Of a stretch of 64,000 bases of DNA, positions 1-64,000 are shown in pieces. A program made the position numbers and the translations under genes. Where the stretch lies: assembly GCF_900250075.1 (NCBI RefSeq), contig NZ_LT977070.1, positions 1,874,444 through 1,938,443 of the forward strand, in the 5' to 3' direction. The DNA comes from Cupriavidus taiwanensis. GTDB taxonomy: Bacteria > Pseudomonadota > Gammaproteobacteria > Burkholderiales > Burkholderiaceae. The notes under the pieces were generated by a model, which was not told where the DNA came from, did not search any database, and saw only the letters and a list, made by a program, of their open reading frames with translations. The stretch's first letter is position 1; every line of letters begins with the position of its first letter.

Positions 1-278
1 AGACCGACCCGACCGTGATCTACGGACTGGGCGAGGCCTTCGACGGCGACCTGCGCAAGCGCGACCTGCAGGCCGACACCCCGTACAATACCTACACCCG
101 CACCGGCCTGCCGCCCACGCCGATCGCGCTGCCGGGGCTGGCCTCTCTGGCCGCGGCGACCACGCCGGCGCCGTCCGACGCGCTGTACTTCGTTGCCCGC
201 GGCGACGGCAGCAGCCATTTCTCCAACTCGCTACCCGAACACAACCGCGCGGTCGACAAGTACCAGCGCGGCAAATAG
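1..278 (+). CDS. mltG: Endolytic murein transglycosylase MltG, 3' end only
   Basis: The reading frame is already open at base 3 and stops with TAG at 276-278, so only about the last 91 residues are present. The fragment begins [15 protein letters not shown] and continues with the [17 protein letters not shown] stretch, which is the conserved C-terminal end of the YceG/MltG family. MltG is an inner-membrane enzyme that cuts nascent glycan strands and helps set their length. The catalytic region lies outside the window. The next gene, tmk, starts 7 bases after the stop, and mltG-tmk-holB is a common order in betaproteobacteria, which supports the call. Confidence 0.9.
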
Positions 279-285
279 GCATTCC

Positions 286-897
286 ATGCGCGGAAAATTC
301 ATTACCTTCGAGGGCATCGACGGCGCCGGCAAGAGCACCCATATCGACTGGGTTGCCGACCGCCTGCGCGCGCGCGCCGACATCGCCGGTGTCGTCACCA
401 CCCGCGAGCCCGGCGGCACGTCGCTGGGCGAAGACCTGCGCCAGATCCTGCTGCACCGCAAGATGCACCTGGAAACCGAAGCGCTGCTGATGTTCGCGGC
501 GCGGCGCGAGCATATCGCCGAAGTCATCGCCCCGGCGCTGGAGCGCGGCAAGTGGGTCATTTCCGACCGCTTTACCGATGCCACCTTTGCCTATCAGGGC
601 GGCGGCCGGGGCCTCGCCACCGGACGGCTCGAAGTGCTGGAAGGCTGGGTCCAGGGCGGCTTGCAGCCAGACCTGACGCTGCTGTTCGACGTGCCGCTGG
701 AGACCGCCAGCGCCCGCCTGGCCGCCGCGCGCACGCCCGACAAGTTCGAGGCGGAATCGCGCGCCTTCTTCCAGCGCACCCGCGACGAGTATCTGCGCCG
801 CGCGGCCCAGTCGCCGCAGCGCTTCCGCGTTATCGACGCGACCCGCAGCATTGCCGATATTCGCGACGAGCTTGAAAAGATCCTCGCAACTATCTGA
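286..897 (+). CDS. tmk: Thymidylate kinase (dTMP kinase)
   Basis: Makes dTDP from dTMP with ATP in the cytoplasm, feeding DNA synthesis. The 203-residue product has the P-loop GIDGAGKST at residues 10-18, a TTREPGG stretch typical of the dTMP site, and the DR-containing motif [17 protein letters not shown] that forms the nucleotide-binding centre. Length fits the family (about 200-215). I chose the ATG at 286 because the P-loop then lies at the normal distance from the N-terminus. A longer frame opening at 193 would overlap mltG and add residues with no counterpart in the family. It sits between mltG and holB, as in related genomes. Confidence 0.95.
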
Positions 898-974
898 TTA
901 GCCGGCATTTTTATCCAGCCCCACGGCGATATTCAGCCGGTACTCGAAGTTGGACCGCTAACTTACTGATTTAC

Positions 975-1982
975 ATGCTATATCCCTGGCAGAAAGAAGA
1001 CTGGCAACGGCTGGGCGCGCTGCGCGAGCGGCTGCCGCATGCCTTGCTGATCCACGGCCAGCAAGGCATCGGCAAGCGCGACCTGGCGTTGCATTTCGCC
1101 CAGGGGCTGCTGTGCGAGGCGCCGCTGGCGGACGGGCAGCCGTGCGGGCAATGCGCCGCCTGCCACTGGTTCAGCCAGGGCAACCATCCGGATTTCACGG
1201 TGGTGCGGCCCGAGGCCCTCGACGCCTCGGCCGAGGCGGAAACCGACGAGGGCGGCAAGAAAAAGGCGCCCAGCAAGATCATCCGCATGGAGCAGGTGCG
1301 CGCGCTGATCGAGGCCGTGGCGGTAGGCACGCACCGCGCCGGGTTGCGCGTGGTGGTGGTCTATCCGCTCGACGCGCTGCAGACCGAGGGCGCCAACGCC
1401 TTGCTCAAGACGCTGGAGGAACCGCCGCCGTCGACGGTGTTCCTGCTGGTGACCGACCGGCTTGACCGCATCCTGCCGACCATCCTGTCGCGCTGCCGCC
1501 AGTTTTCGGCCCAGCGCCCGACCCCCGAGGCCGCGCTGGCGTGGCTGCGCGGGCAGGGCGTGGCGGATGCCGAGGCCCAGCTGGCGCTGGCCGGCGGCGC
1601 GCCGCTGACCGCGCTGCACGCGGCCGAGGCCGAGGAGCAGCCGCTGCAGCGCTGGCTGGTGGGCCAGCTCGGCGCCGCGGCCGCCATCGACGCCGCCGCG
1701 GCGGCCGAGCAACTGCAGAAGCTGCCGGTGCCCGCCGTGCTTGGCATCCTGCAGCGCTGGACGTACGATCTGCTGGCACTGCGGCTGGATGGCGGTGCCA
1801 CGCCGCGGTACTTCCCCAGGGAGCGCGCCGTGCTGGCGCGCTGCGCCGGTGCCACCGATGCGCGCGGCCTGCAGGCGTTTGCCGCGCGCCTGAACTCGCA
1901 CCGCCGCAGCGAGAACCATCCGCTGGCGGCACGGCTGGTGATGGAAGCGGTATTCCTCGAGTACCGGCAGCTGTTCCGCTAG
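975..1982 (+). CDS. holB: DNA polymerase III subunit delta'
   Basis: Clamp-loader subunit that, with delta and the gamma/tau ATPases, places the beta clamp on primed DNA. The 335-residue protein begins MLYPWQKEDW, has a Walker-A-like loop GQQGIGKR at residues 28-35, a four-cysteine zinc module (CGQCAACHWF region) near residues 48-63, and the SRC motif (LSRCRQF) typical of clamp-loader proteins. A charged insert rich in Glu and Lys (around residues 78-95) lies between the zinc module and the next core helix. Delta' lacks ATPase activity in the family despite the loop. It follows tmk by 77 bases. Confidence 0.93.
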   Translation: MLYPWQKEDWQRLGALRERLPHALLIHGQQGIGKRDLALHFAQGLLCEAPLADGQPCGQCAACHWFSQGNHPDFTVVRPEALDASAEAETDEGGKKKAPSKIIRMEQVRALIEAVAVGTHRAGLRVVVVYPLDALQTEGANALLKTLEEPPPSTVFLLVTDRLDRILPTILSRCRQFSAQRPTPEAALAWLRGQGVADAEAQLALAGGAPLTALHAAEAEEQPLQRWLVGQLGAAAAIDAAAAAEQLQKLPVPAVLGILQRWTYDLLALRLDGGATPRYFPRERAVLARCAGATDARGLQAFAARLNSHRRSENHPLAARLVMEAVFLEYRQLFR

Positions 1983-2045
1983 CGCGGCCGCGGCCGGACC
2001 CGAACCATAACAACAAGCAGCATCGTCATTGTCAGGGGGTCATCC

Positions 2046-2465
2046 ATGAACACGGCAGTCGCCGGCACTGCGCCGGGCGAGGCGGGGTTTGGCAACACGG
2101 CGGGCGGCGCAGCGGGCAGCGGGGCGGCGTCGCGCCCCAACGTGCTGTCGCTGTCGATCAAGGACCAGGCCGGGCTGTACGCGGCCTATATGCCGTTCCT
2201 GGCGCGCGGCGGCATCTTCGTGCCGTCGAACCGGCCGTTCCGGCTGGGCGAACAGGTGTTCCTGGTATTGTCGCTGCTGGACCGGCCGCAGAAATACCAG
2301 ATCGCAGGCCACGTGGCCTGGATCACCCCCGCGGGCACGCCGATGAAGACGCCAGGCGTCGGCGTGCACCTGCCCGACGACGACAACGGACGCAACCTGC
2401 GCCGCGCGGTGGAGGAAATCCTGGGCAAGATGCTGGAGTCCGGGCGCCCCACCCAAACTTTATGA
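2046..2465 (+). CDS. pilZ: PilZ-domain protein, type IV pilus type
   Basis: A 139-residue cytoplasmic protein whose core (NVLSLSIKDQAGLYAAYMPF onward, then GGIFVP, GEQVFLVLSLLD, HVAWITP and GVGVHLP) matches the small PilZ proteins needed for type IV pilus assembly. In this subfamily the c-di-GMP motif RxxxR is normally absent, and I see no RxxxR near the N-terminus here, so ligand binding is unlikely. The position directly after holB is the classical Pseudomonas/Burkholderiales arrangement. The first 30 residues are Gly/Ala-rich and probably disordered. A GGGGG stretch about 7 bases upstream of ATG 2046 supports the start. Confidence 0.9.
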   Translation: MNTAVAGTAPGEAGFGNTAGGAAGSGAASRPNVLSLSIKDQAGLYAAYMPFLARGGIFVPSNRPFRLGEQVFLVLSLLDRPQKYQIAGHVAWITPAGTPMKTPGVGVHLPDDDNGRNLRRAVEEILGKMLESGRPTQTL

Positions 2466-2502
2466 ATGTTGTGAGATTTCCCTCGCAACCATTTGATTTT
2501 CG

Positions 2503-3009
2503 ATGAATTTTTTGCTACGCATTGCCGAACCCCGCGATCTGCCGGGCATTGTCGCCATCTACAACAGCACCGTGGCTTCGCGCATGGTCACCGCCGACAC
2601 CGAGCCGGTCACCGTGGCCTCGCGCCAGGCGTGGTTCGACGCTCATCAGCCCGCGCGCCGTCCGCTGTGGGTGTGCGAGGATGCCGGCGGCAGCATGGCC
2701 GGCTGGATGAGCTTTTCCGATTTCTACGGGCGCCCCGCCTATGGCGCCACCGCCGAGGTATCGATCTACCTGGACGCGCAGCGCCGCGGCCAGGGGCTGG
2801 GGCGCTACCTGCTGCAGCAGGCCATCGACCACGCGCCCGCGGTTGGCGTCAACACGCTGCTCGGCTTTATCTTCGGCCACAACGCGCCCAGCCTGGGCCT
2901 GTTCGCGGCGCTGGGCTTCACGCGCTGGGGCGACCTGCCGCGCGTGGCCGTGCTCGACGGCGTCGAGCGCGACCTGATCATCGTCGGCCGCCGCGTGGAC
3001 GCAGCCTGA
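2503..3009 (+). CDS. GNAT-family N-acetyltransferase (phosphinothricin-acetyltransferase-like)
   Basis: A 168-residue GNAT protein. Visible family marks are the N-terminal IAEPRDLPGIVAIYNSTV strand-helix, the motif-A acetyl-CoA loop RRGQGLGRYLLQQAI (around residues 90-105), and the C-terminal HNAPSLGLFAALGFTRWG followed by an RDLIIVGRR strand. This pattern is close to the Pat/YncA (MnaT) branch, which acetylates methionine sulfone, sulfoximine or phosphinothricin. The real substrate cannot be told from sequence. It lies between pilZ and tatD, 37 bases after pilZ. No strong ribosome site is visible before the ATG. Confidence 0.85.
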   Translation: MNFLLRIAEPRDLPGIVAIYNSTVASRMVTADTEPVTVASRQAWFDAHQPARRPLWVCEDAGGSMAGWMSFSDFYGRPAYGATAEVSIYLDAQRRGQGLGRYLLQQAIDHAPAVGVNTLLGFIFGHNAPSLGLFAALGFTRWGDLPRVAVLDGVERDLIIVGRRVDAA

Positions 3010-3041
3010 GCGCCGCCTGAACGCCGTACCTGAGATTTCCC

Positions 3042-3836
3042 ATGTTTGTCGATTCCCACTGCCATATCGATTTCCCCGAACTGGCCGCGCGCCTGCCGGA
3101 ACTGCTGGAAAACATGCGCGCCAACCAGGTCACGCATGCGCTGTGCATCTCGGTCACGCTGGAAGACTTCCCGCGCGTGCTGGCGCTGGCCGAGCAGCAT
3201 CCCAACCTGTACGCGTCGGTCGGCGTGCATCCTGACTACGAAGAGGGCGAGGAGCCGACGCTGGAGCGGCTGGTGGCGCTGTCCGCCCACCCGCGCGTGG
3301 TCGGCACCGGCGAGACCGGGCTGGACTACTACCGGCTCAACGGCCGCAGCATTGCCGAGATGGAATGGCAGCGCGAACGCTTCCGCACCCATATCCGCGC
3401 CGCGCGCCAGACCGGCAAGCCGCTGATCATCCATACCCGCTCGTCCGCCGACGACACGCTGCGCCTGATGCGCGAGGAAAACGCGGGTGAAGCCGGCGGC
3501 GTGATGCACTGCTTCACCGAAACCTGGGACGTCGCCCGCCAGGCGCTGGACCAGGGCTTCCATATCTCGTTTTCCGGCATCGTCACCTTCAAGAGCGCGG
3601 CGGACCTGCAGGAAACCGCGCGCAAGGTGCCGCTCGAGCGCATGCTGATCGAGACCGATTCCCCTTACCTGGCCCCGGTGCCATACCGCGGCAAGACCAA
3701 CGAGCCGGCCTGGGTGCGCCATGTGGGCGAGTTCATCGCGCAGCTGCGCGGGGTGCCGGTGGAACAGGTCGCAGAACAGACGACGGCAAATTTCTTCAAC
3801 TTATTCAAGCACATTGACAGGAAATCTCATGTTTGA
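3042..3836 (+). CDS. tatD: TatD-family metal-dependent DNase
   Basis: A 264-residue TIM-barrel hydrolase. The metal ligands are recognisable: the N-terminal FVDSHCHID (two His), the glutamate in GTGETGLDYY, a histidine in PLIIHTRSS, MHCFTETWD, and the final aspartate in IETDSPYLAPVPYRGK. Length and motif order match YcfH/TatD enzymes, which show 3'-5' exonuclease activity in characterised members. The last eight bases overlap the start of the ankyrin gene, so the two are probably translationally coupled. It belongs to the tmk-holB-pilZ-tatD cluster. Confidence 0.93.
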   Translation: MFVDSHCHIDFPELAARLPELLENMRANQVTHALCISVTLEDFPRVLALAEQHPNLYASVGVHPDYEEGEEPTLERLVALSAHPRVVGTGETGLDYYRLNGRSIAEMEWQRERFRTHIRAARQTGKPLIIHTRSSADDTLRLMREENAGEAGGVMHCFTETWDVARQALDQGFHISFSGIVTFKSAADLQETARKVPLERMLIETDSPYLAPVPYRGKTNEPAWVRHVGEFIAQLRGVPVEQVAEQTTANFFNLFKHIDRKSHV

Positions 3837-4575
3837 CATGAAGTTCGTCCGCTGTGCCGCCGGCGCTGTCGCGCTGGCCGCCGCCACGCTCGCCCAGGCC
3901 GCGCCGGCCGACGACATGCGCAAGGCGGTGGAATTCGACGACGCCAACACCGTCAAGAAGCTGCTGGCCAAGGGCGTCGACCCCAATGTTGTCGACAACC
4001 GCGGCAACCCGGCGCTGGTGCTGGCGCTGCGCGAGAAGTCGCTGAAGGCGGCCACGGTGCTGATCCGCGCCAAGGATATCGATTTCGACAAGGCCAACCC
4101 GGCCGGCGAAACCCCGCTGATGATGGCCGCGCTGCAGGGCCAGCTCGACATGGTCAAGCTGATGGTCGACGACATGGAGGCCGAGATCAACAAGACCGGC
4201 TGGGCCCCGCTGCACTACGCCGCCACCAACGGCCACAACGACGTGGTCAAGTACCTGGTCGACCATGCCGCGTATATCGATGCCGAAAGCCCCAACGGCA
4301 CCACGCCGCTGATGATGGCCGCGCGCGGCGGCCATATCGAGACCGTCAAGCTGTTGCTGGACGAAGGCGCCGACATGCGCCTGAAGAATCAGCAGGGCAT
4401 GACCGCAATCGACTTTGCCGAGCGCTACAACCAGGCCGAGATCGCCAGCGGGCTGAAGGCGCGCTGGCAGAAGCTGTATCCGCAGACCCCGATCGTGGCG
4501 GCGCCGCCGCTGAAGCCGCCCGTCGCCGAGCCCGGCGGCCAGCGCCCCGCGGCACCGCAGGGCAAGGGCTGGTAA
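3829..4575 (+). CDS. Exported ankyrin-repeat protein
   Basis: A 248-residue protein with a Sec signal peptide (MFDMKFVRCAAGAVALAAATLAQA, cut likely after AQA) followed by about five ankyrin repeats: DDANTVKKLLAKGVDPN, KAATVLIRAKDIDFDKAN, GETPLMMAALQGQLDMVKLM, GWAPLHYAATNGHNDVVKYL and GTTPLMMAARGGHIETVKLL. The C-terminus is Pro/Ala-rich. It should act in the periplasm as a protein-binding scaffold; the partner is unknown. I took ATG 3829 because AGGAA sits about 6 bases upstream, whereas ATG 3838 would be too far away. It overlaps tatD by 8 bases, and the pair is conserved downstream of holB-pilZ in relatives, as far as I recall. Confidence 0.88.
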   Translation: MFDMKFVRCAAGAVALAAATLAQAAPADDMRKAVEFDDANTVKKLLAKGVDPNVVDNRGNPALVLALREKSLKAATVLIRAKDIDFDKANPAGETPLMMAALQGQLDMVKLMVDDMEAEINKTGWAPLHYAATNGHNDVVKYLVDHAAYIDAESPNGTTPLMMAARGGHIETVKLLLDEGADMRLKNQQGMTAIDFAERYNQAEIASGLKARWQKLYPQTPIVAAPPLKPPVAEPGGQRPAAPQGKGW

Positions 4576-4590
4576 GCCGGCGCGGCGGCG

Positions 4591-4992
4591 ATGGCCAGCG
4601 CTTCGCGCCTGCGCCAGTGGGCGCGCGGGCTCAAGGGCAGCCTGCTGACGCTGTGGTTCTGCAGCCGCCACCCCGGCACGCCGTGGGCGGCGCGGCTGCT
4701 GGGCGCGCTGGTGGTGGCCTACGCCTTCAGCCCGATCGACCTGATCCCGGATTTCATCCCGGTGCTGGGCTACCTGGATGACGTGCTGCTGGTGCCGCTG
4801 GGCATCTGGCTCACGCTGCGGATGATTCCGGCCACGGTCAAGGACGAATGCCGCGGCCGTGCCGAAGCGTGGCAGGCCTCCCATGCGCAACGGCCGCGCA
4901 ATCGCGCGGCCGCCGTGGTCATAGTGTTGGTATGGGTGGCGCTGGCGTGGCTGACGTGGCGCTGGCTGGCGCCATACTGGGCCCCGGCCTAG
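4591..4992 (+). CDS. DUF1232 (YkvA-like) membrane protein
   Basis: A 133-residue protein with the DUF1232 signature [20 protein letters not shown] at residues 44-63, followed by a hydrophobic stretch and a second membrane segment near the C-terminus ([17 protein letters not shown]). The family is small, widespread and of unknown function. It starts 15 bases after the ankyrin gene and is co-directional with it. Its TAG stop shares the palindromic CTAG at 4989-4992 with the stop of egtB on the other strand. Confidence 0.88.
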
Positions 4993-6278
4993 GCGTCGTC
5001 GGCCAGCCGCACGCCGGTGAACTGCCAGCGCTGGTGCGGATAGAAGAAGTTGCGGTAGGTCGCGCGGATATGCGATTCGGGGGTGACGCACGACCCGCCG
5101 CGCAGCACCATCTGGCCGCTCATGAACTTGCCGTTGTACTCGCCCACCGCGCCCGGGTTGGGGCGGAAGCCCGGATAGGGCAGGAAGGCGCTGGCGGTCC
5201 ATTCCCAGACGTCGCCGAACATCTGGCGCAGCACGCCGGCGGTGTTCTGCCGGTCCGGCAACGGCCGCAGCGCGCGCCCCTCGACAAAATTCCCGGTGGC
5301 CGGCAGGCGGCTGGCCGCGTGCTCCCATTCCGCCTCGGTTGGCAGCCGGCGCTCGGCCCAGCGTGCGAACGCGTCGGCCTCGTAGAAGCTGACGTGGGTC
5401 ACCGGGCTGTCCGGATCGACCGGATGCATGCCACGCAGCGTCATCTGCCACCAGGTGCCTTCGCGTTCTTCCCAGTAGAGCGGCGCCTGGATGCCTTGCT
5501 CTGCCACCCAGCGCCAGCCGTCGGACAGCCACAGCCCGGCGCTCTGGTAGCCGCCATCCTCGATGAACTCGAACCACTGCCGGTTGCTGACCGGGTGCGA
5601 GCACAGCGTGAAGGGGGCCAGGTAGGTCTTGTGGCGCGGGGTTTCGCAATCGAAGGCGAAGGTCTCGCCGCGGTGGCCGATCTCGACCAGGCCGCCGTCG
5701 AAGCCGATCCAGTCCGGCGCGGGACGCGGGTCGGCAATCACGGGCGCGGGCAGTTCCGGCGCAAAGGCGGGGCGCAGCGGGTTCTGCGCGAACAGGTGCA
5801 GCACGTCGGTCAGCAGCAGTTCCTGGTGCTGCTGTTCATGCTGCAGGCCAAGCGTGATCAGCGCCGCCTCGTCGTCGGTCTGGGCTGTGCCCAGCAGCGA
5901 CAGCATCGCTTCGTCGACCGCCTCGCGGTACGCCAGCACTTCGTCCAGCGACGGGCGCGTCAGCAGCCCGCGCTGCGGCCGCGGGTGCCGCGCGCCGACC
6001 GCTTCATAGTAGGAGTTGAAGAGATAGCGGTAGGACGGGTCCACCGGCTCGTAGTCCGGCACGCGCGCGGCCAGCACGAACTCCTCGAAGAACCACGTGG
6101 TGTGCGCCAGGTGCCATTTGGCCGGGCTGGCGTCGTCCATCGACTGCACGGTGGCATCGGCATCGGACAGGTCGGCCACCAGGGTCTCGGTGGCGGCGCG
6201 TACATGCCGGTACTGCGAAAGCAGCGCGGGTTCGTGCGGCGGATGGAGGGCGGCTCCTGGCAACAGGGCTGAAGTCAT
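4989..6278 (-). CDS. egtB: Ergothioneine biosynthesis protein EgtB (iron-dependent sulfoxide synthase)
   Basis: EgtB joins hercynine to gamma-glutamylcysteine or cysteine with oxygen, the key C-S step of ergothioneine synthesis. The 429-residue product has an N-terminal DinB-like four-helix part with the iron ligands in [12 protein letters not shown] (about residues 55-66) and [15 protein letters not shown], then a formylglycine-enzyme-like domain ([50 protein letters not shown]). Start ATG 6278 has GGGAGC just upstream. The methyltransferase EgtD that makes hercynine is not adjacent, and there is no egtC or egtA nearby, so the pathway must be completed elsewhere or use cysteine directly. Confidence 0.9.
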
Positions 6279-6469
6279 GCGGGCTCCCGGGTTGGATCGG
6301 TCGATGACTGCAGGCGGTGCGCCACCGGCGCCCACGGGCCGCGGCTGCGCGCCGCCCATGGCACGCGGGGCGCCGTAGCGCCCCGAACCATCATAGACCC
6401 GATCCGCTCCCGGGGCGAGCCGGCGCCGTCCTACAGCGCCGGCCCGGCCCCATGCGGCCCCGGGGCGTG

Positions 6470-7090
6470 TCAGGCGGCGAGCCGGCTGGCGTCGTTCAGC
6501 GCCGCGATCTCGGTGCGGGCGCTGGCCAGCCCGGCTTCGCGGAACTCCGGCCCCATGGCCAGGCCGTGGGCGCGCACGTAGGTGATGTCGGTGATGCCCA
6601 GGAAGCGGAGCACCACGTCGACGGTCTGCTCGTGCAGGTCCAGCGCGTTGGCATCCTGGCGCACGCCGCCGCGCGACGACACCACGATCACGCGCTTGCC
6701 GCCGGCCAGGCCCACCGGGCCGTTCTCGGTGTACTTGAAGGTGCGGCCGGCCTGCGCGATGCGGTCGATCCAGGCCTTGAGCTGGCTCGGGATGCTGAAG
6801 TTGTACTGCGGCACGCCCAGCACCAGCACGTCGGCGGCGAGGAACTCGGCCAGCCACTGCTCGGTGCGCTGCAGCTCGGCCTGCTGCACGGCGTTCAGGC
6901 CATCCTTGGGGCCGCCCAGCACGGGCAGCAGGTTGCCGGACAGGTGCGCCGGGGCATCCTGGTCCAGGTCGCGCACGGTTACGGTGGCGCCGGGGTTGGC
7001 GGCAACCAGGTCGGCCACCACGCTGGCGGTCAGGCTGCGCGAAACGGAGTTGTCGCCGAGGACGCTGGTATCGATCTGCAGGATGTTCAT
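6470..7090 (-). CDS. azoR: FMN-dependent NADH-azoreductase
   Basis: A 206-residue flavodoxin-fold quinone/azo reductase. It starts MNILQIDTSVLGDNSVSRSL, the FMN phosphate-binding loop of the AcpD/AzoR family, and contains VLGVPQYNFSIPSQLKAWID and the VSSRGG loop that contacts the flavin. These homodimeric cytoplasmic enzymes reduce quinones and azo dyes by two electrons with NADH. GGAG lies about 6 bases before ATG 7090. It is divergent from a LysR regulator, a common pairing, and a perfect 8-bp inverted repeat lies between them. A 191-bp stretch between this gene and egtB shows no gene. Confidence 0.92.
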   Translation of the reverse strand: MNILQIDTSVLGDNSVSRSLTASVVADLVAANPGATVTVRDLDQDAPAHLSGNLLPVLGGPKDGLNAVQQAELQRTEQWLAEFLAADVLVLGVPQYNFSIPSQLKAWIDRIAQAGRTFKYTENGPVGLAGGKRVIVVSSRGGVRQDANALDLHEQTVDVVLRFLGITDITYVRAHGLAMGPEFREAGLASARTEIAALNDASRLAA

Positions 7091-7147
7091 GTCTTTCTCC
7101 ACAAGGGTGCGGTTGCGATGGAGGAAAGATAGCGGCTGGCCATTGGT

Positions 7148-7187
7148 ATCGGTAGTGAGGCAAAATGCAAATGATTGTTCTACCGAT
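7148..7187. promoter_or_regulatory. Candidate LysR operator between azoR and its regulator
   Basis: ATCGGTAG at 7148-7155 and its exact reverse complement CTACCGAT at 7180-7187 flank a 24-base A/T-richer centre (centre-to-centre 32 bases). The element lies in the 163-bp gap between divergent azoR and LysR genes, about 58-97 bases upstream of azoR's ATG. The spacing, about three helical turns, fits a LysR tetramer contacting two half sites. Function is inferred from position only. Confidence 0.45.
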
Positions 7188-7253
7188 GCAACGCCACTCC
7201 GGCGCCTCCGGACCGGGGTTTGCGGCGCCATCGGGGTGACCCCGGAGCCATCC

Positions 7254-8201
7254 ATGCAAGACCTCAACGACCTGTCGCTGTTCGCCCAAGTGGTCGAGCA
7301 CGGCAGCTTTTCCGCGGCCAGCCGCGCCACCGGCGTGCCCAAGTCGCGCCTGAGCCGGCGCATCGCCCAGCTCGAGCGCGACCTGGGCGTGCAGCTGCTG
7401 CGCCGGACCACGCGCCAGGTACGCGTGACCCCGCTGGGGGACTCCTTCTACGAACGCTGCCGCGCCATGCTCAACGAGGCCGAGGCCGCGCGCGAGGTCA
7501 TCGAGCAGGCGCGCGAGCAGCCCGGCGGCACGCTGCGGGTGAGCTGCCCGATCGCCATCGCCCAGATCCTGCTGGCGCCGGCGATCGGCCACTTCATGCG
7601 CGCCAACCCGGCCGTGCGCATCGAACTGGAGACCACCAACCGGCGCGTCGACGTGATCGGCGAGGGCTTCGACCTGGCGCTGCGGGTGCGCGAGGTCATG
7701 GAAGATTCCAGCCTGGCGGTACGCACCTTTGGCGAAAGCGAACTGATGCTGGTGGCCAGCCCGGCGCTGCTCGACAGCATCGGCCGGCCGCGCACGCCGC
7801 AGGCGCTCGACGGCATGCCGGGCGTGGGCCAGCAGCCGCACGACGGCAAGCATGTCTGGACCCTGCGCTGCAAGACCGGCGATTCGATCCAGATCGCCTA
7901 CGATCCGCGCCTGGTCACCGACGAATTCGCCTTGCTGCGCGAGGCCGCCATCGCCGGGGTCGGCGTGGCCATGCTGCCGCGCATGTTCTGCCGCGAGGCG
8001 CTGGAGAGCGGCGAGCTGGAACTGGTGCTGCCGCAGTACGACATGCCGGTCGGCACGCTGCACGCGGTGTTCCCGTCGCGCAAGGGCGTGACGCCGGCCA
8101 CGCGGCGTTTCCTGGACTTCCTGGGCGAGGTGTTGCCGGAATGCGCGCACAAGGTCGGCATGCAGCAGCCGCGCACGCCGTCGATGCACCGCGTGGTGTA
8201 G
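7254..8201 (+). CDS. LysR-family transcriptional regulator (divergent from azoR)
   Basis: A 315-residue regulator. The winged helix-turn-helix occupies roughly residues 1-60 (LNDLSLFAQVVEHGSFSAAS, then KSRLSRRIAQLERDLGVQLL and RTTRQVRVTPLG). The remainder is the periplasmic-binding-protein-like effector domain (FDLALRVREVMEDSSLAVRT, DEFALLREAAIAGVGVAMLP). The sequence belongs to the branch often paired with quinone reductases or azoreductases, so it probably controls azoR in response to an aromatic or oxidant signal. I took ATG 7254 because it places MQDLNDLSLF at the family N-terminus; the frame is open much further upstream across the azoR promoter but without family sequence. Confidence 0.9.
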   Translation: MQDLNDLSLFAQVVEHGSFSAASRATGVPKSRLSRRIAQLERDLGVQLLRRTTRQVRVTPLGDSFYERCRAMLNEAEAAREVIEQAREQPGGTLRVSCPIAIAQILLAPAIGHFMRANPAVRIELETTNRRVDVIGEGFDLALRVREVMEDSSLAVRTFGESELMLVASPALLDSIGRPRTPQALDGMPGVGQQPHDGKHVWTLRCKTGDSIQIAYDPRLVTDEFALLREAAIAGVGVAMLPRMFCREALESGELELVLPQYDMPVGTLHAVFPSRKGVTPATRRFLDFLGEVLPECAHKVGMQQPRTPSMHRVV

Positions 8202-8390
8202 CGCCGCATGCGGCATGTGCCGGGCCGTGTGCAAGGGGTGGTGCCGGCCGCGCCGGTGCTGGCCAGTGTCGCGCATTTGCGGCTTTACGTTCACGCCGCC
8301 TCGCACTAAGGTACAGGGGCGAACCGTGCGCGTGAGGGCTAAGGCGCATGGATCGACAACCTCTCACAGACAACGGCAAGGAGAATGGCC

Positions 8391-8810
8391 ATGGGTGGCT
8401 CTCAGGGTTCCCAGGACTTGGGCAAGGCGCTGCTGCGCATCGTGCTTGGCGTGTTGATCCTGATGCATGGCATCGCCAAGGTCACGGGCGCGTCCGGCAT
8501 CGGTTTCGTGTCGAAGGTGGTCGCCGACGCCGGCTTGCCGGCCTGGGTCGCCTACGGCGTCTACCTGGGCGAGATCGTCGCGCCGATCCTGCTGATCATC
8601 GGGTTGTGGAGCCGGCTGGCGGCGCTGGTGGTTGCCCTCAACATGCTGTTCGCCATCGGGCTGGTGCATACCAAGGAGCTTGGCATGCTGTCCAATACCG
8701 GCGGCTGGGCCCTGGAGCTGCAGGGCATGTACCTGGGGGCGGCGCTGGCGGTGGTGCTGCTGGGGGCGGGCCGGCTCAGCGTGGGCGGCATCAACGGCAA
8801 GCTCAACTAG
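8391..8810 (+). CDS. DoxX-family integral membrane protein
   Basis: A 139-residue protein with four predicted membrane segments: LGKALLRIVLGVLILMHGIA, VAYGVYLGEIVAPILLIIGL, LAALVVALNMLFAIGLVHT and MYLGAALAVVLLGAGRL. The GxxxHG-type N-terminal helix and the glutamate in YLGEIVAP are typical of DoxX/YphA proteins, which are linked to redox homeostasis or quinone-related roles in various bacteria. AAGGAG at 8378-8383 is 7 bases from ATG 8391 but only 1 base from ATG 8385, so I prefer 8391; using 8385 adds two residues. The gap of about 190 bases after the LysR gene shows no other feature. Confidence 0.87.
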   Translation: MGGSQGSQDLGKALLRIVLGVLILMHGIAKVTGASGIGFVSKVVADAGLPAWVAYGVYLGEIVAPILLIIGLWSRLAALVVALNMLFAIGLVHTKELGMLSNTGGWALELQGMYLGAALAVVLLGAGRLSVGGINGKLN

Positions 8811-8857
8811 CGCGACCCGCAATCCCGCGCCTTGCCGCCAATTCCTGGAGATGTAAC

Positions 8858-9424
8858 GTGAATGCGTTCCGGCAACTCTTCCCCGCCGCTGTCGCGGCGC
8901 TGCTGCTGTCGGGCTGCGCCAGCGTGCCCGACATCAAGACCGACTACAACCGCGCGACGGACTTCAGCGCCTACCGCACCTTCGGCTTTGTCGAGCGTCC
9001 CGGCACCGACCGCGCCGGCTATGAAAGCCTGACCACCCAGTACTTCAAGACCGCGGTCCAGCGCGAACTGGGCGCGCGCGGCTACCGCTACGTGGCGCAG
9101 TCGCCGGACCTGCTGGTAAACTTCAATGCCAGGCTGCAGGAAAAGGTGGAGGTGAGCCCGGCACCCGCGCCGATGATGGGCTACTACGGCTATCGCGGCG
9201 GGCTGTATGCGCCGTGGCCGGGCTATGGCTTCTATAACGACGTGTACCGCTACACCGAGGGCACCGTCAACATCGACCTGGTCGACCGGCGCCAGATGAA
9301 GCTGGTGTGGGAAGGCGTGGCGGTCGGCAGCGTCGACACCAGCGACAAGGCCAGTGCCCAGCAGCGCATCGACAGGACCGTGGCGCAGATCTTCGCCAAG
9401 TACCCGTTCCGGGTCGGGCAGTAA
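8858..9424 (+). CDS. DUF4136 lipoprotein
   Basis: A 188-residue protein starting with GTG at 8858, supported by GGAG seven bases upstream. The signal peptide ends in a lipobox LSGC at residues 17-20 (lipidated Cys20). The mature part has the DUF4136 pattern: DYNRATDFSAYRTFGF after the lipobox, LGARGYRYVAQSPDLLVNF, a Gly/Tyr-rich insert (MMGYYGYRGGLYAPWPGYGF), and GTVNIDLVDRRQMKLVWEG. The family is outer-membrane or periplasmic and uncharacterised. It is 47 bases downstream of the DoxX gene and may be co-transcribed with it. Confidence 0.88.
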   Translation: MNAFRQLFPAAVAALLLSGCASVPDIKTDYNRATDFSAYRTFGFVERPGTDRAGYESLTTQYFKTAVQRELGARGYRYVAQSPDLLVNFNARLQEKVEVSPAPAPMMGYYGYRGGLYAPWPGYGFYNDVYRYTEGTVNIDLVDRRQMKLVWEGVAVGSVDTSDKASAQQRIDRTVAQIFAKYPFRVGQ

Positions 9425-9442
9425 GGCTGGCGGCGCCGCGGC

Positions 9443-10666
9443 TCAGGCTGGCGGCGTTGCCATCGCGCGCTCGATGGCGTCCGCGACGAAGGCCTCGGCC
9501 GGCCTGGGCGCCGACCACAGATAGCCCTGGCCCAGCGGACAGCCCAGGGCCCGCAGCGCGGCGCGCTGGGCCTCGGTCTCGACGCCCTCGGCCACGCACT
9601 CCAGCCCCAGCTCCCGGGCCAGGCTGATCATGCTGCGGCAGATCGTGGCGCGCTGGCCGTGCCCGTCGACCGCGGCGACGAACGAGCGGTCCACTTTCAG
9701 CTGGCTGAACGGCAGGTCCGCCAGCAGCTTGAGCGTGGCGATGCCCACGCCGAAATCGTCGATCGCCACGCCATAGCCGAGCAGCCGCAGCCGGTTCAGC
9801 GCGACCGACAGCGCCAGCGTGTCGCGCACCGGGTAGCCCTCGGTCAGCTCCACCGTCAGCGCCTGCCGCGGTACGCCGCTGGCGGCCACGAGCGCATCGA
9901 GCGATTCCAGCAGGCCCGGTCGGCACAGTGTCTGCGCCGACGCGTTCAGGCCCATCGCAATCTCGACCCCGGCGGCACGCAGGCGCTGCTGCGCCGCCAG
10001 GCACTGGCGCGCGACCAAAAAGAACACCGGGTCGGCGGCGTCCAGCGCCTCGAGCTGCGGGATGAACTGGTCGGGCGGCACCAGGCCATGCTCGGGATGG
10101 CGCCAGCGCACCAGCGCTTCGGCCCCGGCCAGGCGGCCGCTGGCAATGTCGTGCTGGGGCTGCAGCATGACCAGCAGGTCGGTGCCGGCGCGGGTCGCGG
10201 CGAGCAGTTCCTCGGCGTCGGGGGTCCAGGCGGGCACGCCGGCTTCGGCATCCTGGCGCACCAGGGCATCGGCCAGGATCACTTCGAGCGCATCGGGCGC
10301 CAGCGGCTTGCGCAGCGCGTGCACGCGCGGGATGCCGGCGGCATGCGCCAGGCCGCGGTTGGAATCGAGGATGTCTTCGGCCAGCGCCGTGACCCAGACC
10401 CATACCGGCGGCGCGCCGGCGAAGGCGCGCGGGCCGCGCCGGTGCAGCTCGGCGATCAGCTCGGGGCCATTGCCGCCCGGCATCTCGATGTCGCACAGCA
10501 CCACGTCGAACGGCTCGCGCGCCAGCAGCTCGGCCGCCTGCGTGCCGTTGTGCGCGCTGGCCAGGGCCTGCACGCCGACATGGCGCAGCAGGCCCTCGGC
10601 GGCGGCACGCTGGAATGGATGGTCTTCAACGACGAGGATGCGCAGCCTGGCGTAACGGATTGGCAT
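9443..10666 (-). CDS. Response-regulator-type c-di-GMP phosphodiesterase (REC-EAL)
   Basis: A 407-residue protein with an N-terminal receiver domain (acidic pocket E14/D15, phospho-acceptor D59 in [10 protein letters not shown]) and a C-terminal EAL domain from about residue 150. The EAL domain keeps the catalytic marks: [20 protein letters not shown], the metal-binding DDFGVG loop, and the lysine of [11 protein letters not shown], plus EGVETEAQ near the end. It is therefore likely an active phosphodiesterase hydrolysing cyclic di-GMP, controlled by phosphorylation. No histidine kinase gene is adjacent. It is convergent with the DUF4136 gene (18 bases apart). Confidence 0.9.
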
Positions 10667-10857
10667 GGAGCGTGGGCGGAAGGGGAGGGCGGCGCGCCGC
10701 GATGCGATGCACCCGGGTTGCCCAATGGTAGCGCGGCGCGGCTACGCCAATTGCCGGCGAGACCATGGCACGGTCGTGAATGGACCGGCGATCGTCCTGG
10801 CATCGTTGCGCAATGGCGTTCAAAAAGCGCCGCGTTACGAATATTTGCGCTTTCCGA

Positions 10858-10888
10858 TTCAATCGCCGACTGTCATAACCGCTACAAT
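10858..10888 (+). promoter_or_regulatory. Possible ftsK promoter
   Basis: The 247-bp gap between the REC-EAL gene and ftsK turns A/T-richer near 10835-10890. A good -10 box TACAAT lies at 10883-10888, 25 bases before the ftsK start; the only -35-like hexamer is TTCAAT at 10858-10863 with a long 19-base spacer. The -10 supports a start at or near 10914. The -35 is weak, so this is a tentative call. Confidence 0.3.
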
Positions 10889-10913
10889 CGCTGCCCGGTG
10901 TTTTGAAGATGGC

Positions 10914-13900
10914 ATGTCGATAATGGGTTTGGGCTGGTTCGGGTTTTCGACTTTCTGGATAGTACCGCTGCTGTGGCGGCTGGTGACGCGCTGGCTGGCG
11001 GGCGAGCGGCGCCTGGCCGGGCCCGGCTCGCTGCGCGTGTGGTTGGGCACGCTGGCGGTGCTGTGCGCGAGCGCCAGCCTGGAGGCACTGACCAGCGGCG
11101 CGGATCCCGAATCGACCGCCGGCGGCGGCGTCGGCCGCGCGCTGGCTGGCGGCTTCGGCAACCTGTTCGGCTGGACCGGCGCCTTGCTGCTGATGCTGGC
11201 CGTGCTGGCACTGGCCGCGCCGATGGTGTTCGGCGAGACCTGGCGCAGCCTGTTCGCGCGCAAGCCGCGCCGCGCCGCCGCGCCCGCCACGGCGCCCGAC
11301 GATGCGCCGGTGACCTTCGCCGCCACCCAGCCGCTGCGCGAGGCCGAGCGCCGCGATGCACCGGCGGCGGGCAACGCCGGCTGGACCGCGCCCGCGCCGC
11401 GCCATCGCAGTTTCGAGGCCGTCTCCGCGCGCCGCCAGCCCGCCTGGCAGCCGCCGCGCCGCACCCGTGAATCGCCGCCGCAGCCGGGCGAACTCTGGCT
11501 GCATCATGCCGACGCGCCGGGCGCCCCCAGGCCTGAGCGTGCCCCGCAGCCAGCGCCGGCTGCCGCCGCACCGGCAATGCGTCCCGCCCAGCCGGCGGCA
11601 CGCAAGCCGGCCGCCGCTGCCGCGCCCGCACCGGCCCCCGCGCCGCGGCCGGCACAGCCGTTGCGCGCCACCGTGGTCAGCAGCCCGTTCCGCCAGCCGC
11701 AGCCGCTGGTCCGTTCGGCGATCACGACGCTGCCGGAAGCGTCCGCGAAGACCGCCGCCGCTGTGGCCGTGCCGGCCGCCGCCGCCGAGATCGCTGTCGC
11801 CACGCAGGCGGCCGCCAGTGTCGAAGCGGAGGCCGTCGTCCCAGCGCAGGCAATCGCCGCACCCGAGACCGAGCCCACACCAGAGCCGGAAATCGTTTCG
11901 GCGGCGCCGGACATTCCTGTCGTTCCGGTCGACAACGCTGTTACCGCGGTCCCGGCCGAACCTCTTGCGCTGGAGGGCGATGCCCCATCGCTGGCCGCGC
12001 TCCGGCAGCAGGCGCTCGACCTGCTCGCCGAGTTGCAGGCCCTGATGGGCAAGCCCGCGACAGTGCAGTCGGCCGCCCCGGGCGCGGACGCCTTGCCGGT
12101 GGCCATGCCCGAAGCGGCCGCGGATCCTGCCATCGACGTGAACGCTGCCGAGCCCGACCCGGTCGCGACACAGCCGCTGGCTGACGCCGCGCCGGAAGCC
12201 CCCATCGAAGCGGAAGTCGAAGCTCTGTTGGCCGACGTGCCGGAAAGCACGGGCGAGACCGCTCAGGAACGCGACGCGAGCGCACCTGATCACGACGCCG
12301 GTGCTGACGCCGTAGCCCACGCCGTCGCAAGTTCCGCGATGGAGGAGGGCGGCGCGCCCGAGCCCGTGGCGCTGGTCCCGGCCGAAGACGCCGGCACGGA
12401 AAGCGCCGTGATGGACGGCAACGGCCTGGTCGGCGAAGCCGACGAGCCGGAGCAGTTGCCGGCCATCGACGCAGCCGATGTATCCGATGTATCCGATGTA
12501 TCCGATGTATCCGATGTATCCGATGTATCCGATGTATCCGATGTAGCCAGCGAAAGCGAGGCAGTGGAAGCCGCCGAGCCCGTCGAATCTGCCGCTTCCG
12601 CTGAAGCTCGGGCACCCGTCGAAGTCGCGCCCGCCGGCCCGGCCCCCGCCAAGCCCCGCATCGTGCTGCCCGCCGTGGTCGGCCGCACCGTGCCGCTGGC
12701 AGCCGCGACGCCGCCCGCGCCCGCGCCCGCGCCGATGCCCGCGCCGGTGGCGCCACCGCAGCCGCGACCCGTGGTCGACTACCGCCTGCCGCCGGCTGAC
12801 TTGCTGGAATGCGAGGTCGACAGCGCCGAGCAGGTATCGGAAGAACGCCTGCGCGAAACCGGCGAACTGATCGAACAGCGGCTGGCCGAGTTCAAGGTGC
12901 CGGTCGCCGTGGTCGGCGCCGGCGCCGGCCCGGTGATCACCCGCTTCGAGGTCGAGCCCGCCATGGGCGTGCGCGGCGCGCAGGTGGTCGGGCTGATGAA
13001 GGACCTGGCGCGCGCGCTGGGCGTGACCTCGATCCGCGTGGTCGAGACCATTCCCGGCAAGACCTGCATGGGGCTGGAGCTGCCCAATGCGCGCCGGCAG
13101 ATGATCCGGCTGTCCGAGATCGTCAACGCCGCCTCGTTCCAGGCGCATCATTCGCGGTTGGTGCTGGCGATGGGCAAGGACATCACCGGCAACCCGGTGG
13201 TGACCGACCTGGCGCGCGCGCCGCACCTGCTGGTGGCCGGCACCACCGGCTCGGGCAAGTCGGTGGCGGTCAACGCCATGATCCTGTCGATGCTGTACAA
13301 GGCCACGCCGGAAGACGTGCGCCTGATCATGATCGACCCCAAGATGCTGGAGCTGTCGGTCTACGAGGGCATTCCGCACCTGCTGGCGCCGGTGGTCACC
13401 GACATGAAGCAGGCCGCCCACGCGCTCAACTGGTGCGTCGGCGAAATGGAAAAGCGCTACAAGCTGATGTCGGCGCTGGGCGTGCGCAACCTGGCCGGCT
13501 ACAACCAGAAGATCCGCGCCGCCGAGGCCGCGGGGCAGAAGGTGCCCAACCCGTTCTCGCTGACGCCGGATGCACCCGAGCCGCTGTCGCGCCTGCCGAT
13601 GATCGTGGTGGTGATCGACGAACTGGCCGACCTGATGATGGTCGCCGGCAAGAAGATCGAGGAACTGATCGCGCGCCTGGCGCAGAAGGCGCGTGCCGCC
13701 GGGATCCACCTGATCCTGGCCACGCAGCGCCCGTCGGTGGACGTGATCACGGGCCTGATCAAGGCCAATATCCCCACGCGCGTGGCGTTCCAGGTCTCGT
13801 CCAAGATCGACTCGCGCACCATCCTCGACCAGATGGGCGCCGAGAGCCTGCTGGGCCAGGGCGACATGCTGTTCCTGCCGCCGGGCACCGGCTATCCGCA

Positions 13901-14258
13901 GCGCGTGCATGGCGCCTTTGTTGCCGACGACGAAGTGCATCGCGTGGTCGAGCACTGGAAGCAGTTCGGCGAGCCCGACTACGATGAGGCCATTCTCGCC
14001 GGCGACCCGGCCGAGGCCGGCGGCGCCGACCTGTTCGGCGACGGCGGCGGCGACGGCGAGGCCGATCCGCTTTACGACGAGGCCGCCAGCTTCGTGCTGA
14101 CCAGCCGCCGCGCCTCGATCTCGGCGGTGCAGCGGCAGCTGCGCATCGGCTATAACCGCGCGGCGCGGCTGATCGAGCAGATGGAAGTGGCCGGACTGGT
14201 CTCGCCGATGGGCCGCAACGGCGCGCGCGATGTGCTCGCGCCCGGGCCGGGCGACTGA
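10914..14258 (+). CDS. ftsK: FtsK-type DNA translocase with long low-complexity linker
   Basis: A 1114-residue septum-anchored dsDNA pump that moves chromosome ends and assists dif recombination. Order: three hydrophobic segments within residues 1-115 ([49 protein letters not shown]), a linker of about 500 residues very rich in Ala, Pro and Glu with a DVS tandem repeat, the alpha/beta motor (Walker A GTTGSGKS at 776-783; [20 protein letters not shown]alker [16 protein letters not shown]), and a C-terminal winged-helix gamma domain ([26 protein letters not shown]) that reads KOPS-like sites. FtsK proteins usually have four membrane segments, so the first seems absent. lolA and rarA do not follow, suggesting one of two FtsK paralogues. 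The frame stays open to 10665 but lacks family sequence. Confidence 0.92.
12477..12548 (+). repeat. 9-bp tandem repeat inside ftsK linker
   Basis: Seven perfect head-to-tail copies of GATGTATCC (12477-12539) plus an eighth copy with one change, GATGTAGCC (12540-12548). Each unit encodes Asp-Val-Ser, so copy-number change keeps the frame and alters linker length by three residues per unit. The A/T-richer units contrast with the surrounding GC-rich coding sequence. Confidence 0.97.
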
Positions 14259-14290
14259 GCGAGGCGCAAGCCGCGCCGGAAGGGGGCACC

Positions 14291-14632
14291 ATGCAGACGG
14301 AACACGGAAACCTTTTTGCCGGCGTCCCGGCCGGCGCGGCGCAGGAAATCTTCGAGCCGCTGCTGCAACGCCCGGGCCTGCGCATCGAGCGCATCGTCTC
14401 CAACGGCCAGGCCAGCCCCGCGGGCTTCTGGTACGACAGCGCTCAGGCGGAATGGGTGCTGTTGCTGAGCGGCAGTGCCGCGCTCGAGATCGAGGGGCAG
14501 CCCGGCGAGCATCGCATGGCGCCGGGCGACTGGCTGCACCTGCCGGCCCACTGCCGGCACCGCGTCGCGTGGACCGATGCCGGCCAGCCTACGGTCTGGC
14601 TGGCCGTGCATCACGCCGCGACGGGCGCCTGA
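14291..14632 (+). CDS. Small cupin-domain protein
   Basis: A 113-residue single-cupin protein. The barrel is recognisable from PAGFWYDSAQAEWVLLLSGSA, then LEIEGQPGEHRMAPGDWLHL and PAHCRHRVAWT, which correspond to cupin motifs 1 and 2; metal ligands would come from the HCRHRV histidines, while motif 1 lacks the usual HxH pair (it has EWVLLLSG). Proteins of this size near Burkholderiales ftsK are annotated as cupins of unknown substrate. GGGGG lies about 5 bases upstream of ATG 14291. It is 32 bases downstream of ftsK and could be read through from it. Confidence 0.82.
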   Translation: MQTEHGNLFAGVPAGAAQEIFEPLLQRPGLRIERIVSNGQASPAGFWYDSAQAEWVLLLSGSAALEIEGQPGEHRMAPGDWLHLPAHCRHRVAWTDAGQPTVWLAVHHAATGA

Positions 14633-14644
14633 CGCCGGCTGAAG

Positions 14645-15241
14645 CTATGCGCCGGTTTGCTCGGGAAACACCGGTTCGCCAAGATTCAGCATCAGCCGGT
14701 TCGCCCACGCAAAGATTGCGATCGAATGGATCAGGTCCAGGATCTCGGCATCGGTCACACCGGCCTCGCGCAGCGGCCTGAGCTGCTCGGCGGAAACTTC
14801 GGCCGGCCGCTCGGTGAGTTCCGCCGAGAACTTCGCGATGGCGCGTTCGCGCGCGGTGGTGCCGGCGCTGTAGGGGTCGTCGAACACCTGGCGGATCACA
14901 TCGTTGCGCTTGGCCAGCTGTTCGAAGCGCTGGGCATGGACCGAGGCGCAGTAGACGCAGCCGTTGATGCGCGACACCACCGTGGTCGACAGCTCGCGTT
15001 CGGCGCGCGGCATGCCGCCGGGCGCGTACATGATGGCGTTGAAGGCAGTCGAGCGCTGGCGCAGGATCTCGGGCTGGTGGACCAGGAAGCGGTAGTAGTC
15101 CTGCACCTTGGCCTTGGGGTGGCTCTCTTCGAGCACGGCGATCTGCTCCGGCGTGGCCTGGTCGAGGTCGACCACGTCGAGCCATGCCTTCCAGTCGAGG
15201 ACCTCGTTGGTGAAGCCGTGGGATTTGATGATTTCGCTCAT
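14645..15241 (-). CDS. AhpD-like / peroxidase-related CMD enzyme
   Basis: A 198-residue alkylhydroperoxidase-D-like protein. The catalytic signature CVYCASVH gives C95, C98 and H102, the CxxCxxxH core of the carboxymuconolactone-decarboxylase superfamily, where the cysteine pair acts as a redox disulfide. RAERELSTTVVSRING precedes it as in the family. It is the last gene of a four-gene minus-strand operon, overlapping the preceding CMD gene by four bases (ATGA). It may protect the cell from organic peroxides formed by the neighbouring monooxygenase, which is an inference from context. Confidence 0.86.
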   Translation of the reverse strand: MSEIIKSHGFTNEVLDWKAWLDVVDLDQATPEQIAVLEESHPKAKVQDYYRFLVHQPEILRQRSTAFNAIMYAPGGMPRAERELSTTVVSRINGCVYCASVHAQRFEQLAKRNDVIRQVFDDPYSAGTTARERAIAKFSAELTERPAEVSAEQLRPLREAGVTDAEILDLIHSIAIFAWANRLMLNLGEPVFPEQTGA

Positions 15242-15783
15242 GCCTGGGCTCCGGCGGGGTTGTCATTCAGGGCTTGCAGGGCTTTCAGCGCGTCCAGTCC
15301 GGCCACCAGCCGCACCTGGTACGACAGGAACGCAACCAGCTGCGCCAGCGTGACCACGGCCGGGGTGCTCAGGCCGGCGGCGGGCAGCGCCAGCAGCGCG
15401 GCCTGGTCGCCCTCGACCGGTTTTTCGATCAGCTTGCGGGTGAATTCGAGCATGGCGCGCAGGCGCGGCTCGGCCACGTCCGCGGGCGTGCCCTCGGCCG
15501 CGGCGCGGACCTGGCCGGCATCGGCGCCGAGCTGCCCGAGCCGGCCGCGGTAGTGCGCGGCCAGCGCCGGCGACGGCGTCAGCCGGGCGGCGTACAGCGC
15601 CACCAGCAGCCGCTCCGCCAGCGACAGGCCGGGCAGTTCGGGGTCGAACAGGGCATCGTAGCTGCCCTGGGTAGCAGCCACGACCTTGTCGCGCTGGTGC
15701 CGCAGGGCGTGGGTGGCGCTACCTGGCGCGAGGCCGGTAAGCTGGTCGATCAGGTCGACCGGGGAAGTCGGGGGCTGGGTCAT
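15238..15783 (-). CDS. CMD-domain protein (Avi_7170-type)
   Basis: A 181-residue all-helical protein starting MTQPPTSPVDLIDQLTGL. It resembles the CMD-domain proteins that are regularly encoded next to an AhpD-like partner: ALRHQRDKVVAATQGSYDAL, LSLAERLLVALYAARLTPSP, then TLAQLVAFLSYQVRLVAGL. It has no cysteine pair, so it is probably not itself a peroxidase and may form a heteromer with the downstream AhpD-like protein. ATG 15783 follows the monooxygenase stop by 34 bases on the minus strand. Function unknown beyond the association. Confidence 0.8.
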   Translation of the reverse strand: MTQPPTSPVDLIDQLTGLAPGSATHALRHQRDKVVAATQGSYDALFDPELPGLSLAERLLVALYAARLTPSPALAAHYRGRLGQLGADAGQVRAAAEGTPADVAEPRLRAMLEFTRKLIEKPVEGDQAALLALPAAGLSTPAVVTLAQLVAFLSYQVRLVAGLDALKALQALNDNPAGAQA

Positions 15784-15817
15784 CGGACGCTCTTGCGTGG
15801 TGGAGTCGGATTGGGAT

Positions 15818-17293
15818 TCAGGCCTTGGCGGTGCGCAGCGCCGGCGGCGGCGCCGGCACCCATTCGTCGCCGAAGACCTCGGGCTCGGCATAGGCTTGCA
15901 GCGCGGCGTAGTGCAGCTCGATGTCTTCCTGGTACAGCCGCGCGGCAATGCCCTGGCCAAGCCGGCGCGCGCCGTCGCTGATCGCCGGGATGTCGCCGGA
16001 GACAGTGCCATGCGACAGCGCCGCCGGATAGCAGAAGCAGTGGATGCGCGTCAGGCCCGGGCAGGTGCCGGGAGTCTTTTCCTGGAATTCGAAGGCTTCG
16101 CCGAGATCGGGCGAATCGGACAGCTCGCGGTCTTCCTGGCTCGCGGGCGGCGCATGGCGGTCGCGCCAGAAGCGGATATGCGGGGCGAAGGCGGCGAACT
16201 CCGGGCGCGTTTCCAGCGCGATGCGGAAGCCGGTGGAGAAGATCAGGAAGTCCAGTTCGAACTCGCCCAGCGGGGTCTGCACCCGCAGCACATCCCCCTG
16301 CGCTTCGATCGCTTCCAGCGCGGCGCCCAGGTTGAAGTATGCGTTGGCATGCCGCGACACGCGCAGCGTGCTGCCGCGCGGCGGCGGCACCTGCTGGCTG
16401 TTGATGTAATGGCGCAGGCGCCATTTCCACGCGTCGGGCAGGCCATAGTGGCCGAACGTCAGGCCGGGGTTGCCGGCGCCCTTGCTCTTGTTGACGCGCG
16501 GAATGTCGGCGCGGCGGATCAGCATCTCGACGCTGGCGGCGCCGGCTTCCAGCGCGGTCGCGGCGCTGTCCATGGCCGAGGCGCCGGCCCCGACCACGCC
16601 CACGCGCTTGCCGCGCAGCGCGGCGTAATCCATCTGGTCCGACGAATGCGCCCACAGGTGGCGCGGCAGCGCGGCCGCCAGCGGCGGCACATAGGCGCCG
16701 CCGAGGCCGTCGCGGCCGGTGGCCAGCACCACGCGGCGCGCCAGCACCGTGTGCGGGCCGGCCGGGGTCTGCATCGACAGCGCCACCAGCCCGTCTGGGC
16801 GCGGCACGATCCGCTCGACCTGGTGTTCGTTGCGGATATCCAGCGCCAGCACCTCGCGGTACCAGCGCAGGTAGTCCATCCATTGCAGCCGCGGGATCTT
16901 GTCCAGCGCCTGCCACGCGGCCTCGCCGAACTGCGCCTCGAACCAGGCGCGGAAGGTCAGTGCCGGCAGGCCCAGCGCGGGGCCGGTGAGCTGCTTGGGC
17001 GAGCGCAGCGTCTCCATGCGGGCGGTGGTCGCCCACGGGCCCTCATAGCCCGCCGGGGCGCGGTCGAAGGCGCGCACGCGCACGCCCAGGTGCGTCAGCG
17101 TGGCACTCGCCGCCAGGCCGGCCATGCCGCCGCCGATCACGGCGACGTCCAGCACCTCGTGCCCGTCGACGCTGCGCGGCATGGTCCAGGCCTTGGCGGG
17201 CAGCTCCAGCCAGGCCAGGTCCTGGCGCAGCCGGGCTTCGAGGGCGGCGAGGCCCGCGGGCGGGGGAGCGTTCGCAACGGTGGGGTCAGTCAT
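15818..17293 (-). CDS. Flavin-dependent monooxygenase (FMO/Baeyer-Villiger-like)
   Basis: A 491-residue two-dinucleotide-binding-domain flavoprotein. The FAD loop is VIGGGMAGLAAS (about residues 51-62) and the NAD(P)H loop is VGVVGAGASAMDSAA (about residues 232-246), with VVLATGRDGLGG between them as in FMOs. The canonical FxGxxxHxxxW Baeyer-Villiger fingerprint is not evident, although LWAHSSDQMDYAALRGKRVG occupies that position. It probably inserts one oxygen atom into an organic substrate, or is a related oxidoreductase. Its start overlaps the LysR stop by eight bases, so regulator and enzyme form one operon with the CMD pair. Confidence 0.83.
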   Translation of the reverse strand: MTDPTVANAPPPAGLAALEARLRQDLAWLELPAKAWTMPRSVDGHEVLDVAVIGGGMAGLAASATLTHLGVRVRAFDRAPAGYEGPWATTARMETLRSPKQLTGPALGLPALTFRAWFEAQFGEAAWQALDKIPRLQWMDYLRWYREVLALDIRNEHQVERIVPRPDGLVALSMQTPAGPHTVLARRVVLATGRDGLGGAYVPPLAAALPRHLWAHSSDQMDYAALRGKRVGVVGAGASAMDSAATALEAGAASVEMLIRRADIPRVNKSKGAGNPGLTFGHYGLPDAWKWRLRHYINSQQVPPPRGSTLRVSRHANAYFNLGAALEAIEAQGDVLRVQTPLGEFELDFLIFSTGFRIALETRPEFAAFAPHIRFWRDRHAPPASQEDRELSDSPDLGEAFEFQEKTPGTCPGLTRIHCFCYPAALSHGTVSGDIPAISDGARRLGQGIAARLYQEDIELHYAALQAYAEPEVFGDEWVPAPPPALRTAKA

Positions 17294-18314
17294 GGCTAGT
17301 CAGTTCGGAATCGTGGGTGGGGTGGTGCACGGCATCGCCGGGGTCAGCCGCGTAGCCTGCATCGCCATAGAGCGATTGCAGCAGCGCGCCGTGCTCCGCC
17401 GGCTCGCGCCGCACCAGGTCGGGCAGCAGTCCGGCAGCCGCGTCGGCCACCGCCTGCACCAGCCCCAGCACGGCGGTGCTGGCCGGACGCGCCTGCGGCG
17501 TGATCACCCCGAAGAAGAATGGGATATCGGCATCGATGGGCCGCACCGCGATATCGGTCAGCGGCAGGCCGCGCGCGGTCACCGGCTCCAGCAAGGCAAT
17601 GCCCAGCCCCGCGCGCACCAGGGTCAGGGCGCTGATCGAGGTGTTGGTGTCGATCACGCCCGCCGCCGGCACGCCGGCTGCGGCGAGCGCGCGGTCAACG
17701 CGGCGGCGCAGCCGGTAGGGGTTGTGCATGGTGATCAGGCGGCGGCCGCGGCAGTCCTGCAAGGTGAGGGCGGGCCGTGCCGCGAGCGGATCGTCGGCGC
17801 GCAGCGCCGCCACGCACGCGGACTGGCCGATCCAGTGCACGGTCACGCCGCGGTGCTCCAGTGGCAGGCTGTTCAGGCCGATGTCGGCGGCGCCGGTCAG
17901 CACCGCGTGCACCACCTGCTCCGGCGACTGGCTCTGCACCGCCACGCGTTCCGGCGCGCACAGCCCGCGCGCGAACGCCAGTGCCAGCGCCGGCGGCAGC
18001 AGGCCCGCGGCCAGCGCGGGCGTGGCGGCGATTCGCAGCGGCCGGCCATCGCCGCGCGCCAGCGCCGCGGCGCGCGTGCGGATCCGTTGCATGCCCGCCA
18101 GCGTCTGCTCGACCTCGTCGTAAAGCAGGAAGCCTTGCTCGGTCGGGCTGACCCGCGGGCCGCTGCGTGTGAACAGGGCGAAGCCGAGCTCGGCCTCCAG
18201 TTCCTGGATCAGCCGTGTGATGGCGGGCTGCGAGCGGCCGAGCAGCCGCCCGGCGGCGGTGACGCTACCGGTGGTGACGACTGCGGCGAAGGCTTCCAGT
18301 TGCCGGATATCCAT
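17286..18314 (-). CDS. LysR-family regulator of the monooxygenase-CMD operon
   Basis: A 342-residue LysR regulator. The helix-turn-helix is MDIRQLEAFAAVVTTGSVTA followed by RLLGRSQPAITRLIQELEAE, and the effector domain includes GAADIGLNSLPLEHRGVTVH. The first 45-60 residues resemble the NocR/OccR-like group, where opine or amino-acid ligands are known, but specificity is not readable here. ATG 18314 gives the standard N-terminus; an upstream in-frame start at 18383 would add 23 residues unlike the family. Unusually for LysR genes it is the first gene of the operon it probably controls, and it is divergent from the transporter at 18438. Confidence 0.88.
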   Translation of the reverse strand: MDIRQLEAFAAVVTTGSVTAAGRLLGRSQPAITRLIQELEAELGFALFTRSGPRVSPTEQGFLLYDEVEQTLAGMQRIRTRAAALARGDGRPLRIAATPALAAGLLPPALALAFARGLCAPERVAVQSQSPEQVVHAVLTGAADIGLNSLPLEHRGVTVHWIGQSACVAALRADDPLAARPALTLQDCRGRRLITMHNPYRLRRRVDRALAAAGVPAAGVIDTNTSISALTLVRAGLGIALLEPVTARGLPLTDIAVRPIDADIPFFFGVITPQARPASTAVLGLVQAVADAAAGLLPDLVRREPAEHGALLQSLYGDAGYAADPGDAVHHPTHDSELTSHD

Positions 18315-18328
18315 GGGGCTCGAGAGGA

Positions 18329-18343
18329 TTAGGGGCGCGCTAA
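18329..18343. promoter_or_regulatory. LysR-box-like dyad upstream of the LysR operon
   Basis: TTAG (18329-18332) and CTAA (18340-18343) form a dyad around seven G/C bases, containing a T-N11-A core (18330-18342). It lies 15 bases upstream of the regulator's ATG, in the 123-bp divergent gap. This is the expected form and position for an autoregulatory LysR site, but the motif is short. Confidence 0.38.
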
Positions 18344-18437
18344 CGGGTTGTATGTCTAAACTGGATTCTGACGCCTTCAACATGCAGATTGCAAATACTA
18401 TTTCGGGATAAGTTCATGCGCCGCCTATGATGTAGCG

Positions 18438-20033
18438 ATGCCGGGCGCACACCGGCGCCATATCGGGACGGACGTGTTGGCCGGGATTCGTGGAAGTCAG
18501 GCAGGCGGCAGGGCATGGCCCGTGCGGCAAGGGCTGGGCCTGGCCCTGGCATGGATGCTGGCGGCCGCACTTGGCGCAAGCCTGCCGGCCTATGCGGCGG
18601 ATCCGCTGCGCGTCGGTTCCAAGCGCTTTACCGAGTCCTACATCCTTGGCGAACTGCTGAGCCAGGCCGCGGGGCCGCCCGGCACTGCGCAGCACCAGGC
18701 CGGCCTGGGCAATACCGCGATCGTGTTCGCAGCGCTGAAGGCCGGCAGCATCGATCTCTACGCCGACTACACCGGCACGCTGGCCGCCGAAATCCTCAAG
18801 CTGCCGCCCGGCGCCGGGCTCGACCAGATCCGGCGCGCGCTGGCGCCGATGGGGCTGGGCGCGGGGATTCCACTGGGATTCGAGAACACTTATGCGCTGG
18901 CCGTGTCCGACGCCCGCGCCGGGTCGTTGCAGCGCTTGAGCGATCTTGCGGCGCAGCCCGGGCTCAGGCTCGGGCTGTCGCACGAGTTCCTCGGCCGCGC
19001 CGACGGCTGGCCCGGGCTGGCCAGCCGCTATGGCTTGCCGCAACGCCCGCTCGGGCTGGACCACGGCGTTGCCTACGAGGCCCTGGCGGCAGGGCAGGTC
19101 GATGCCATCGACATCTATTCCACCGACGCCAAGATCCGCAAGTACCGGCTGCGCGTGCTGGCGGACGACCGGCATTACTTTCCCCGCTACGACGCCGTGG
19201 TGGTCTACCGGCTCGACGTGCCGCAGCGCTTTCCGCAGGCCTGGCAGGCGCTGCAACACCTGGCCGGACGCGTCAGCGCCGACGACATGATCGCCATGAA
19301 CGCGGCGGCGGAGCTCGATGGCCAGCCGTTTGCCGCGATCGCGCGCGCCTTCCTGGACGGTGGCGGAGCGCAGGCAGCGCATGCTGCTGACCCCCAGCGC
19401 AGCCGGCTGCTGGCCGCGCTGTTCGGCCCCGACACCGCGCGCCTGGCGCGGCGCCATGTCGGGCTGGTGGCGGGCGCGGTCGGCGCCGCGACGCTGGTGG
19501 GCGTGCCGCTGGGGATGCTGGCGGCGCGGCGCCGGCGCACCGGCCATGCGGTGCTGGGCGCGGTCAGCGTGCTGCAGACGGTGCCGTCGCTGGCGCTGCT
19601 GGCAATGCTGATCCCGCTGCTGGGCCGCATCGGCGTATGGCCGGCCATGGTGGCGCTGTTTCTCTATGCGCTGCTGCCGATCGTGCGCAATACCGCCACC
19701 GGGCTGGAGCAGGTGCCGCAGGGCATGCGTGACGCGGCGCGCGCGCTGGGGCTGCGCGGCGCGCAGGTGCTGCGCTATGTGGAGCTGCCGCTGGCGTTGC
19801 CGGTGCTGCTGGCCGGCGTCAAGACCGCGGCCATCATCAGCGTGGGCACGGCCACCATTGCAGCGTTCGTCGGCGCCGGCGGTTTCGGCGAGCGCATCGC
19901 CACCGGGCTGGCGCTGAACGACACCACGTTGCTGCTCGCCGGCGCGATCCCGGCCGCGGTGCTGGCGCTGCTGGTGCAGGCCGGGTTCGAGGCGCTGGAG
20001 TGGGCGCTGCGCCGGCAGCGGGATGCGCGCTAG
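18438..20033 (+). CDS. Fused osmoprotectant-type ABC substrate-binding protein / permease
   Basis: A 531-residue fusion. After a long N-terminus and signal/anchor segment (GLGLALAWMLAAALGASL, then AYAADPLRVG) comes an OpuAC-like binding domain (RVGSKRFTESYILGELLSQA; LYADYTGTLAAEIL; QVDAIDIYSTDAKIRKYRL), followed by a BPD-type permease from about residue 335 (AGAVGAATLVGVPLGMLAA; LQTVPSLALLAMLIPLLG) carrying the EAA loop in MRDAARALGLRGAQVLRYVE. Such fusions import glycine betaine, choline or related quaternary amines. The gene for the ATPase is not next to it in either direction. Its TAG stop shares CTAG with the convergent MocR gene. Confidence 0.85.
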   Translation: MPGAHRRHIGTDVLAGIRGSQAGGRAWPVRQGLGLALAWMLAAALGASLPAYAADPLRVGSKRFTESYILGELLSQAAGPPGTAQHQAGLGNTAIVFAALKAGSIDLYADYTGTLAAEILKLPPGAGLDQIRRALAPMGLGAGIPLGFENTYALAVSDARAGSLQRLSDLAAQPGLRLGLSHEFLGRADGWPGLASRYGLPQRPLGLDHGVAYEALAAGQVDAIDIYSTDAKIRKYRLRVLADDRHYFPRYDAVVVYRLDVPQRFPQAWQALQHLAGRVSADDMIAMNAAAELDGQPFAAIARAFLDGGGAQAAHAADPQRSRLLAALFGPDTARLARRHVGLVAGAVGAATLVGVPLGMLAARRRRTGHAVLGAVSVLQTVPSLALLAMLIPLLGRIGVWPAMVALFLYALLPIVRNTATGLEQVPQGMRDAARALGLRGAQVLRYVELPLALPVLLAGVKTAAIISVGTATIAAFVGAGGFGERIATGLALNDTTLLLAGAIPAAVLALLVQAGFEALEWALRRQRDAR

Positions 20034-21448
20034 GCCGCCTGCTGCTGCGCGATGAGCCGCCCCAGCGTGGCCACGGCGGCATCGGCCTGGTCGTTCCACA
20101 GATGCCCGTAATTGAGCCGGATGCAGTTGCGGTAGCCTTGCCGGGCCGAGAAGATCGGCCCCGGCGCGATGCCGATGCCGGCTTCCAGCGCGGCGTGGTG
20201 CAAGGCCAGCGCATCGAACCCCGCGGCAAACTCCACCCACAGGAAATACCCGCCCTCCGGCCGCGACACCCGGACCTCTTCCGGGAAATGCTGGCCGATC
20301 GCGTCGATCATGCGGCCCTGCTGCATCTCCAGCACGTGGCGCAGCTTGCGCAGGTGCTTGTCGTAGCCGCCATGCTGCAGGTATTCGGCCAGCGCCACCT
20401 GCGCGGGCACGCCGGCCGACAGCGTGGTCATCAGCTTGAGCCGCTGGATTGCCTCGCCAAAGCGGCCCGGCGCGACCCAGCCGATGCGGAAGCCCGGTGC
20501 CAGGGTCTTGGAGAACGAGCTGCAATGCATCACCAGCCCGTGCGTATCGAAGGCCTTGGCCGGCAGCGGGCAGCGGTTGCCGAAGTAGAGCTCGCCATAG
20601 ACGTCGTCCTCGATCAGCGGTACCTGGTGGCGCGCGAGCAAGGCCACCAGCGCCTTCTTCTTGTCCTCCGACATGCTGGCGCCGAGCGGATTCTGGAACT
20701 GCGTCATGAACCAGCACGCCTTGACCGGATGGCGCGACAGCGCGGTGTCGAGCGCGCCCAGGTCAATGCCTTCGGCGGGATCGACCGGAATCTCGACGGC
20801 CTTGAGCCGCAGCCGCTCCAGCGCCTGCAGCGAGGCGTAGAAGCCAGGCGACTCGATCGCGACCACGTCGCCCGGCTGCGTCACCGCCATCAGGCACAGG
20901 TTCAGCGCCTCGAGCGCGCCGTTGGTTACCACCAGGTCTTCGGCCGGCTGCGGCGCGCCAGCGCCCAGGTAGCGCAGCGCGATCTGGCGGCGCAGCGCGG
21001 CATTGCCGGGCGGCAGGTCGTTGACCGAGTACCACGGGTCGAGCGCACGGCCGGCGCGCGCCAGCGACTTGCCCAGCCGCTCCCACGGGAACAGCTCGGG
21101 CGACGGAAACGCAGAGCCGAACTGCACCAGCTCGCGGTCGCGCGCGCCTTCGAGCACGGCGAACACCAGCTTGGAGATGTCCACCTGCGTCGACACCTGC
21201 CGCGACGGGCGCGCCTGCGGCTGCGGCAGCTCGCGCCGCGCCGGCCCCGCCACGTAGTAGCCGGAGCGCTCGCGCGCCCGCACCAGCCCGCGCTCTTCCA
21301 GCCGGTAATAGGCCTGGAACGCGGTCGACGGGCTGACGCCGTACTGGGCCACGGTCTTGCGGATCGACGGCAGGCGCGTGCCCGGCGGCAGGCTGCCGTT
21401 GCGGATATCGGCGGCCAGGGTTTCGGCCAGGGCTTCGTACCGTTTCAT
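20030..21448 (-). CDS. MocR-type regulator (GntR HTH fused to aminotransferase domain)
   Basis: A 472-residue fusion: GntR winged helix at residues 1-75 (YEALAETLAADIRNGSLPPG, TRLPSIRKTVAQYGVSPSTA) and a fold-type I PLP domain. The aminotransferase part has VVTNGALEALNLCLMAVTQP, PGFYASLQALERL, the ENPLG-like QNPLGASMS, and the PLP lysine in SSFSKTLAPGFRIGW. MocR proteins usually sense PLP or an amino compound and control a divergent or adjacent gene. Nearest candidates are the DUF2970 and cytochrome genes (divergent) and the transporter (convergent). The target is not shown by sequence. Confidence 0.9.
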   Translation of the reverse strand: MKRYEALAETLAADIRNGSLPPGTRLPSIRKTVAQYGVSPSTAFQAYYRLEERGLVRARERSGYYVAGPARRELPQPQARPSRQVSTQVDISKLVFAVLEGARDRELVQFGSAFPSPELFPWERLGKSLARAGRALDPWYSVNDLPPGNAALRRQIALRYLGAGAPQPAEDLVVTNGALEALNLCLMAVTQPGDVVAIESPGFYASLQALERLRLKAVEIPVDPAEGIDLGALDTALSRHPVKACWFMTQFQNPLGASMSEDKKKALVALLARHQVPLIEDDVYGELYFGNRCPLPAKAFDTHGLVMHCSSFSKTLAPGFRIGWVAPGRFGEAIQRLKLMTTLSAGVPAQVALAEYLQHGGYDKHLRKLRHVLEMQQGRMIDAIGQHFPEEVRVSRPEGGYFLWVEFAAGFDALALHHAALEAGIGIAPGPIFSARQGYRNCIRLNYGHLWNDQADAAVATLGRLIAQQQAA

Positions 21449-21605
21449 GGTGGGGAGCAGGGCGGCGGCGGTCAGGGGATTATCGCCCGGACGCAGCCAA
21501 CTGATACGTAAATTTTCCAGTTATCTGATGCTGGTATGGCTGGCGGCGACGGGCCATAATCGGCCTCTCGTCCCGATACCCGTTGCCGTTGTGCCAGGAG
21601 ATGCC

Positions 21606-21791
21606 ATGAACCCGTTGAGGCTGTTGCGGACCGTGCTGTGGGGCTTCTTCGGCCTGCGCCAGGGCAGCGAGCACCAGCGCGACCTGGACAACCTGCGCCC
21701 GGTGCCGCTGATCGTGACCGGCGTGGCCGTCGCCGCCGGACTGGTGGCCTGCCTGGTGCTGGCGGCCAACTGGGCTGTGTCGGCGGCATGA
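21606..21791 (+). CDS. DUF2970 small membrane protein
   Basis: A 61-residue protein: MNPLRLLRTVLWGFFGLRQG, then a charged SEHQRDLDNLRPVPLIVTGV and one C-terminal membrane helix. This is the compact DUF2970 pattern found in many beta- and gammaproteobacteria; function unknown. CAGGAG sits about 5 bases before ATG 21606, supporting this start over the long open frame upstream. The cytochrome c gene starts 13 bases after the stop, so the two may be co-transcribed. Confidence 0.83.
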   Translation: MNPLRLLRTVLWGFFGLRQGSEHQRDLDNLRPVPLIVTGVAVAAGLVACLVLAANWAVSAA

Positions 21792-21804
21792 GCTGACTGC
21801 ATCC

Positions 21805-23130
21805 ATGCGCTTTTCTTTTCACGGGCCTGGCCTCGCTTTCTCCCGCGCGTTGCGTCAGCTGGCCGGGCTGGCGCTGGCCGTACTGCTGCCCGCGGGCCTG
21901 GCGCAGGCCGCCGGCGACGCGCAGCAGGTCGAACGCGGCCGCTACCTGGCACGCATCGCCAACTGCGCCGCCTGCCATACCAGCACCGGCGGCAAGCCCT
22001 TTGCCGGCGGGCTGCCGATCCGCACCGCGGTCGGCACGCTGTATTCGACCAATATCACGCCCGATGCCGCCAGCGGCATCGGCGCCTACACGCTGGCCGA
22101 GTTCGACCGCGCCGTGCGCCACGGCGTCGCGCGCGACGGCAAACGCCTGTATCCGGCGATGCCCTACCCGTCGTACGCGCGCCTGCGCAGCGACGACGTG
22201 GCGGCCCTGTACGCCTACCTGCGCGCCGAGGTGGCGCCGGTGGCGCAGCGCAATCCCGCGCCGCAGATGCGCTGGCCGTTCGGCATGCGCGGCCTGCTGG
22301 CGGTGTGGAATGTGCTGTTTCTCGATGACGATCCGGTGCGCAACGACCCGGCGCGCGATGCCGCCTGGAACCGCGGCGCGTACCTGGTGCAGGCGGTGGC
22401 GCACTGCGGCGCCTGCCATACGCCGCGCGGCACGCTGTTCGCCGAGAAGGGCCTGGACGAGCGCAGCCGGCATTTCCTGTCCGGCGCCAGCGTCGAGGGC
22501 TGGTCGGCCACCAACCTGACCGGCGACCAGCTCACCGGACTGGGCGCCTGGTCGCGCGCGGACATCGCCGAGTTCCTGCGCACCGGGCGCAATGCGCACG
22601 CGACCTCGTTCGGACCGATGTCGACCGTGGTCTCCACCGCCACCCAGTACATGAGCCCGGCCGATCTCGACGCGGTTGCCGCCTATCTCAAGTCGCTGCC
22701 CGGCGCGCGCGGCGAAGACAAGCCGTTCCGGCCCGATCCCGCCACCGCGCAGCAGCTGCGGCAGGGCCGCTTCGACCTGCCCGGCGCGCGCCAGTACGCG
22801 GTGTTCTGCATGCCGTGCCATGGTGCCGACGGCAAGGGCTTCGCCCGCGTGTTCCCGCCGCTGGCCGGCAACCCGACCGTGGCGGATCCCGATCCGGCCT
22901 CGCTGGTCAACCTGCTGCTCGACGGCGCCGTGACCGCACGGGTGGCCACCGCGCCGTCGGACTACCACATGCCCGGCTATGGCTGGACCCTGGACGACCA
23001 GGAGCTGGCCAACGTGCTGACCTTTATCCGCGGCAGCTGGGGCAACCGCGCCGCGCCGGTGGCGGAGGCCGACGTGGCCGCGCGGCGCCGGGCCCTGGCC
23101 GCGCAGCGCCAGGCCGACGCCCAACCATGA
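21805..23130 (+). CDS. Triheme c-type cytochrome (dehydrogenase electron-acceptor subunit)
   Basis: A 441-residue secreted cytochrome with a signal peptide ending near AQAAG (residues 33-37) and three heme-binding motifs: CAACH (54-58), CGACH (201-205) and CMPCH (335-339). Three tandem cytochrome c domains of this length match the membrane-bound cytochrome subunits of alcohol, gluconate or aldehyde dehydrogenases, which pass electrons from a periplasmic flavo- or quinoenzyme to ubiquinone or oxidases. The flavoprotein encoded 7 bases downstream is the obvious partner. No small gamma subunit, typical of three-subunit FAD dehydrogenases, is visible. Confidence 0.9.
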   Translation: MRFSFHGPGLAFSRALRQLAGLALAVLLPAGLAQAAGDAQQVERGRYLARIANCAACHTSTGGKPFAGGLPIRTAVGTLYSTNITPDAASGIGAYTLAEFDRAVRHGVARDGKRLYPAMPYPSYARLRSDDVAALYAYLRAEVAPVAQRNPAPQMRWPFGMRGLLAVWNVLFLDDDPVRNDPARDAAWNRGAYLVQAVAHCGACHTPRGTLFAEKGLDERSRHFLSGASVEGWSATNLTGDQLTGLGAWSRADIAEFLRTGRNAHATSFGPMSTVVSTATQYMSPADLDAVAAYLKSLPGARGEDKPFRPDPATAQQLRQGRFDLPGARQYAVFCMPCHGADGKGFARVFPPLAGNPTVADPDPASLVNLLLDGAVTARVATAPSDYHMPGYGWTLDDQELANVLTFIRGSWGNRAAPVAEADVAARRRALAAQRQADAQP

Positions 23131-23137
23131 GCCGCCG

Positions 23138-24994
23138 ATGACGATCACCCGAAGAGACTTCCTCAATGGCACCGCGCTGGCGATTGCCGCGGGGCTGGCG
23201 CCGGCGCAGCTGCTGCACGCGCAGCCGCGCGCGGGCGCGCCGTCCGCTGCCTACCCGCCGGCGCTGACCGGCCTGCGCGGCAACCATGCCGGCACCTACA
23301 CGCTGGCCCACAGCCTGGCGCGCGAAGGCGCGAAGTATCCCGCGGTGCTGGCGCGCGAAGCCTTCGACCTGGTGGTGGTGGGCGGCGGCCTCAGCGGCCT
23401 GGCGGCGGCGTGGTTCTACCGCCGCCGCTTCGGCGCCAACCGCCGCATCCTGATCCTCGACAACCACGACGATTTCGGCGGCCACGCCAAGCGCAACGAG
23501 TTCACGGTGCGCGGCAAGCGGCTGGTGACCTATGGCGGCAGCGCCGAGATGCCGGCAAGCGCGGCCGGCGATGCCGCGGTGCGCGAGTTGCTGGCCGGGC
23601 TGGGGCTCGATGCCGCGCAGCCGCCCGCGGCCGCTGACCCGTATGCCGCGCTCGGCATGGGCCGCGCGGTGTTCTTCGACGCCGAGCACTTCGGCCGCGA
23701 CCAGTGGGTGGCAGGCGACCCCTTCGGCGAAGCGATCGACGCGCGCAGCGGCGCGCGCGCGGGCGGCCCGTCTGGCGGCCCCGATCCTGCGGCCTTGTCG
23801 CGCTTCCTCGACAGCGCGCCCTTGCCCGTCGCGGACCGCGCCGCACTGGCGCGGCTGGTCGCCGGCACCACCGATTACCTGCCGGCGCTGGCGGGCGCAG
23901 AACGCAGCGCGGCGCTGCGCACCATGCGCTACGCCGCCTTCCTGCGCGACAAGGCCGGCATCGGCCTGGCCGGGCAGCGCTTCCTGCGCAGCCGCAGCCT
24001 CGATGCCTACGCGCTCGATGCCGACGGGATTTCGGTGGCCGACGCCATCGCCATCGGCCTGCCCGCCGGCGCCAACATGCCGGCGCCGGCGGGCAACGCG
24101 CGGCTGGGCAAGTCGCCCGCCTCGCGGCTGTGGTTTGCCGATGGCAATGCCTCGCTGGCGCGGCTGCTGGTGCAGAGCCTGATCCCGGACGTGGCCCGCA
24201 TTGCCGCGCCGGCGCAGGTGGTGTCGGCCGCGTTCGATTACGGCCACCTGGACCGCGACGGGCAACCGGTGCGGCTGCGCCTGAACAGCACCGCGATCGC
24301 GGTCGAGCCCGACGGCCCGATCACGCGCGTCACCTATGGCTTCAGCGGCAACCTGCATCGGGTCGAGGCGCGCCACGTGGTGCTGGCCGGCTACAACATG
24401 ATGATCCCGTATCTGCTGCCGTCGCTGCCGGCGCAGCAGAAGGCCACGCTGCACAACGAGGCCAAGGCGCCGCTGGTCTATACCAAGGTGGCACTGGATC
24501 ACTGGCAGGCGTTTGCCGCGCTGCGCACCCGCCGCATCCATGCGCCCGCCATGCCCTACACCGATCTCTGGCTGGAGCCGCCCGCGGGCCGGGAACCGTC
24601 CGATCCGGCGGTGCTGCACATGCTCCATGTGCCGACCGTGCCCGACAGCGGCATGCCCGCGCGCGACCGCTTCCGCGCCGGCCGCGCCTTGCTGCTGGGC
24701 ACGCCGTTCGATGCGATGGAGCGCGACATCCGCGCGCAGCTAGACCGCATGCTGGGGCACCAGGGCTTTGCTTCGAAGGATGTCATCCGCGGCATTACCG
24801 TCAATCGCTGGGCGCATGGCTACAGCTACATGCCCGACAGCCTGGCCGGCGAGAACGTGGCGCCCGACGCGGCGTGGCCGGGCCTGGCCGGCGTCGGCAA
24901 CATCAGCATCGCCAACAGCGACAACGCCGGCAGCCCTTCGCTGACGGCGGCGGTGGCGCAGGGCAAGCGCGCCATCGAGCGGCTGCCCGGCTAG
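23138..24994 (+). CDS. Tat-exported FAD oxidoreductase, spermidine-dehydrogenase-like
   Basis: A 618-residue flavoprotein beginning MTITRRDFLNGTALAIAAGL, a clear twin-arginine signal (RRDFL). The FAD-binding loop is VVVGGGLSGLAAAWFYRRRF with ILILDNHDDFGGHAKRNEF after it. Size, Tat signal and the GHAKRNEF-(x)-YGGSAEM pattern resemble SpdH, the heme/FAD spermidine dehydrogenase of Pseudomonas aeruginosa (about 620 residues), so a periplasmic amine or polyamine dehydrogenase is the best guess. The upstream triheme cytochrome would accept the electrons. Another substrate, such as a sugar or alcohol, cannot be excluded. Confidence 0.68.
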   Translation: MTITRRDFLNGTALAIAAGLAPAQLLHAQPRAGAPSAAYPPALTGLRGNHAGTYTLAHSLAREGAKYPAVLAREAFDLVVVGGGLSGLAAAWFYRRRFGANRRILILDNHDDFGGHAKRNEFTVRGKRLVTYGGSAEMPASAAGDAAVRELLAGLGLDAAQPPAAADPYAALGMGRAVFFDAEHFGRDQWVAGDPFGEAIDARSGARAGGPSGGPDPAALSRFLDSAPLPVADRAALARLVAGTTDYLPALAGAERSAALRTMRYAAFLRDKAGIGLAGQRFLRSRSLDAYALDADGISVADAIAIGLPAGANMPAPAGNARLGKSPASRLWFADGNASLARLLVQSLIPDVARIAAPAQVVSAAFDYGHLDRDGQPVRLRLNSTAIAVEPDGPITRVTYGFSGNLHRVEARHVVLAGYNMMIPYLLPSLPAQQKATLHNEAKAPLVYTKVALDHWQAFAALRTRRIHAPAMPYTDLWLEPPAGREPSDPAVLHMLHVPTVPDSGMPARDRFRAGRALLLGTPFDAMERDIRAQLDRMLGHQGFASKDVIRGITVNRWAHGYSYMPDSLAGENVAPDAAWPGLAGVGNISIANSDNAGSPSLTAAVAQGKRAIERLPG

Positions 24995-25001
24995 CCGCGG
25001 C

Positions 25002-26006
25002 TCAGCCCTCGCGCGGCGGCGTCAGCGCCTCGATCTCCGCATCCTTGGCCTCCCACTGGCTTGCCAGCCAGTGGTGGAATTCGGTGCGGAAGGCCTTGTC
25101 GCTGCCGTAGTCTGCGTGGCAGAAGGACGGCGGCACCGGCAGCTGGCGCATCCGCACCAGCACCGGGCCGGCGCGACCGCAGGCGAGGTCCCAGAAGCCG
25201 GGCGCGCCTTGCGGGTAGACGATGGTGACATCGATCAGCGAGCGGAACTTGTCGCCCATCGCGTTCAGCGCCACCGCCAGCCCGCCGGCCTTGGGCTTGA
25301 GCAGGTGGCGGTAGGGGGAAGCCTGCGCGGCGTGCTTGGCCGCGGTAAAACGCGTGCCTTCCGCAAACACCATCACGCTGGTCGGCACCAGCGAAAACTT
25401 GGCGCAGGCGCGCCGGGCGGTCTCCTGGTCCTGGCGCCGCAAGGCCGGATTGCGCCGCAGCTCGGCCTTGCCGTGGCGCTTCATGAACGGAAAGTCCAGC
25501 GCCCACCAGGCCAGGCCGATCACCGGCACATAGATCAGCTGCTGCTTCAGGAAAAACTTCAGCAGCGGGATGCGCCGGTTCAGCGCCCGCTGCAGCACGA
25601 AGATGTCGGCCCACGACTGGTGGTTGCAGTTGACCAGGTACCAGTCGGCATAGCGCAGGCCCTCGTTGCCCCGGACGTCCCAGGGCTCGCGCTGGATCCA
25701 CGCGAACCAGCCGGTGTTGCCCGAGATCCAGGCGGTGGCGATGCCATTGAGCAGCGGGTCGATGCGCCGCCTGACGGCGGTGAACGGCAGGGCCAGCTTC
25801 AGCAGCGCCAGCGGAAATAGCAGCGCGCACCAGAACAGCGTGCTGGCGATCAGCAGGGTCCAGCTGACGATGCCGGTGACAAAGGCGAAGCGGCCGCGCG
25901 GCACCAGCGCGCGGCGGCGTGGGGGCTCCGCGGGGGAGGGCTGGCTGGTGTCAGGGGAAGCGGGGGCGGCGGTGGAAGCGGGGGAAGAAGAGGGCAACGT
26001 CGTCAT
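25002..26006 (-). CDS. PlsC-family acyltransferase (1-acyl-glycerol-3-phosphate type)
   Basis: A 334-residue inner-membrane acyltransferase. After a Pro/Ser-rich N-terminus and a membrane segment (FVTGIVSWTLLIASTLFWCA) come the LPLAT motifs: CNHQSWADIFVLQ (catalytic HxxxxD), FPFMKRHGKAEL, VFAEGTRFTAAK (EGTR, phosphate binding) and VIYPQGAPGFWD. The layout resembles YihG/YihF-like or lyso-lipid acyltransferases rather than minimal PlsC (about 240 residues). It would acylate lysophosphatidic acid or another lysolipid using acyl-ACP or acyl-CoA. It is convergent with the flavoprotein gene, 7 bases apart. Confidence 0.87.
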   Translation of the reverse strand: MTTLPSSSPASTAAPASPDTSQPSPAEPPRRRALVPRGRFAFVTGIVSWTLLIASTLFWCALLFPLALLKLALPFTAVRRRIDPLLNGIATAWISGNTGWFAWIQREPWDVRGNEGLRYADWYLVNCNHQSWADIFVLQRALNRRIPLLKFFLKQQLIYVPVIGLAWWALDFPFMKRHGKAELRRNPALRRQDQETARRACAKFSLVPTSVMVFAEGTRFTAAKHAAQASPYRHLLKPKAGGLAVALNAMGDKFRSLIDVTIVYPQGAPGFWDLACGRAGPVLVRMRQLPVPPSFCHADYGSDKAFRTEFHHWLASQWEAKDAEIEALTPPREG

Positions 26007-26100
26007 GGGCGCCAGTTTGCAGGCAGGAAAGGAAATGGAGCTTGCGCTTGATCAACGCGGACGCTGGCTCGTGGGTATTTCAAGTTGGCGCGTGATGCCA

Positions 26101-27063
26101 TCAAAACACCAGTGTCGCCGTGCCCATGAAGGTGTTGGTGCTCTTCAGCCGGTTCTTGCTGGCCACCGTGGGCACCCAGCGAAGGCCGAGCGACAGCAGG
26201 CTCCTGGCGCCGATCTTGGTGTCGTAGGTGACGATCGGACCTACCGCCCAGTCATGGCCGCGGAAGCCGTTCAGGCGGTCGGCCAGCGGGCCGCTGTCGT
26301 CGCCCAGCTGCTGCGTGGTGCCGGCGATCAGGCCGACGCCGGCGCCGTTGGCAAAGCGCTTGAGCAGCATCGTGTCGAGCGTGAACAGCGGTGCGTTCTG
26401 GTAATCGGTGGCGTGGTTGCGGGTGTAGAACTGGATGCCGGCGACGGCATCGAACTCGAGCCCGTGTTCGGGGAACAGCCGGGTGTAGGCCACCTGCGGG
26501 ATGAAGGTCCAGTTGTTGAGACTGGGATTGGCCAGGGCGTTGGGGTCGTACTTGCCGGTCGGCGCCCACACGTTCAGGCTCAGCGCCACGTGTTCGGTCT
26601 TGGAAAAATGGTAGCCCGCGATGACCGGCGCGAACGAGATGTCGAACAGGTTCGAGGCGGTGTCCTGGGTGCCGAGGCTGCGGCCGCCGACGGCAAGGTT
26701 GGCCGCGACTTTGGTCCACACATACGGGAGCGTAAAGCTGGAGGCGAAGTTCCAGGCGCCGGTGTCGGTGTCCCACACTTTCATCACGGTCGCCAGGGTG
26801 AAGGCGATCTTGCCGTCGATGCCGGCCGAAGCCTTGCCCGCAACCGGCACGGTGCGGCTGCCGCCGATCGAGCCGTCGAGGTAGATCTCGCCGACATTGA
26901 CGATCAGCGCCGGTTCGGGCGACACCACTCCCGCGTTGGGAAGCACGCTGGTGCCGGTCACGGGGCGCCCGAGCGCGCCTTCGGTGGCGTGGGCGCCGAC
27001 GCAGGCCAGCAGCAGCGGGGCAGTCAAGGCAAGCCGTCGTGCGAAGGTCTTTGGCATGGGCAT
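26101..27063 (-). CDS. Outer-membrane MetA-pathway (phenol degradation) family protein
   Basis: A beta-barrel-type protein of the Phenol_MetA_deg family: a signal peptide (MPMPKTFARRLALTAPLLLA, cut after GAHA), then EPALIVNVGEIYLDGSIGG, alternating strands such as FASSFTLPYVWTKVAANLAV and VALSLNVWAPTGKYDPNA, and the C-terminal LRWVPTVASKNRLKS ending in MGTATLVF with terminal Phe. Members are thought to be outer-membrane channels for hydrophobic aromatics, though few are tested. I use ATG 27063 (320 residues), which gives a standard signal peptide; ATG 27123 would add 20 residues. A TAGTAT hexamer just upstream of 27123 could be a -10 box, which favours the shorter form. Confidence 0.8.
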   Translation of the reverse strand: MPMPKTFARRLALTAPLLLACVGAHATEGALGRPVTGTSVLPNAGVVSPEPALIVNVGEIYLDGSIGGSRTVPVAGKASAGIDGKIAFTLATVMKVWDTDTGAWNFASSFTLPYVWTKVAANLAVGGRSLGTQDTASNLFDISFAPVIAGYHFSKTEHVALSLNVWAPTGKYDPNALANPSLNNWTFIPQVAYTRLFPEHGLEFDAVAGIQFYTRNHATDYQNAPLFTLDTMLLKRFANGAGVGLIAGTTQQLGDDSGPLADRLNGFRGHDWAVGPIVTYDTKIGARSLLSLGLRWVPTVASKNRLKSTNTFMGTATLVF

Positions 27064-27255
27064 CAACAGGTCGGACAGACCGGGCAGGGCATGCGGTCGG
27101 CGTCCGCGCCGGTTTTTTGACATTGCATACTAGCAGCAAACCCCCGCGTCACTGTTGGCGCGAAAGCTCGCAAGAAAAGCACGTTAAAACTTTCATCACG
27201 GCATCGCAAAGTTTTACTTCACAAGGCCGAAGCCGCCCGGCGATGATGCTTGCCG

Positions 27256-28419
27256 ATGATTCATCCCGCCATGACAAAACGCCTTGCCGCGCTGATGGGC
27301 GCACTGGCCGTGTGCTGCTGCGGCGGCGCATGGGCGCAGGCCGACGTGGCTGGAGCAAAGAAGCCGCTGTCGTTCTTCGACCCGGACGACGGCGCGCTGG
27401 ACCTGAGCGACTTCCTGCTCAACCACAGCGGCGCGCTGCCCGTGCCAACCATCATCACCGAGCCGGCGGTCGGTTATGGCGCGGGCCTCGGGCTGATGTT
27501 CTTCTCGCAATCGATGGCCGACGCGGCCGCCAGTGCCAGGGCCAGCGGCAAGGGCCCGGCGCCGCCCAACATCACCGGCATCGGCGGCGCGTATACCGAG
27601 AATGGAACCTGGGGCGCCGGCGTCGCGCATTTCCATACCTGGGACGGCGACCGCTATCGCTATCTCGGCGCGCTGGCCAAGGTCGACGCCAACCTCGACT
27701 ACTACGGCTTGCGCAACCAGCCGCGTGCCTATGCGCTGCGCGGGGTGTTCCTGGTGCAGCAGCTGCTGGTGCGCATCGCCGACACCCGCTGGTACGCGGG
27801 CCCGCGCTATGTGTATTTCGATTCGACCGCGACCTTCAGGTTTGGCGATGCCGGCGAGTTCGGCAGCTTCGACCAGACCCAGCGCATCGGCAAGGCCGGC
27901 CTGGTGGTCGACTATGACTCGCGCGACAACATGTTCTACCCCAGCCGCGGCAGCTATGCCGAACTCGAGGCGCAGTTCGCGCGCGGCGGCTTCGGCAGTA
28001 CCCAGTCGTTCAACATGTACAACGCGCGCGGCTTTACCTGGCTGCCGCTGGCGCGCACCGTGATCCTCGGCCTGCGCGCCGATACGCGCTTTTCCAGCGG
28101 CGAGGTCCCGTTCTACGCGCAGCCCTACGTCGACCTGCGCGGGGTGCAGAAGGGTCGCTACCAGGACCGCAATGCGCTCGCGGCGGAAATGGAATTGCGC
28201 TGGGACGTGACCCCGCGCTGGTCGCTGCTGGGCTTTACCGGCGTCGGCAAGGCCTATGGGCGCTGGCACGATTTTTCCGATGCCTCGGCCATCTACAGCG
28301 TCGGCGCGGGCTTTCGCTACATGATCGCGCGCAAGCTGGGGGTGTCGATCGGCCTCGATGTGGCGCACAGCAAGGGCCAGAACGCGTTCTATATCCAGGT
28401 CGGCAGCGCCTGGCGCTGA
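27256..28419 (+). CDS. Omp85/BamA-like outer-membrane barrel without POTRA domains
   Basis: A protein of about 387 residues with a signal peptide (TKRLAALMGALAVCCCGG, cut after WAQA) and a 16-strand-type barrel. The C-terminal half carries Omp85 marks: VVDYDSRDNMFYPSRGSYAE (the conserved D-x-R-x-x-x-x-P-x-x-G pattern), VILGLRADTRFSSGEVPFY, and LRWDVTPRWSLLGFTGVGKA ahead of the final strands. There is no room for POTRA repeats, unlike BamA or TamA. ATG 27271 is an alternative start giving the same mature protein. The MetA-like gene is divergent across a 190-bp gap. Function unknown. Confidence 0.8.
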   Translation: MIHPAMTKRLAALMGALAVCCCGGAWAQADVAGAKKPLSFFDPDDGALDLSDFLLNHSGALPVPTIITEPAVGYGAGLGLMFFSQSMADAAASARASGKGPAPPNITGIGGAYTENGTWGAGVAHFHTWDGDRYRYLGALAKVDANLDYYGLRNQPRAYALRGVFLVQQLLVRIADTRWYAGPRYVYFDSTATFRFGDAGEFGSFDQTQRIGKAGLVVDYDSRDNMFYPSRGSYAELEAQFARGGFGSTQSFNMYNARGFTWLPLARTVILGLRADTRFSSGEVPFYAQPYVDLRGVQKGRYQDRNALAAEMELRWDVTPRWSLLGFTGVGKAYGRWHDFSDASAIYSVGAGFRYMIARKLGVSIGLDVAHSKGQNAFYIQVGSAWR

Positions 28420-28555
28420 GGCGACAGCGGAATGAGAAAAAAACTTAATTCACTGCTGCCTGAAATCATAAAAAGCTGACTTCTGATTGCCGAACCCATC
28501 TGAGATCATTGTTTTCGCTGATCGGCGCAGTGTTTTGCATACAGAGACAATAGGA

Positions 28556-29788
28556 ATGAGCGGACCACGTGATAGCGGCAATCCCGGTGCAGGCCCCGCG
28601 GCCCTGGCGGCCGCACGGAGCGGCGGCAGGCGGGCGTGGCTGCTGGCGGGCCTGCTCGGCGTCGGACTCGCGGCCGGCCTTGGCGGCAGCTACTGGTATC
28701 TGAAGGGACGGATCCCGGCCGCGCCGGCAATTGTCGTCGGCGATGGCAAGACGGGTCCCGCCGGCATGGTGCGCGTGCCGGGAGGCGACTTCCTGATGGG
28801 CAGCGACAGCAAGATGGCGCAGCCCAATGAAAAGCCGGCGCACAAGGTGCGCGTGCATGGGTTCTGGATGGACCAGCACCACGTCACCAACGCGCAATTC
28901 CGCAAGTTCGTCGAAGCCACCGGTTATGTCACCACCGCCGAGCGCGCGCCCGACTGGGAAACCCTGCGCGTGCAGCTGCCGCCCGGCACGCCGCGCCCGC
29001 CCGACAGCGCCATGGTCGCGGGCGGCATGGTCTTCGTCGGCACGCCGCGCCCGGTGCCGCTGCAGGACTATTCGCGCTGGTGGCGCTATGTGCCCGGCGC
29101 CGACTGGCGCCATCCGACCGGCCCTGGCAGCTCGATCGAGGGCAAGGACAACCACCCGGTGGTGCAGGTTTCGTACGAAGACGCACAGGCCTATGCCAAG
29201 TGGGCCGGCAAGCGGCTGCCGACCGAGGCGGAATGGGAGTTCGCCGCGCGCGGCGGGCTCGAGCAGGCGACCTATGCCTGGGGCGAGCAGTTTGCCCCCG
29301 ACGGCAGGCAGATGGCCAATGTCTGGCAGGGACAGCAGAACCAGCCGTTCCCCGTGGTCAGTCCCAAGGCCGGCGGGGCGCTGGGCACCAGCCCGGTCGG
29401 CACCTTTCCGCCCAATGGCTACGGCCTTGCCGACATGACCGGCAATGCCTGGCAGTGGGTCGCGGACTGGTACCGCGCCGACCAGTTCCGGCGCGAGGCC
29501 GGCAAGGCGCAGCCGATCGAAAACCCGGTGGGCCCGCTGGCATCGTGGGATCCGTCCGAACCGGGGGTGCCGGTCAACGCGCCCAAGCGCGTCACGCGCG
29601 GCGGCTCGTTCCTGTGCAACGAGGACTTCTGCCTGAGCTACCGCCCCAGCGCACGGCGCGGCACCGATCCCTTCAACAGCATGTCGCACCTCGGCTTCCG
29701 CCTGGTGATGGACGAAAGCCGCTGGGCCGAAATGCAGCGGCGGCCGCCGGTGGCGATGGCCGGGCCGGCCCACCCGGCAGCGCGCTAA
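28556..29788 (+). CDS. Membrane-anchored formylglycine-generating enzyme (sulfatase-activating)
   Basis: A 410-residue protein with one N-terminal membrane helix (AWLLAGLLGVGLAAGLGGSY, about residues 26-45) and a complete FGE domain: [71 protein letters not shown], and RGGSFLCNEDFCLSYRPSAR. The two cysteines of the last motif (C354 and C359) match the spacing of the copper-binding catalytic pair of human and bacterial FGE. It oxidises the sulfatase cysteine to formylglycine using oxygen. A short A-rich gap precedes it. It is followed by a phosphatase and the sulfatase it likely activates. Confidence 0.9.
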   Translation: MSGPRDSGNPGAGPAALAAARSGGRRAWLLAGLLGVGLAAGLGGSYWYLKGRIPAAPAIVVGDGKTGPAGMVRVPGGDFLMGSDSKMAQPNEKPAHKVRVHGFWMDQHHVTNAQFRKFVEATGYVTTAERAPDWETLRVQLPPGTPRPPDSAMVAGGMVFVGTPRPVPLQDYSRWWRYVPGADWRHPTGPGSSIEGKDNHPVVQVSYEDAQAYAKWAGKRLPTEAEWEFAARGGLEQATYAWGEQFAPDGRQMANVWQGQQNQPFPVVSPKAGGALGTSPVGTFPPNGYGLADMTGNAWQWVADWYRADQFRREAGKAQPIENPVGPLASWDPSEPGVPVNAPKRVTRGGSFLCNEDFCLSYRPSARRGTDPFNSMSHLGFRLVMDESRWAEMQRRPPVAMAGPAHPAAR

Positions 29789-29846
29789 CGCCGCGCGCGA
29801 ACCAGGTTTCTTTCCAGCAGGGCAACACGCTACAGGAGCGAGCAAC

Positions 29847-30920
29847 ATGACCATGGCAGCGCCTCCCGCAATCCTTGTCAGCCACACGCGCAAGGCCATC
29901 GCCGCGCTGGCGCTGGCCGGCCTGGCGCTGGTCGGCTGCTCGACCTCCGCCACCGCGCCGGCGGCGCAGGATGCGGCCGCGCCGTCGGTGCAGGCTGCGG
30001 CAGCGGCGCTGCCGTCGTGGCGCGACGGTGCGGCCCGCCAGGCGCTGCTGAAATTCGTCGCCGACGTGACGCGGCCCGGCTCGCCCGGCTTCGTGCCGCC
30101 CGAGGAACGCGTGGCCGTGTTCGACAACGACGGCACGCTGTGGAGCGAGCAGCCGCTGTACTTCCAGTTCTTCTTCCTGCTCGACCAGGTGCGGGCGGCA
30201 GCGCCGCAGCACCCGGAATGGCGCAACAACCCCGCGTTCAGGGCGCTGATGGCCAATGACATGCAGGGCCTGATGCGCAACGAAAAGCAGTTGCTTGGCC
30301 TGATCGCCGAGGCCAACAGCGGCATGACCGTGGACCAATACGACCGCACCATCCGCGACTGGCTGGCAAAAGCGCGGCACCCCAAGTTCAACCGGCCTTA
30401 CACCGAACTGGTGTACCAGCCGCAGCTGGAACTGCTGTCCTACCTGCGTGCCAACGGCTTCAAGACCTACATCGTCTCGGGCGGCACCATCGACTTCATG
30501 CGGCCGTGGAGCCAGGCCATCTACGGCGTCCCGCCCGAACAGGTGATCGGCTCCTCGCAGGCGGTGCGCTACCAGGTGCGCGACGGCAAGCCTGTGCTGG
30601 TGCGCGACCCCAAGCTGGACTTCATCGATGACGGGCCGGGCAAGCCGGTCGGCATCTACCGCCATATCGGCCGCCGGCCCATCCTTGCCGTGGGCAACTC
30701 CGACGGCGACCTGCAGATGCTGGAGTACGCCACGGGCGGCGACGGCCCGCGCCTGGCCGTGCTGGTGCATCACGACGATGCCGAGCGCGAGTTCGCCTAT
30801 GACCGCCAGTCCAAGGTGGGCAAGCTCGACAAGGCCCTGGACGCGGCCCGCGCCAGGGGCTGGACGGTGGTCAGCATGAAGCGGGACTGGCAGCAGGTCT
30901 ATCCGGCCGGCAAGCCATGA
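29847..30920 (+). CDS. HAD-family phosphatase lipoprotein
   Basis: A 357-residue HAD-superfamily hydrolase. The signal peptide ends in the lipobox LVGC (lipidated Cys31). The nucleophile motif is VAVFDNDGTLW with D93 and D95, motif II is YIVSGGT, and the metal-binding acidic motif is AVGNSDGDLQML. The long cap between motifs I and II carries QFFFLLDQV and LLGLIAEANSGMT. It should be an extracytoplasmic phosphomonoesterase or phosphonate/halide hydrolase; the substrate is not known. AGGAG precedes ATG 29847. It lies between the FGE and sulfatase genes in the same direction. Confidence 0.87.
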   Translation: MTMAAPPAILVSHTRKAIAALALAGLALVGCSTSATAPAAQDAAAPSVQAAAAALPSWRDGAARQALLKFVADVTRPGSPGFVPPEERVAVFDNDGTLWSEQPLYFQFFFLLDQVRAAAPQHPEWRNNPAFRALMANDMQGLMRNEKQLLGLIAEANSGMTVDQYDRTIRDWLAKARHPKFNRPYTELVYQPQLELLSYLRANGFKTYIVSGGTIDFMRPWSQAIYGVPPEQVIGSSQAVRYQVRDGKPVLVRDPKLDFIDDGPGKPVGIYRHIGRRPILAVGNSDGDLQMLEYATGGDGPRLAVLVHHDDAEREFAYDRQSKVGKLDKALDAARARGWTVVSMKRDWQQVYPAGKP

Positions 30921-30930
30921 CCACACGTAT

Positions 30931-30952
30931 CAGCAGCAAACCAGCAGCAAAC
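30931..30952 (+). repeat. 11-bp tandem duplication in the HAD-sulfatase gap
   Basis: CAGCAGCAAAC occurs twice head to tail (30931-30941 and 30942-30952) in the 65-bp gap between the phosphatase stop and the sulfatase start. It is not in coding sequence. It probably arose by slippage; no function is evident. Confidence 0.9.
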
Positions 30953-30985
30953 CGACCGTAACGGGTCAATGAACGGAGGCGGGAC

Positions 30986-32743
30986 ATGCACAGAGTTGAA
31001 GAACGCATAGTCAGAGGGCGGAGTTCCAGGCTGGCGATGCTGGCCGTGGCCGCCGTGGTGGTCGCCGTGACCGGCTGCGACAAGAAGGAGACCCCGCCCA
31101 AGGCGCAGCAGCCGGCGGCGCAGGCGCCTGCCGCCACGCCGGCACCGGGCGCGGCCGCACCGGTACCGGCCCGCGAGAATCCGCCGGTGGCGACCAGCGC
31201 CCCGGTTGCCGCGGCCTCCGCGCCCGCGCTGGCGGCACCGGCCGCCTCCGGCAAGAAGCCCAACATCCTGGTGATCTTTGGCGACGACATCGGCCAGACC
31301 AACATCAGTGCCTACAGCCATGGCGTGGTGGGTTACCGCACCCCGAACATCGACCGCATTGCCCAGGAGGGCATGCTGTTCACCGACTACTACGGCGAGA
31401 ACAGCTGCACCGCCGGCCGCTCCACCTTCATCACCGGTGAAGTGGGGCTGCGCACGGGCCTGCTGAAGGTCGGCATTCCGGGCGCGCCGGTCGGGCTGCA
31501 GGCGCAGAACGTGACCATTGCGCAGGCGCTCAAGCCGCTGGGCTATGCCACCGGCCAGTTCGGCAAGAACCACCTGGGCGACCGCAACGAGTACCTGCCC
31601 ACCGCGCACGGCTTCGACGAGTTCTTCGGCAACCTCTATCACCTGAACGCGGAAGAGGAACCGGAGCGCCCGTACTACCCGAAAAACGACGAGGCCTGGG
31701 TCAAGGCCAACGCGCCGCGCGGCGTGATCCACTCGTTCGCCGACGGCAAGGTCCAGGACACCGGGCCGCTGAACCGCAAGCGCATGGAGACCATCGACGA
31801 CGAGACCACGACGGCGGCGATCGGCTTCATGGACAAGCAGGTGAAGGCCGACAAGCCGTTCTTCGTGTGGATGAACACCACCCGCATGCACGTGTTCACC
31901 CACGTGCGCGAGTCGATGCGCGGGCAGAGCGGCATGCCCGGCAACGAGTACGCCGACGGCATGATCGAGCACGACGGCCACGTCGGCAAGCTGCTCAAGG
32001 CGCTCGACGACCTGAAGATCGCCGACAACACCATCGTCATCTACAGCACCGACAACGGCCCCAACCAGTTCAGCTGGCCGGATGCCGCGACCACGCCGTT
32101 CCGAAGCGAGAAGGACACCAACTGGGAAGGCGCGTTCCGGGTGCCGGCGATCATTCGCTGGCCGGGCCGGATCAAGCCCAACACGGTGTCCACCACGATG
32201 ATTTCCGGGCTCGACTGGTTCCCGACGCTGCTGGCCGCGGCCGGCGATGCCGATATCAAGGACCGGCTGCTCAAGGGCACCAGCATCGGTGGCAAATCGT
32301 TCAAGGTGCATCTGGACGGCTACAACTTCCTGCCATACCTGACCGGGCAGACCAACACCGGGCCGCGCCAGGACTTCTTCTACTTCAACGATGACGGGCA
32401 GCTGGTGGCGATGCGCCACAACGACTGGAAGTTCGTGTTCTGCGAGCAGCGCCAGCCGGGCGGCTTCCAGGTCTGGGCCAACCCGTTCACCTGCCTGCGC
32501 GTGCCCAAGGCATTCAACCTGCGCATGGACCCCTATGAGCGGGCCGATACGGTTTCCGACCAGTACTACGACTGGACCGCGAAGAACGCCTACATGATCA
32601 GTTATGCGTCGTCGCGGGTGGCACCGTTCCTCCAGTCGTTCAAGGACTACCCGCCCAGCCAGCGCCCGGCGAGCTTCACCATCGACCAGATGACCGAGGC
32701 GGTGATGTCGTCGATCGACAGGGGCGCGGCCGGCGGCAAGTAG
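30986..32743 (+). CDS. Lipoprotein arylsulfatase (Cys-type)
   Basis: A 585-residue sulfatase that hydrolyses sulfate esters outside the cytoplasm. The lipobox VTGC gives lipidated Cys31, followed by a Pro/Ala spacer. The catalytic domain starts KKPNILVIFGDDIGQTNISA (metal aspartates), has the formylglycine motif CTAGRS with Cys141, then FGKNHLGDRNEY and VIYSTDNGPNQFSWPDA. The motif is C-x-A-x-R rather than the commoner C-x-P-x-R. A cysteine-type sulfatase needs an FGE, and one lies two genes upstream. GGAGG precedes ATG 30986. The natural substrate is not known. Confidence 0.92.
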   Translation: MHRVEERIVRGRSSRLAMLAVAAVVVAVTGCDKKETPPKAQQPAAQAPAATPAPGAAAPVPARENPPVATSAPVAAASAPALAAPAASGKKPNILVIFGDDIGQTNISAYSHGVVGYRTPNIDRIAQEGMLFTDYYGENSCTAGRSTFITGEVGLRTGLLKVGIPGAPVGLQAQNVTIAQALKPLGYATGQFGKNHLGDRNEYLPTAHGFDEFFGNLYHLNAEEEPERPYYPKNDEAWVKANAPRGVIHSFADGKVQDTGPLNRKRMETIDDETTTAAIGFMDKQVKADKPFFVWMNTTRMHVFTHVRESMRGQSGMPGNEYADGMIEHDGHVGKLLKALDDLKIADNTIVIYSTDNGPNQFSWPDAATTPFRSEKDTNWEGAFRVPAIIRWPGRIKPNTVSTTMISGLDWFPTLLAAAGDADIKDRLLKGTSIGGKSFKVHLDGYNFLPYLTGQTNTGPRQDFFYFNDDGQLVAMRHNDWKFVFCEQRQPGGFQVWANPFTCLRVPKAFNLRMDPYERADTVSDQYYDWTAKNAYMISYASSRVAPFLQSFKDYPPSQRPASFTIDQMTEAVMSSIDRGAAGGK

Positions 32744-32757
32744 CCTCCGGCGTGACC

Positions 32758-32792
32758 GGCCAGCCGGCTTCCACTGCAAAGGCCGGCTGGCC
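32758..32792. other. Perfect 11-bp stem-loop between sulfatase and polyamine-synthase-like genes
   Basis: GGCCAGCCGGC (32758-32768) and its exact complement GCCGGCTGGCC (32782-32792) enclose a 13-base loop. It begins 15 bases after the sulfatase stop and ends 20 bases before the next ATG. There is no T tract after it, so it is not a standard intrinsic terminator. It may stabilise the upstream mRNA 3' end or lower read-through. Confidence 0.65.
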
Positions 32793-32812
32793 CATTCCAC
32801 AGGGATCGCACC

Positions 32813-35461
32813 ATGGTAGAAGCGCGCGCCGGCGCAGGCTCCGGCAAGGATAAGGTGCGGTATGCGACGGCCACCAACGGGCAGGGCGCCCGGGCCGCCG
32901 CGCAGGCGGGGCAGGACGGGCAGGCGTGGCATGACGCCGCGCTGGTGCCTGCCCTGCTGCTTTTTGCCTCGGGCACCGCGGGGCTGGTGTTCCAGGTGCT
33001 GTGGATCAGGCAGCTCGCGCTGGTGGTGGGTGTCGAGGTACACGCCGTCACCACCGCCGTGAGCGCGTTCTTCGGCGGCCTGGCACTGGGCGGCTGGGTC
33101 TTCGGCCGCAGCGCCGACCGCCATGGCGATCCGCTCAGGCTGTATGCCTGGCTGGAGATCGCGGTGCTGGTGCTGGGCGTCGGCGCGACGCTGGCCCTGG
33201 CGCAGGCCGCCGCGCCGTTTGCCTGGCTGGAAAGCCGGGTGGGCCTGCTGGCGTGGGCGTTGCCGTTCGTGCTGGTGATCCTGCCGGCGGCCGCGATGGG
33301 CGGCACGCTGCCGGTGCTGATGCGCGTGCTGGGCTCGCGCCCGGGCCGCGTTGGCACGCACGGTGGCCGGCTCTACGCCGCCAACACCGCCGGCGCCATC
33401 GCCGGCACGCTGCTGGCTGGCTTTGTGCTGGTGCCCGGGCTTGGCATCCTCGGCAGCGCCATCGCGGCGGGCATGCTCAACGGCGTCGCGGCGCTGTGTG
33501 CCTGGCTGCTGGCGCGGCGGGCTACGAGTCCCTGCGCTCCCGCCAGCGCCCACGCGGCGCAACCCGCCGCTGCCGCCGGCGATGTCGCCAACGGCCGGCT
33601 CGCGCTGCTGCTGTATGCCGCCGCGGGCGGCATCGCGCTGGGCTATGAGGTGGTCTGGTCGCAGGCCATCGTGCAGTTCCTCAGCACGCGCACCTTCGCC
33701 TTCACCGTGGTGCTGGCCACCTACCTGGCCGGGCTCGCCATCGGCAGCGCGCTGGCCGCGCGCCATGCCGACCGCGCGCGCGACCCGTGGGGCGCCTTCG
33801 GCCTGCTGGTGGCGGCGGCCGGGCTGGTGGCCTTGCTCGAGTTCGTGCTGCTGGGCGAATGGCTGCTGCGCGCGCAGGGCAGCCTGTCGGCGTGGGTCCA
33901 GGGCCTGACCGCGAGCCCGCTGCTGGCGGCCTGCGCACGCTTTGCGCTGGCGGCGCTGACGGTGGTGTTCGTGCCGACGCTGCTGCTGGGCGCGGCGTTC
34001 CCGTTCGTGCTGCGCGTCAGTGTCGACAGCCGGCGCATCGGCGCGGGCGTGGGCAGCGTGATCGCCCTCAACACGCTCGGCGGCATCGCCGGCACCGCGC
34101 TGGCCGGCTTCGTGCTGGTGCCGTACCTGGGGCTGGTGCGTACGCTGTCGCTGCTGGCGGTCGCGGCGGCGGTGGTCGGCGTGGTGGCGGTGGCGCTGGG
34201 CAGCGGGGTGCGGCCGGCGGCGCGCTGGGCGGTGCCGATGCTGGGCGTGCTGGCGGTGATCGCCGCCGCGCTGGCGCCGCCGGACCGCCTCGCCACGCTG
34301 CTGGCGCGGGCGCGTGGCGGCGAACTGGTGTTCTACGAGGAAGGGCGCGGCGCCACCGTGGCGGTGGTCGAGCAGAGCTCCGCCACCAACCGCTTCCGGC
34401 GCCTCTATATCCAGGGCGTTTCCAATTCCGGCGATGCCATGACCTCGCAGCGCTATATGCGGCTGCAGGCGCTGCTGCCGTTGATCGTGCACAACGGCGC
34501 GCCGAAGTCGGCGCTGGTGATCGGGCTCGGCACCGGCATCACGGCGGGCGCGACGCTGGCGTGGCCGGGGCTGGAGCGGCGCGTGGTGGCGGAGCTGCTG
34601 CCGCCGGTCGCGCGCGCGGTGCCCAGCTTCAAGGGCAATTTCGGCGTCGCCACCGACCCGCGCGTGGAGATCCGCCTGCGCGACGGCCGGCGCGAACTGC
34701 TGCAGAGCCCGCAGCAGTACGACCTGGTTACGCTGGAGCCGCCGCCGCCGTCGGCTGCCGGCGTGGCCAACCTGTATTCGACCGACTTCTACCGGCTCGC
34801 GGCCACGCGGCTGCAGCCCGGCGGCCTGGTGGCGCAGTGGCTGCCGCTGCCGACGCAGAACGACGCCGATACGCGCATGCTGGTGCGCAGCTTCCTCGAT
34901 GTGTTCCCGCACGCCACGCTGTGGACCACCGAGCTGCACGAGATGCTGCTGGTCGGGTCGATGTCGCCGCTGGCGCTGGATGTGGCGCAGGTCCGCGCGC
35001 GCTTTGCGCAGCCGGATGTCGCCGCGGCGCTGCAGGCGGTGGGGGTGCGCTCGGCGGCGGCACTGCTGGCCACCTGGGTCACCGACCGCGCCGGGCTGGA
35101 CTGGTATGCGGCCGATGCGCCGGCCGTGACCGACGACCGCCCGCGCATCGAGTATGCCGGCTGGGTCCGCCCCGACGCCTTCCCGGAATCGTTGTCCAGG
35201 CTGCTGTCGCTGCAAAGCGAACCGCCGCTGGCGGGCGCCGACGATGCCTTCTGGCGCGAGCTGCGCCACGAGCGCGAGATCCTGCACACGTTCTACCGCG
35301 CCGGCCTCGACGCCTACCGCGGCGACCGCGAGGCGTGGGCCAGCCATATCACGCAGGCCATGCGCGCCGATCCCGACAATCCCTACTACGCATGGTTTGT
35401 CGGCGGGCAGGCCCGCCGCGCCCCGGCCGCACCCGAGAACACCCCAAGGAACGCCCCATGA
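32813..35461 (+). CDS. Membrane-fused spermidine-synthase-like protein
   Basis: An 882-residue two-part protein. The first ~500 residues contain about 14 membrane segments of MFS-like type (LLFASGTAGLVFQVLWIRQL; FGGLALGGWVFGRSADRHGD; LYAANTAGAIAGTLLAGFVL). The C-terminal part is a Rossmann SAM/aminopropyl-transferase-like domain (SALVIGLGTGITAGATL; VEIRLRDGRRELL; LYSTDFYRLAATRLQPGG). The aspartate-rich catalytic loop of true spermidine synthases is replaced by LEPPPPSAAG, so polyamine synthesis is doubtful. Families of this type are annotated fused MFS/spermidine synthase and have no settled function. It overlaps moxR by four bases. Confidence 0.82.
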   Translation: MVEARAGAGSGKDKVRYATATNGQGARAAAQAGQDGQAWHDAALVPALLLFASGTAGLVFQVLWIRQLALVVGVEVHAVTTAVSAFFGGLALGGWVFGRSADRHGDPLRLYAWLEIAVLVLGVGATLALAQAAAPFAWLESRVGLLAWALPFVLVILPAAAMGGTLPVLMRVLGSRPGRVGTHGGRLYAANTAGAIAGTLLAGFVLVPGLGILGSAIAAGMLNGVAALCAWLLARRATSPCAPASAHAAQPAAAAGDVANGRLALLLYAAAGGIALGYEVVWSQAIVQFLSTRTFAFTVVLATYLAGLAIGSALAARHADRARDPWGAFGLLVAAAGLVALLEFVLLGEWLLRAQGSLSAWVQGLTASPLLAACARFALAALTVVFVPTLLLGAAFPFVLRVSVDSRRIGAGVGSVIALNTLGGIAGTALAGFVLVPYLGLVRTLSLLAVAAAVVGVVAVALGSGVRPAARWAVPMLGVLAVIAAALAPPDRLATLLARARGGELVFYEEGRGATVAVVEQSSATNRFRRLYIQGVSNSGDAMTSQRYMRLQALLPLIVHNGAPKSALVIGLGTGITAGATLAWPGLERRVVAELLPPVARAVPSFKGNFGVATDPRVEIRLRDGRRELLQSPQQYDLVTLEPPPPSAAGVANLYSTDFYRLAATRLQPGGLVAQWLPLPTQNDADTRMLVRSFLDVFPHATLWTTELHEMLLVGSMSPLALDVAQVRARFAQPDVAAALQAVGVRSAAALLATWVTDRAGLDWYAADAPAVTDDRPRIEYAGWVRPDAFPESLSRLLSLQSEPPLAGADDAFWRELRHEREILHTFYRAGLDAYRGDREAWASHITQAMRADPDNPYYAWFVGGQARRAPAAPENTPRNAP

Positions 35462-36432
35462 GCACACGCGACGACGTCCTGGCCCTGCAGCAGCGCATGG
35501 GCGAATCGATCGTGGGCCAGCAGCGCATGATCGAGCGCCTGCTGCTGGGCCTGCTGGCGGACGGCCACCTGTTGGTCGAAGGCCTGCCGGGGCTGGCCAA
35601 GACGCGCGCCATCAAGATGCTGGCGCGCAACCTCGATGCGCGGCTGTCGCGGATCCAGTTCACGCCGGACCTGCTGCCGGCGGACATCACCGGCTCGGAA
35701 ATCTACTTCACCGAAGGCGGCAAGGGCGAGTTCCGCTTCCAGGCCGGCCCGGTATTCGCCAACCTGGTGCTGGCCGACGAGGTCAACCGCTCGCCGGCCA
35801 AGGTCCAGGCGGCGCTGCTGGAGGCGATGGAAGAGCGCCAGGTCACCGTCGGCGGCACCACCCACAAGCTCGAGCCGCTGTTCCTGGTGATGGCGACGCA
35901 GAACCCGATCGAACAGGAGGGCACCTACCCGCTGCCCGAGGCGCAGATGGACCGCTTCCTGATGCATGTCAGCGTGGGCTATCCCGAAGCGCAGGCCGAG
36001 GCCGACATCGTCAGGCTGGCGCGCGCGGAAGAGGCGGGCGGCGCGGCGGCTGGCGCGAGCGCTCCGGTGCGGCTCGCGCCCGAGGCCATCTTCGCCGCGC
36101 GTGCGGCCATCCATGGCATTCATGTCAGCGAGGCGGTGGAGCGCTACATCGTCGCGCTGGTGCAGGCCACGCGCGCGCCCAAGCTTGTCGACGACGATCT
36201 CGACAAGTGGATCCAGGTGGGCGTGAGCCCGCGCGGCTCGATCGGGCTGGACAAGGTGGCGCGCGCGCATGCGTGGCTGCACGGGCGCGACTTCGTCACG
36301 CCCGAAGACGTGCAGGCCGTGGTCGGCGATGTGTTCCGCCACCGGCTGATCCTGTCGTACGAGGCGCATGCCGCCGGCGTCGGCGCCGATGCCGTGATCG
36401 AGCGCCTGGTGCAGCAAGTGGCGGTGGCCTGA
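35458..36432 (+). CDS. MoxR-type AAA+ ATPase
   Basis: A 324-residue AAA+ chaperone-like ATPase. Walker A is GLPGLAKT at residues 42-49, Walker B LVLADEVNRSPAKVQAALLE, sensor 1 VMATQNPIEQEGTYPLPEAQ, and the C-terminal lid includes VSPRGSIGLDKVARAHAWL. MoxR proteins work with von Willebrand A proteins to mature or remodel partner proteins; the genes after it supply those partners. Its ATG overlaps the stop of the upstream membrane protein by four bases, so the operon may begin upstream of moxR. Confidence 0.93.
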   Translation: MSTRDDVLALQQRMGESIVGQQRMIERLLLGLLADGHLLVEGLPGLAKTRAIKMLARNLDARLSRIQFTPDLLPADITGSEIYFTEGGKGEFRFQAGPVFANLVLADEVNRSPAKVQAALLEAMEERQVTVGGTTHKLEPLFLVMATQNPIEQEGTYPLPEAQMDRFLMHVSVGYPEAQAEADIVRLARAEEAGGAAAGASAPVRLAPEAIFAARAAIHGIHVSEAVERYIVALVQATRAPKLVDDDLDKWIQVGVSPRGSIGLDKVARAHAWLHGRDFVTPEDVQAVVGDVFRHRLILSYEAHAAGVGADAVIERLVQQVAVA

Positions 36433-36454
36433 ACCAGCGCGAGGGCCGCCTTTC

Positions 36455-37477
36455 ATGCGCCTGCCATTCCGCGCCATCGCCCGCGCCGCCCCGGCGGCGG
36501 CGCATGCGCCGTCTTCACAGGCGCTGGCCGGTGTCAGCGTGGATGCCGCGGCGCTGGCCCGGCTCGAGGTGGCCGCGCGCGACTTCCATTTCCTGCCGCG
36601 CCAGCCGGTGCACAGCGTGCTGGCCGGGCGCCATGCCTCGCGCGTGCGCGGGCGCGGGCTGACCTTCGAGGAATTGCGCCTCTACCTGCCCGGCGACGAT
36701 ATCCGCAGCATGGACTGGCGCGTGACCGCGCGCACCGGCAAGCCCCATGTGCGCGTCTACACCGAGGAAAAGGACCGGCCGGTGCTGCTGGTGGTGGACC
36801 AGCGCATCAACATGTTCTTCGGCAGCCGGCGCGCGATGAAATCGGTCAGCGCAGCCGAAGCAGCTGCGCTGGCCGCGTGGCGCGTGCTCGCCGAAGGCGA
36901 CCGCGTCGGCGGCGTGGTGCTGGGCGACGAGCGCATCGAAGCGTTCGCGCCGCGCCGCAGCCGCGACGCGGTGCAGCAGCTGCTGGGCGGCATCGCTCGC
37001 TTCAACCAGGCCCTGCGCGCCGACGCGCCGGCCCGCCGCGCCGCCGGGCAGCTCAACGCGGCGCTGGAGCGCGCCGCGCGCATGGCGCGCCACGACTGCC
37101 TGGTGATCGTGGTCAGCGACTTCGACGGCCATGACACCCGCACCCGCGACCTGATGCTGGCGCTGGCGACGCACAACGATGTGCTGACCATCCTGGTCCA
37201 CGACCCTTTCCTGGGCGCGCTGCCGGGCTCGGGACAGCTGGTGGTCAGCGACGGCGAGCTGCAGGTCGAGTTGGGCTTCGGCCACGCCGCCACGCGGCGC
37301 GGCATCGCCGAGTTTGCCGATTCCCGCGCCAGGGCACTGCTGGACTGGCACCATGCCATGGGCGTGCCGCTGCTGCCGCTGTCCGCCGCCGAGGAGACCG
37401 CGCCGCAATTGCGCCGGCTGCTGGGCCGGCCGCTGCAGCAGGCACCGGTGCGGCAGCGCGCGGGGGCGGCGCGATGA
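36455..37477 (+). CDS. DUF58 protein of the MoxR-VWA operon
   Basis: A 340-residue DUF58 protein with the family signature GRGLTFEELRLYLPGDDIRS followed by MDWRVTARTGKPHVRVYTEE (about residues 67-107), then a VWA-like fold. The usual MIDAS DxSxS is replaced by VVDQRINMFFG, so metal-ion binding through that motif is likely lost, as in many DUF58 members. A later DFDGHD stretch might partly fill the site. It is a common partner of MoxR ATPases. Starts 22 bases after moxR and overlaps the next gene by four bases. Confidence 0.9.
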   Translation: MRLPFRAIARAAPAAAHAPSSQALAGVSVDAAALARLEVAARDFHFLPRQPVHSVLAGRHASRVRGRGLTFEELRLYLPGDDIRSMDWRVTARTGKPHVRVYTEEKDRPVLLVVDQRINMFFGSRRAMKSVSAAEAAALAAWRVLAEGDRVGGVVLGDERIEAFAPRRSRDAVQQLLGGIARFNQALRADAPARRAAGQLNAALERAARMARHDCLVIVVSDFDGHDTRTRDLMLALATHNDVLTILVHDPFLGALPGSGQLVVSDGELQVELGFGHAATRRGIAEFADSRARALLDWHHAMGVPLLPLSAAEETAPQLRRLLGRPLQQAPVRQRAGAAR

Positions 37478-37989
37478 GCCTCACCCACAGCGCCGCCCCG
37501 GCCACCCTGGCCACGCTGGCCGACCTCGCCGTGCCGCCGCCGCCATCGTGGATGCCGCAGACCATCGGCTGGCCGATCGCCGGCGGCGTGCTGCTGCTGG
37601 CGCTGGCCTGGGCCGGGTGGCGCGGCTGGCGGCGCTACCGCGCCAACCGCTACCGGCGCGAGGCGCTGGCGGAACTGGCGGCGCTGCCGCAGGACCCGGA
37701 CCCCGCACACCGCGCCGCGGCCTTGCGCGCGATGGCGGCGCTGCTCAAGCGCACTGCGCTGGCGGCGTGGCCGCGCGCGCAGGTGGCCAGCCTGGCCGGC
37801 GGCGGCTGGGCCGAATTCCTGCGGGCGCATGCGGGTCGGGCCGAGGATGTCGCGCCGCAGCTGGCGGCCCTGGTGCAAGACGCCGAGTACCGTGGCGACG
37901 CCGCGCTTGCGCAATGGCCCGACGCCGAGGTGCGCGCCGTGGCCGCGGCATGCCGGCGCTGGATTGCGGAACACCATGTACCAGTTTGA
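37474..37989 (+). CDS. DUF4381 membrane protein of the MoxR-VWA operon
   Basis: A 171-residue protein with one membrane helix near residues 31-50 (IGWPIAGGVLLLALAWAGWR) and a cytoplasmic helical tail (YRREALAELAALPQDPDPAH, AALLKRTALAAWPRAQVASL). This is the DUF4381 family, almost always encoded between the DUF58 and BatA-like genes in MoxR operons. Its role is unknown; it is probably a membrane adaptor. It overlaps DUF58 by four bases and the BatA-like gene by fourteen bases. Confidence 0.87.
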   Translation: MSLTHSAAPATLATLADLAVPPPPSWMPQTIGWPIAGGVLLLALAWAGWRGWRRYRANRYRREALAELAALPQDPDPAHRAAALRAMAALLKRTALAAWPRAQVASLAGGGWAEFLRAHAGRAEDVAPQLAALVQDAEYRGDAALAQWPDAEVRAVAAACRRWIAEHHVPV

Positions 37990-39052
37990 ATATCCCTGGC
38001 TGTTCGCGCTGCTGCCGCTGCCCTTGCTGCTGTGGTGGTGGCTGCCGCCATACCGCGAGGAAAGCCCGTCGGTGCGGCTGCCGTTCTTTGGCGAGGTCGC
38101 CAGTGCCGCCGGGCTGACGCCGGCGGCCGGCGCCGTGGTGCCGCGCCGCAACCGGCTGCAATGGGTGCTGGCGCCGCTGGCGTGGGTGCTGGTGGTGACG
38201 GCGCTGGCGCGGCCGCAGTACCTCGAGGCGCCGGTGCAGAAGGTGCAGCCCGCGCGCGACCTGCTGCTGGCGCTGGACCTGTCGCAGTCGATGGACACGC
38301 GCGACTTCCGCGATCCGTCCGGCGCGCTGATCCCGCGCGTGCAGGCGGTGCGGCAGGTGGTCGGCAATTTCGTGGCGCGGCGTCCGGGCGACCGCATCGG
38401 CCTGGTCGTGTTCGGCGATGCGCCGTACCCGCTGGCGCCGTTTACGCTGGACCACCAGCTGGTGCAGGCGCTGCTGGCCGACCTGCTGCCCGGCATGGCC
38501 GGACCGAGCACGGCGCTGGGCGATGCCATCGGCCTCGGCATCAAGCTGTTCGGGCACAGCGAAGCGCCGGAGCGCGTGATGATCGTGCTGACCGACGGCA
38601 ACGACACCGCCAGCCGGATGCCGCCCGAGCGCGCCGGCGGCATCGCGCGCGAACGCAAGGTGGTGGTGCATACCATCGGCATCGGCGACCCCAACGCCGC
38701 GGGCGAAGAGAAGGTCGATCTCGACGTGCTGCAGCGGCTGGCGGCGCAGACCGGCGGGCGCTATTTCTTCGGCGCCGACCAGGCCAGCCTGGAGAGCATC
38801 TACGCGACCCTCGACCGGATCACGCCGCATGACCAGAAGACGTTGTCCTGGCGGCCGCGGCGCGAGCTGTTCATGTGGCCGCTGGGCGCGGCGCTGGCGC
38901 TGGTGCTGGCGTACCAGCTGCTGATGTTCGGCTATTCGGCGTGGGTCGCGCGGCCCAGGCCGGCCCGAGCCGGCGTGGTGGAAGCGACGGAAGCGACGGA
39001 AGCGGTGGACCCGCTGGGCGCGATGGCGGATGCCGCCGGGAGCGGGCGCTGA
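37976..39052 (+). CDS. BatA-like VWA membrane protein
   Basis: A 358-residue protein: two N-terminal membrane helices (LFALLPLPLLLWWWLPP and LQWVLAPLAWVLVVTALARP), then a VWA domain with an intact MIDAS (LALDLSQSMDTRDF; the threonine in GPSTALGDAIGLG; LTDGNDTAS), and a C-terminal helix (FMWPLGAALALVLAYQLLMF). It follows the BatA layout known from Bacteroides aerotolerance operons. The tail carries a short tandem repeat (GAAGCGACG twice at 38981-38998) coding EATEATEAV. Stop and next start share one base (TGATG). Confidence 0.9.
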   Translation: MYQFEYPWLFALLPLPLLLWWWLPPYREESPSVRLPFFGEVASAAGLTPAAGAVVPRRNRLQWVLAPLAWVLVVTALARPQYLEAPVQKVQPARDLLLALDLSQSMDTRDFRDPSGALIPRVQAVRQVVGNFVARRPGDRIGLVVFGDAPYPLAPFTLDHQLVQALLADLLPGMAGPSTALGDAIGLGIKLFGHSEAPERVMIVLTDGNDTASRMPPERAGGIARERKVVVHTIGIGDPNAAGEEKVDLDVLQRLAAQTGGRYFFGADQASLESIYATLDRITPHDQKTLSWRPRRELFMWPLGAALALVLAYQLLMFGYSAWVARPRPARAGVVEATEATEAVDPLGAMADAAGSGR

Positions 39053-40719
39053 TGCCGGCCTGGCTCGAGCCGCTCGCCCACTTCCATTTCCTGCGCCCGT
39101 GGTGGCTGCTGGGGCTGCTGCCGGCCGCGCTGCTGGTGTGGGCGGTGCGGCGCCGCGGCGACGTGCGGCGGCGCTGGCGCGACACCATCGCGCCGCACCT
39201 GCTCGACGCGCTGATGCTCGGCGAACGCCGGCGCCTGGCGCTGCGCCCGGTGCACCTGACCGCGCTGCTGCTGGCGCTGGGCGCGGTGGCGCTGGCGGGC
39301 CCGAGCTGGCGCCAGGAACGCCCGCCGTTCCTCGACGACAAGGCGCCGCTGGCGATCGCCGTGGACCTGTCGCCGAGCATGGACGCGGTCGACGTCACGC
39401 CCACGCGGCTGGAGCGCGCCAAGCTCAAGGTCAAGGCGCTGCTGGCGCGCCGCGACGGCGGCCGCACCGCCATCTACGCCTATGCCGGCTCGACCCACCT
39501 GGTGTTGCCGCTGACCGACGACGCCAGCCTGCTGCAGACCTTCGCCGATGCGCTGCAGACCCGCATCATGCCGGTGCCCGGACGCGACATGGCGCAGGCG
39601 CTGCGCGTGATCGACGCCGACCTGAAGCGTGAGCCGGTGCCGGGCACCATCCTGTTCCTGACCGACGGCGTCGACCCGGCCGCCGCGGCGGCGTTCCGCG
39701 CGCAGGCCGGCAGCGGCCGCAGCCAGCCGGTGGTGCTGGCGCTGGGCACCGCGCAGGGCGGGCCCTTGCGCGATGCCGGGGGCGGCTTTGTCGAGCAGGA
39801 CGGCGCGCGGGTGTTTGCGCGGCTCGATGTGAAAGCGCTGGAGCGCTTCGGCAATGACAGCGGCGTGCCGGTGGCGACCTTCACGCCGGACAGCGACGAC
39901 GACGTGGCCTGGGTGCAGCGCCACGTGCAGTCGCATCTCGAACAGATGCAGGCCGGCGACCGCACCCGCTGGAAGGATGAAGGCTGGTGGCTGGTGCCGC
40001 CGCTCGCGCTGCTGGCGATGCTATGGTTCCGCAAGGGCTGGACCGTGCGCTGGAGCGCGGGCCTGCTGTTGGCGCTGGCGCTGGCGCTTGCCGCGCCGCC
40101 CGAGGCGCAGGCGCAGTCATCCGCGCCAGCCACGCAAGCCAGTGGGGTACGCCCATGGCGCTTCGTCGACCTGTGGCTGACCCACGACCAACAAGGCCGG
40201 CGCGCCTTCGAGCAGGGCGACTTTGCGCGCGCCGCGACGCTGTTCGACGATCCGATGTGGCGTGGCATCGCCCAGTATCGCGCCGGCCAGTACGCGCAGG
40301 CGGTGCAGAGCTTCGCGCGGGTCGATTCGGCGCAGGCCGACTACAACCAGGGCAATGCCCTGGCGCGGCAGGGCCAGTACCGGCAGGCCGCCGCGCGCTA
40401 CCGCCAGGCGCTGAAGCGCCAGCCGCAGTGGCCAGAGGCAAGCGCCAACCTGGCGCTGATGGAGAAGCTGCTGGCGCAGCAGCTGCCGAAGGAAAAGCCG
40501 GACCCCGACGACGGCGAAGAACCACCCGACCTGCCGCCGGACCAGGTCAAGTACGACGCCGCGAAGCCGTCGGCACCGGGCGGCAAGTCGCTGCAGGTGG
40601 TGCTGACGCAGGACGCCGAGATGTGGATGCGCGCGATCCAGACCACGCCGACCGACCTGCTGCAGCGCAAGTTCGCGCTGCAGCACGGACCGGCGGCGCC
40701 GGCGCAGGGCGCGCGATGA
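39052..40719 (+). CDS. BatB/BatC fusion: VWA domain plus TPR
   Basis: A 555-residue protein combining two roles that are separate genes in some bacteria. The N-terminal half has two membrane helices and a VWA domain with MIDAS AVDLSPSMDAVDV and FLTDGVDPAAAA (BatB-like). Around residues 315-340 come two further hydrophobic segments, then a TPR region (RRAFEQGDFARAATLFDD; YRAGQYAQAVQSFARV; GQYRQAAARYRQALKRQP) as in BatC, followed by a Pro/Asp-rich tail. I use ATG 39052 since it gives the MPAWLEPLAHFHFL N-terminus and couples to BatA. It overlaps the BatD-like gene by four bases. Confidence 0.88.
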   Translation: MPAWLEPLAHFHFLRPWWLLGLLPAALLVWAVRRRGDVRRRWRDTIAPHLLDALMLGERRRLALRPVHLTALLLALGAVALAGPSWRQERPPFLDDKAPLAIAVDLSPSMDAVDVTPTRLERAKLKVKALLARRDGGRTAIYAYAGSTHLVLPLTDDASLLQTFADALQTRIMPVPGRDMAQALRVIDADLKREPVPGTILFLTDGVDPAAAAAFRAQAGSGRSQPVVLALGTAQGGPLRDAGGGFVEQDGARVFARLDVKALERFGNDSGVPVATFTPDSDDDVAWVQRHVQSHLEQMQAGDRTRWKDEGWWLVPPLALLAMLWFRKGWTVRWSAGLLLALALALAAPPEAQAQSSAPATQASGVRPWRFVDLWLTHDQQGRRAFEQGDFARAATLFDDPMWRGIAQYRAGQYAQAVQSFARVDSAQADYNQGNALARQGQYRQAAARYRQALKRQPQWPEASANLALMEKLLAQQLPKEKPDPDDGEEPPDLPPDQVKYDAAKPSAPGGKSLQVVLTQDAEMWMRAIQTTPTDLLQRKFALQHGPAAPAQGAR

Positions 40720-42131
40720 GGCGCCACGCCATCCCGCCTCGCGCGTGGCTGCGGCGCGCCGCGCTGCTGGTGCTGCTGCTGGCGGCGTGGCTGTGGCCCT
40801 GGCTGGCGCGGGCTGCTGCCGGACCGGCCGGGCCCATCGTGCGTGTCGACGTGGGCGCGCGCCAGCCGGTGCTGGCGGGCCAGCAGGTGGGCATCGACGT
40901 CACCATCCTCGCGCCCAACTATTTCCTGGCGGCACCCGAGTTCCCGCCGCTTGCGGTGCCGGGCGCGGTGGTCACCTTGCCCGATGCGCGCGCCGTGAAT
41001 TCCACCGAGACCATCGACGGCGTGGCCTATGCGGGCATTCGCAAGACCTACGCCTTCACCGCCGAGCAGGAGGGCGAGTTCCGGCTGCCGGCCGCGACCA
41101 TCCGCGTGACCTACGCCGGCGATGACGGCGCGCCGCGCGAGGGCAGCGTCACCTTGCCGCTCACCACGATCCGGGTCGGCACGGGCGGCACCGGCACCGC
41201 GACGGCGGAGGCCACAGCCGGCCGGCGCTTGCTGCCGGTGGCGCGGCTCAGCGTGACGCAGACGCTGGACCACAACCCCGACCACGGCGTGGTCCGGCTG
41301 CATGCGGGCGATGCGCTGGTGCGCACCGTCACCACCTTTGCGCCGCAGACGCAGGCGATGATGATCGTGCCGCCGCATGCCGCGTCGCCGCGCGGCGTGC
41401 GCATGTTCCGCGCGGACGCGCGGCTGTCCGACCAGGCCCAAGGCGAGCAGGCCCAGGCGGCGCCGGAGCCGGGCGGCACGCGCATCGATACGCTGACCTA
41501 CGTGTTCGAGCGACCCGGCACCTATACGCTGCCCGCGGTCACAGTGGACTGGGTCGATCCCGCCACGCGCCGGCCGGCCAGTTCCGAAGCGCCGGCGGTG
41601 AAGGTCGAGGTGGCCGCCGCGCGCAACGCCGGGGCGCTGGCGCCGGGCGGGCCGTCGGCCGGCGCGCTGCCGGGCGCGGGCGGCCTGGCGTGGCGCACGC
41701 TGCTGTGGGGCGCGGTCGCGCTGCTCGGCGCCGCCGTGCTGGCGCTGCTGTGGCGGCGGCTGCGGCCGCGCCTGGCGCGCCTGCGGCAACGCCGCGCCGA
41801 GCGCCGCCGCGCCCGCGCCGGGGGCGCCGAGGCACGGCTGACGGCCACGCTGCGGGCCTGCCGCGCGGGCGATGCGGCCGCCGCCAGCCAGGCGCTGGGC
41901 GACTGGACCCGCGCAGCGCATGGCACCACGCCCGCGGCCTGGGCCGAAGCCGCCGGCGATGCCGCGCTAGCCGGCGCCGTCACCGGCCTGCAGCGCCATC
42001 TCTACGGGGCGGTGCCGGTCCCGTCCGCCTGGGACGGCAACCCGCTCGCGCAGGCGCTGGGCCGCCACGCCAGACCCGCCCCGCCGCGCCGGCGCCACGC
42101 CGCGCCGGCGCTGCCACCGCTCAATCCCTGA
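40716..42131 (+). CDS. BatD-like exported protein
   Basis: A 471-residue protein with a signal peptide (LRRAALLVLLLAAWLWPWLA), a periplasmic beta-sandwich region (GPIVRVDVGARQPVLAGQQV; ATIRVTYAGDDG; RIDTLTYVFERPGTYTLPAV) and one C-terminal membrane helix (LLWGAVALLGAAVLALLWR) with an Arg-rich cytoplasmic tail. This matches BatD, the periplasmic partner of BatA/BatB. It is the last gene of the moxR operon, and a 45-bp gap precedes the transporter. Confidence 0.86.
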   Translation: MRRHAIPPRAWLRRAALLVLLLAAWLWPWLARAAAGPAGPIVRVDVGARQPVLAGQQVGIDVTILAPNYFLAAPEFPPLAVPGAVVTLPDARAVNSTETIDGVAYAGIRKTYAFTAEQEGEFRLPAATIRVTYAGDDGAPREGSVTLPLTTIRVGTGGTGTATAEATAGRRLLPVARLSVTQTLDHNPDHGVVRLHAGDALVRTVTTFAPQTQAMMIVPPHAASPRGVRMFRADARLSDQAQGEQAQAAPEPGGTRIDTLTYVFERPGTYTLPAVTVDWVDPATRRPASSEAPAVKVEVAAARNAGALAPGGPSAGALPGAGGLAWRTLLWGAVALLGAAVLALLWRRLRPRLARLRQRRAERRRARAGGAEARLTATLRACRAGDAAAASQALGDWTRAAHGTTPAAWAEAAGDAALAGAVTGLQRHLYGAVPVPSAWDGNPLAQALGRHARPAPPRRRHAAPALPPLNP

Positions 42132-42176
42132 TCCCGCCCTGATCCAGCCGCTCCCACGAACCCAACCCGCGCCCCC

Positions 42177-43874
42177 ATGACCTGTACCGTTGATTTCCTT
42201 GCCGCCAACCCGTTGCTGGTGCTGTTCATCACCGTCGGACTTGGATACTTCGTCGGCAAGGCGCGGGTCGGACCGATCCAGCTGGGGGGCGTGTGCGGCA
42301 CGCTGATCGTCGCGCTGTTCATGGGGCAGACCGGCTGCCAGATGCATGGCGAACTGAAGGACATGGCCTTCGCGCTGTTCATCTTTGCCATGGGCTATTC
42401 CGGCGGGCCGCAGTTCTTTGCCAACCTGAACCGCTCGAGCCTGCGCTATATGGTGCTGCCGGTGGTGGAGGCGGTGGTGGTGCTGGCGATCGCGCTCGCC
42501 GCGGCGGCCTGGCTGGGCTTCGATCCGGGCACCGCCGCCGGGCTGGCCGCCGGCGCCGCGACCGAGTCGGCGGTGGTGGGCACCGCCGCCGAAGCGCTCA
42601 AGCACCTCGGCCTGGATGCCGCCACGGTGGGCCGCTACGAGGCCAATATCGCCACCGCGTATACGCTGACCTACCTGGTCGGGCTGATCAGCATCGTGTT
42701 CTTCACCAGCCAGATCGCGCCGGCGCTGCTGGGCATCGACCTGCGCCAGGCCGCGCGCGAGGTCGCGGAGCGCATGGAGGCCGCGTCCGACGACGACGTG
42801 GCCACCCAGCCGGCGCTGCCGCGGCTGATCGGGCGCGCCTACTCGGTGCACCAGGCCGCCGGCATGACTGTTAACCAGCTGCAGCACCAGGTCGGCGGCC
42901 GGGCCTCGGTGGTCAAGGTTCTGCGCGGCGGGGCCGGCATCGAGCTGGGCGATGACGACGCCGTGCAGGCCGGCGATATCCTCGCCATGGTCGGCATCCG
43001 CAGCAACCTGCTGAAGGCCGCCGCGCTGATCGGCCCGGAAGTGCTGCTGCCCGAGGCGCACACCGATGCCATCCAGCTGGTGGAGAAGCGGGTGGTGGTG
43101 AACAAGCGCCGCGTCAACGGCAAGACCCTCGGCGAGCTGGCGCGCCTGGCCGGCCCGCGGCGGTTGCGCGAGGTCTGGGTGCTGGAAGTGCGGCGCTCGG
43201 GCCTGTCGCTGCCGATCACGCGCTCGACGCCACTGCAGCTGGGCGACGTGATCACGATCGTCGGCCTGGAGCCTTCCCTGTCCGAGGCCATCGCCGGCAT
43301 CGGGGTGGAGGCCAAGGCCTCCGACGTCACCGACCTGGTGTTCCTGTGCGTCGGCATCCTGGCCGGCCTGCTGGTGGGCACGCTGAGCCTGAGCCTGGGC
43401 GGCATGCACATCTCGCTGGGCAGCGGCGGCGGGGCGCTGCTGAGCGGGCTGGTGTTCGGCTGGGCCCAGTCGCGCAAGCCGTCGCTCGGCACCTTTCCGG
43501 CGTCAGCGGTGCAGATCCTGAAGGACCTGGGGCTGGCGGTGTTCGTCGCCTGCGTCGGGCTGTCGGCCGGGCCGGATGCGATCGCGCTGATCCGCGAGCA
43601 CGGCGCGGTGCTGCCGCTGATCGGGCTGGCGGTGTCGCTGGTTCCCGCGTGCCTGTCGCTGTGGATCGGGCACAAGCTGCTCAGGATCGAAGGCCCGCTG
43701 CTGGTCGGCGCGATTGCCGGGCAGCATGTCAGCACCCCGGCGATCAGCGCGATCCTGGCCGCCAGCCAGAGTTCGGTGCCGCTGCTGGGCTACACCATCA
43801 CCTATGCCATTGCCAACGTGATGCTGCCGGTATTGGGGCCGATCATCATTTCGCTGGCCTACCGCTTCACCTGA
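42177..43874 (+). CDS. AspT/YidE-family transporter
   Basis: A 565-residue member of the aspartate:alanine exchanger family. Two hydrophobic halves (LLVLFITVGLGYFVGKARVG ... GTAAGLAAGAATESAVVGTA; and VFLCVGILAGLLVGTLSLSL ... IAGQHVSTPAISAILAASQS) flank a cytoplasmic part with two TrkA-C-like domains (QHQVGGRASVVKVLRGGAGI; VWVLEVRRSGLSLPITRS). The duplicated GAATESAVVGT and GQHVSTPAIS motifs are typical of the family. Known AspT exchanges aspartate for alanine; no decarboxylase gene is nearby, so the substrate is open. Confidence 0.88.
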   Translation: MTCTVDFLAANPLLVLFITVGLGYFVGKARVGPIQLGGVCGTLIVALFMGQTGCQMHGELKDMAFALFIFAMGYSGGPQFFANLNRSSLRYMVLPVVEAVVVLAIALAAAAWLGFDPGTAAGLAAGAATESAVVGTAAEALKHLGLDAATVGRYEANIATAYTLTYLVGLISIVFFTSQIAPALLGIDLRQAAREVAERMEAASDDDVATQPALPRLIGRAYSVHQAAGMTVNQLQHQVGGRASVVKVLRGGAGIELGDDDAVQAGDILAMVGIRSNLLKAAALIGPEVLLPEAHTDAIQLVEKRVVVNKRRVNGKTLGELARLAGPRRLREVWVLEVRRSGLSLPITRSTPLQLGDVITIVGLEPSLSEAIAGIGVEAKASDVTDLVFLCVGILAGLLVGTLSLSLGGMHISLGSGGGALLSGLVFGWAQSRKPSLGTFPASAVQILKDLGLAVFVACVGLSAGPDAIALIREHGAVLPLIGLAVSLVPACLSLWIGHKLLRIEGPLLVGAIAGQHVSTPAISAILAASQSSVPLLGYTITYAIANVMLPVLGPIIISLAYRFT

Positions 43875-43918
43875 GTCCGGCTGGCCGGGCGCCGGCGGGT
43901 GCCTGACAGACCATTTCT

Positions 43919-43947
43919 TTGCCGTTCGCGCCGCGCCGTCCTACAAC
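43919..43947 (+). promoter_or_regulatory. Sigma-70-type promoter for the glutamine amidotransferase gene
   Basis: TTGCCG (43919-43924) and TACAAC (43942-43947) are separated by 17 bases. Each box matches four of six consensus bases and the spacing is ideal. Transcription would begin near 43954, about 50 bases before ATG 44004. The 129-bp gap after the transporter otherwise shows no gene. Confidence 0.5.
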
Positions 43948-44003
43948 TGATGGGTGGGGCGGAGGGCACCGCGCCGCACCCGCAAAGGACAAGGAGGAGC
44001 AAT

Positions 44004-44882
44004 ATGTGCCGCTGGCTGGCGTACTCGGGCAGATCCGTTGCATTGGAAACGGTGCTGTTCCAGCCGGAACACTCGCTGATCGACCAGAGCCTGAATTCCC
44101 GGCTCGGCCATACCACCACCAACGGCGACGGCTTTGGCGTCGGCTGGTACGGGCGCCATGCCGAGGTGCCGTTCCGCTACCGCTGCCTGCATCCGGCGTG
44201 GAGCGACACCAACCTGCGCGAGACCGCCAGGGCGGTGCGCGCGCCGATGTTCGTGGCGCACGTGCGCGCCGCCACCGGCACGCCGACGCAGGAAACCAAC
44301 TGCCATCCGTTCCGCTTTGGCCGCTGGCTGTTCGTCCACAACGGCCTGATCCGCGACTATCCGCTGGTGCGGCGCGACCTGATGATGGCGGTGGCGCCGC
44401 ACCTGTTCCGCTGGATCGAGGGCTCGACCGATTCCGAGGTGATGTTCTTCCTGGCGCTGACCTTCGGCCTGGAGCGCGATCCGGTCGGCGCGCTGGAGCA
44501 GATGGCCGGCCTGATCGAGGATGTCGGCCTTCGCCACGACGTGCAATTCCCGCTCAACATGACGGTCTGCGTGACCGACGGCCGGCAGATCGTCGCGGTG
44601 CGCTATTCGAGCGAGACCAACTCGCGCTCGCTGTTCCACAGCACCTCGTTCCGGCAGTTGCGCGAGCTCTATCCGGACGACCCGCGCATCGCTGCCGCGG
44701 GCGACGATGCCTTCCTGGTCCTGTCGGAGCCGCTGATCGACGTGCAGGGCGTGTGGGAGGAGATTCCCGAGGGCACCATCCTGGTTGCGCGCGGCGGCGA
44801 GATCGACCGCCACCGCTTCGTGCCGCGCCTGCCGAGCCAGCCGGCATTGCACGTGGTTCAGGGCAACGCGGCCGCGGGCTGA
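44004..44882 (+). CDS. Class II glutamine amidotransferase (YafJ-like)
   Basis: A 292-residue Ntn-type amidotransferase. The protein starts MCRWLAYSGR, so Cys2 becomes the N-terminal nucleophile after Met removal. Downstream marks are LGHTTTNGDGFGVGWYG, VAHVRAATGTPTQETNCHPF (glutamine binding) and FVHNGLIRDYPLVRRDL (oxyanion hole Asn-Gly). The single-domain length fits the YafJ group, whose acceptor is unknown; the EgtC enzyme of ergothioneine synthesis is a relative, but no egt genes are adjacent. AGGAGG is 6 bases before the ATG, a strong site. Confidence 0.9.
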   Translation: MCRWLAYSGRSVALETVLFQPEHSLIDQSLNSRLGHTTTNGDGFGVGWYGRHAEVPFRYRCLHPAWSDTNLRETARAVRAPMFVAHVRAATGTPTQETNCHPFRFGRWLFVHNGLIRDYPLVRRDLMMAVAPHLFRWIEGSTDSEVMFFLALTFGLERDPVGALEQMAGLIEDVGLRHDVQFPLNMTVCVTDGRQIVAVRYSSETNSRSLFHSTSFRQLRELYPDDPRIAAAGDDAFLVLSEPLIDVQGVWEEIPEGTILVARGGEIDRHRFVPRLPSQPALHVVQGNAAAG

Positions 44883-44913
44883 GGGTCGCGGGCCCGGCAG
44901 CACCACGCAAGCC

Positions 44914-47346
44914 TCAGGGGCACGCCAGCGCGGCGGCGGCATACAGCAGCAGCGCCACCAGCACCACCACGGTAAAGCCCGCGTGGATCGCCAGCAGCGT
45001 GGCCAGCACCGCCGCCACCACCGAGGCGCAGGCGTTGATGCCCCAGGCCCACGGCACCAGCTTGTCGTCGCGCGCGGCGAGGCCGGACAGCCCGAGCGGG
45101 AACGGCATCCCCATCAGGAAGGCCAGCGGCGCGATCAGTGCCACCGCAACGGCGACCCGGGCGGGATCCGGCCAGGCAATCAGCAGCGGGAACACCTCAG
45201 GCAGCGCCACCAGGTAGAGCATCGCCACGGCACACACGCCGCCGATTGCCAGCGCCACCTGGCGCCGGCCGCGCCCGGGCCCGGCGCGCGCCGGCAGGCG
45301 CGGGGCAAAGCGGCTGCCCAGCCCGGCAAAGCACAGGAACGCGCACAGCACCACCGCCACGGCATAGAGCGGATGGCTCAGGAACAGGATGAATTTCTGG
45401 ATAAAGGCGATCTCGACGAACATGAAGCCAAGGCCGACCGCGACAAAGTAGAAGCCAGTGCGCGCTACTGGCACCAGCGGCACCGATGACGCTGGCGCGC
45501 GCCGCCGCAGCACGCGCAGCGGCACGCCGATCAGCAACAACGCCGCGGCCGTGGCCTGCAGCAGCGTCGCCACCAGCACCGGATAGCCCCAGTCCAGCAA
45601 GGGCAGCCCGCCCTGCGCCTTCAGCGAGATCAGCTCCGGCAGCGTGCGCCATTTGAAGAAGTGGAAGAAGTAGGGCCGGTCGTCGGTGGCGGGCCGCACG
45701 TCGAACTTGTAGCGCGCCAGGAAGCGCTCGCGGTCGGGGCCGAGCAGCGCCTGCGCGGCGGCGTAGAAGTCTGGCTGGTCGAGCACGTTGTAGCGGTTGG
45801 CCGCGCCGGGCCGGATGCCGGGATGGTATTCGACGTCGAACGAGCGCGTGCGGCCGAAGTCGAGCAATGCGCCGATTTCCGCGGGCTGGAAGTCGCCGTG
45901 CTTGACCACCAGCGTGGCCGTCTTCCAGCCGCGCAGCAGCACCAGCCGGCGCGACGGATCGGGCACGCCCGCGCGCGCCATCGCCGCCACGGCGGTGGCG
46001 AACAGTTTCGGGATATCGCGCGGCGGCAGCGAGACCCAGCGCGTGATCGCCAGCAGGCCGCCGGGCCGCAGGTGGCGCAGGTAGGCCTCGAACGCTTCCA
46101 CGGTATAGAGGTAGCTTTCGGAGAGCGCATACAGGCCCGCCGACGAGGTGCTGAAGGAATCCAGCAGCGCCACCTGGATCAGGTCGTAGCGCTGCCGGCT
46201 GGCGGCCAGGAAGCCGCGCGCCTCGCCGACATGCACCTGCACGCCCGCCGCGCTGTACGGCTTGCCCGAGAACGCGCCGAATCGCTCCTGCACCAGCCCG
46301 ATCACCTGCGGGTTCAGCTCGACCGCATCGACCGCGCTGGCGCCGTGGTAGAGCGCCTGCAGCACGTCGGCGCCGGCACCGCTGCCCAGCACCAGCACGC
46401 GTGGCGGCGCCTGCAGCAGGTGATACGGCAGCGCAGAGGTCAGGTCGCCCAGGTAGGCCAGCGGCTCGCGCCGGCCGTCGTAGCGGTTGAGCGCGCTCAG
46501 GCCGTCGCCGTCGGTCAACACGGCAAGCTGCGGCGGCGGTTCCGCGGTGGCATTCAGGCTGAGCCCGGGCGCATGGCGCAGCGGAATCGCCGGACTCTCG
46601 ACTACCGTGATCAGCCCCAGCGGACTGGAGTGCTGCGCCACCACGCGCGCGTCGCCGATGCGCAGCAGCTGGCTCAATTCCTTGTAATCCGACGGCCGCA
46701 ACGCCATCCAGCTGCCCGGGATGGCCGCGGGTAAGGCTGCCGCCGCCAGCAGCAGCGCCGGCAGCCACGGGCGATGCCAGCGGCATTCCATGCAGGCCAG
46801 CGCCGCGGCCGCCATGCCCGTCATGCTGACCAGGCGCAGGGCGTCGATGGGGGCCAGCATGAACAGCGCGGCGATGATGCCCAGGCTACCCAGCCCGGCG
46901 CCGAGGATGTCGAAGCTGTAGAGCCGGGGTACCTGCAGCGGGAAGCGGGCAAAGGCCAGGCACACGCTGGTCGCCGCGCACAGGAAGGGCACGAACAGCA
47001 GCAGGTAGATCGCCACCAGGCGCAGCGGCTGCGTCGGTTCCCACAGGATTTCCAGCGGGTTGAAGCCGACGCGCTGCGCCAGCTCGAAGCAGGCCAGGGC
47101 GCTGATGCCGAACAGCAGCGCGCCGCCGGCAAACACCGGCACGAAATGCCGCACCAGCCCCGGCTGCGCCAGTGCCACCAGCGCCCCCGCGGCGCCGTAG
47201 CCGAGCAGCGCCACGCTGATCATCATGTAGGCGAAGTGATGCCACAGGATGATCGAAAGCAGCCGCATCAGCAGGATTTCATAACCCAGCGCGGCGGCCG
47301 AGAGCAGGGCCAGGGCAAACAGCGGCGGGCGTGGCATCGCGTTCAT
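44914..47346 (-). CDS. Large membrane protein with internal SAM-methyltransferase/spermidine-synthase-like domain
   Basis: An 810-residue protein with a different domain order from the one at 32.8 kb: about six membrane segments at the N-terminus (FALALLSAAALGYEILLMRL; YMMISVALLGYGAAGALVAL), a central Rossmann domain (RVLVLGSGAGADVLQALYHG; DAVELNPQVIGLV; YDLIQVALLDSFSTSSAGLY; LRPGGLLAITRWV), then about six more helices (FYFVAVGLGFMFVEIAFIQK). The GLGFMFVEIAFIQ motif recurs in a family of unknown function annotated as spermidine-synthase-like. Substrate unknown. It follows the methyltransferase pcm by 30 bases on the same strand. Confidence 0.8.
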   Translation of the reverse strand: MNAMPRPPLFALALLSAAALGYEILLMRLLSIILWHHFAYMMISVALLGYGAAGALVALAQPGLVRHFVPVFAGGALLFGISALACFELAQRVGFNPLEILWEPTQPLRLVAIYLLLFVPFLCAATSVCLAFARFPLQVPRLYSFDILGAGLGSLGIIAALFMLAPIDALRLVSMTGMAAAALACMECRWHRPWLPALLLAAAALPAAIPGSWMALRPSDYKELSQLLRIGDARVVAQHSSPLGLITVVESPAIPLRHAPGLSLNATAEPPPQLAVLTDGDGLSALNRYDGRREPLAYLGDLTSALPYHLLQAPPRVLVLGSGAGADVLQALYHGASAVDAVELNPQVIGLVQERFGAFSGKPYSAAGVQVHVGEARGFLAASRQRYDLIQVALLDSFSTSSAGLYALSESYLYTVEAFEAYLRHLRPGGLLAITRWVSLPPRDIPKLFATAVAAMARAGVPDPSRRLVLLRGWKTATLVVKHGDFQPAEIGALLDFGRTRSFDVEYHPGIRPGAANRYNVLDQPDFYAAAQALLGPDRERFLARYKFDVRPATDDRPYFFHFFKWRTLPELISLKAQGGLPLLDWGYPVLVATLLQATAAALLLIGVPLRVLRRRAPASSVPLVPVARTGFYFVAVGLGFMFVEIAFIQKFILFLSHPLYAVAVVLCAFLCFAGLGSRFAPRLPARAGPGRGRRQVALAIGGVCAVAMLYLVALPEVFPLLIAWPDPARVAVAVALIAPLAFLMGMPFPLGLSGLAARDDKLVPWAWGINACASVVAAVLATLLAIHAGFTVVVLVALLLYAAAALACP

Positions 47347-47376
47347 CGCGTGGGGTGTCCCGCCGGGTGCCGCGCC

Positions 47377-48180
47377 TCAGTGCTTGCCGACCAGCGGCAC
47401 GAAGCGCACCGGCAGGATCTGCCGGGTGCTGACGCTGCCGTCCGCGGACTTTTCGACCAGCAGCAGGTACTGCGTCAGGAACTGCGCGCCCACCGGGATC
47501 ACCATGCGCCCGCCCGGCTTGAGCTGCCGGATCAGCGGCGGCGGCACGTGGCTGGCCGCGGCGGTGACGACGATGGCGTCATAGGGGGCATGCTCGTCCC
47601 AGCCGTAGTAGCCGTCGCCCACCTTGCACGCCACCTGCCGGTAGGCCAGCCGCTGCAGGCGCTCGCAGGCCTGGCGCCCGAGCGGCTCGATGATCTCGAT
47701 GGTATAGACCGCGCGCGCCAGCTTGCTCAGCACCGCGGCCTGGTAGCCGGAGCCGGTGCCGATCTCGAGCACGCTGTCGCCCGGCTGGACCCGCAGCAGA
47801 TCGGTCATCAGCGCCACGATATACGGCTGCGAAATGGTCTGGCCATGGCCGATCGGCAGCGGCCGGTTTTCGTAGGCGTGCGGTTTCTGCGGGTCCGGCA
47901 CGAACTCATGGCGGGGCACCTGACCCATCACGGCCATCACGCCGGGGGCGATGCCGTGGCTGCGGTTGGGCACGCCGGCGCCGGCGTCGATCGCCGCAAT
48001 CTCGCTGACCATCTCCGCGCGCTGCTTCTGCCGTGCGTCGTCGGCCGCGCGGCACAATCCGGCCGATGCCATGGCGGCAACGGCGAGCAAGGCGAGCAAG
48101 GCGAGCAAGACGATAGAGGGATGACGGGCGAACGGCTGCACGATGGGACCCCCGGGGAACCTACCGTCATCGTAGGTCAT
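47377..48180 (-). CDS. pcm: Protein-L-isoaspartate O-methyltransferase with N-terminal signal/anchor
   Basis: A 267-residue enzyme. Residues ~50-267 form a complete PCMT domain: HEFVPDPQKPHAYENRPLPI, the GHGQTISQPYIVALM substrate loop, the SAM loop VLEIGTGSGYQAAVL, and VTAAASHVPPPLIRQLKPGG with RMVIPVG after it. PCMT repairs isoaspartyl residues. Before the domain lies a strong hydrophobic segment (about residues 20-45, ending CRA-ADD) typical of a Sec signal peptide, so the protein is predicted to be exported or anchored. ATG 48180 is used; a TTG at 48201 in frame is less likely. A three-copy 9-bp repeat codes the hydrophobic core. Confidence 0.87.
   Translation of the reverse strand: MTYDDGRFPGGPIVQPFARHPSIVLLALLALLAVAAMASAGLCRAADDARQKQRAEMVSEIAAIDAGAGVPNRSHGIAPGVMAVMGQVPRHEFVPDPQKPHAYENRPLPIGHGQTISQPYIVALMTDLLRVQPGDSVLEIGTGSGYQAAVLSKLARAVYTIEIIEPLGRQACERLQRLAYRQVACKVGDGYYGWDEHAPYDAIVVTAAASHVPPPLIRQLKPGGRMVIPVGAQFLTQYLLLVEKSADGSVSTRQILPVRFVPLVGKH
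48083..48109 (-). repeat. 9-bp tandem repeat coding the pcm signal-peptide core
   Basis: GCGAGCAAG occurs three times head to tail on the plus strand. Read in the pcm frame on the minus strand it codes Leu-Leu-Ala three times, inside the hydrophobic core. Gain or loss of a copy would lengthen or shorten the core by three residues without frameshift. Confidence 0.9.
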
Positions 48181-48244
48181 CGCTTGCCCCGGCGCCGGCA
48201 AGTGGCAAACGAGGCGCTTGCGGGCGCTCGGCGCCCCGGGCGGG

Positions 48245-51037
48245 CTAGCCCGCGATCAGCTTGAGTCCGGCCGGCAACGCCTCGCCGAAGACCCGTCCCT
48301 CGTCCGCGGCGTCGAGTTCGACTACCTCGCGCACCATCGCGATCCAGCCCGGCGGCGCGTTGGCGGCCTCCAGCCGGCGCACCACGTTCGCGCGCAACTC
48401 GTCGGGCAGGTCGCGGGTGCGGTCGCCGGTCATGCGTGCGATCTGCACCGCGGCGAACGCGGCCGGCTCGACCTTTTTCCAGTCGAGCGCCAGGATGGCG
48501 TCCAGCCACTGGCCGGCGGTGTCGGCCGGCACCACGCTGTGGGCGCTGCCGTAGAACGGCATGCGGGCGCCGATGCGGCCCACCGCCCACCAGCCCTGGT
48601 TGTTCTCGGAGGGTTTGCGCAGCCGGGTCAGCAGCCAGCCGGCCAGCTCGGTCTTGGCGTCGACCGGCAGGCGCTCGAGCGAGCCGGCCAGCCGGACCAT
48701 GTCGGCATAGCCGCCACGGGTGGGCCCGGCCGGCTTCTTGAAGTGCGCGCTGCCCGGCGGCTGCAGGTAGAAGGCCATGTCTTCCAGCAGGCGCAGCTGC
48801 GCGCTTTCGTCAAGCCCGCCGGCGGCGCGCCGCCACAGCGTCCACCATTCCGACCAGTTCTGGCTTTCGTTGACGTACTGGATGCCGTGGTCGTACTGCG
48901 ACCACAGCTGCGCGACGCGCCATTCGTCGAGCGGGTAGCCAAAGCCGGGGCGCACGCAATAGCCCGCCAGGTTCAGCCACAGGCGCTCATGGTCCGCGGT
49001 GCGGCGGCGGCGCCTGGCGCGTTCCCACAAGGCGCCGAACAGCTCGCGCAGCAGCGTGCTGTCCCACTGCTCGCGCGCACCCAGGATCTGCTCCAGCTGC
49101 GCACGCAGGCGCTTGACCTCCTTCGGCCCGACCTCCTGCGAGCGCGCGCCGAAGGTGCGGTCGATCAACTCCAATGCCTGCGGCAGAGACGGATGGGCCG
49201 TTGGCGCCGGCGGCGCCGGCGCGGCGTCGTTGCCGCGCAACTGGAACTCCAGGCGCCAGCGCTGCGCGGCATCGCCGGTGTTGATGCAGTGGACTTCGAG
49301 CGTGCCGACTTCGGTCAGCGACGTGGTGATCTGCACCGGCGTTTCGCGCGGGCCGCCGGCGCCGCGCGTCGGCACCACGGTGGCGATCGGCGGCAGGCGC
49401 ACGAAGTCGCCGCCGGACAGGTCGGTCAGCGCGCCGGCCCGGTAGGGCGTCTCGGCCACCGATGACACCAGGTGGAACTGCACCGGGTGGCCCAGCCGCA
49501 AGGCGAAGGTGCGGTCGCTGAGGTGGATTTCGTGGCCTTCCTCGGTGCCGCGCGGCAGCAGGCAGATCCCTTGCTGGCCGGTGGCGCCGTCGTCGAGCAC
49601 CAGGAAATAGCTGCGCGCCGAGCCGCCGCCGATGCGCGGTGCCTGGCCGGCGCGTGCGCGCGCATACGCGACCGCGCCGCGCGCCACGGCAATGTCGGGA
49701 TCGGCGTTGTGCAGCACCTGCAGCGGCGCGCCGCGCCAGCCGCCGAGCGTGTCGGCGATGCGGTCGGCCAGCGCCTGCGCGCGGAACACGCCGCCGTTGA
49801 GCAGCAGGGTGTCGGGCACCGGCAGGGCATCGACCGGCGCATCCTCCATGCCGAGCGCGGCACGGGCCTGCGCCGCGTGCTGGCCGAGGAAGGCGGCGAC
49901 GTGGCGGGTCACGGCGGGATCGGCGGCATAGGGCAGTCCGAACTCGACGATGGCGCCGCGCGCGCGCCGGGGACGTTCGCTGGCCGGCACGTTGGGGAAA
50001 AAGCCGTCGACCACCAGCTGCTCGACTTCCTGCCGCGTCAACTGCACCGAGCGCGCGCCGCCGACCAGCCGGGAACCCGCGCCCAGCAGCGTCACGTTGA
50101 CGGCATCGGGCGCGTCCGCGCCCAGCAGTTGTTCCTTGGCGGCGCGGCAGCGCGCCACCAGCTGCGACAGGCTCGCGGCCGACAGGCGCGGCTGCGCCGG
50201 CTCTGCCTTGCCCAGGCGCGCTTCGACCTGATGCGCCAGCCCCAGGTCCATGTTGTCGCCGCCGAGCATCAGATGGTTGCCCACGCCGATACGGGTCAGC
50301 TGCGGCTGCCCGTCCTGCATCGCCACGCGGATCAGCGTGAGGTCGGTGGTGCCGCCGCCGACGTCGCAGATCAGCACCAGCCGGGTTTGCGCGAGGTCCT
50401 GCTCCAGCGTGTGGCGATGGTGGAACAGCCAGTCGTAGAGCGCGGCCTGCGGCTCTTCCAGCAGCCGCAGCGCGGGCAGGCCCGCCAGGCGCGCGGCTTC
50501 CAGCGTCAGCGCGCGCGCGCCCTCGTCGAACGAGGCCGGCACGGTCAGCACCACGTCCTGCTGTTCGAGCGGCGCCTCGGGGAAGCGGTGATTCCAGGCC
50601 GCGCAGACGTAGCCGAGATAGCTGGCGCTGGCGACCACCGGCGAAATCTTGTCGAGATCCTCCTCGCCGCCCCAGGGCAGGATCGGCGCGGTGCGGTCGA
50701 CCGAGGCATGCGACAGCCAGCTCTTGGCGCTGGCCACCAGCCGGCCCGGCACCTGCGCGCCCAGCGTCGCCGCCAGGCGGCCGAACACGGTGCGGCGCGC
50801 GGCCGCGCTGGCGGCCGATTGCCAGGGCAGCTGCAGGTCATCGCCATTGAGCTCGCCCGGGGCCGCGTGGTAGCGCACCGACGGCAGCAGGGGGCGGGCC
50901 GCGACCTCGCCCGGCGCGACCAGCTGGTCGATGTCGAACACGCGGATATCGTCGGAGCCGGCCCTGGCGTAGGCCACCACCGTGTTGCTGGTGCCAAGGT
51001 CGATGCCGACGATGTATTGCTTCATCGACTGCTTCAT
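48245..51037 (-). CDS. Large Hsp70-family ATPase with C-terminal DUF3731
   Basis: A ~930-residue Hsp70 relative. The nucleotide-binding domain is recognisable: QYIVGIDLGTSNTVVAYA (phosphate 1), VVLTVPASFDEGARALTLEA, LRLLEEPQAALYDW (connect 1) and LVLICDVGGGTTDLTLIRV (phosphate 2). The adenosine motif is the divergent LLLNGGVFRAQAL. After a beta-rich region comes a helical C-terminus of about 300 residues (RLRAQLEQILGAREQWDSTL; WLNLAGYCVRPGFGYPLDEW; WWAVGRIGARMPFYGSAHS) that I recognise as DUF3731. It is the third gene of a DUF2760-Hsp70-Hsp70 operon. Starts at 51061 or 51025 are also possible. Clients and function are unknown. Confidence 0.86.
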   Translation of the reverse strand: MKQSMKQYIVGIDLGTSNTVVAYARAGSDDIRVFDIDQLVAPGEVAARPLLPSVRYHAAPGELNGDDLQLPWQSAASAAARRTVFGRLAATLGAQVPGRLVASAKSWLSHASVDRTAPILPWGGEEDLDKISPVVASASYLGYVCAAWNHRFPEAPLEQQDVVLTVPASFDEGARALTLEAARLAGLPALRLLEEPQAALYDWLFHHRHTLEQDLAQTRLVLICDVGGGTTDLTLIRVAMQDGQPQLTRIGVGNHLMLGGDNMDLGLAHQVEARLGKAEPAQPRLSAASLSQLVARCRAAKEQLLGADAPDAVNVTLLGAGSRLVGGARSVQLTRQEVEQLVVDGFFPNVPASERPRRARGAIVEFGLPYAADPAVTRHVAAFLGQHAAQARAALGMEDAPVDALPVPDTLLLNGGVFRAQALADRIADTLGGWRGAPLQVLHNADPDIAVARGAVAYARARAGQAPRIGGGSARSYFLVLDDGATGQQGICLLPRGTEEGHEIHLSDRTFALRLGHPVQFHLVSSVAETPYRAGALTDLSGGDFVRLPPIATVVPTRGAGGPRETPVQITTSLTEVGTLEVHCINTGDAAQRWRLEFQLRGNDAAPAPPAPTAHPSLPQALELIDRTFGARSQEVGPKEVKRLRAQLEQILGAREQWDSTLLRELFGALWERARRRRRTADHERLWLNLAGYCVRPGFGYPLDEWRVAQLWSQYDHGIQYVNESQNWSEWWTLWRRAAGGLDESAQLRLLEDMAFYLQPPGSAHFKKPAGPTRGGYADMVRLAGSLERLPVDAKTELAGWLLTRLRKPSENNQGWWAVGRIGARMPFYGSAHSVVPADTAGQWLDAILALDWKKVEPAAFAAVQIARMTGDRTRDLPDELRANVVRRLEAANAPPGWIAMVREVVELDAADEGRVFGEALPAGLKLIAG

Positions 51038-51053
51038 CGCCGCTGCCGCGGCT

Positions 51054-52901
51054 TCAGGCATCGGCGTTGCCGCGCACGTCGAATTGCACCTTCCAGCGTT
51101 CGCCGCTGCCACGCGGCACCGCCTCGAGCTCCAGCGTGCCGGCCTCGGTCACGCGCGCATGCAGCCTGACCGGCACCACTTCGCCGGCGGTGCGGCCTTC
51201 GGCGGGCAGCGTCGCCTGGATTTCTTCCAGTTCCTGCAGTTCCTCCGGCCCCCAGAAGTCGAGCAGGGTGCCGACCTGGTCCTGGCGCCGCACGGATGAG
51301 CCGAAGAAGCGGAAATGCACCGGTTCGCCCACCACCAGGCCGAATTCCTGCGGCGGCAGCTCGGCCTCGGTGCCTTCTTCCATGCCGAACGGGGCCACGC
51401 ACAGCGCCTGGACCGGCGGCTCGAAGCCCGGCACGGCGGGCATCGACGATTCCACCGCGACGTAGTAGGCGCGTGCGGTGCCGCCGCGGATGCGCACGCC
51501 CTTGCCGCGCCGCACATAGCCGTAATAGGCGGCGCCGCGCGCCACCGCCAGGTCCAGTTCGGCACCATCGAGCAGTCGCGCCGGGGCCGCGCCCTCGGCA
51601 GCGAGCCAGCCGTTGAGCGTCTGCAGGATGCGTTCGACCAGCAGGCCCGACTTGAACACGCCGCCGTTGAACAGCACGGCGGTGGGGCGCAGGAAGCTGG
51701 CGCCTTCCGGCTGCGCGGCCTGAAGGCCTTCGATCTCGGCCAGCGCGCCTGCTTGCCGGCCCAGGAACGCCGCCAGGTGGCGCGTGATGGCCGCGTCCTG
51801 CGCGTAGGGCAGGCCCAGCTGCGTCAGGCCGGCACGGGCCCGGGTGACCGGGCGCGCCGAGGCGGCGACTTGCGGGAAGAACCCTTCGAGGATGGTCTGG
51901 GTCAGTTCGGCGCGGGTCAGCTCGGTGCGGATCGAGCCGCCGATCAGCTTCGCGCCGCGGCTGGGCACGACCAGCGGCACGCTGTCGGTGGCCGGGTCGG
52001 TCAGCAGCGTTTCCTTGGCGGCGCGGCAGGCGTAGGTCAGCGCGCGCAGTTGCCACGGGTCGGCCTGCGTGCCCTGCGCCGCCAGCTTGCGCGCGACCAC
52101 GTGCGCCAGCGCCAGGTCCATGTTGTCGCCGCCCAGCAGGATATGGTCGCCGACCGCGATGCGGTGCAGTTCCAGGTTGCCGTCACGCTCGATCACCGCA
52201 ATCAGCGACAGGTCGGTGGTACCGCCGCCGACATCCACCACCAGGATGATGTCGCCCACCTTGACCTGCTTGCGCCATTGGCCGGCGCTTTTCTGGATCC
52301 AGCTGTAGAGCGCGGCCTGCGGCTCCTCGAGCAGGGTCATGCGGGCATAGCCGGCCGCCGCGGCGGCCTCGGCGGTGAGTTCGCGCGCGGCAGGATCGAA
52401 CGACGCGGGGATCGTCACGGTGATGTCCTGCTCGCCGAACGGCGCGTCGGGATGGGCCTGGTCCCACGCTTCGCGCAGGTGCGTCAGGTAGCGCACCGAA
52501 GCCTCCAGCGGCGATACGCGCGGCACTTCGGGCGGCGCGTCGGCGGGCAGGATCGCCGCGCGGCGGTCGACCCCGGGATGGCACAGCCAGCTCTTGGCGC
52601 TGGACACCAGCCGGATCGGCGTGCCCGCGCCACGGCTGCGCGCCATCTCGCCGACCGCGAAGTCGCGCGTGGTGCTCCAGGGCAGGTTCAGGTCGCCCGG
52701 CGCCAGTTCGCTTTCATGCGGCAGGTACAGGAACGAGGGCAGCAGGTCGAGGTCCTCGACCGCGCCGGGCGCGGTCAGCTGCGTGACCGGCAGCACGCGC
52801 TGGCTGGTCTTCTCGCCATCGCTGGCGGCCAGGTCGACGTAGGAGACCGCGCTGTGGGTGGTGCCCAGGTCGATGCCGATTGCATAGCGGGCCTCGCTCA
52901 T
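51054..52901 (-). CDS. Hsp70-family ATPase of the DUF2760 operon
   Basis: A 615-residue Hsp70 relative: YAIGIDLGTTHSAVSYVDLA (phosphate 1), ITVTIPASFDPAARELTAEA, MTLLEEPQAALYSWIQKSAG, ILVVDVGGGTTDLSLIAV (phosphate 2), and AVLFNGGVFKSGLLVERI in place of the usual VGGSTR-type adenosine motif. The C-terminal part is beta-rich (EFGLVVGEPVHFRFFGSS; VRLHARVTEAGTLELEAVP) and lacks the usual helical lid of DnaK. DnaJ and GrpE genes are absent nearby. Starts with ATG overlapping the DUF2760 stop by four bases; the larger Hsp70 follows directly. Confidence 0.9.
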   Translation of the reverse strand: MSEARYAIGIDLGTTHSAVSYVDLAASDGEKTSQRVLPVTQLTAPGAVEDLDLLPSFLYLPHESELAPGDLNLPWSTTRDFAVGEMARSRGAGTPIRLVSSAKSWLCHPGVDRRAAILPADAPPEVPRVSPLEASVRYLTHLREAWDQAHPDAPFGEQDITVTIPASFDPAARELTAEAAAAAGYARMTLLEEPQAALYSWIQKSAGQWRKQVKVGDIILVVDVGGGTTDLSLIAVIERDGNLELHRIAVGDHILLGGDNMDLALAHVVARKLAAQGTQADPWQLRALTYACRAAKETLLTDPATDSVPLVVPSRGAKLIGGSIRTELTRAELTQTILEGFFPQVAASARPVTRARAGLTQLGLPYAQDAAITRHLAAFLGRQAGALAEIEGLQAAQPEGASFLRPTAVLFNGGVFKSGLLVERILQTLNGWLAAEGAAPARLLDGAELDLAVARGAAYYGYVRRGKGVRIRGGTARAYYVAVESSMPAVPGFEPPVQALCVAPFGMEEGTEAELPPQEFGLVVGEPVHFRFFGSSVRRQDQVGTLLDFWGPEELQELEEIQATLPAEGRTAGEVVPVRLHARVTEAGTLELEAVPRGSGERWKVQFDVRGNADA

Positions 52902-53476
52902 AGCTCCACCTCGGCGGGGGCGATCACGCTGGCGTCGTGGCGCTCGGCCAGGCGCGGCAGGCGCACGTCTTCGACCTTCCAGCCGCGATGGCTGATGGCG
53001 CCGTGGAAGGGTGCGGTGCCCACCACGTTGCCGGTCAGGCGGATCGCGCTGGCGTCGAAGCCGTCGGCCAGCGTCACGCGGGTGCCCTCGGCTTCCTCGC
53101 GCACCGGGCGGATGGTGAAATGCTCGCGCAGCACCGCCCGGCAGCCATCGTGCACCAGGCGCGCGGCGGCGCCAATCTCGGCGTCGGCATAGCGCGCGAT
53201 GTCTTCCTCGACGAAGTCGACGAAGCGGGCATCGCGCTGCAGCAGTCCGAGCAATTGCAGCGCGGCCACCGGACTGGCTTCCTTCAGCGCCGGCGCAGGC
53301 TCGGCAACCGGCGCCGGGGCGGGTGCCGCCACCGGGGCCGCGGCCGCCTGCGCGGCGGGCTCGCCTGCGCGCAGGCGCTTGATGCCGGCGGCCAGCTCGC
53401 GGTTGCCAAGGATCGCGAAGAAGGTGCCCATGGCAAGCGAGAGCCTGCCAAAGAAAGAGAGGTTCGGGTCAGGCAT
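52898..53476 (-). CDS. DUF2760 protein
   Basis: A 192-residue protein. The N-terminus (MPDPNLSFFGRLSLAMGTFF) is followed by a Pro/Ala-rich linker near residues 40-65 and the DUF2760 core (AALQLLGLLQRDARFVDFVE; EDIARYADAEIGAAARLVHD; RLTGNVVGTAPFHGAISHRG). GAGGAG lies 8 bases upstream of ATG 53476, preferred over an in-frame GTG at 53485. It is the first gene of the operon and overlaps the first Hsp70 by four bases. Its constant pairing with these Hsp70s suggests a co-chaperone or client, which is inference. Confidence 0.87.
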   Translation of the reverse strand: MPDPNLSFFGRLSLAMGTFFAILGNRELAAGIKRLRAGEPAAQAAAAPVAAPAPAPVAEPAPALKEASPVAALQLLGLLQRDARFVDFVEEDIARYADAEIGAAARLVHDGCRAVLREHFTIRPVREEAEGTRVTLADGFDASAIRLTGNVVGTAPFHGAISHRGWKVEDVRLPRLAERHDASVIAPAEVEL

Positions 53477-53513
53477 GGATAACACTCCTCTGTGCGCGGA
53501 TGCGGAGGACCGC

Positions 53514-55478
<1,965 letters not shown>

Positions 55479-55806
55479 TGACTGCTGTTTCCTTCGTGCA
55501 TCGCGTGTCGACGGCAGTGCGCACGAGGGCGCGCGTAATTCCAACCTGCTGTCAAGGCTCGCGTGGGGTTCGGCGGGGGCGGGGCGGATAACCGTTGGCC
55601 GCGGCCGTTTGAATAGGGGCCGCATATTCTACAGCCATTGCTGCGTCGCAGCAGGTTCCGGGCCCGGAATGCGTGGCGGCTAGTCTGCCGGAATGCGTGG
55701 TATTTGCAACAGGATGGGCCGAAAAGCGCGGCAGAAGCCGCTGCCATGGCGGAAATTGCGAGAAATTCCGCACCGGCCGCCGCGCTACGGCCGGCCAAGT
55801 GCCGCC
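55479..55806 (-). promoter_or_regulatory. 328-bp gap upstream of the RpoD-like gene with -10 box and direct repeats
   Basis: No gene is seen. Reading the minus strand, TAGAAT (plus-strand ATTCTA, 55626-55631) is a five-of-six -10 box, which would put the start near 55619 with a leader of about 140 bases. Upstream of it are two exact copies of a 13-bp element (CCGGAATGCGTGG on the plus strand) at 55664-55676 and 55688-55700, 24 bases apart, centred near -51 and -75. That position suits an activator. The -35 (CTGCTG-like) is poor, which also fits an activated promoter. Confidence 0.4.
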
Positions 55807-56265
55807 TCATGCATAGTCCAGCGGCAGCGCGGTGGTGTACTTGATCTGCTCCATCGCGAAGCTGGAACTGACATCGGCCAGCTCGGCGCCCTGGATCAGG
55901 TTCTTGTAGACGCGGTCGTAGGCGGCGATATCCGGCACCACCACGCGCAGCAGGTAGTCGGTGTCGCCCGCCATGCGATAGAACTCGGTCACTTCCGGGA
56001 TCGACGACACCACTCCGTGGAACTGCTTGAGCCATTTCACGTTGTGCTGGCTGGTGCGGACGGAGACGAACACCGTGACGCCGGCATTGAGCTTGGCGGC
56101 GTCGAGCAGCGCCACGCGCTTGCGGATCAGGCCGGCTTCCTCCAGCTTCTGGATGCGGCGCCAGCATGGGGTCGAGCTCAGTCCGACCCGCTCGCCGATT
56201 TCCGCCACCGGCAGGGTGGCGTCTTCCTGCAGCAGGGCGAGGATCTGTTTGTCGTAGCGGTCCAT
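55807..56265 (-). CDS. Lrp/AsnC-family regulator
   Basis: A 152-residue regulator: helix-turn-helix MDRYDKQILALLQEDATLPV, then IGERVGLSSTPCWRRIQKLE, followed by the RAM ligand-binding domain (VTVFVSVRTSQHNVKWLKQF; VTEFYRMAGDTDYLLRVVVP). Proteins of this family bind amino acids and form dimers-to-octamers. It lies 56 bases downstream of a cysteine-dioxygenase-like gene in the same direction, so a cysteine or related sulfur amino acid is a plausible ligand, but that is inferred from context. Confidence 0.92.
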   Translation of the reverse strand: MDRYDKQILALLQEDATLPVAEIGERVGLSSTPCWRRIQKLEEAGLIRKRVALLDAAKLNAGVTVFVSVRTSQHNVKWLKQFHGVVSSIPEVTEFYRMAGDTDYLLRVVVPDIAAYDRVYKNLIQGAELADVSSSFAMEQIKYTTALPLDYA

Positions 56266-56321
56266 GGTGCGTGGCGGTCAGGTGGAAAGGGCGCGCCCGC
56301 ACCAGGCGCGGAGCGGGTCAG

Positions 56322-56885
56322 CTAGGCGTCGGCGGGGACCAGCAGGTTCACGCCGGTCGCAATATGGTCGCGGCTGACCCCGTATAGATGCAGGGAAACC
56401 GCGATCTCGTCGCTGGTGTTGCCGAGCGCGTGGATATGCTGCAGGCCGCCCGGCACGCTGAAGGTATCGCCCGCGCTGCGCGTGACGGTATTGGCATGGT
56501 GCGCGTGCCGGCTGGCGGGATCCCACCGGTAATGCTGCTCGGTCAGCGTGCCGCGCAGCACGCGGTAGGCGCACCAGGTGCGGTGGCCATGCACCGGGCT
56601 GGCCTGGCCCGGGCGCCAGACCAGCACCATGGCCGAGAAGCGTTCCAGCGGATCGCCGTAGACCAGGTGCCGGGTATAGGTGTCGGCTGAGCCCAGCAAG
56701 GCCCCCGGCGGCAACGCCGCCAGCAGCGTTTCGGTATCGGGCAGGTGCTGCGCGATGTGGCTGGCAACCAGGCGCGCGCTGTTGCTGAAGATGTCGGCGA
56801 GGTCGAGCGCCAGCCGGTCGAGCGGGGCGCCGGCCGGGCGGGCGGCGGCAAGCGGGGAGGCAGTAGCGGGGAAGGCGGTCGTCAT
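56322..56885 (-). CDS. Cysteine dioxygenase-type cupin
   Basis: A 187-residue thiol dioxygenase-like cupin. Iron ligands are expected from SPVHGHRTWCAYRVLRG (H99 and H101) and the later GGLQHIHALGN. This is the CDO/3-mercaptopropionate dioxygenase pattern, which oxidises a thiol to a sulfinate with oxygen; the substrate cannot be separated between cysteine and 3-mercaptopropionate by eye. A/T-rich sequence upstream (56965-57035) contains GGAAT-N9-ATTCC at 56971-56989, a possible binding site for the Lrp regulator encoded next door. Confidence 0.82.
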   Translation of the reverse strand: MTTAFPATASPLAAARPAGAPLDRLALDLADIFSNSARLVASHIAQHLPDTETLLAALPPGALLGSADTYTRHLVYGDPLERFSAMVLVWRPGQASPVHGHRTWCAYRVLRGTLTEQHYRWDPASRHAHHANTVTRSAGDTFSVPGGLQHIHALGNTSDEIAVSLHLYGVSRDHIATGVNLLVPADA

Positions 56886-57086
56886 GGCGGGCTTCGTCGG
56901 CTTGTTCTTGTCTGTTCATGATATGGACCGGCGGTAGCACAGGCATGCGATTTGTCCTTCCAGGCAGGCTGGAATTGTAATGCCATTCCTGTAGAGAGCG
57001 AATTATTGGAATTTTGTTCTATCGGGTCGCGGTTGGCGCGATAACGCCCGCTGCCGGTTGCGGGGGCGCCTGTGGGCGGCGACGGC

Positions 57087-57851
57087 CTAGCCGCCTTCAT
57101 CCTTGGGCCAGAACGTGATCAGGATATTGGACGGCGCCACGCCGTTGCTGTCGCGCGGCAGCGGATCGGAGCGCTGCACCGCGCGCAGCACCGCGTTGTC
57201 CCAGCCGGCATTGCCGCTGGACCTGGCAAGCCGCGTCGACAGCAGCGAGCCATCGGGCGCCATGTGCACGGCGACCACCGCCGCCGGATTGCCGGCGACA
57301 TCCTCGTCGAAGATGATGTTGGGCTTGACCCGCTGGCGCACGCGCTCGGCATAGCCCGAGGACGGCCTGGCCGACGAGCCGGAACCGCCCCCGGTGTTGG
57401 CCGTGGCGCCGGCGCCGCCCGCCTGCGCGCGCAGGCGCGCCAGTTCGGCCTTGCGCTCGGCATTGCTGGCCTGGCGCTGCGCCTCCGCGGCCTTGCGTTG
57501 CGCATCCTTGCGTGCCGCTTCGGCGCGGGCCTGGTTTTCACGCTGCCGCGCCTGCTCGGCCTCGCGCTCGGCCTGCCTGGCCTTGCGCTGCTTTTCCTGC
57601 AGCGAGATATCGGCGTCCTCTTCCTCGACGGGCTGCGGCACCGGCGCCGGCTTGACGGCAGGCTCTGGCGCGATGGCTTCGGGGGCGGGCTCCCACAGTT
57701 CCGCCGCGACGCCGGTGGGCACGGCGTTGCGCCAGCGCACGCCGTAGTACAGCAGGGCCCCCAGCAGCAGGTGCATGAGCAGGGCCAGCAGGAAGCAGGT
57801 CAGCGTGCGCCGCTCGCGCACGGGCTGGTAGGGATAGGCGGCGGTCTGCAT
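57087..57851 (-). CDS. TolA-like cell-envelope protein
   Basis: A 254-residue protein with the three-part TolA/TonB layout: one N-terminal membrane helix (TLTCFLLALLMHLLLGALLY), a long charged helix rich in Ala/Glu/Lys/Arg/Gln (about residues 80-150), and a C-terminal TonB-like domain (YAERVRQRVKPNIIFDEDVA; AVVAVHMAPDGSLLSTRLAR; ILITFWPKDE). ATG 57851 has AAGGA just upstream; ATG 57881 has none. No tolQ, tolR, tolB or pal gene is adjacent. It may be a second TolA-type protein, or tolA separated from the operon. Confidence 0.82.
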   Translation of the reverse strand: MQTAAYPYQPVRERRTLTCFLLALLMHLLLGALLYYGVRWRNAVPTGVAAELWEPAPEAIAPEPAVKPAPVPQPVEEEDADISLQEKQRKARQAEREAEQARQRENQARAEAARKDAQRKAAEAQRQASNAERKAELARLRAQAGGAGATANTGGGSGSSARPSSGYAERVRQRVKPNIIFDEDVAGNPAAVVAVHMAPDGSLLSTRLARSSGNAGWDNAVLRAVQRSDPLPRDSNGVAPSNILITFWPKDEGG

Positions 57852-57977
57852 GGTCCTTGGATGCGGCGGAAACCAGGCCATTTCATTCTATGAGGCGCAA
57901 CCGCATCAACCAAGGCAGGGCGGCACAGGCTGCGCCTGCCGTGGTCGCGCCAAAGGCACGGCAAGGCCGCGCGGGCT

Positions 57978-58346
57978 TCAGCCCCTGGTGAAGATTTCGA
58001 GGAAGTGCTTGCTGGGATCCTCGAAATAGATGCGCCGGCCGCCGTCATCGGTATTGACCTCGCCGGGGCGGCGCCGGTAAGGGTCGGCCCAGTACGTGAG
58101 CCGGTGCGCGCGGATCCGGGCAAAACCGTGGTCGAACTCGGCGTCGCTGACCAGGAAGGCATAGTGCTGCATGGCGATCTCGCCTTCCGCGTCCATGAAG
58201 TCGAGGGTCACGCCGTTGTCCAGCGCCACGCCGAGGAAGGGCCCGAACGGCTCGGCCGGGGGGCGGCCCAGGACCTCGCACAGGAAGTCCGCGGCGGCCT
58301 GCTTGTCGTGAGAGAAGACGATGGTGTGGTTAAGCTGGACGGCCAT
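57978..58346 (-). CDS. VOC-family (glyoxalase-like) protein
   Basis: A 122-residue single-VOC protein: MAVQLNHTIVFSHDKQAAAD opens the first beta-alpha-beta unit, followed by FLGVALDNGVTLDFMDAEGE, QHYAFLVSDAEFDHGFARIR and the closing GRRIYFEDPSKHFLEIFTRG. Metal ligands of this fold (His8, a Gln/Glu and the final Glu) appear present. Its role could be isomerase, ring-cleavage or resistance; no partner is evident beside it. A TetR gene follows the same strand upstream, separated by 74 bases. Confidence 0.83.
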   Translation of the reverse strand: MAVQLNHTIVFSHDKQAAADFLCEVLGRPPAEPFGPFLGVALDNGVTLDFMDAEGEIAMQHYAFLVSDAEFDHGFARIRAHRLTYWADPYRRRPGEVNTDDGGRRIYFEDPSKHFLEIFTRG

Positions 58347-58420
58347 GTCGCAATCTCCGTGCTGGGTCGATGCCTCCTCCAGCGTACAAGGAAATCGCCG
58401 GTTTGGCCGGGGGGGCGGGG

Positions 58421-59116
58421 TCAGGCGCCGTCCAGCTTGCGCAACGCCGCACCGACTTCGCCATGGAACGCGCGCAGCGCTTCCAGCTCGATATTCGCCG
58501 GCTGCAGCGCGGGCCACAGCAGGGCCACCATGCCCGCGGCGGTCTTGTCGATATCGACCTCGCGCTCGCGCGCGATGGCATCCCACAAGATATGCTCCAT
58601 CGGCCCCAGGATGGCAGAGCGCAACAGGCTCAGCGGCAGGTCGGCGCGAATCTCGCCATGTTCGCGGCCGCGCGCCAGCAGTTCCATCAGCGGCGCCGTA
58701 TAGCGGCGCTGCAGCGGCACGAACTCCTGCCCGAGGTCCGGCCCCTTGGCCCGTCCTTCGGACAGCACCAGCGCGCACAGCCCGGTGCCCTGGATCAGAA
58801 ACAGGCGCAGGTGCGTCTTCACGTAGAACGCCAGCTGGTCCCTGGTGCTCTGGTCGCGCGGCATGCCGCGCTCGACCGCGTCGATGATTTCGTCGTACCA
58901 GTCCTCGATGACCCGCACGCACAGCTTGCGCTTGCTCTGGAAGTACGTGAACACCGTCGCCTCCGACACGCCCAGGCGCTGGGCTATCTCGGTGGTGGTG
59001 GTCTTGTCGTAGCCCAGTTCGGCGAACACCTCGCGGCTGACGCGCAGGATGTCGCGGATGCGTTGTTCCGCCCTGGCGCCGGACGGGATCCGGCGGGTGG
59101 CGGCGTTGTCTTCCAT
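58421..59116 (-). CDS. TetR-family regulator divergent from the acyl-CoA operon
   Basis: A 231-residue regulator. The helix-turn-helix is IRDILRVSREVFAELGYDKT then TTEIAQRLGVSEATVFTYFQ; the remainder is the helical ligand domain (CVRVIEDWYDEIIDAVERGM). It is divergent from an acyl-CoA synthetase/carboxylase operon, the classic arrangement for a TetR repressor of acyl-CoA catabolism. A TetR-type regulator called LiuQ has been proposed for leucine/isovalerate genes in betaproteobacteria; this could be its counterpart. Two identical-type dyads in the 342-bp divergent gap are the likely operators. Confidence 0.88.
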   Translation of the reverse strand: MEDNAATRRIPSGARAEQRIRDILRVSREVFAELGYDKTTTTEIAQRLGVSEATVFTYFQSKRKLCVRVIEDWYDEIIDAVERGMPRDQSTRDQLAFYVKTHLRLFLIQGTGLCALVLSEGRAKGPDLGQEFVPLQRRYTAPLMELLARGREHGEIRADLPLSLLRSAILGPMEHILWDAIAREREVDIDKTAAGMVALLWPALQPANIELEALRAFHGEVGAALRKLDGA

Positions 59117-59458
59117 GGTGGCGGTTCCCGGCAGGCGAAAGCGCGAATGATAGGCCGCATCCCGATTGTGGGCGCGGAACTGCGGCAGCGCGGACCAGGC
59201 GGTTGCCGCGCAATGCCGTCACATCGTACTCCATTTCACGAGAAGTTGAGTAAGCCTCAAATTAATGTTGAATTTTCGGGCCGGCCCGTATACCTTTTCG
59301 TCATTCCGCTGTGACGAGACCGGAAGTCGAATGACCATCCGGCAGCACGGCCAGCAGCTTCACGGGGTTAACCCGGACTGGGCGAATCACCCCGGCGATA
59401 TTCGTGATCTTGAGTTGCGCTCAACTCAAGTCGAAACCGACGCGCTTTGGAGACAACG
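59117..59458. promoter_or_regulatory. Divergent control region with two TTGAG-N5-CTCAA dyads
   Basis: This 342-bp gap holds no gene. TTGAGTAAGCCTCAA lies at 59246-59260 and TTGAGTTGCGCTCAA at 59410-59424; both are TTGAG-N5-CTCAA. The second lies within a larger perfect inverted repeat (arms CTTGAGTT 59409-59416 and AACTCAAG 59423-59430), ending 28 bases before the synthetase ATG. Between them a weak promoter, TTGAAT (59268-59273) and TATACC (59289-59294) with a 15-base spacer, faces the synthetase gene. Two copies of one dyad in a TetR-flanked gap are strong evidence for operators, with DNA looping possible over about 164 bases. Confidence 0.6.
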
Positions 59459-61183
<1,725 letters not shown>

Positions 61184-61240
61184 GCGCCGGATCCGAGAGA
61201 TTAACCCTACACAACCGATAACCGACTGCCCGAGGCCCCT

Positions 61241-62848
61241 ATGGCGGTAATTGAAACCAAGCTGAACGCCCGCTCCGAGTCGTTCAGGACCAACGCGCAG
61301 GCAATGCAGGCACTGGTTGCCGACCTGCAGGAAAAGATCGCGAAGCTGGCCGAAGGCGGCGGCGCGGCCGCGCGCGACAAGCACCTGGCGCGCGGCAAGC
61401 TGCTGCCGCGCGAACGCGTGCAGCAGCTGCTCGATCCCGGCACGCCGTTCCTGGAGCTGTCGCAGCTGGCCGCGTACGACATGTACGACGATGCCGCGCC
61501 CGGCGCCGGCATCATCACCGGCATCGGCCGCGTGGCCGGGCAGGAATGCGTGATCGTCTGCAACGACGCCACCGTCAAGGGCGGCACGTATTACCCGATG
61601 ACGGTCAAGAAGCATGTGCGGGCGCAGGAGATCGCCGAGGAGAACCACCTGCCGTGCATCTACCTGGTCGATTCGGGCGGCGCCAACCTGCCCAACCAGG
61701 ACGAGGTCTTCCCCGACCGCGACCACTTCGGCCGCATCTTCTACAACCAGGCCAACCTGTCCAAGCGCGGCATCCTGCAGATCGCGGTGGTGATGGGCTC
61801 GTGCACCGCGGGCGGCGCCTATGTGCCGGCGATGAGCGACGAGTCGATCATCGTCAAGAACCAGGGCACCATCTTCCTGGGCGGCCCGCCGCTGGTGAAG
61901 GCCGCCACCGGCGAGGAAGTCAGCGCCGAGGACCTGGGCGGCGCCGACGTGCATACGCGGCTGTCCGGCGTGGCCGACTATTTCGCGCAGAACGACCATC
62001 ACGCGCTGAGCCTGGCGCGCAATATCGTGCAGCACCTGAACCGGCGCAAGCCGGACCAGATCCGCCTGCACGAGCCGGTCGAGCCGCTGTACCCGGTGGA
62101 AGAGCTGTATGGCGTGATCCCGACCGATACGCGCAAGCCGTATGACGTGCGCGAGGTGATCGCGCGCCTGGTCGACGGCTCCGAGTTCGACGAGTTCAAG
62201 GCCCGCTACGGCACCACGCTGGTGTGCGGCTTCGCCCGCATCTGGGGCTATCCGGTGGGGATCGTTGCCAACAACGGCATCCTGTTCTCGGAGTCGGCGC
62301 TCAAGGGCGCGCACTTTATCGAGCTGTGCTGCCAGCGCAAGATCCCGCTGGTGTTCCTGCAGAACATCACCGGCTTCATGGTCGGGCGCAAGTACGAGAA
62401 CGAGGGCATCGCGCGCAACGGCGCCAAGATGGTGACCGCGGTGGCTACGGCGCAGGTGCCCAAGTTCACGGTGATCATCGGCGGCTCGTTCGGTGCCGGC
62501 AACTACGGCATGTGCGGGCGCGCGTATTCGCCGCGCTTTTTGTGGATGTGGCCGAACGCGCGCATCTCGGTGATGGGCGGCGAGCAGGCCGCGAGCGTGC
62601 TGGCGACGGTGCGCCGCGATGGCATCGAAGCGAAGGGCGGCCAGTGGAGCGCGCAGGAGGAAGACGCCTTCAAGCAGCCGATCCGCGACCAGTACGAGCA
62701 CCAGGGGCACCCGTACTACGCCAGCGCGCGACTGTGGGACGACGGCGTGATCGATCCCGCGCAGACGCGCACGGTGCTGGGGCTGGGCCTGTCGGCCAGC
62801 CTCAATGCGCCGATCGACGAGATGAAGTTCGGCGTGTTCCGCATGTAA
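61241..62848 (+). CDS. Acyl-CoA carboxylase beta subunit (methylcrotonoyl-CoA type)
   Basis: A 535-residue carboxyltransferase subunit. N-terminal and C-terminal crotonase-fold halves are visible: [40 protein letters not shown] and [20 protein letters not shown], then [39 protein letters not shown] and [20 protein letters not shown] with [33 protein letters not shown] and [13 protein letters not shown] are typical of MccB/LiuB, the 3-methylcrotonoyl-CoA carboxylase of leucine degradation; geranyl-CoA carboxylase is an alternative. It lies 57 bases after the synthetase and 31 bases before the alpha subunit gene. Confidence 0.9.
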
Positions 62849-62879
62849 TCGTGGCATGCCACAACGACTAGGAAGCTCA

Positions 62880-64000
62880 ATGTTCAACAAGATCCTGATC
62901 GCCAACCGCGGAGAAATCGCCTGCCGCGTGGCCGCCACCTGCCGCCGGCTGGGCATCCGCACCGTCGCGGTGTATTCCGATGCCGATGCCGACGCGCGCC
63001 ACGTCGCCTTCTGCGACGAGGCCGTGCATATCGGCGGCGCCGCCGCGCGCGACAGCTACCTGCGCGCCGACCACATCATCGAGATGGCGAAGGAGACCGG
63101 CGCCCAGGCCATCCACCCGGGCTACGGCTTCCTGTCCGAGAACGAAGCCTTCGCCGAGGCCTGCGCCGCGGCGGGGCTGGTCTTCATCGGCCCGCCGGCC
63201 TCTGCCATCCATGCGATGGGCAGCAAGAGCGCGGCCAAGCAGCTGATGGAGAAGGCGGCGGTGCCGCTGGTGCCGGGCTACCACGGCGAGGACCAGGACC
63301 CGGCGCTGCTGCGCCGCGAGGCCGACCGCATCGGCTACCCGGTGCTGCTCAAGGCCAGCGCGGGCGGCGGCGGCAAGGGCATGCGCGTGGTCGAGTCCGG
63401 CGACGGCTTCGAGGCCGCGCTGGCGTCGGTCAAGCGCGAGGCCAGCGCCAGCTTCGGCGACGACAAGGTGCTGGTGGAGAAGTACCTGACCCGTCCGCGC
63501 CATATCGAGATCCAGGTGTTTGCCGATACCCACGGCAACTGCGTCTACCTGTTCGAGCGCGACTGCTCGGTGCAGCGCCGCCACCAGAAGGTGCTGGAGG
63601 AAGCGCCGGCGCCCGGCATGACCGAGGAGCGCCGCCGCGCCATGGGCGAGGCGGCGGTGGCCGCGGCCAAGGCGGTTGGCTACGTCGGCGCCGGCACGGT
63701 GGAGTTCATCGCCGATTATTCCAACGGCGAGGACGGCTCGTTCTACTTCATGGAGATGAACACCCGCCTGCAGGTCGAACACCCGGTGACCGAGATGATC
63801 ACCGGCCAGGACCTGGTCGAATGGCAGCTGCGCGTCGCCGCCGGTGAGCCGCTGCCGCTGGCGCAGGAGCAACTGCGCATCGACGGCCATGCGCTGGAAG
63901 CACGCATCTACGCCGAGAATCCCGACAAGCAGTTCCTGCCGTCCACCGGCACGCTGCGCTTCCTGCGCACGCCGCCGGCGGTGCAGTTCATGCGTGGCGA
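62880..64000 (+). CDS. Acyl-CoA carboxylase alpha subunit (biotin carboxylase part), 3' end outside window
   Basis: The frame starts [20 protein letters not shown] at 62880 (AGGAAG four bases upstream) and stays open to the window end, giving about 373 residues of an expected ~650-670. The biotin carboxylase domain shows the ATP-grasp lysine loop [35 protein letters not shown], and [20 protein letters not shown] followed by [11 protein letters not shown]. The biotin-carrier domain with its MKM motif would lie beyond 64000. Together with the upstream beta subunit it should form 3-methylcrotonoyl-CoA carboxylase or a close relative. No stop or frameshift is seen in the visible part. Confidence 0.92.

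Follow-up and report, generated by a model that had tools for sequence, protein, structure and literature searches.

Gene organization of the locus

The window, by which we mean the whole 64,000-nucleotide stretch of DNA analyzed here, carries on its minus strand three genes in the order DUF2760-HspA-HspB, which we call the trio (Table 1). HspA (615 aa) and HspB (930 aa) are working labels for the two Hsp70s of the locus. Both domain families of the trio passed the Pfam gathering cut-off of 25 bits, DUF2760 with 183.6 and DUF3731 with 365.1 bits. The Pfam descriptions of DUF2760 (PF10816) and DUF3731 (PF12531) read unknown function or "DNA-K related".

Table 1. Coordinates of the trio, its parts and its flanking genes in the window
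Feature	Coordinates	Strand	Basis
DUF2760 protein, 192 aa	52898-53476	minus	PF10816, 183.6 bits, E 1.5e-54
HspA, Hsp70 of 615 aa (NBD and SBD-beta, without lid)	51054-52901	minus	PF00012, 63.3 bits; alignments
HspB, Hsp70 of 930 aa (NBD and SBD-beta) with DUF3731 tail	48245-51037	minus	PF00012, 71.2 bits; PF12531, 365.1 bits
DUF3731 helical domain, where DnaK has the lid	48257-48997	minus	PF12531, residues 682-928 (frame from 51040)
ATGA stop/start overlap of DUF2760 and HspA	52898-52901	minus	4 bases
DUF2760 N-terminal weakly hydrophobic or amphipathic helices, residues 6-36	53369-53461	minus	Model helices 8-22 and 26-36; hydropathy
DUF2760 conserved C-terminal tail, residues 185-192, IAPAEVEL	52901-52924	minus	Tail pattern across loci
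RpoD-type sigma factor	53514-55625	minus	NCBIfam RpoD, 816.5 bits; 37 bases upstream of DUF2760
Protein-L-isoaspartate methyltransferase	47377-48201	minus	PF01135, 217.2 bits; at least 43 bases downstream of HspB

The coordinates confirm the spacing given in the first-pass annotation, a four-base overlap followed by 16 bases, the latter separating the stop codon of HspA (51054) from the HspB ATG (51037). A Shine-Dalgarno-like GAGGAG is found upstream of the DUF2760 start at 53476. For HspB, an alternative in-frame ATG at 51061 gives an 8-base overlap with HspA, and HspB may start there instead of at 51037, considering that near relatives such as L084 have an 8-base overlap. Between 44500 and 56000, the sole terminator-like site on the minus strand is located at 45454-45472, within a spermidine-synthase-like gene (44914-47346). 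Accordingly, a single long transcript running from the RpoD copy through the trio is possible. The protein-L-isoaspartate methyltransferase (47377-48201) has a hydrophobic N-terminal stretch, a possible export signal, and its gene directly follows the trio also in the near relatives L064 and L084.

Co-inheritance of the trio

In a sample of 398 genomes from 212 genera, all of one phylum, a profile search found DUF2760 in 28 genomes from 11 genera. The HspA profile, for which the top three candidates per genome were scored, matched the same 28 of the 398 genomes at E 1e-60 or better, and each match at this level was HspA or, by position, HspB, with no other Hsp70 listed. DUF3731 was found in 27 genomes, all of them among the 28 with DUF2760, and this overlap is not a matter of chance. 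In the one DUF2760 genome lacking DUF3731 (G026), HspA lies 82 bases from the contig start. DUF2760 and DUF3731 share contig and strand in 26 of the 27 genomes and lie on separate contigs in the other (G053).

The first-pass annotation had proposed checking the conservation of the three-gene order, and had named frequent separation of the genes among the observations that would speak against its idea. The order is retained in all 20 loci fetched from the phylum sample. A scan of species genomes confirmed at least 572 loci, of which the best 80, mostly from Burkholderiales, were inspected. Among these best 80, DUF2760 adjoins HspA in every case, and an HspB match completes the trio in 78, some of them clipped by a contig end. 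L115 stops inside HspA; in Comamonas testosteroni (L141), HspB is not nearby and DUF3731 occurs elsewhere in the genome, on contig C1. At L068, HspA and HspB are separated by two genes, one porin-like and one antiporter-like (names by reading). Four of the 80 loci appeared with HspA ahead of DUF2760, which was caused by over-extended starts. Separation is thus rare, the cases being the displaced HspB of Comamonas and a plasmid record of Candidatus Thiodictyon (L165, 7327-9845) that holds DUF2760 and HspA without HspB.

By the chosen starts, 85 of 103 loci have the ATGA overlap of DUF2760 and HspA (-4), and 93 of 100 have no more than 100 bases between HspA and HspB. The patristic distances of the trio genes correlate with r of 0.989, 0.962 and 0.968 over 95 loci and the window, values that stand without an unlinked-gene control. 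Taken together, the trio is one co-inherited unit.

Cupriavidus necator (L085) and Paraburkholderia xenovorans LB400 (L119) also carry the locus. Several loci show particular surroundings. In Candidatus Paraburkholderia calva (L133, 6845-12191), HspA is in fragments. Among 72,556 plasmid records, 11 gave a match. In Bradyrhizobium, the trio adjoins trb and tra genes on a conjugative plasmid of 110 kb (L180, 6402-11811), and on another Bradyrhizobium plasmid record (L164, 11872-13916), groES and groEL follow about 1 kb downstream. In one lineage, a two-domain ABC ATPase, ABC-F-like by Pfam, lies directly upstream of DUF2760 (L075, 5404-7314; L074, 5128-7110).

Two Hsp70s distinct from DnaK

HspA residues 2-612 align with HspB residues 5-604 at 41% identity (BLASTP), and both proteins are about 24% identical to the DnaK of their own genome, over the NBD only. 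They miss the NCBIfam DnaK/HscA cut-offs, the best score being 92.9 for HspB (cut-off 620) and 80.3 for HspA (cut-off 708.55). The same genome also carries two DnaK-like genes and one HscA-like gene (names by reading). The earlier description of two unlike Hsp70s stands, and neither is a DnaK by sequence.

In the alignments, phosphate loops 1 and 2 are intact and the adenosine motif reads NGG, where DnaK has VGG, in 101/101 HspA and 97/97 HspB, which agrees with the intact loops and LNGGVF-type motif noticed in the window. D8, K70 and E171 are likewise invariant in these 101 and 97 sequences, as are the Asp and Thr of loop 2. Judged by these catalytic residues and by the NBD/SBD-beta fold, HspA and HspB are members of the Hsp70 superfamily.

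The linker and the J-docking positions are altered. The DVLLLD linker is missing from the five HspA and five HspB sequences inspected for it, and HspA of the window has GVRIRGGTAR. N170 is replaced by E in all 198 sequences (101 HspA and 97 HspB), and T173 by Q in 99 of 101 HspA and 95 of 97 HspB, whereas the equivalent of R167 is kept in 2 of 101 HspA versus 77 of 97 HspB. We take R167, N170 and T173 of DnaK to be J-domain docking residues, and because of the retained R167 equivalent HspB may keep some J contact. A profile search found neither a J domain nor GrpE within the 64,000 nucleotides, as the first reading of the window had it for DnaJ and GrpE.

HspA ends where the SBD-beta of HspB ends (BLASTP) and so has no SBD-alpha lid; its NBD and SBD-beta fold is predicted from the 41% identity to HspB over the aligned span. 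In the model of HspB (pLDDT 82.3), residues 618-917 form the helices of the DUF3731 region, in line with the helical tail of about 300 residues described before. VIA alignments of this model with DnaK and BiP span from about residue 7 to about residue 600. One VIA row, 7kru_A, aligned as far as residue 927, and the Foldseek rows against DnaK extend over 750 columns; the DUF3731 helices may be remotely related to the DnaK lid. The earlier statement that both Hsp70s lack a DnaK-like lid accordingly holds for HspA and has to be qualified for HspB, which has DUF3731 at this place and one structural alignment reaching into it.

The DUF2760 protein

PF10816 spans residues 71-191 of the DUF2760 protein and is its only Pfam match at E up to 0.1, with no J domain among the matches. 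The model is of moderate quality (pLDDT 71.5, below 50 in the tail), and a fold search with it gave no meaningful match.

The N-terminus differs among lineages. In L073, L076, L077 and L078, one predicted TM segment (hydropathy 1.9-2.15) is followed by charged VEK repeats, and K/R residues around the segment number 0 before and 4-5 after it. This charge distribution would place the DUF2760 domain of the single-segment lineage in the cytosol. Two hydrophobic stretches are present in L079-L083 (best hydropathy 2.5-3.0) and in L164 (2.89). The Burkholderiales proteins have an amphipathic or weakly hydrophobic helix and a Pro/Ala-rich linker, and the best 19-residue hydropathy in the window is 1.49 versus 1.9-3.0 in two other lineages. 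We consider that DUF2760 is probably attached to the membrane. For the Burkholderiales proteins, including that of the window, the role as a tether is unclear in view of the weakly hydrophobic helix (1.49).

At the C-terminus, 102 of the 103 loci have the tail A-x-A-[EQ]-[VI]-E-[LVI], and only the degraded L133 departs from it. In nine tail-bearing loci, more than 3 bases separate DUF2760 from hspA by the chosen starts; among them, L138 and L141 lose the gap with an earlier start and L088 is broken. The six loci with a clear gap, L079-L083 and L164, keep the tail, and the overlap with hspA therefore cannot explain it there. The low pLDDT of the tail (<50) suits a linear partner-binding motif, and a poor model would look alike.

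The second RpoD

The RpoD copy upstream of the trio has the Pfam regions 1.1 to 4 and shares 60% identity with the genome's other RpoD. Among 60 genomes of the genus, in which the copy was counted at 74% identity or more, DUF2760 is present in 34 and the copy in 35. The copy occurs in 34/34 genomes with the trio versus 1/26 without it (G418), and it is adjacent to DUF2760 in 29 of the 34 and unlinked in 5. On a tree of the other RpoD (54 genomes), the state of the trio changes twice, once in G415, which has neither trio nor RpoD copy. Within the genus, the RpoD copy and the trio go together, a suggestive link that is based on about two phylogenetic events. It is a possible operon partner in the window's clade only.

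Discussion

We propose that DUF2760 tethers a machine of two Hsp70s to the membrane and serves as its dedicated cofactor, with the machine working independently of J-proteins, and we give this reading a probability of roughly 0.45. During its action, the trio would work as one dedicated chaperone machine. DUF2760 would sit in the inner membrane, with its C-terminal domain and conserved tail in the cytosol, and would hold the lidless HspA, probably through the SBD-beta of HspA. HspA and HspB would form an ATP-driven Hsp70-Hsp70 pair, in which the DUF3731 domain of HspB would replace the lid and handle the client, and DUF2760 would stand in for the J-protein. The machine is favored by the gene content and order, the co-inheritance, the relatedness of the two Hsp70s, their catalytic residues, their altered linker and J-docking positions, the missing lid of HspA, and, for DUF2760, the hydrophobic N-termini of some lineages, the conserved tail and the absence of a Pfam J-domain match. 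From these we infer that the trio sits at the membrane, forms a complex, docks through the tail, does without a J-protein and acts as a chaperone. Against it stand the Thiodictyon plasmid record without HspB, the displaced HspB of Comamonas, the weakly hydrophobic helix of the Burkholderiales DUF2760, the R167 equivalent kept in 77 of 97 HspB, the tree correlation without an unlinked-gene control, and the moderate DUF2760 model with no meaningful fold match. Of the "specialised heteromeric chaperone" of the first-pass annotation, the co-inherited unit, the two unlike Hsp70s and the dedicated small partner are borne out, whereas a physical complex is presumed. A fuller version, in which an AxAEVEL pseudo-substrate tail docks HspA, HspB with a DUF3731 cap works at the inner membrane, and the J-protein-free machine has recruited its own RpoD in one betaproteobacterial clade, is doubtful.

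It is also conceivable, at rather low odds, that HspB acts in the manner of Hsp110, mainly as a nucleotide-exchange factor (and holdase) for HspA, with DUF2760 only recruiting a client or being the client. The Hsp110-Hsp70 pair resembles the trio in having two unlike Hsp70s, one of them enlarged at the C-terminus. On the other hand, the trio differs in that its operon also encodes a small, probably membrane-bound protein, and in its DUF3731 tail. Every catalytic residue checked is kept in HspB, and its structural matches are no better for Hsp110 than for DnaK or BiP; a relation of DUF3731 to the Hsp110 C-terminus is hypothetical.

We consider it unlikely that the trio serves as a general chaperone for stress or heat shock, controlled by a sigma-32-type or dedicated sigma factor and overlapping DnaK in function. 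Of 9 genomes in a lineage of the same class, 8 have a CTTGA(A/T)-N14/15-CCC-type element ahead of DUF2760 (seven with at most 2 mismatches, one with 3), and a similar element precedes dnaK in 9 of 10 dnaK loci of that lineage. However, the same stretch can also be read as an extended -10 promoter, and over 103 upstream regions the element shows hardly any enrichment (6 with at most 2 mismatches versus 3.7 expected from shuffles). The window lacks it, its best site having 4 mismatches. The groESL genes after the trio on the Bradyrhizobium plasmid and the extra RpoD ahead of it in the window's clade would fit stress control as well, although the RpoD link stands on about two phylogenetic events.

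That the trio is an accessory, mobile or defence-related module is very improbable. Its place beside tra/trb genes on a conjugative plasmid, the genes annotated as anti-phage next to the Thiodictyon DUF2760-HspA pair and the patchy distribution (28/398 genomes) would agree with it, as would the weak scores of both Hsp70s in PADLOC against PDC-M61B, a candidate family (18.2 and 26.1 bits, about 95 residues). However, the PADLOC matches span only part of the ATPase domain and are absent from DUF2760, DUF2760 and HspA had no match in 50,697 phage records, and the trio is inherited along a clade within the genus.

The membrane-tethered two-Hsp70 machine can be compared with known systems. With DnaK, the trio Hsp70s share about 24% identity in the NBD only, and they differ from it in the missing DVLLLD, the N170E and T173Q replacements, and NGG in place of VGG. 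As for the DnaK lid, HspA has none, and HspB has DUF3731 instead. In yeast RAC (Ssz1-Zuotin-Ssb), a lidless Hsp70 has a partner peptide of its own and works with a second Hsp70. The trio is alike in logic; however, DUF2760 has no J domain, and the system is bacterial with an apparent membrane link, so that we do not count it as a member. Ssz1 is not known to have ATPase activity, and HspA differs from it in keeping the catalytic residues. Ssz1 chains appear among the Foldseek matches of HspB at ranks 48-50. DjlA-type J-proteins have an N-terminal TM segment and a cytosolic domain that engages Hsp70, to which DUF2760 would be analogous, except that it lacks a J domain and has dedicated Hsp70s in the same operon.

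Beyond the Pfam families, our study adds the three-part unit, the DUF2760 tail and the membrane segments. Canonical Hsp70 cycles rely on J-proteins and a hydrophobic linker. A bacterial Hsp70 pair that has the ATPase site without this linker and the usual J-docking residues, and that comes with a dedicated, probably membrane-bound partner, could be another way of running Hsp70. If true, the trio machine would assign a function to DUF2760 and DUF3731.
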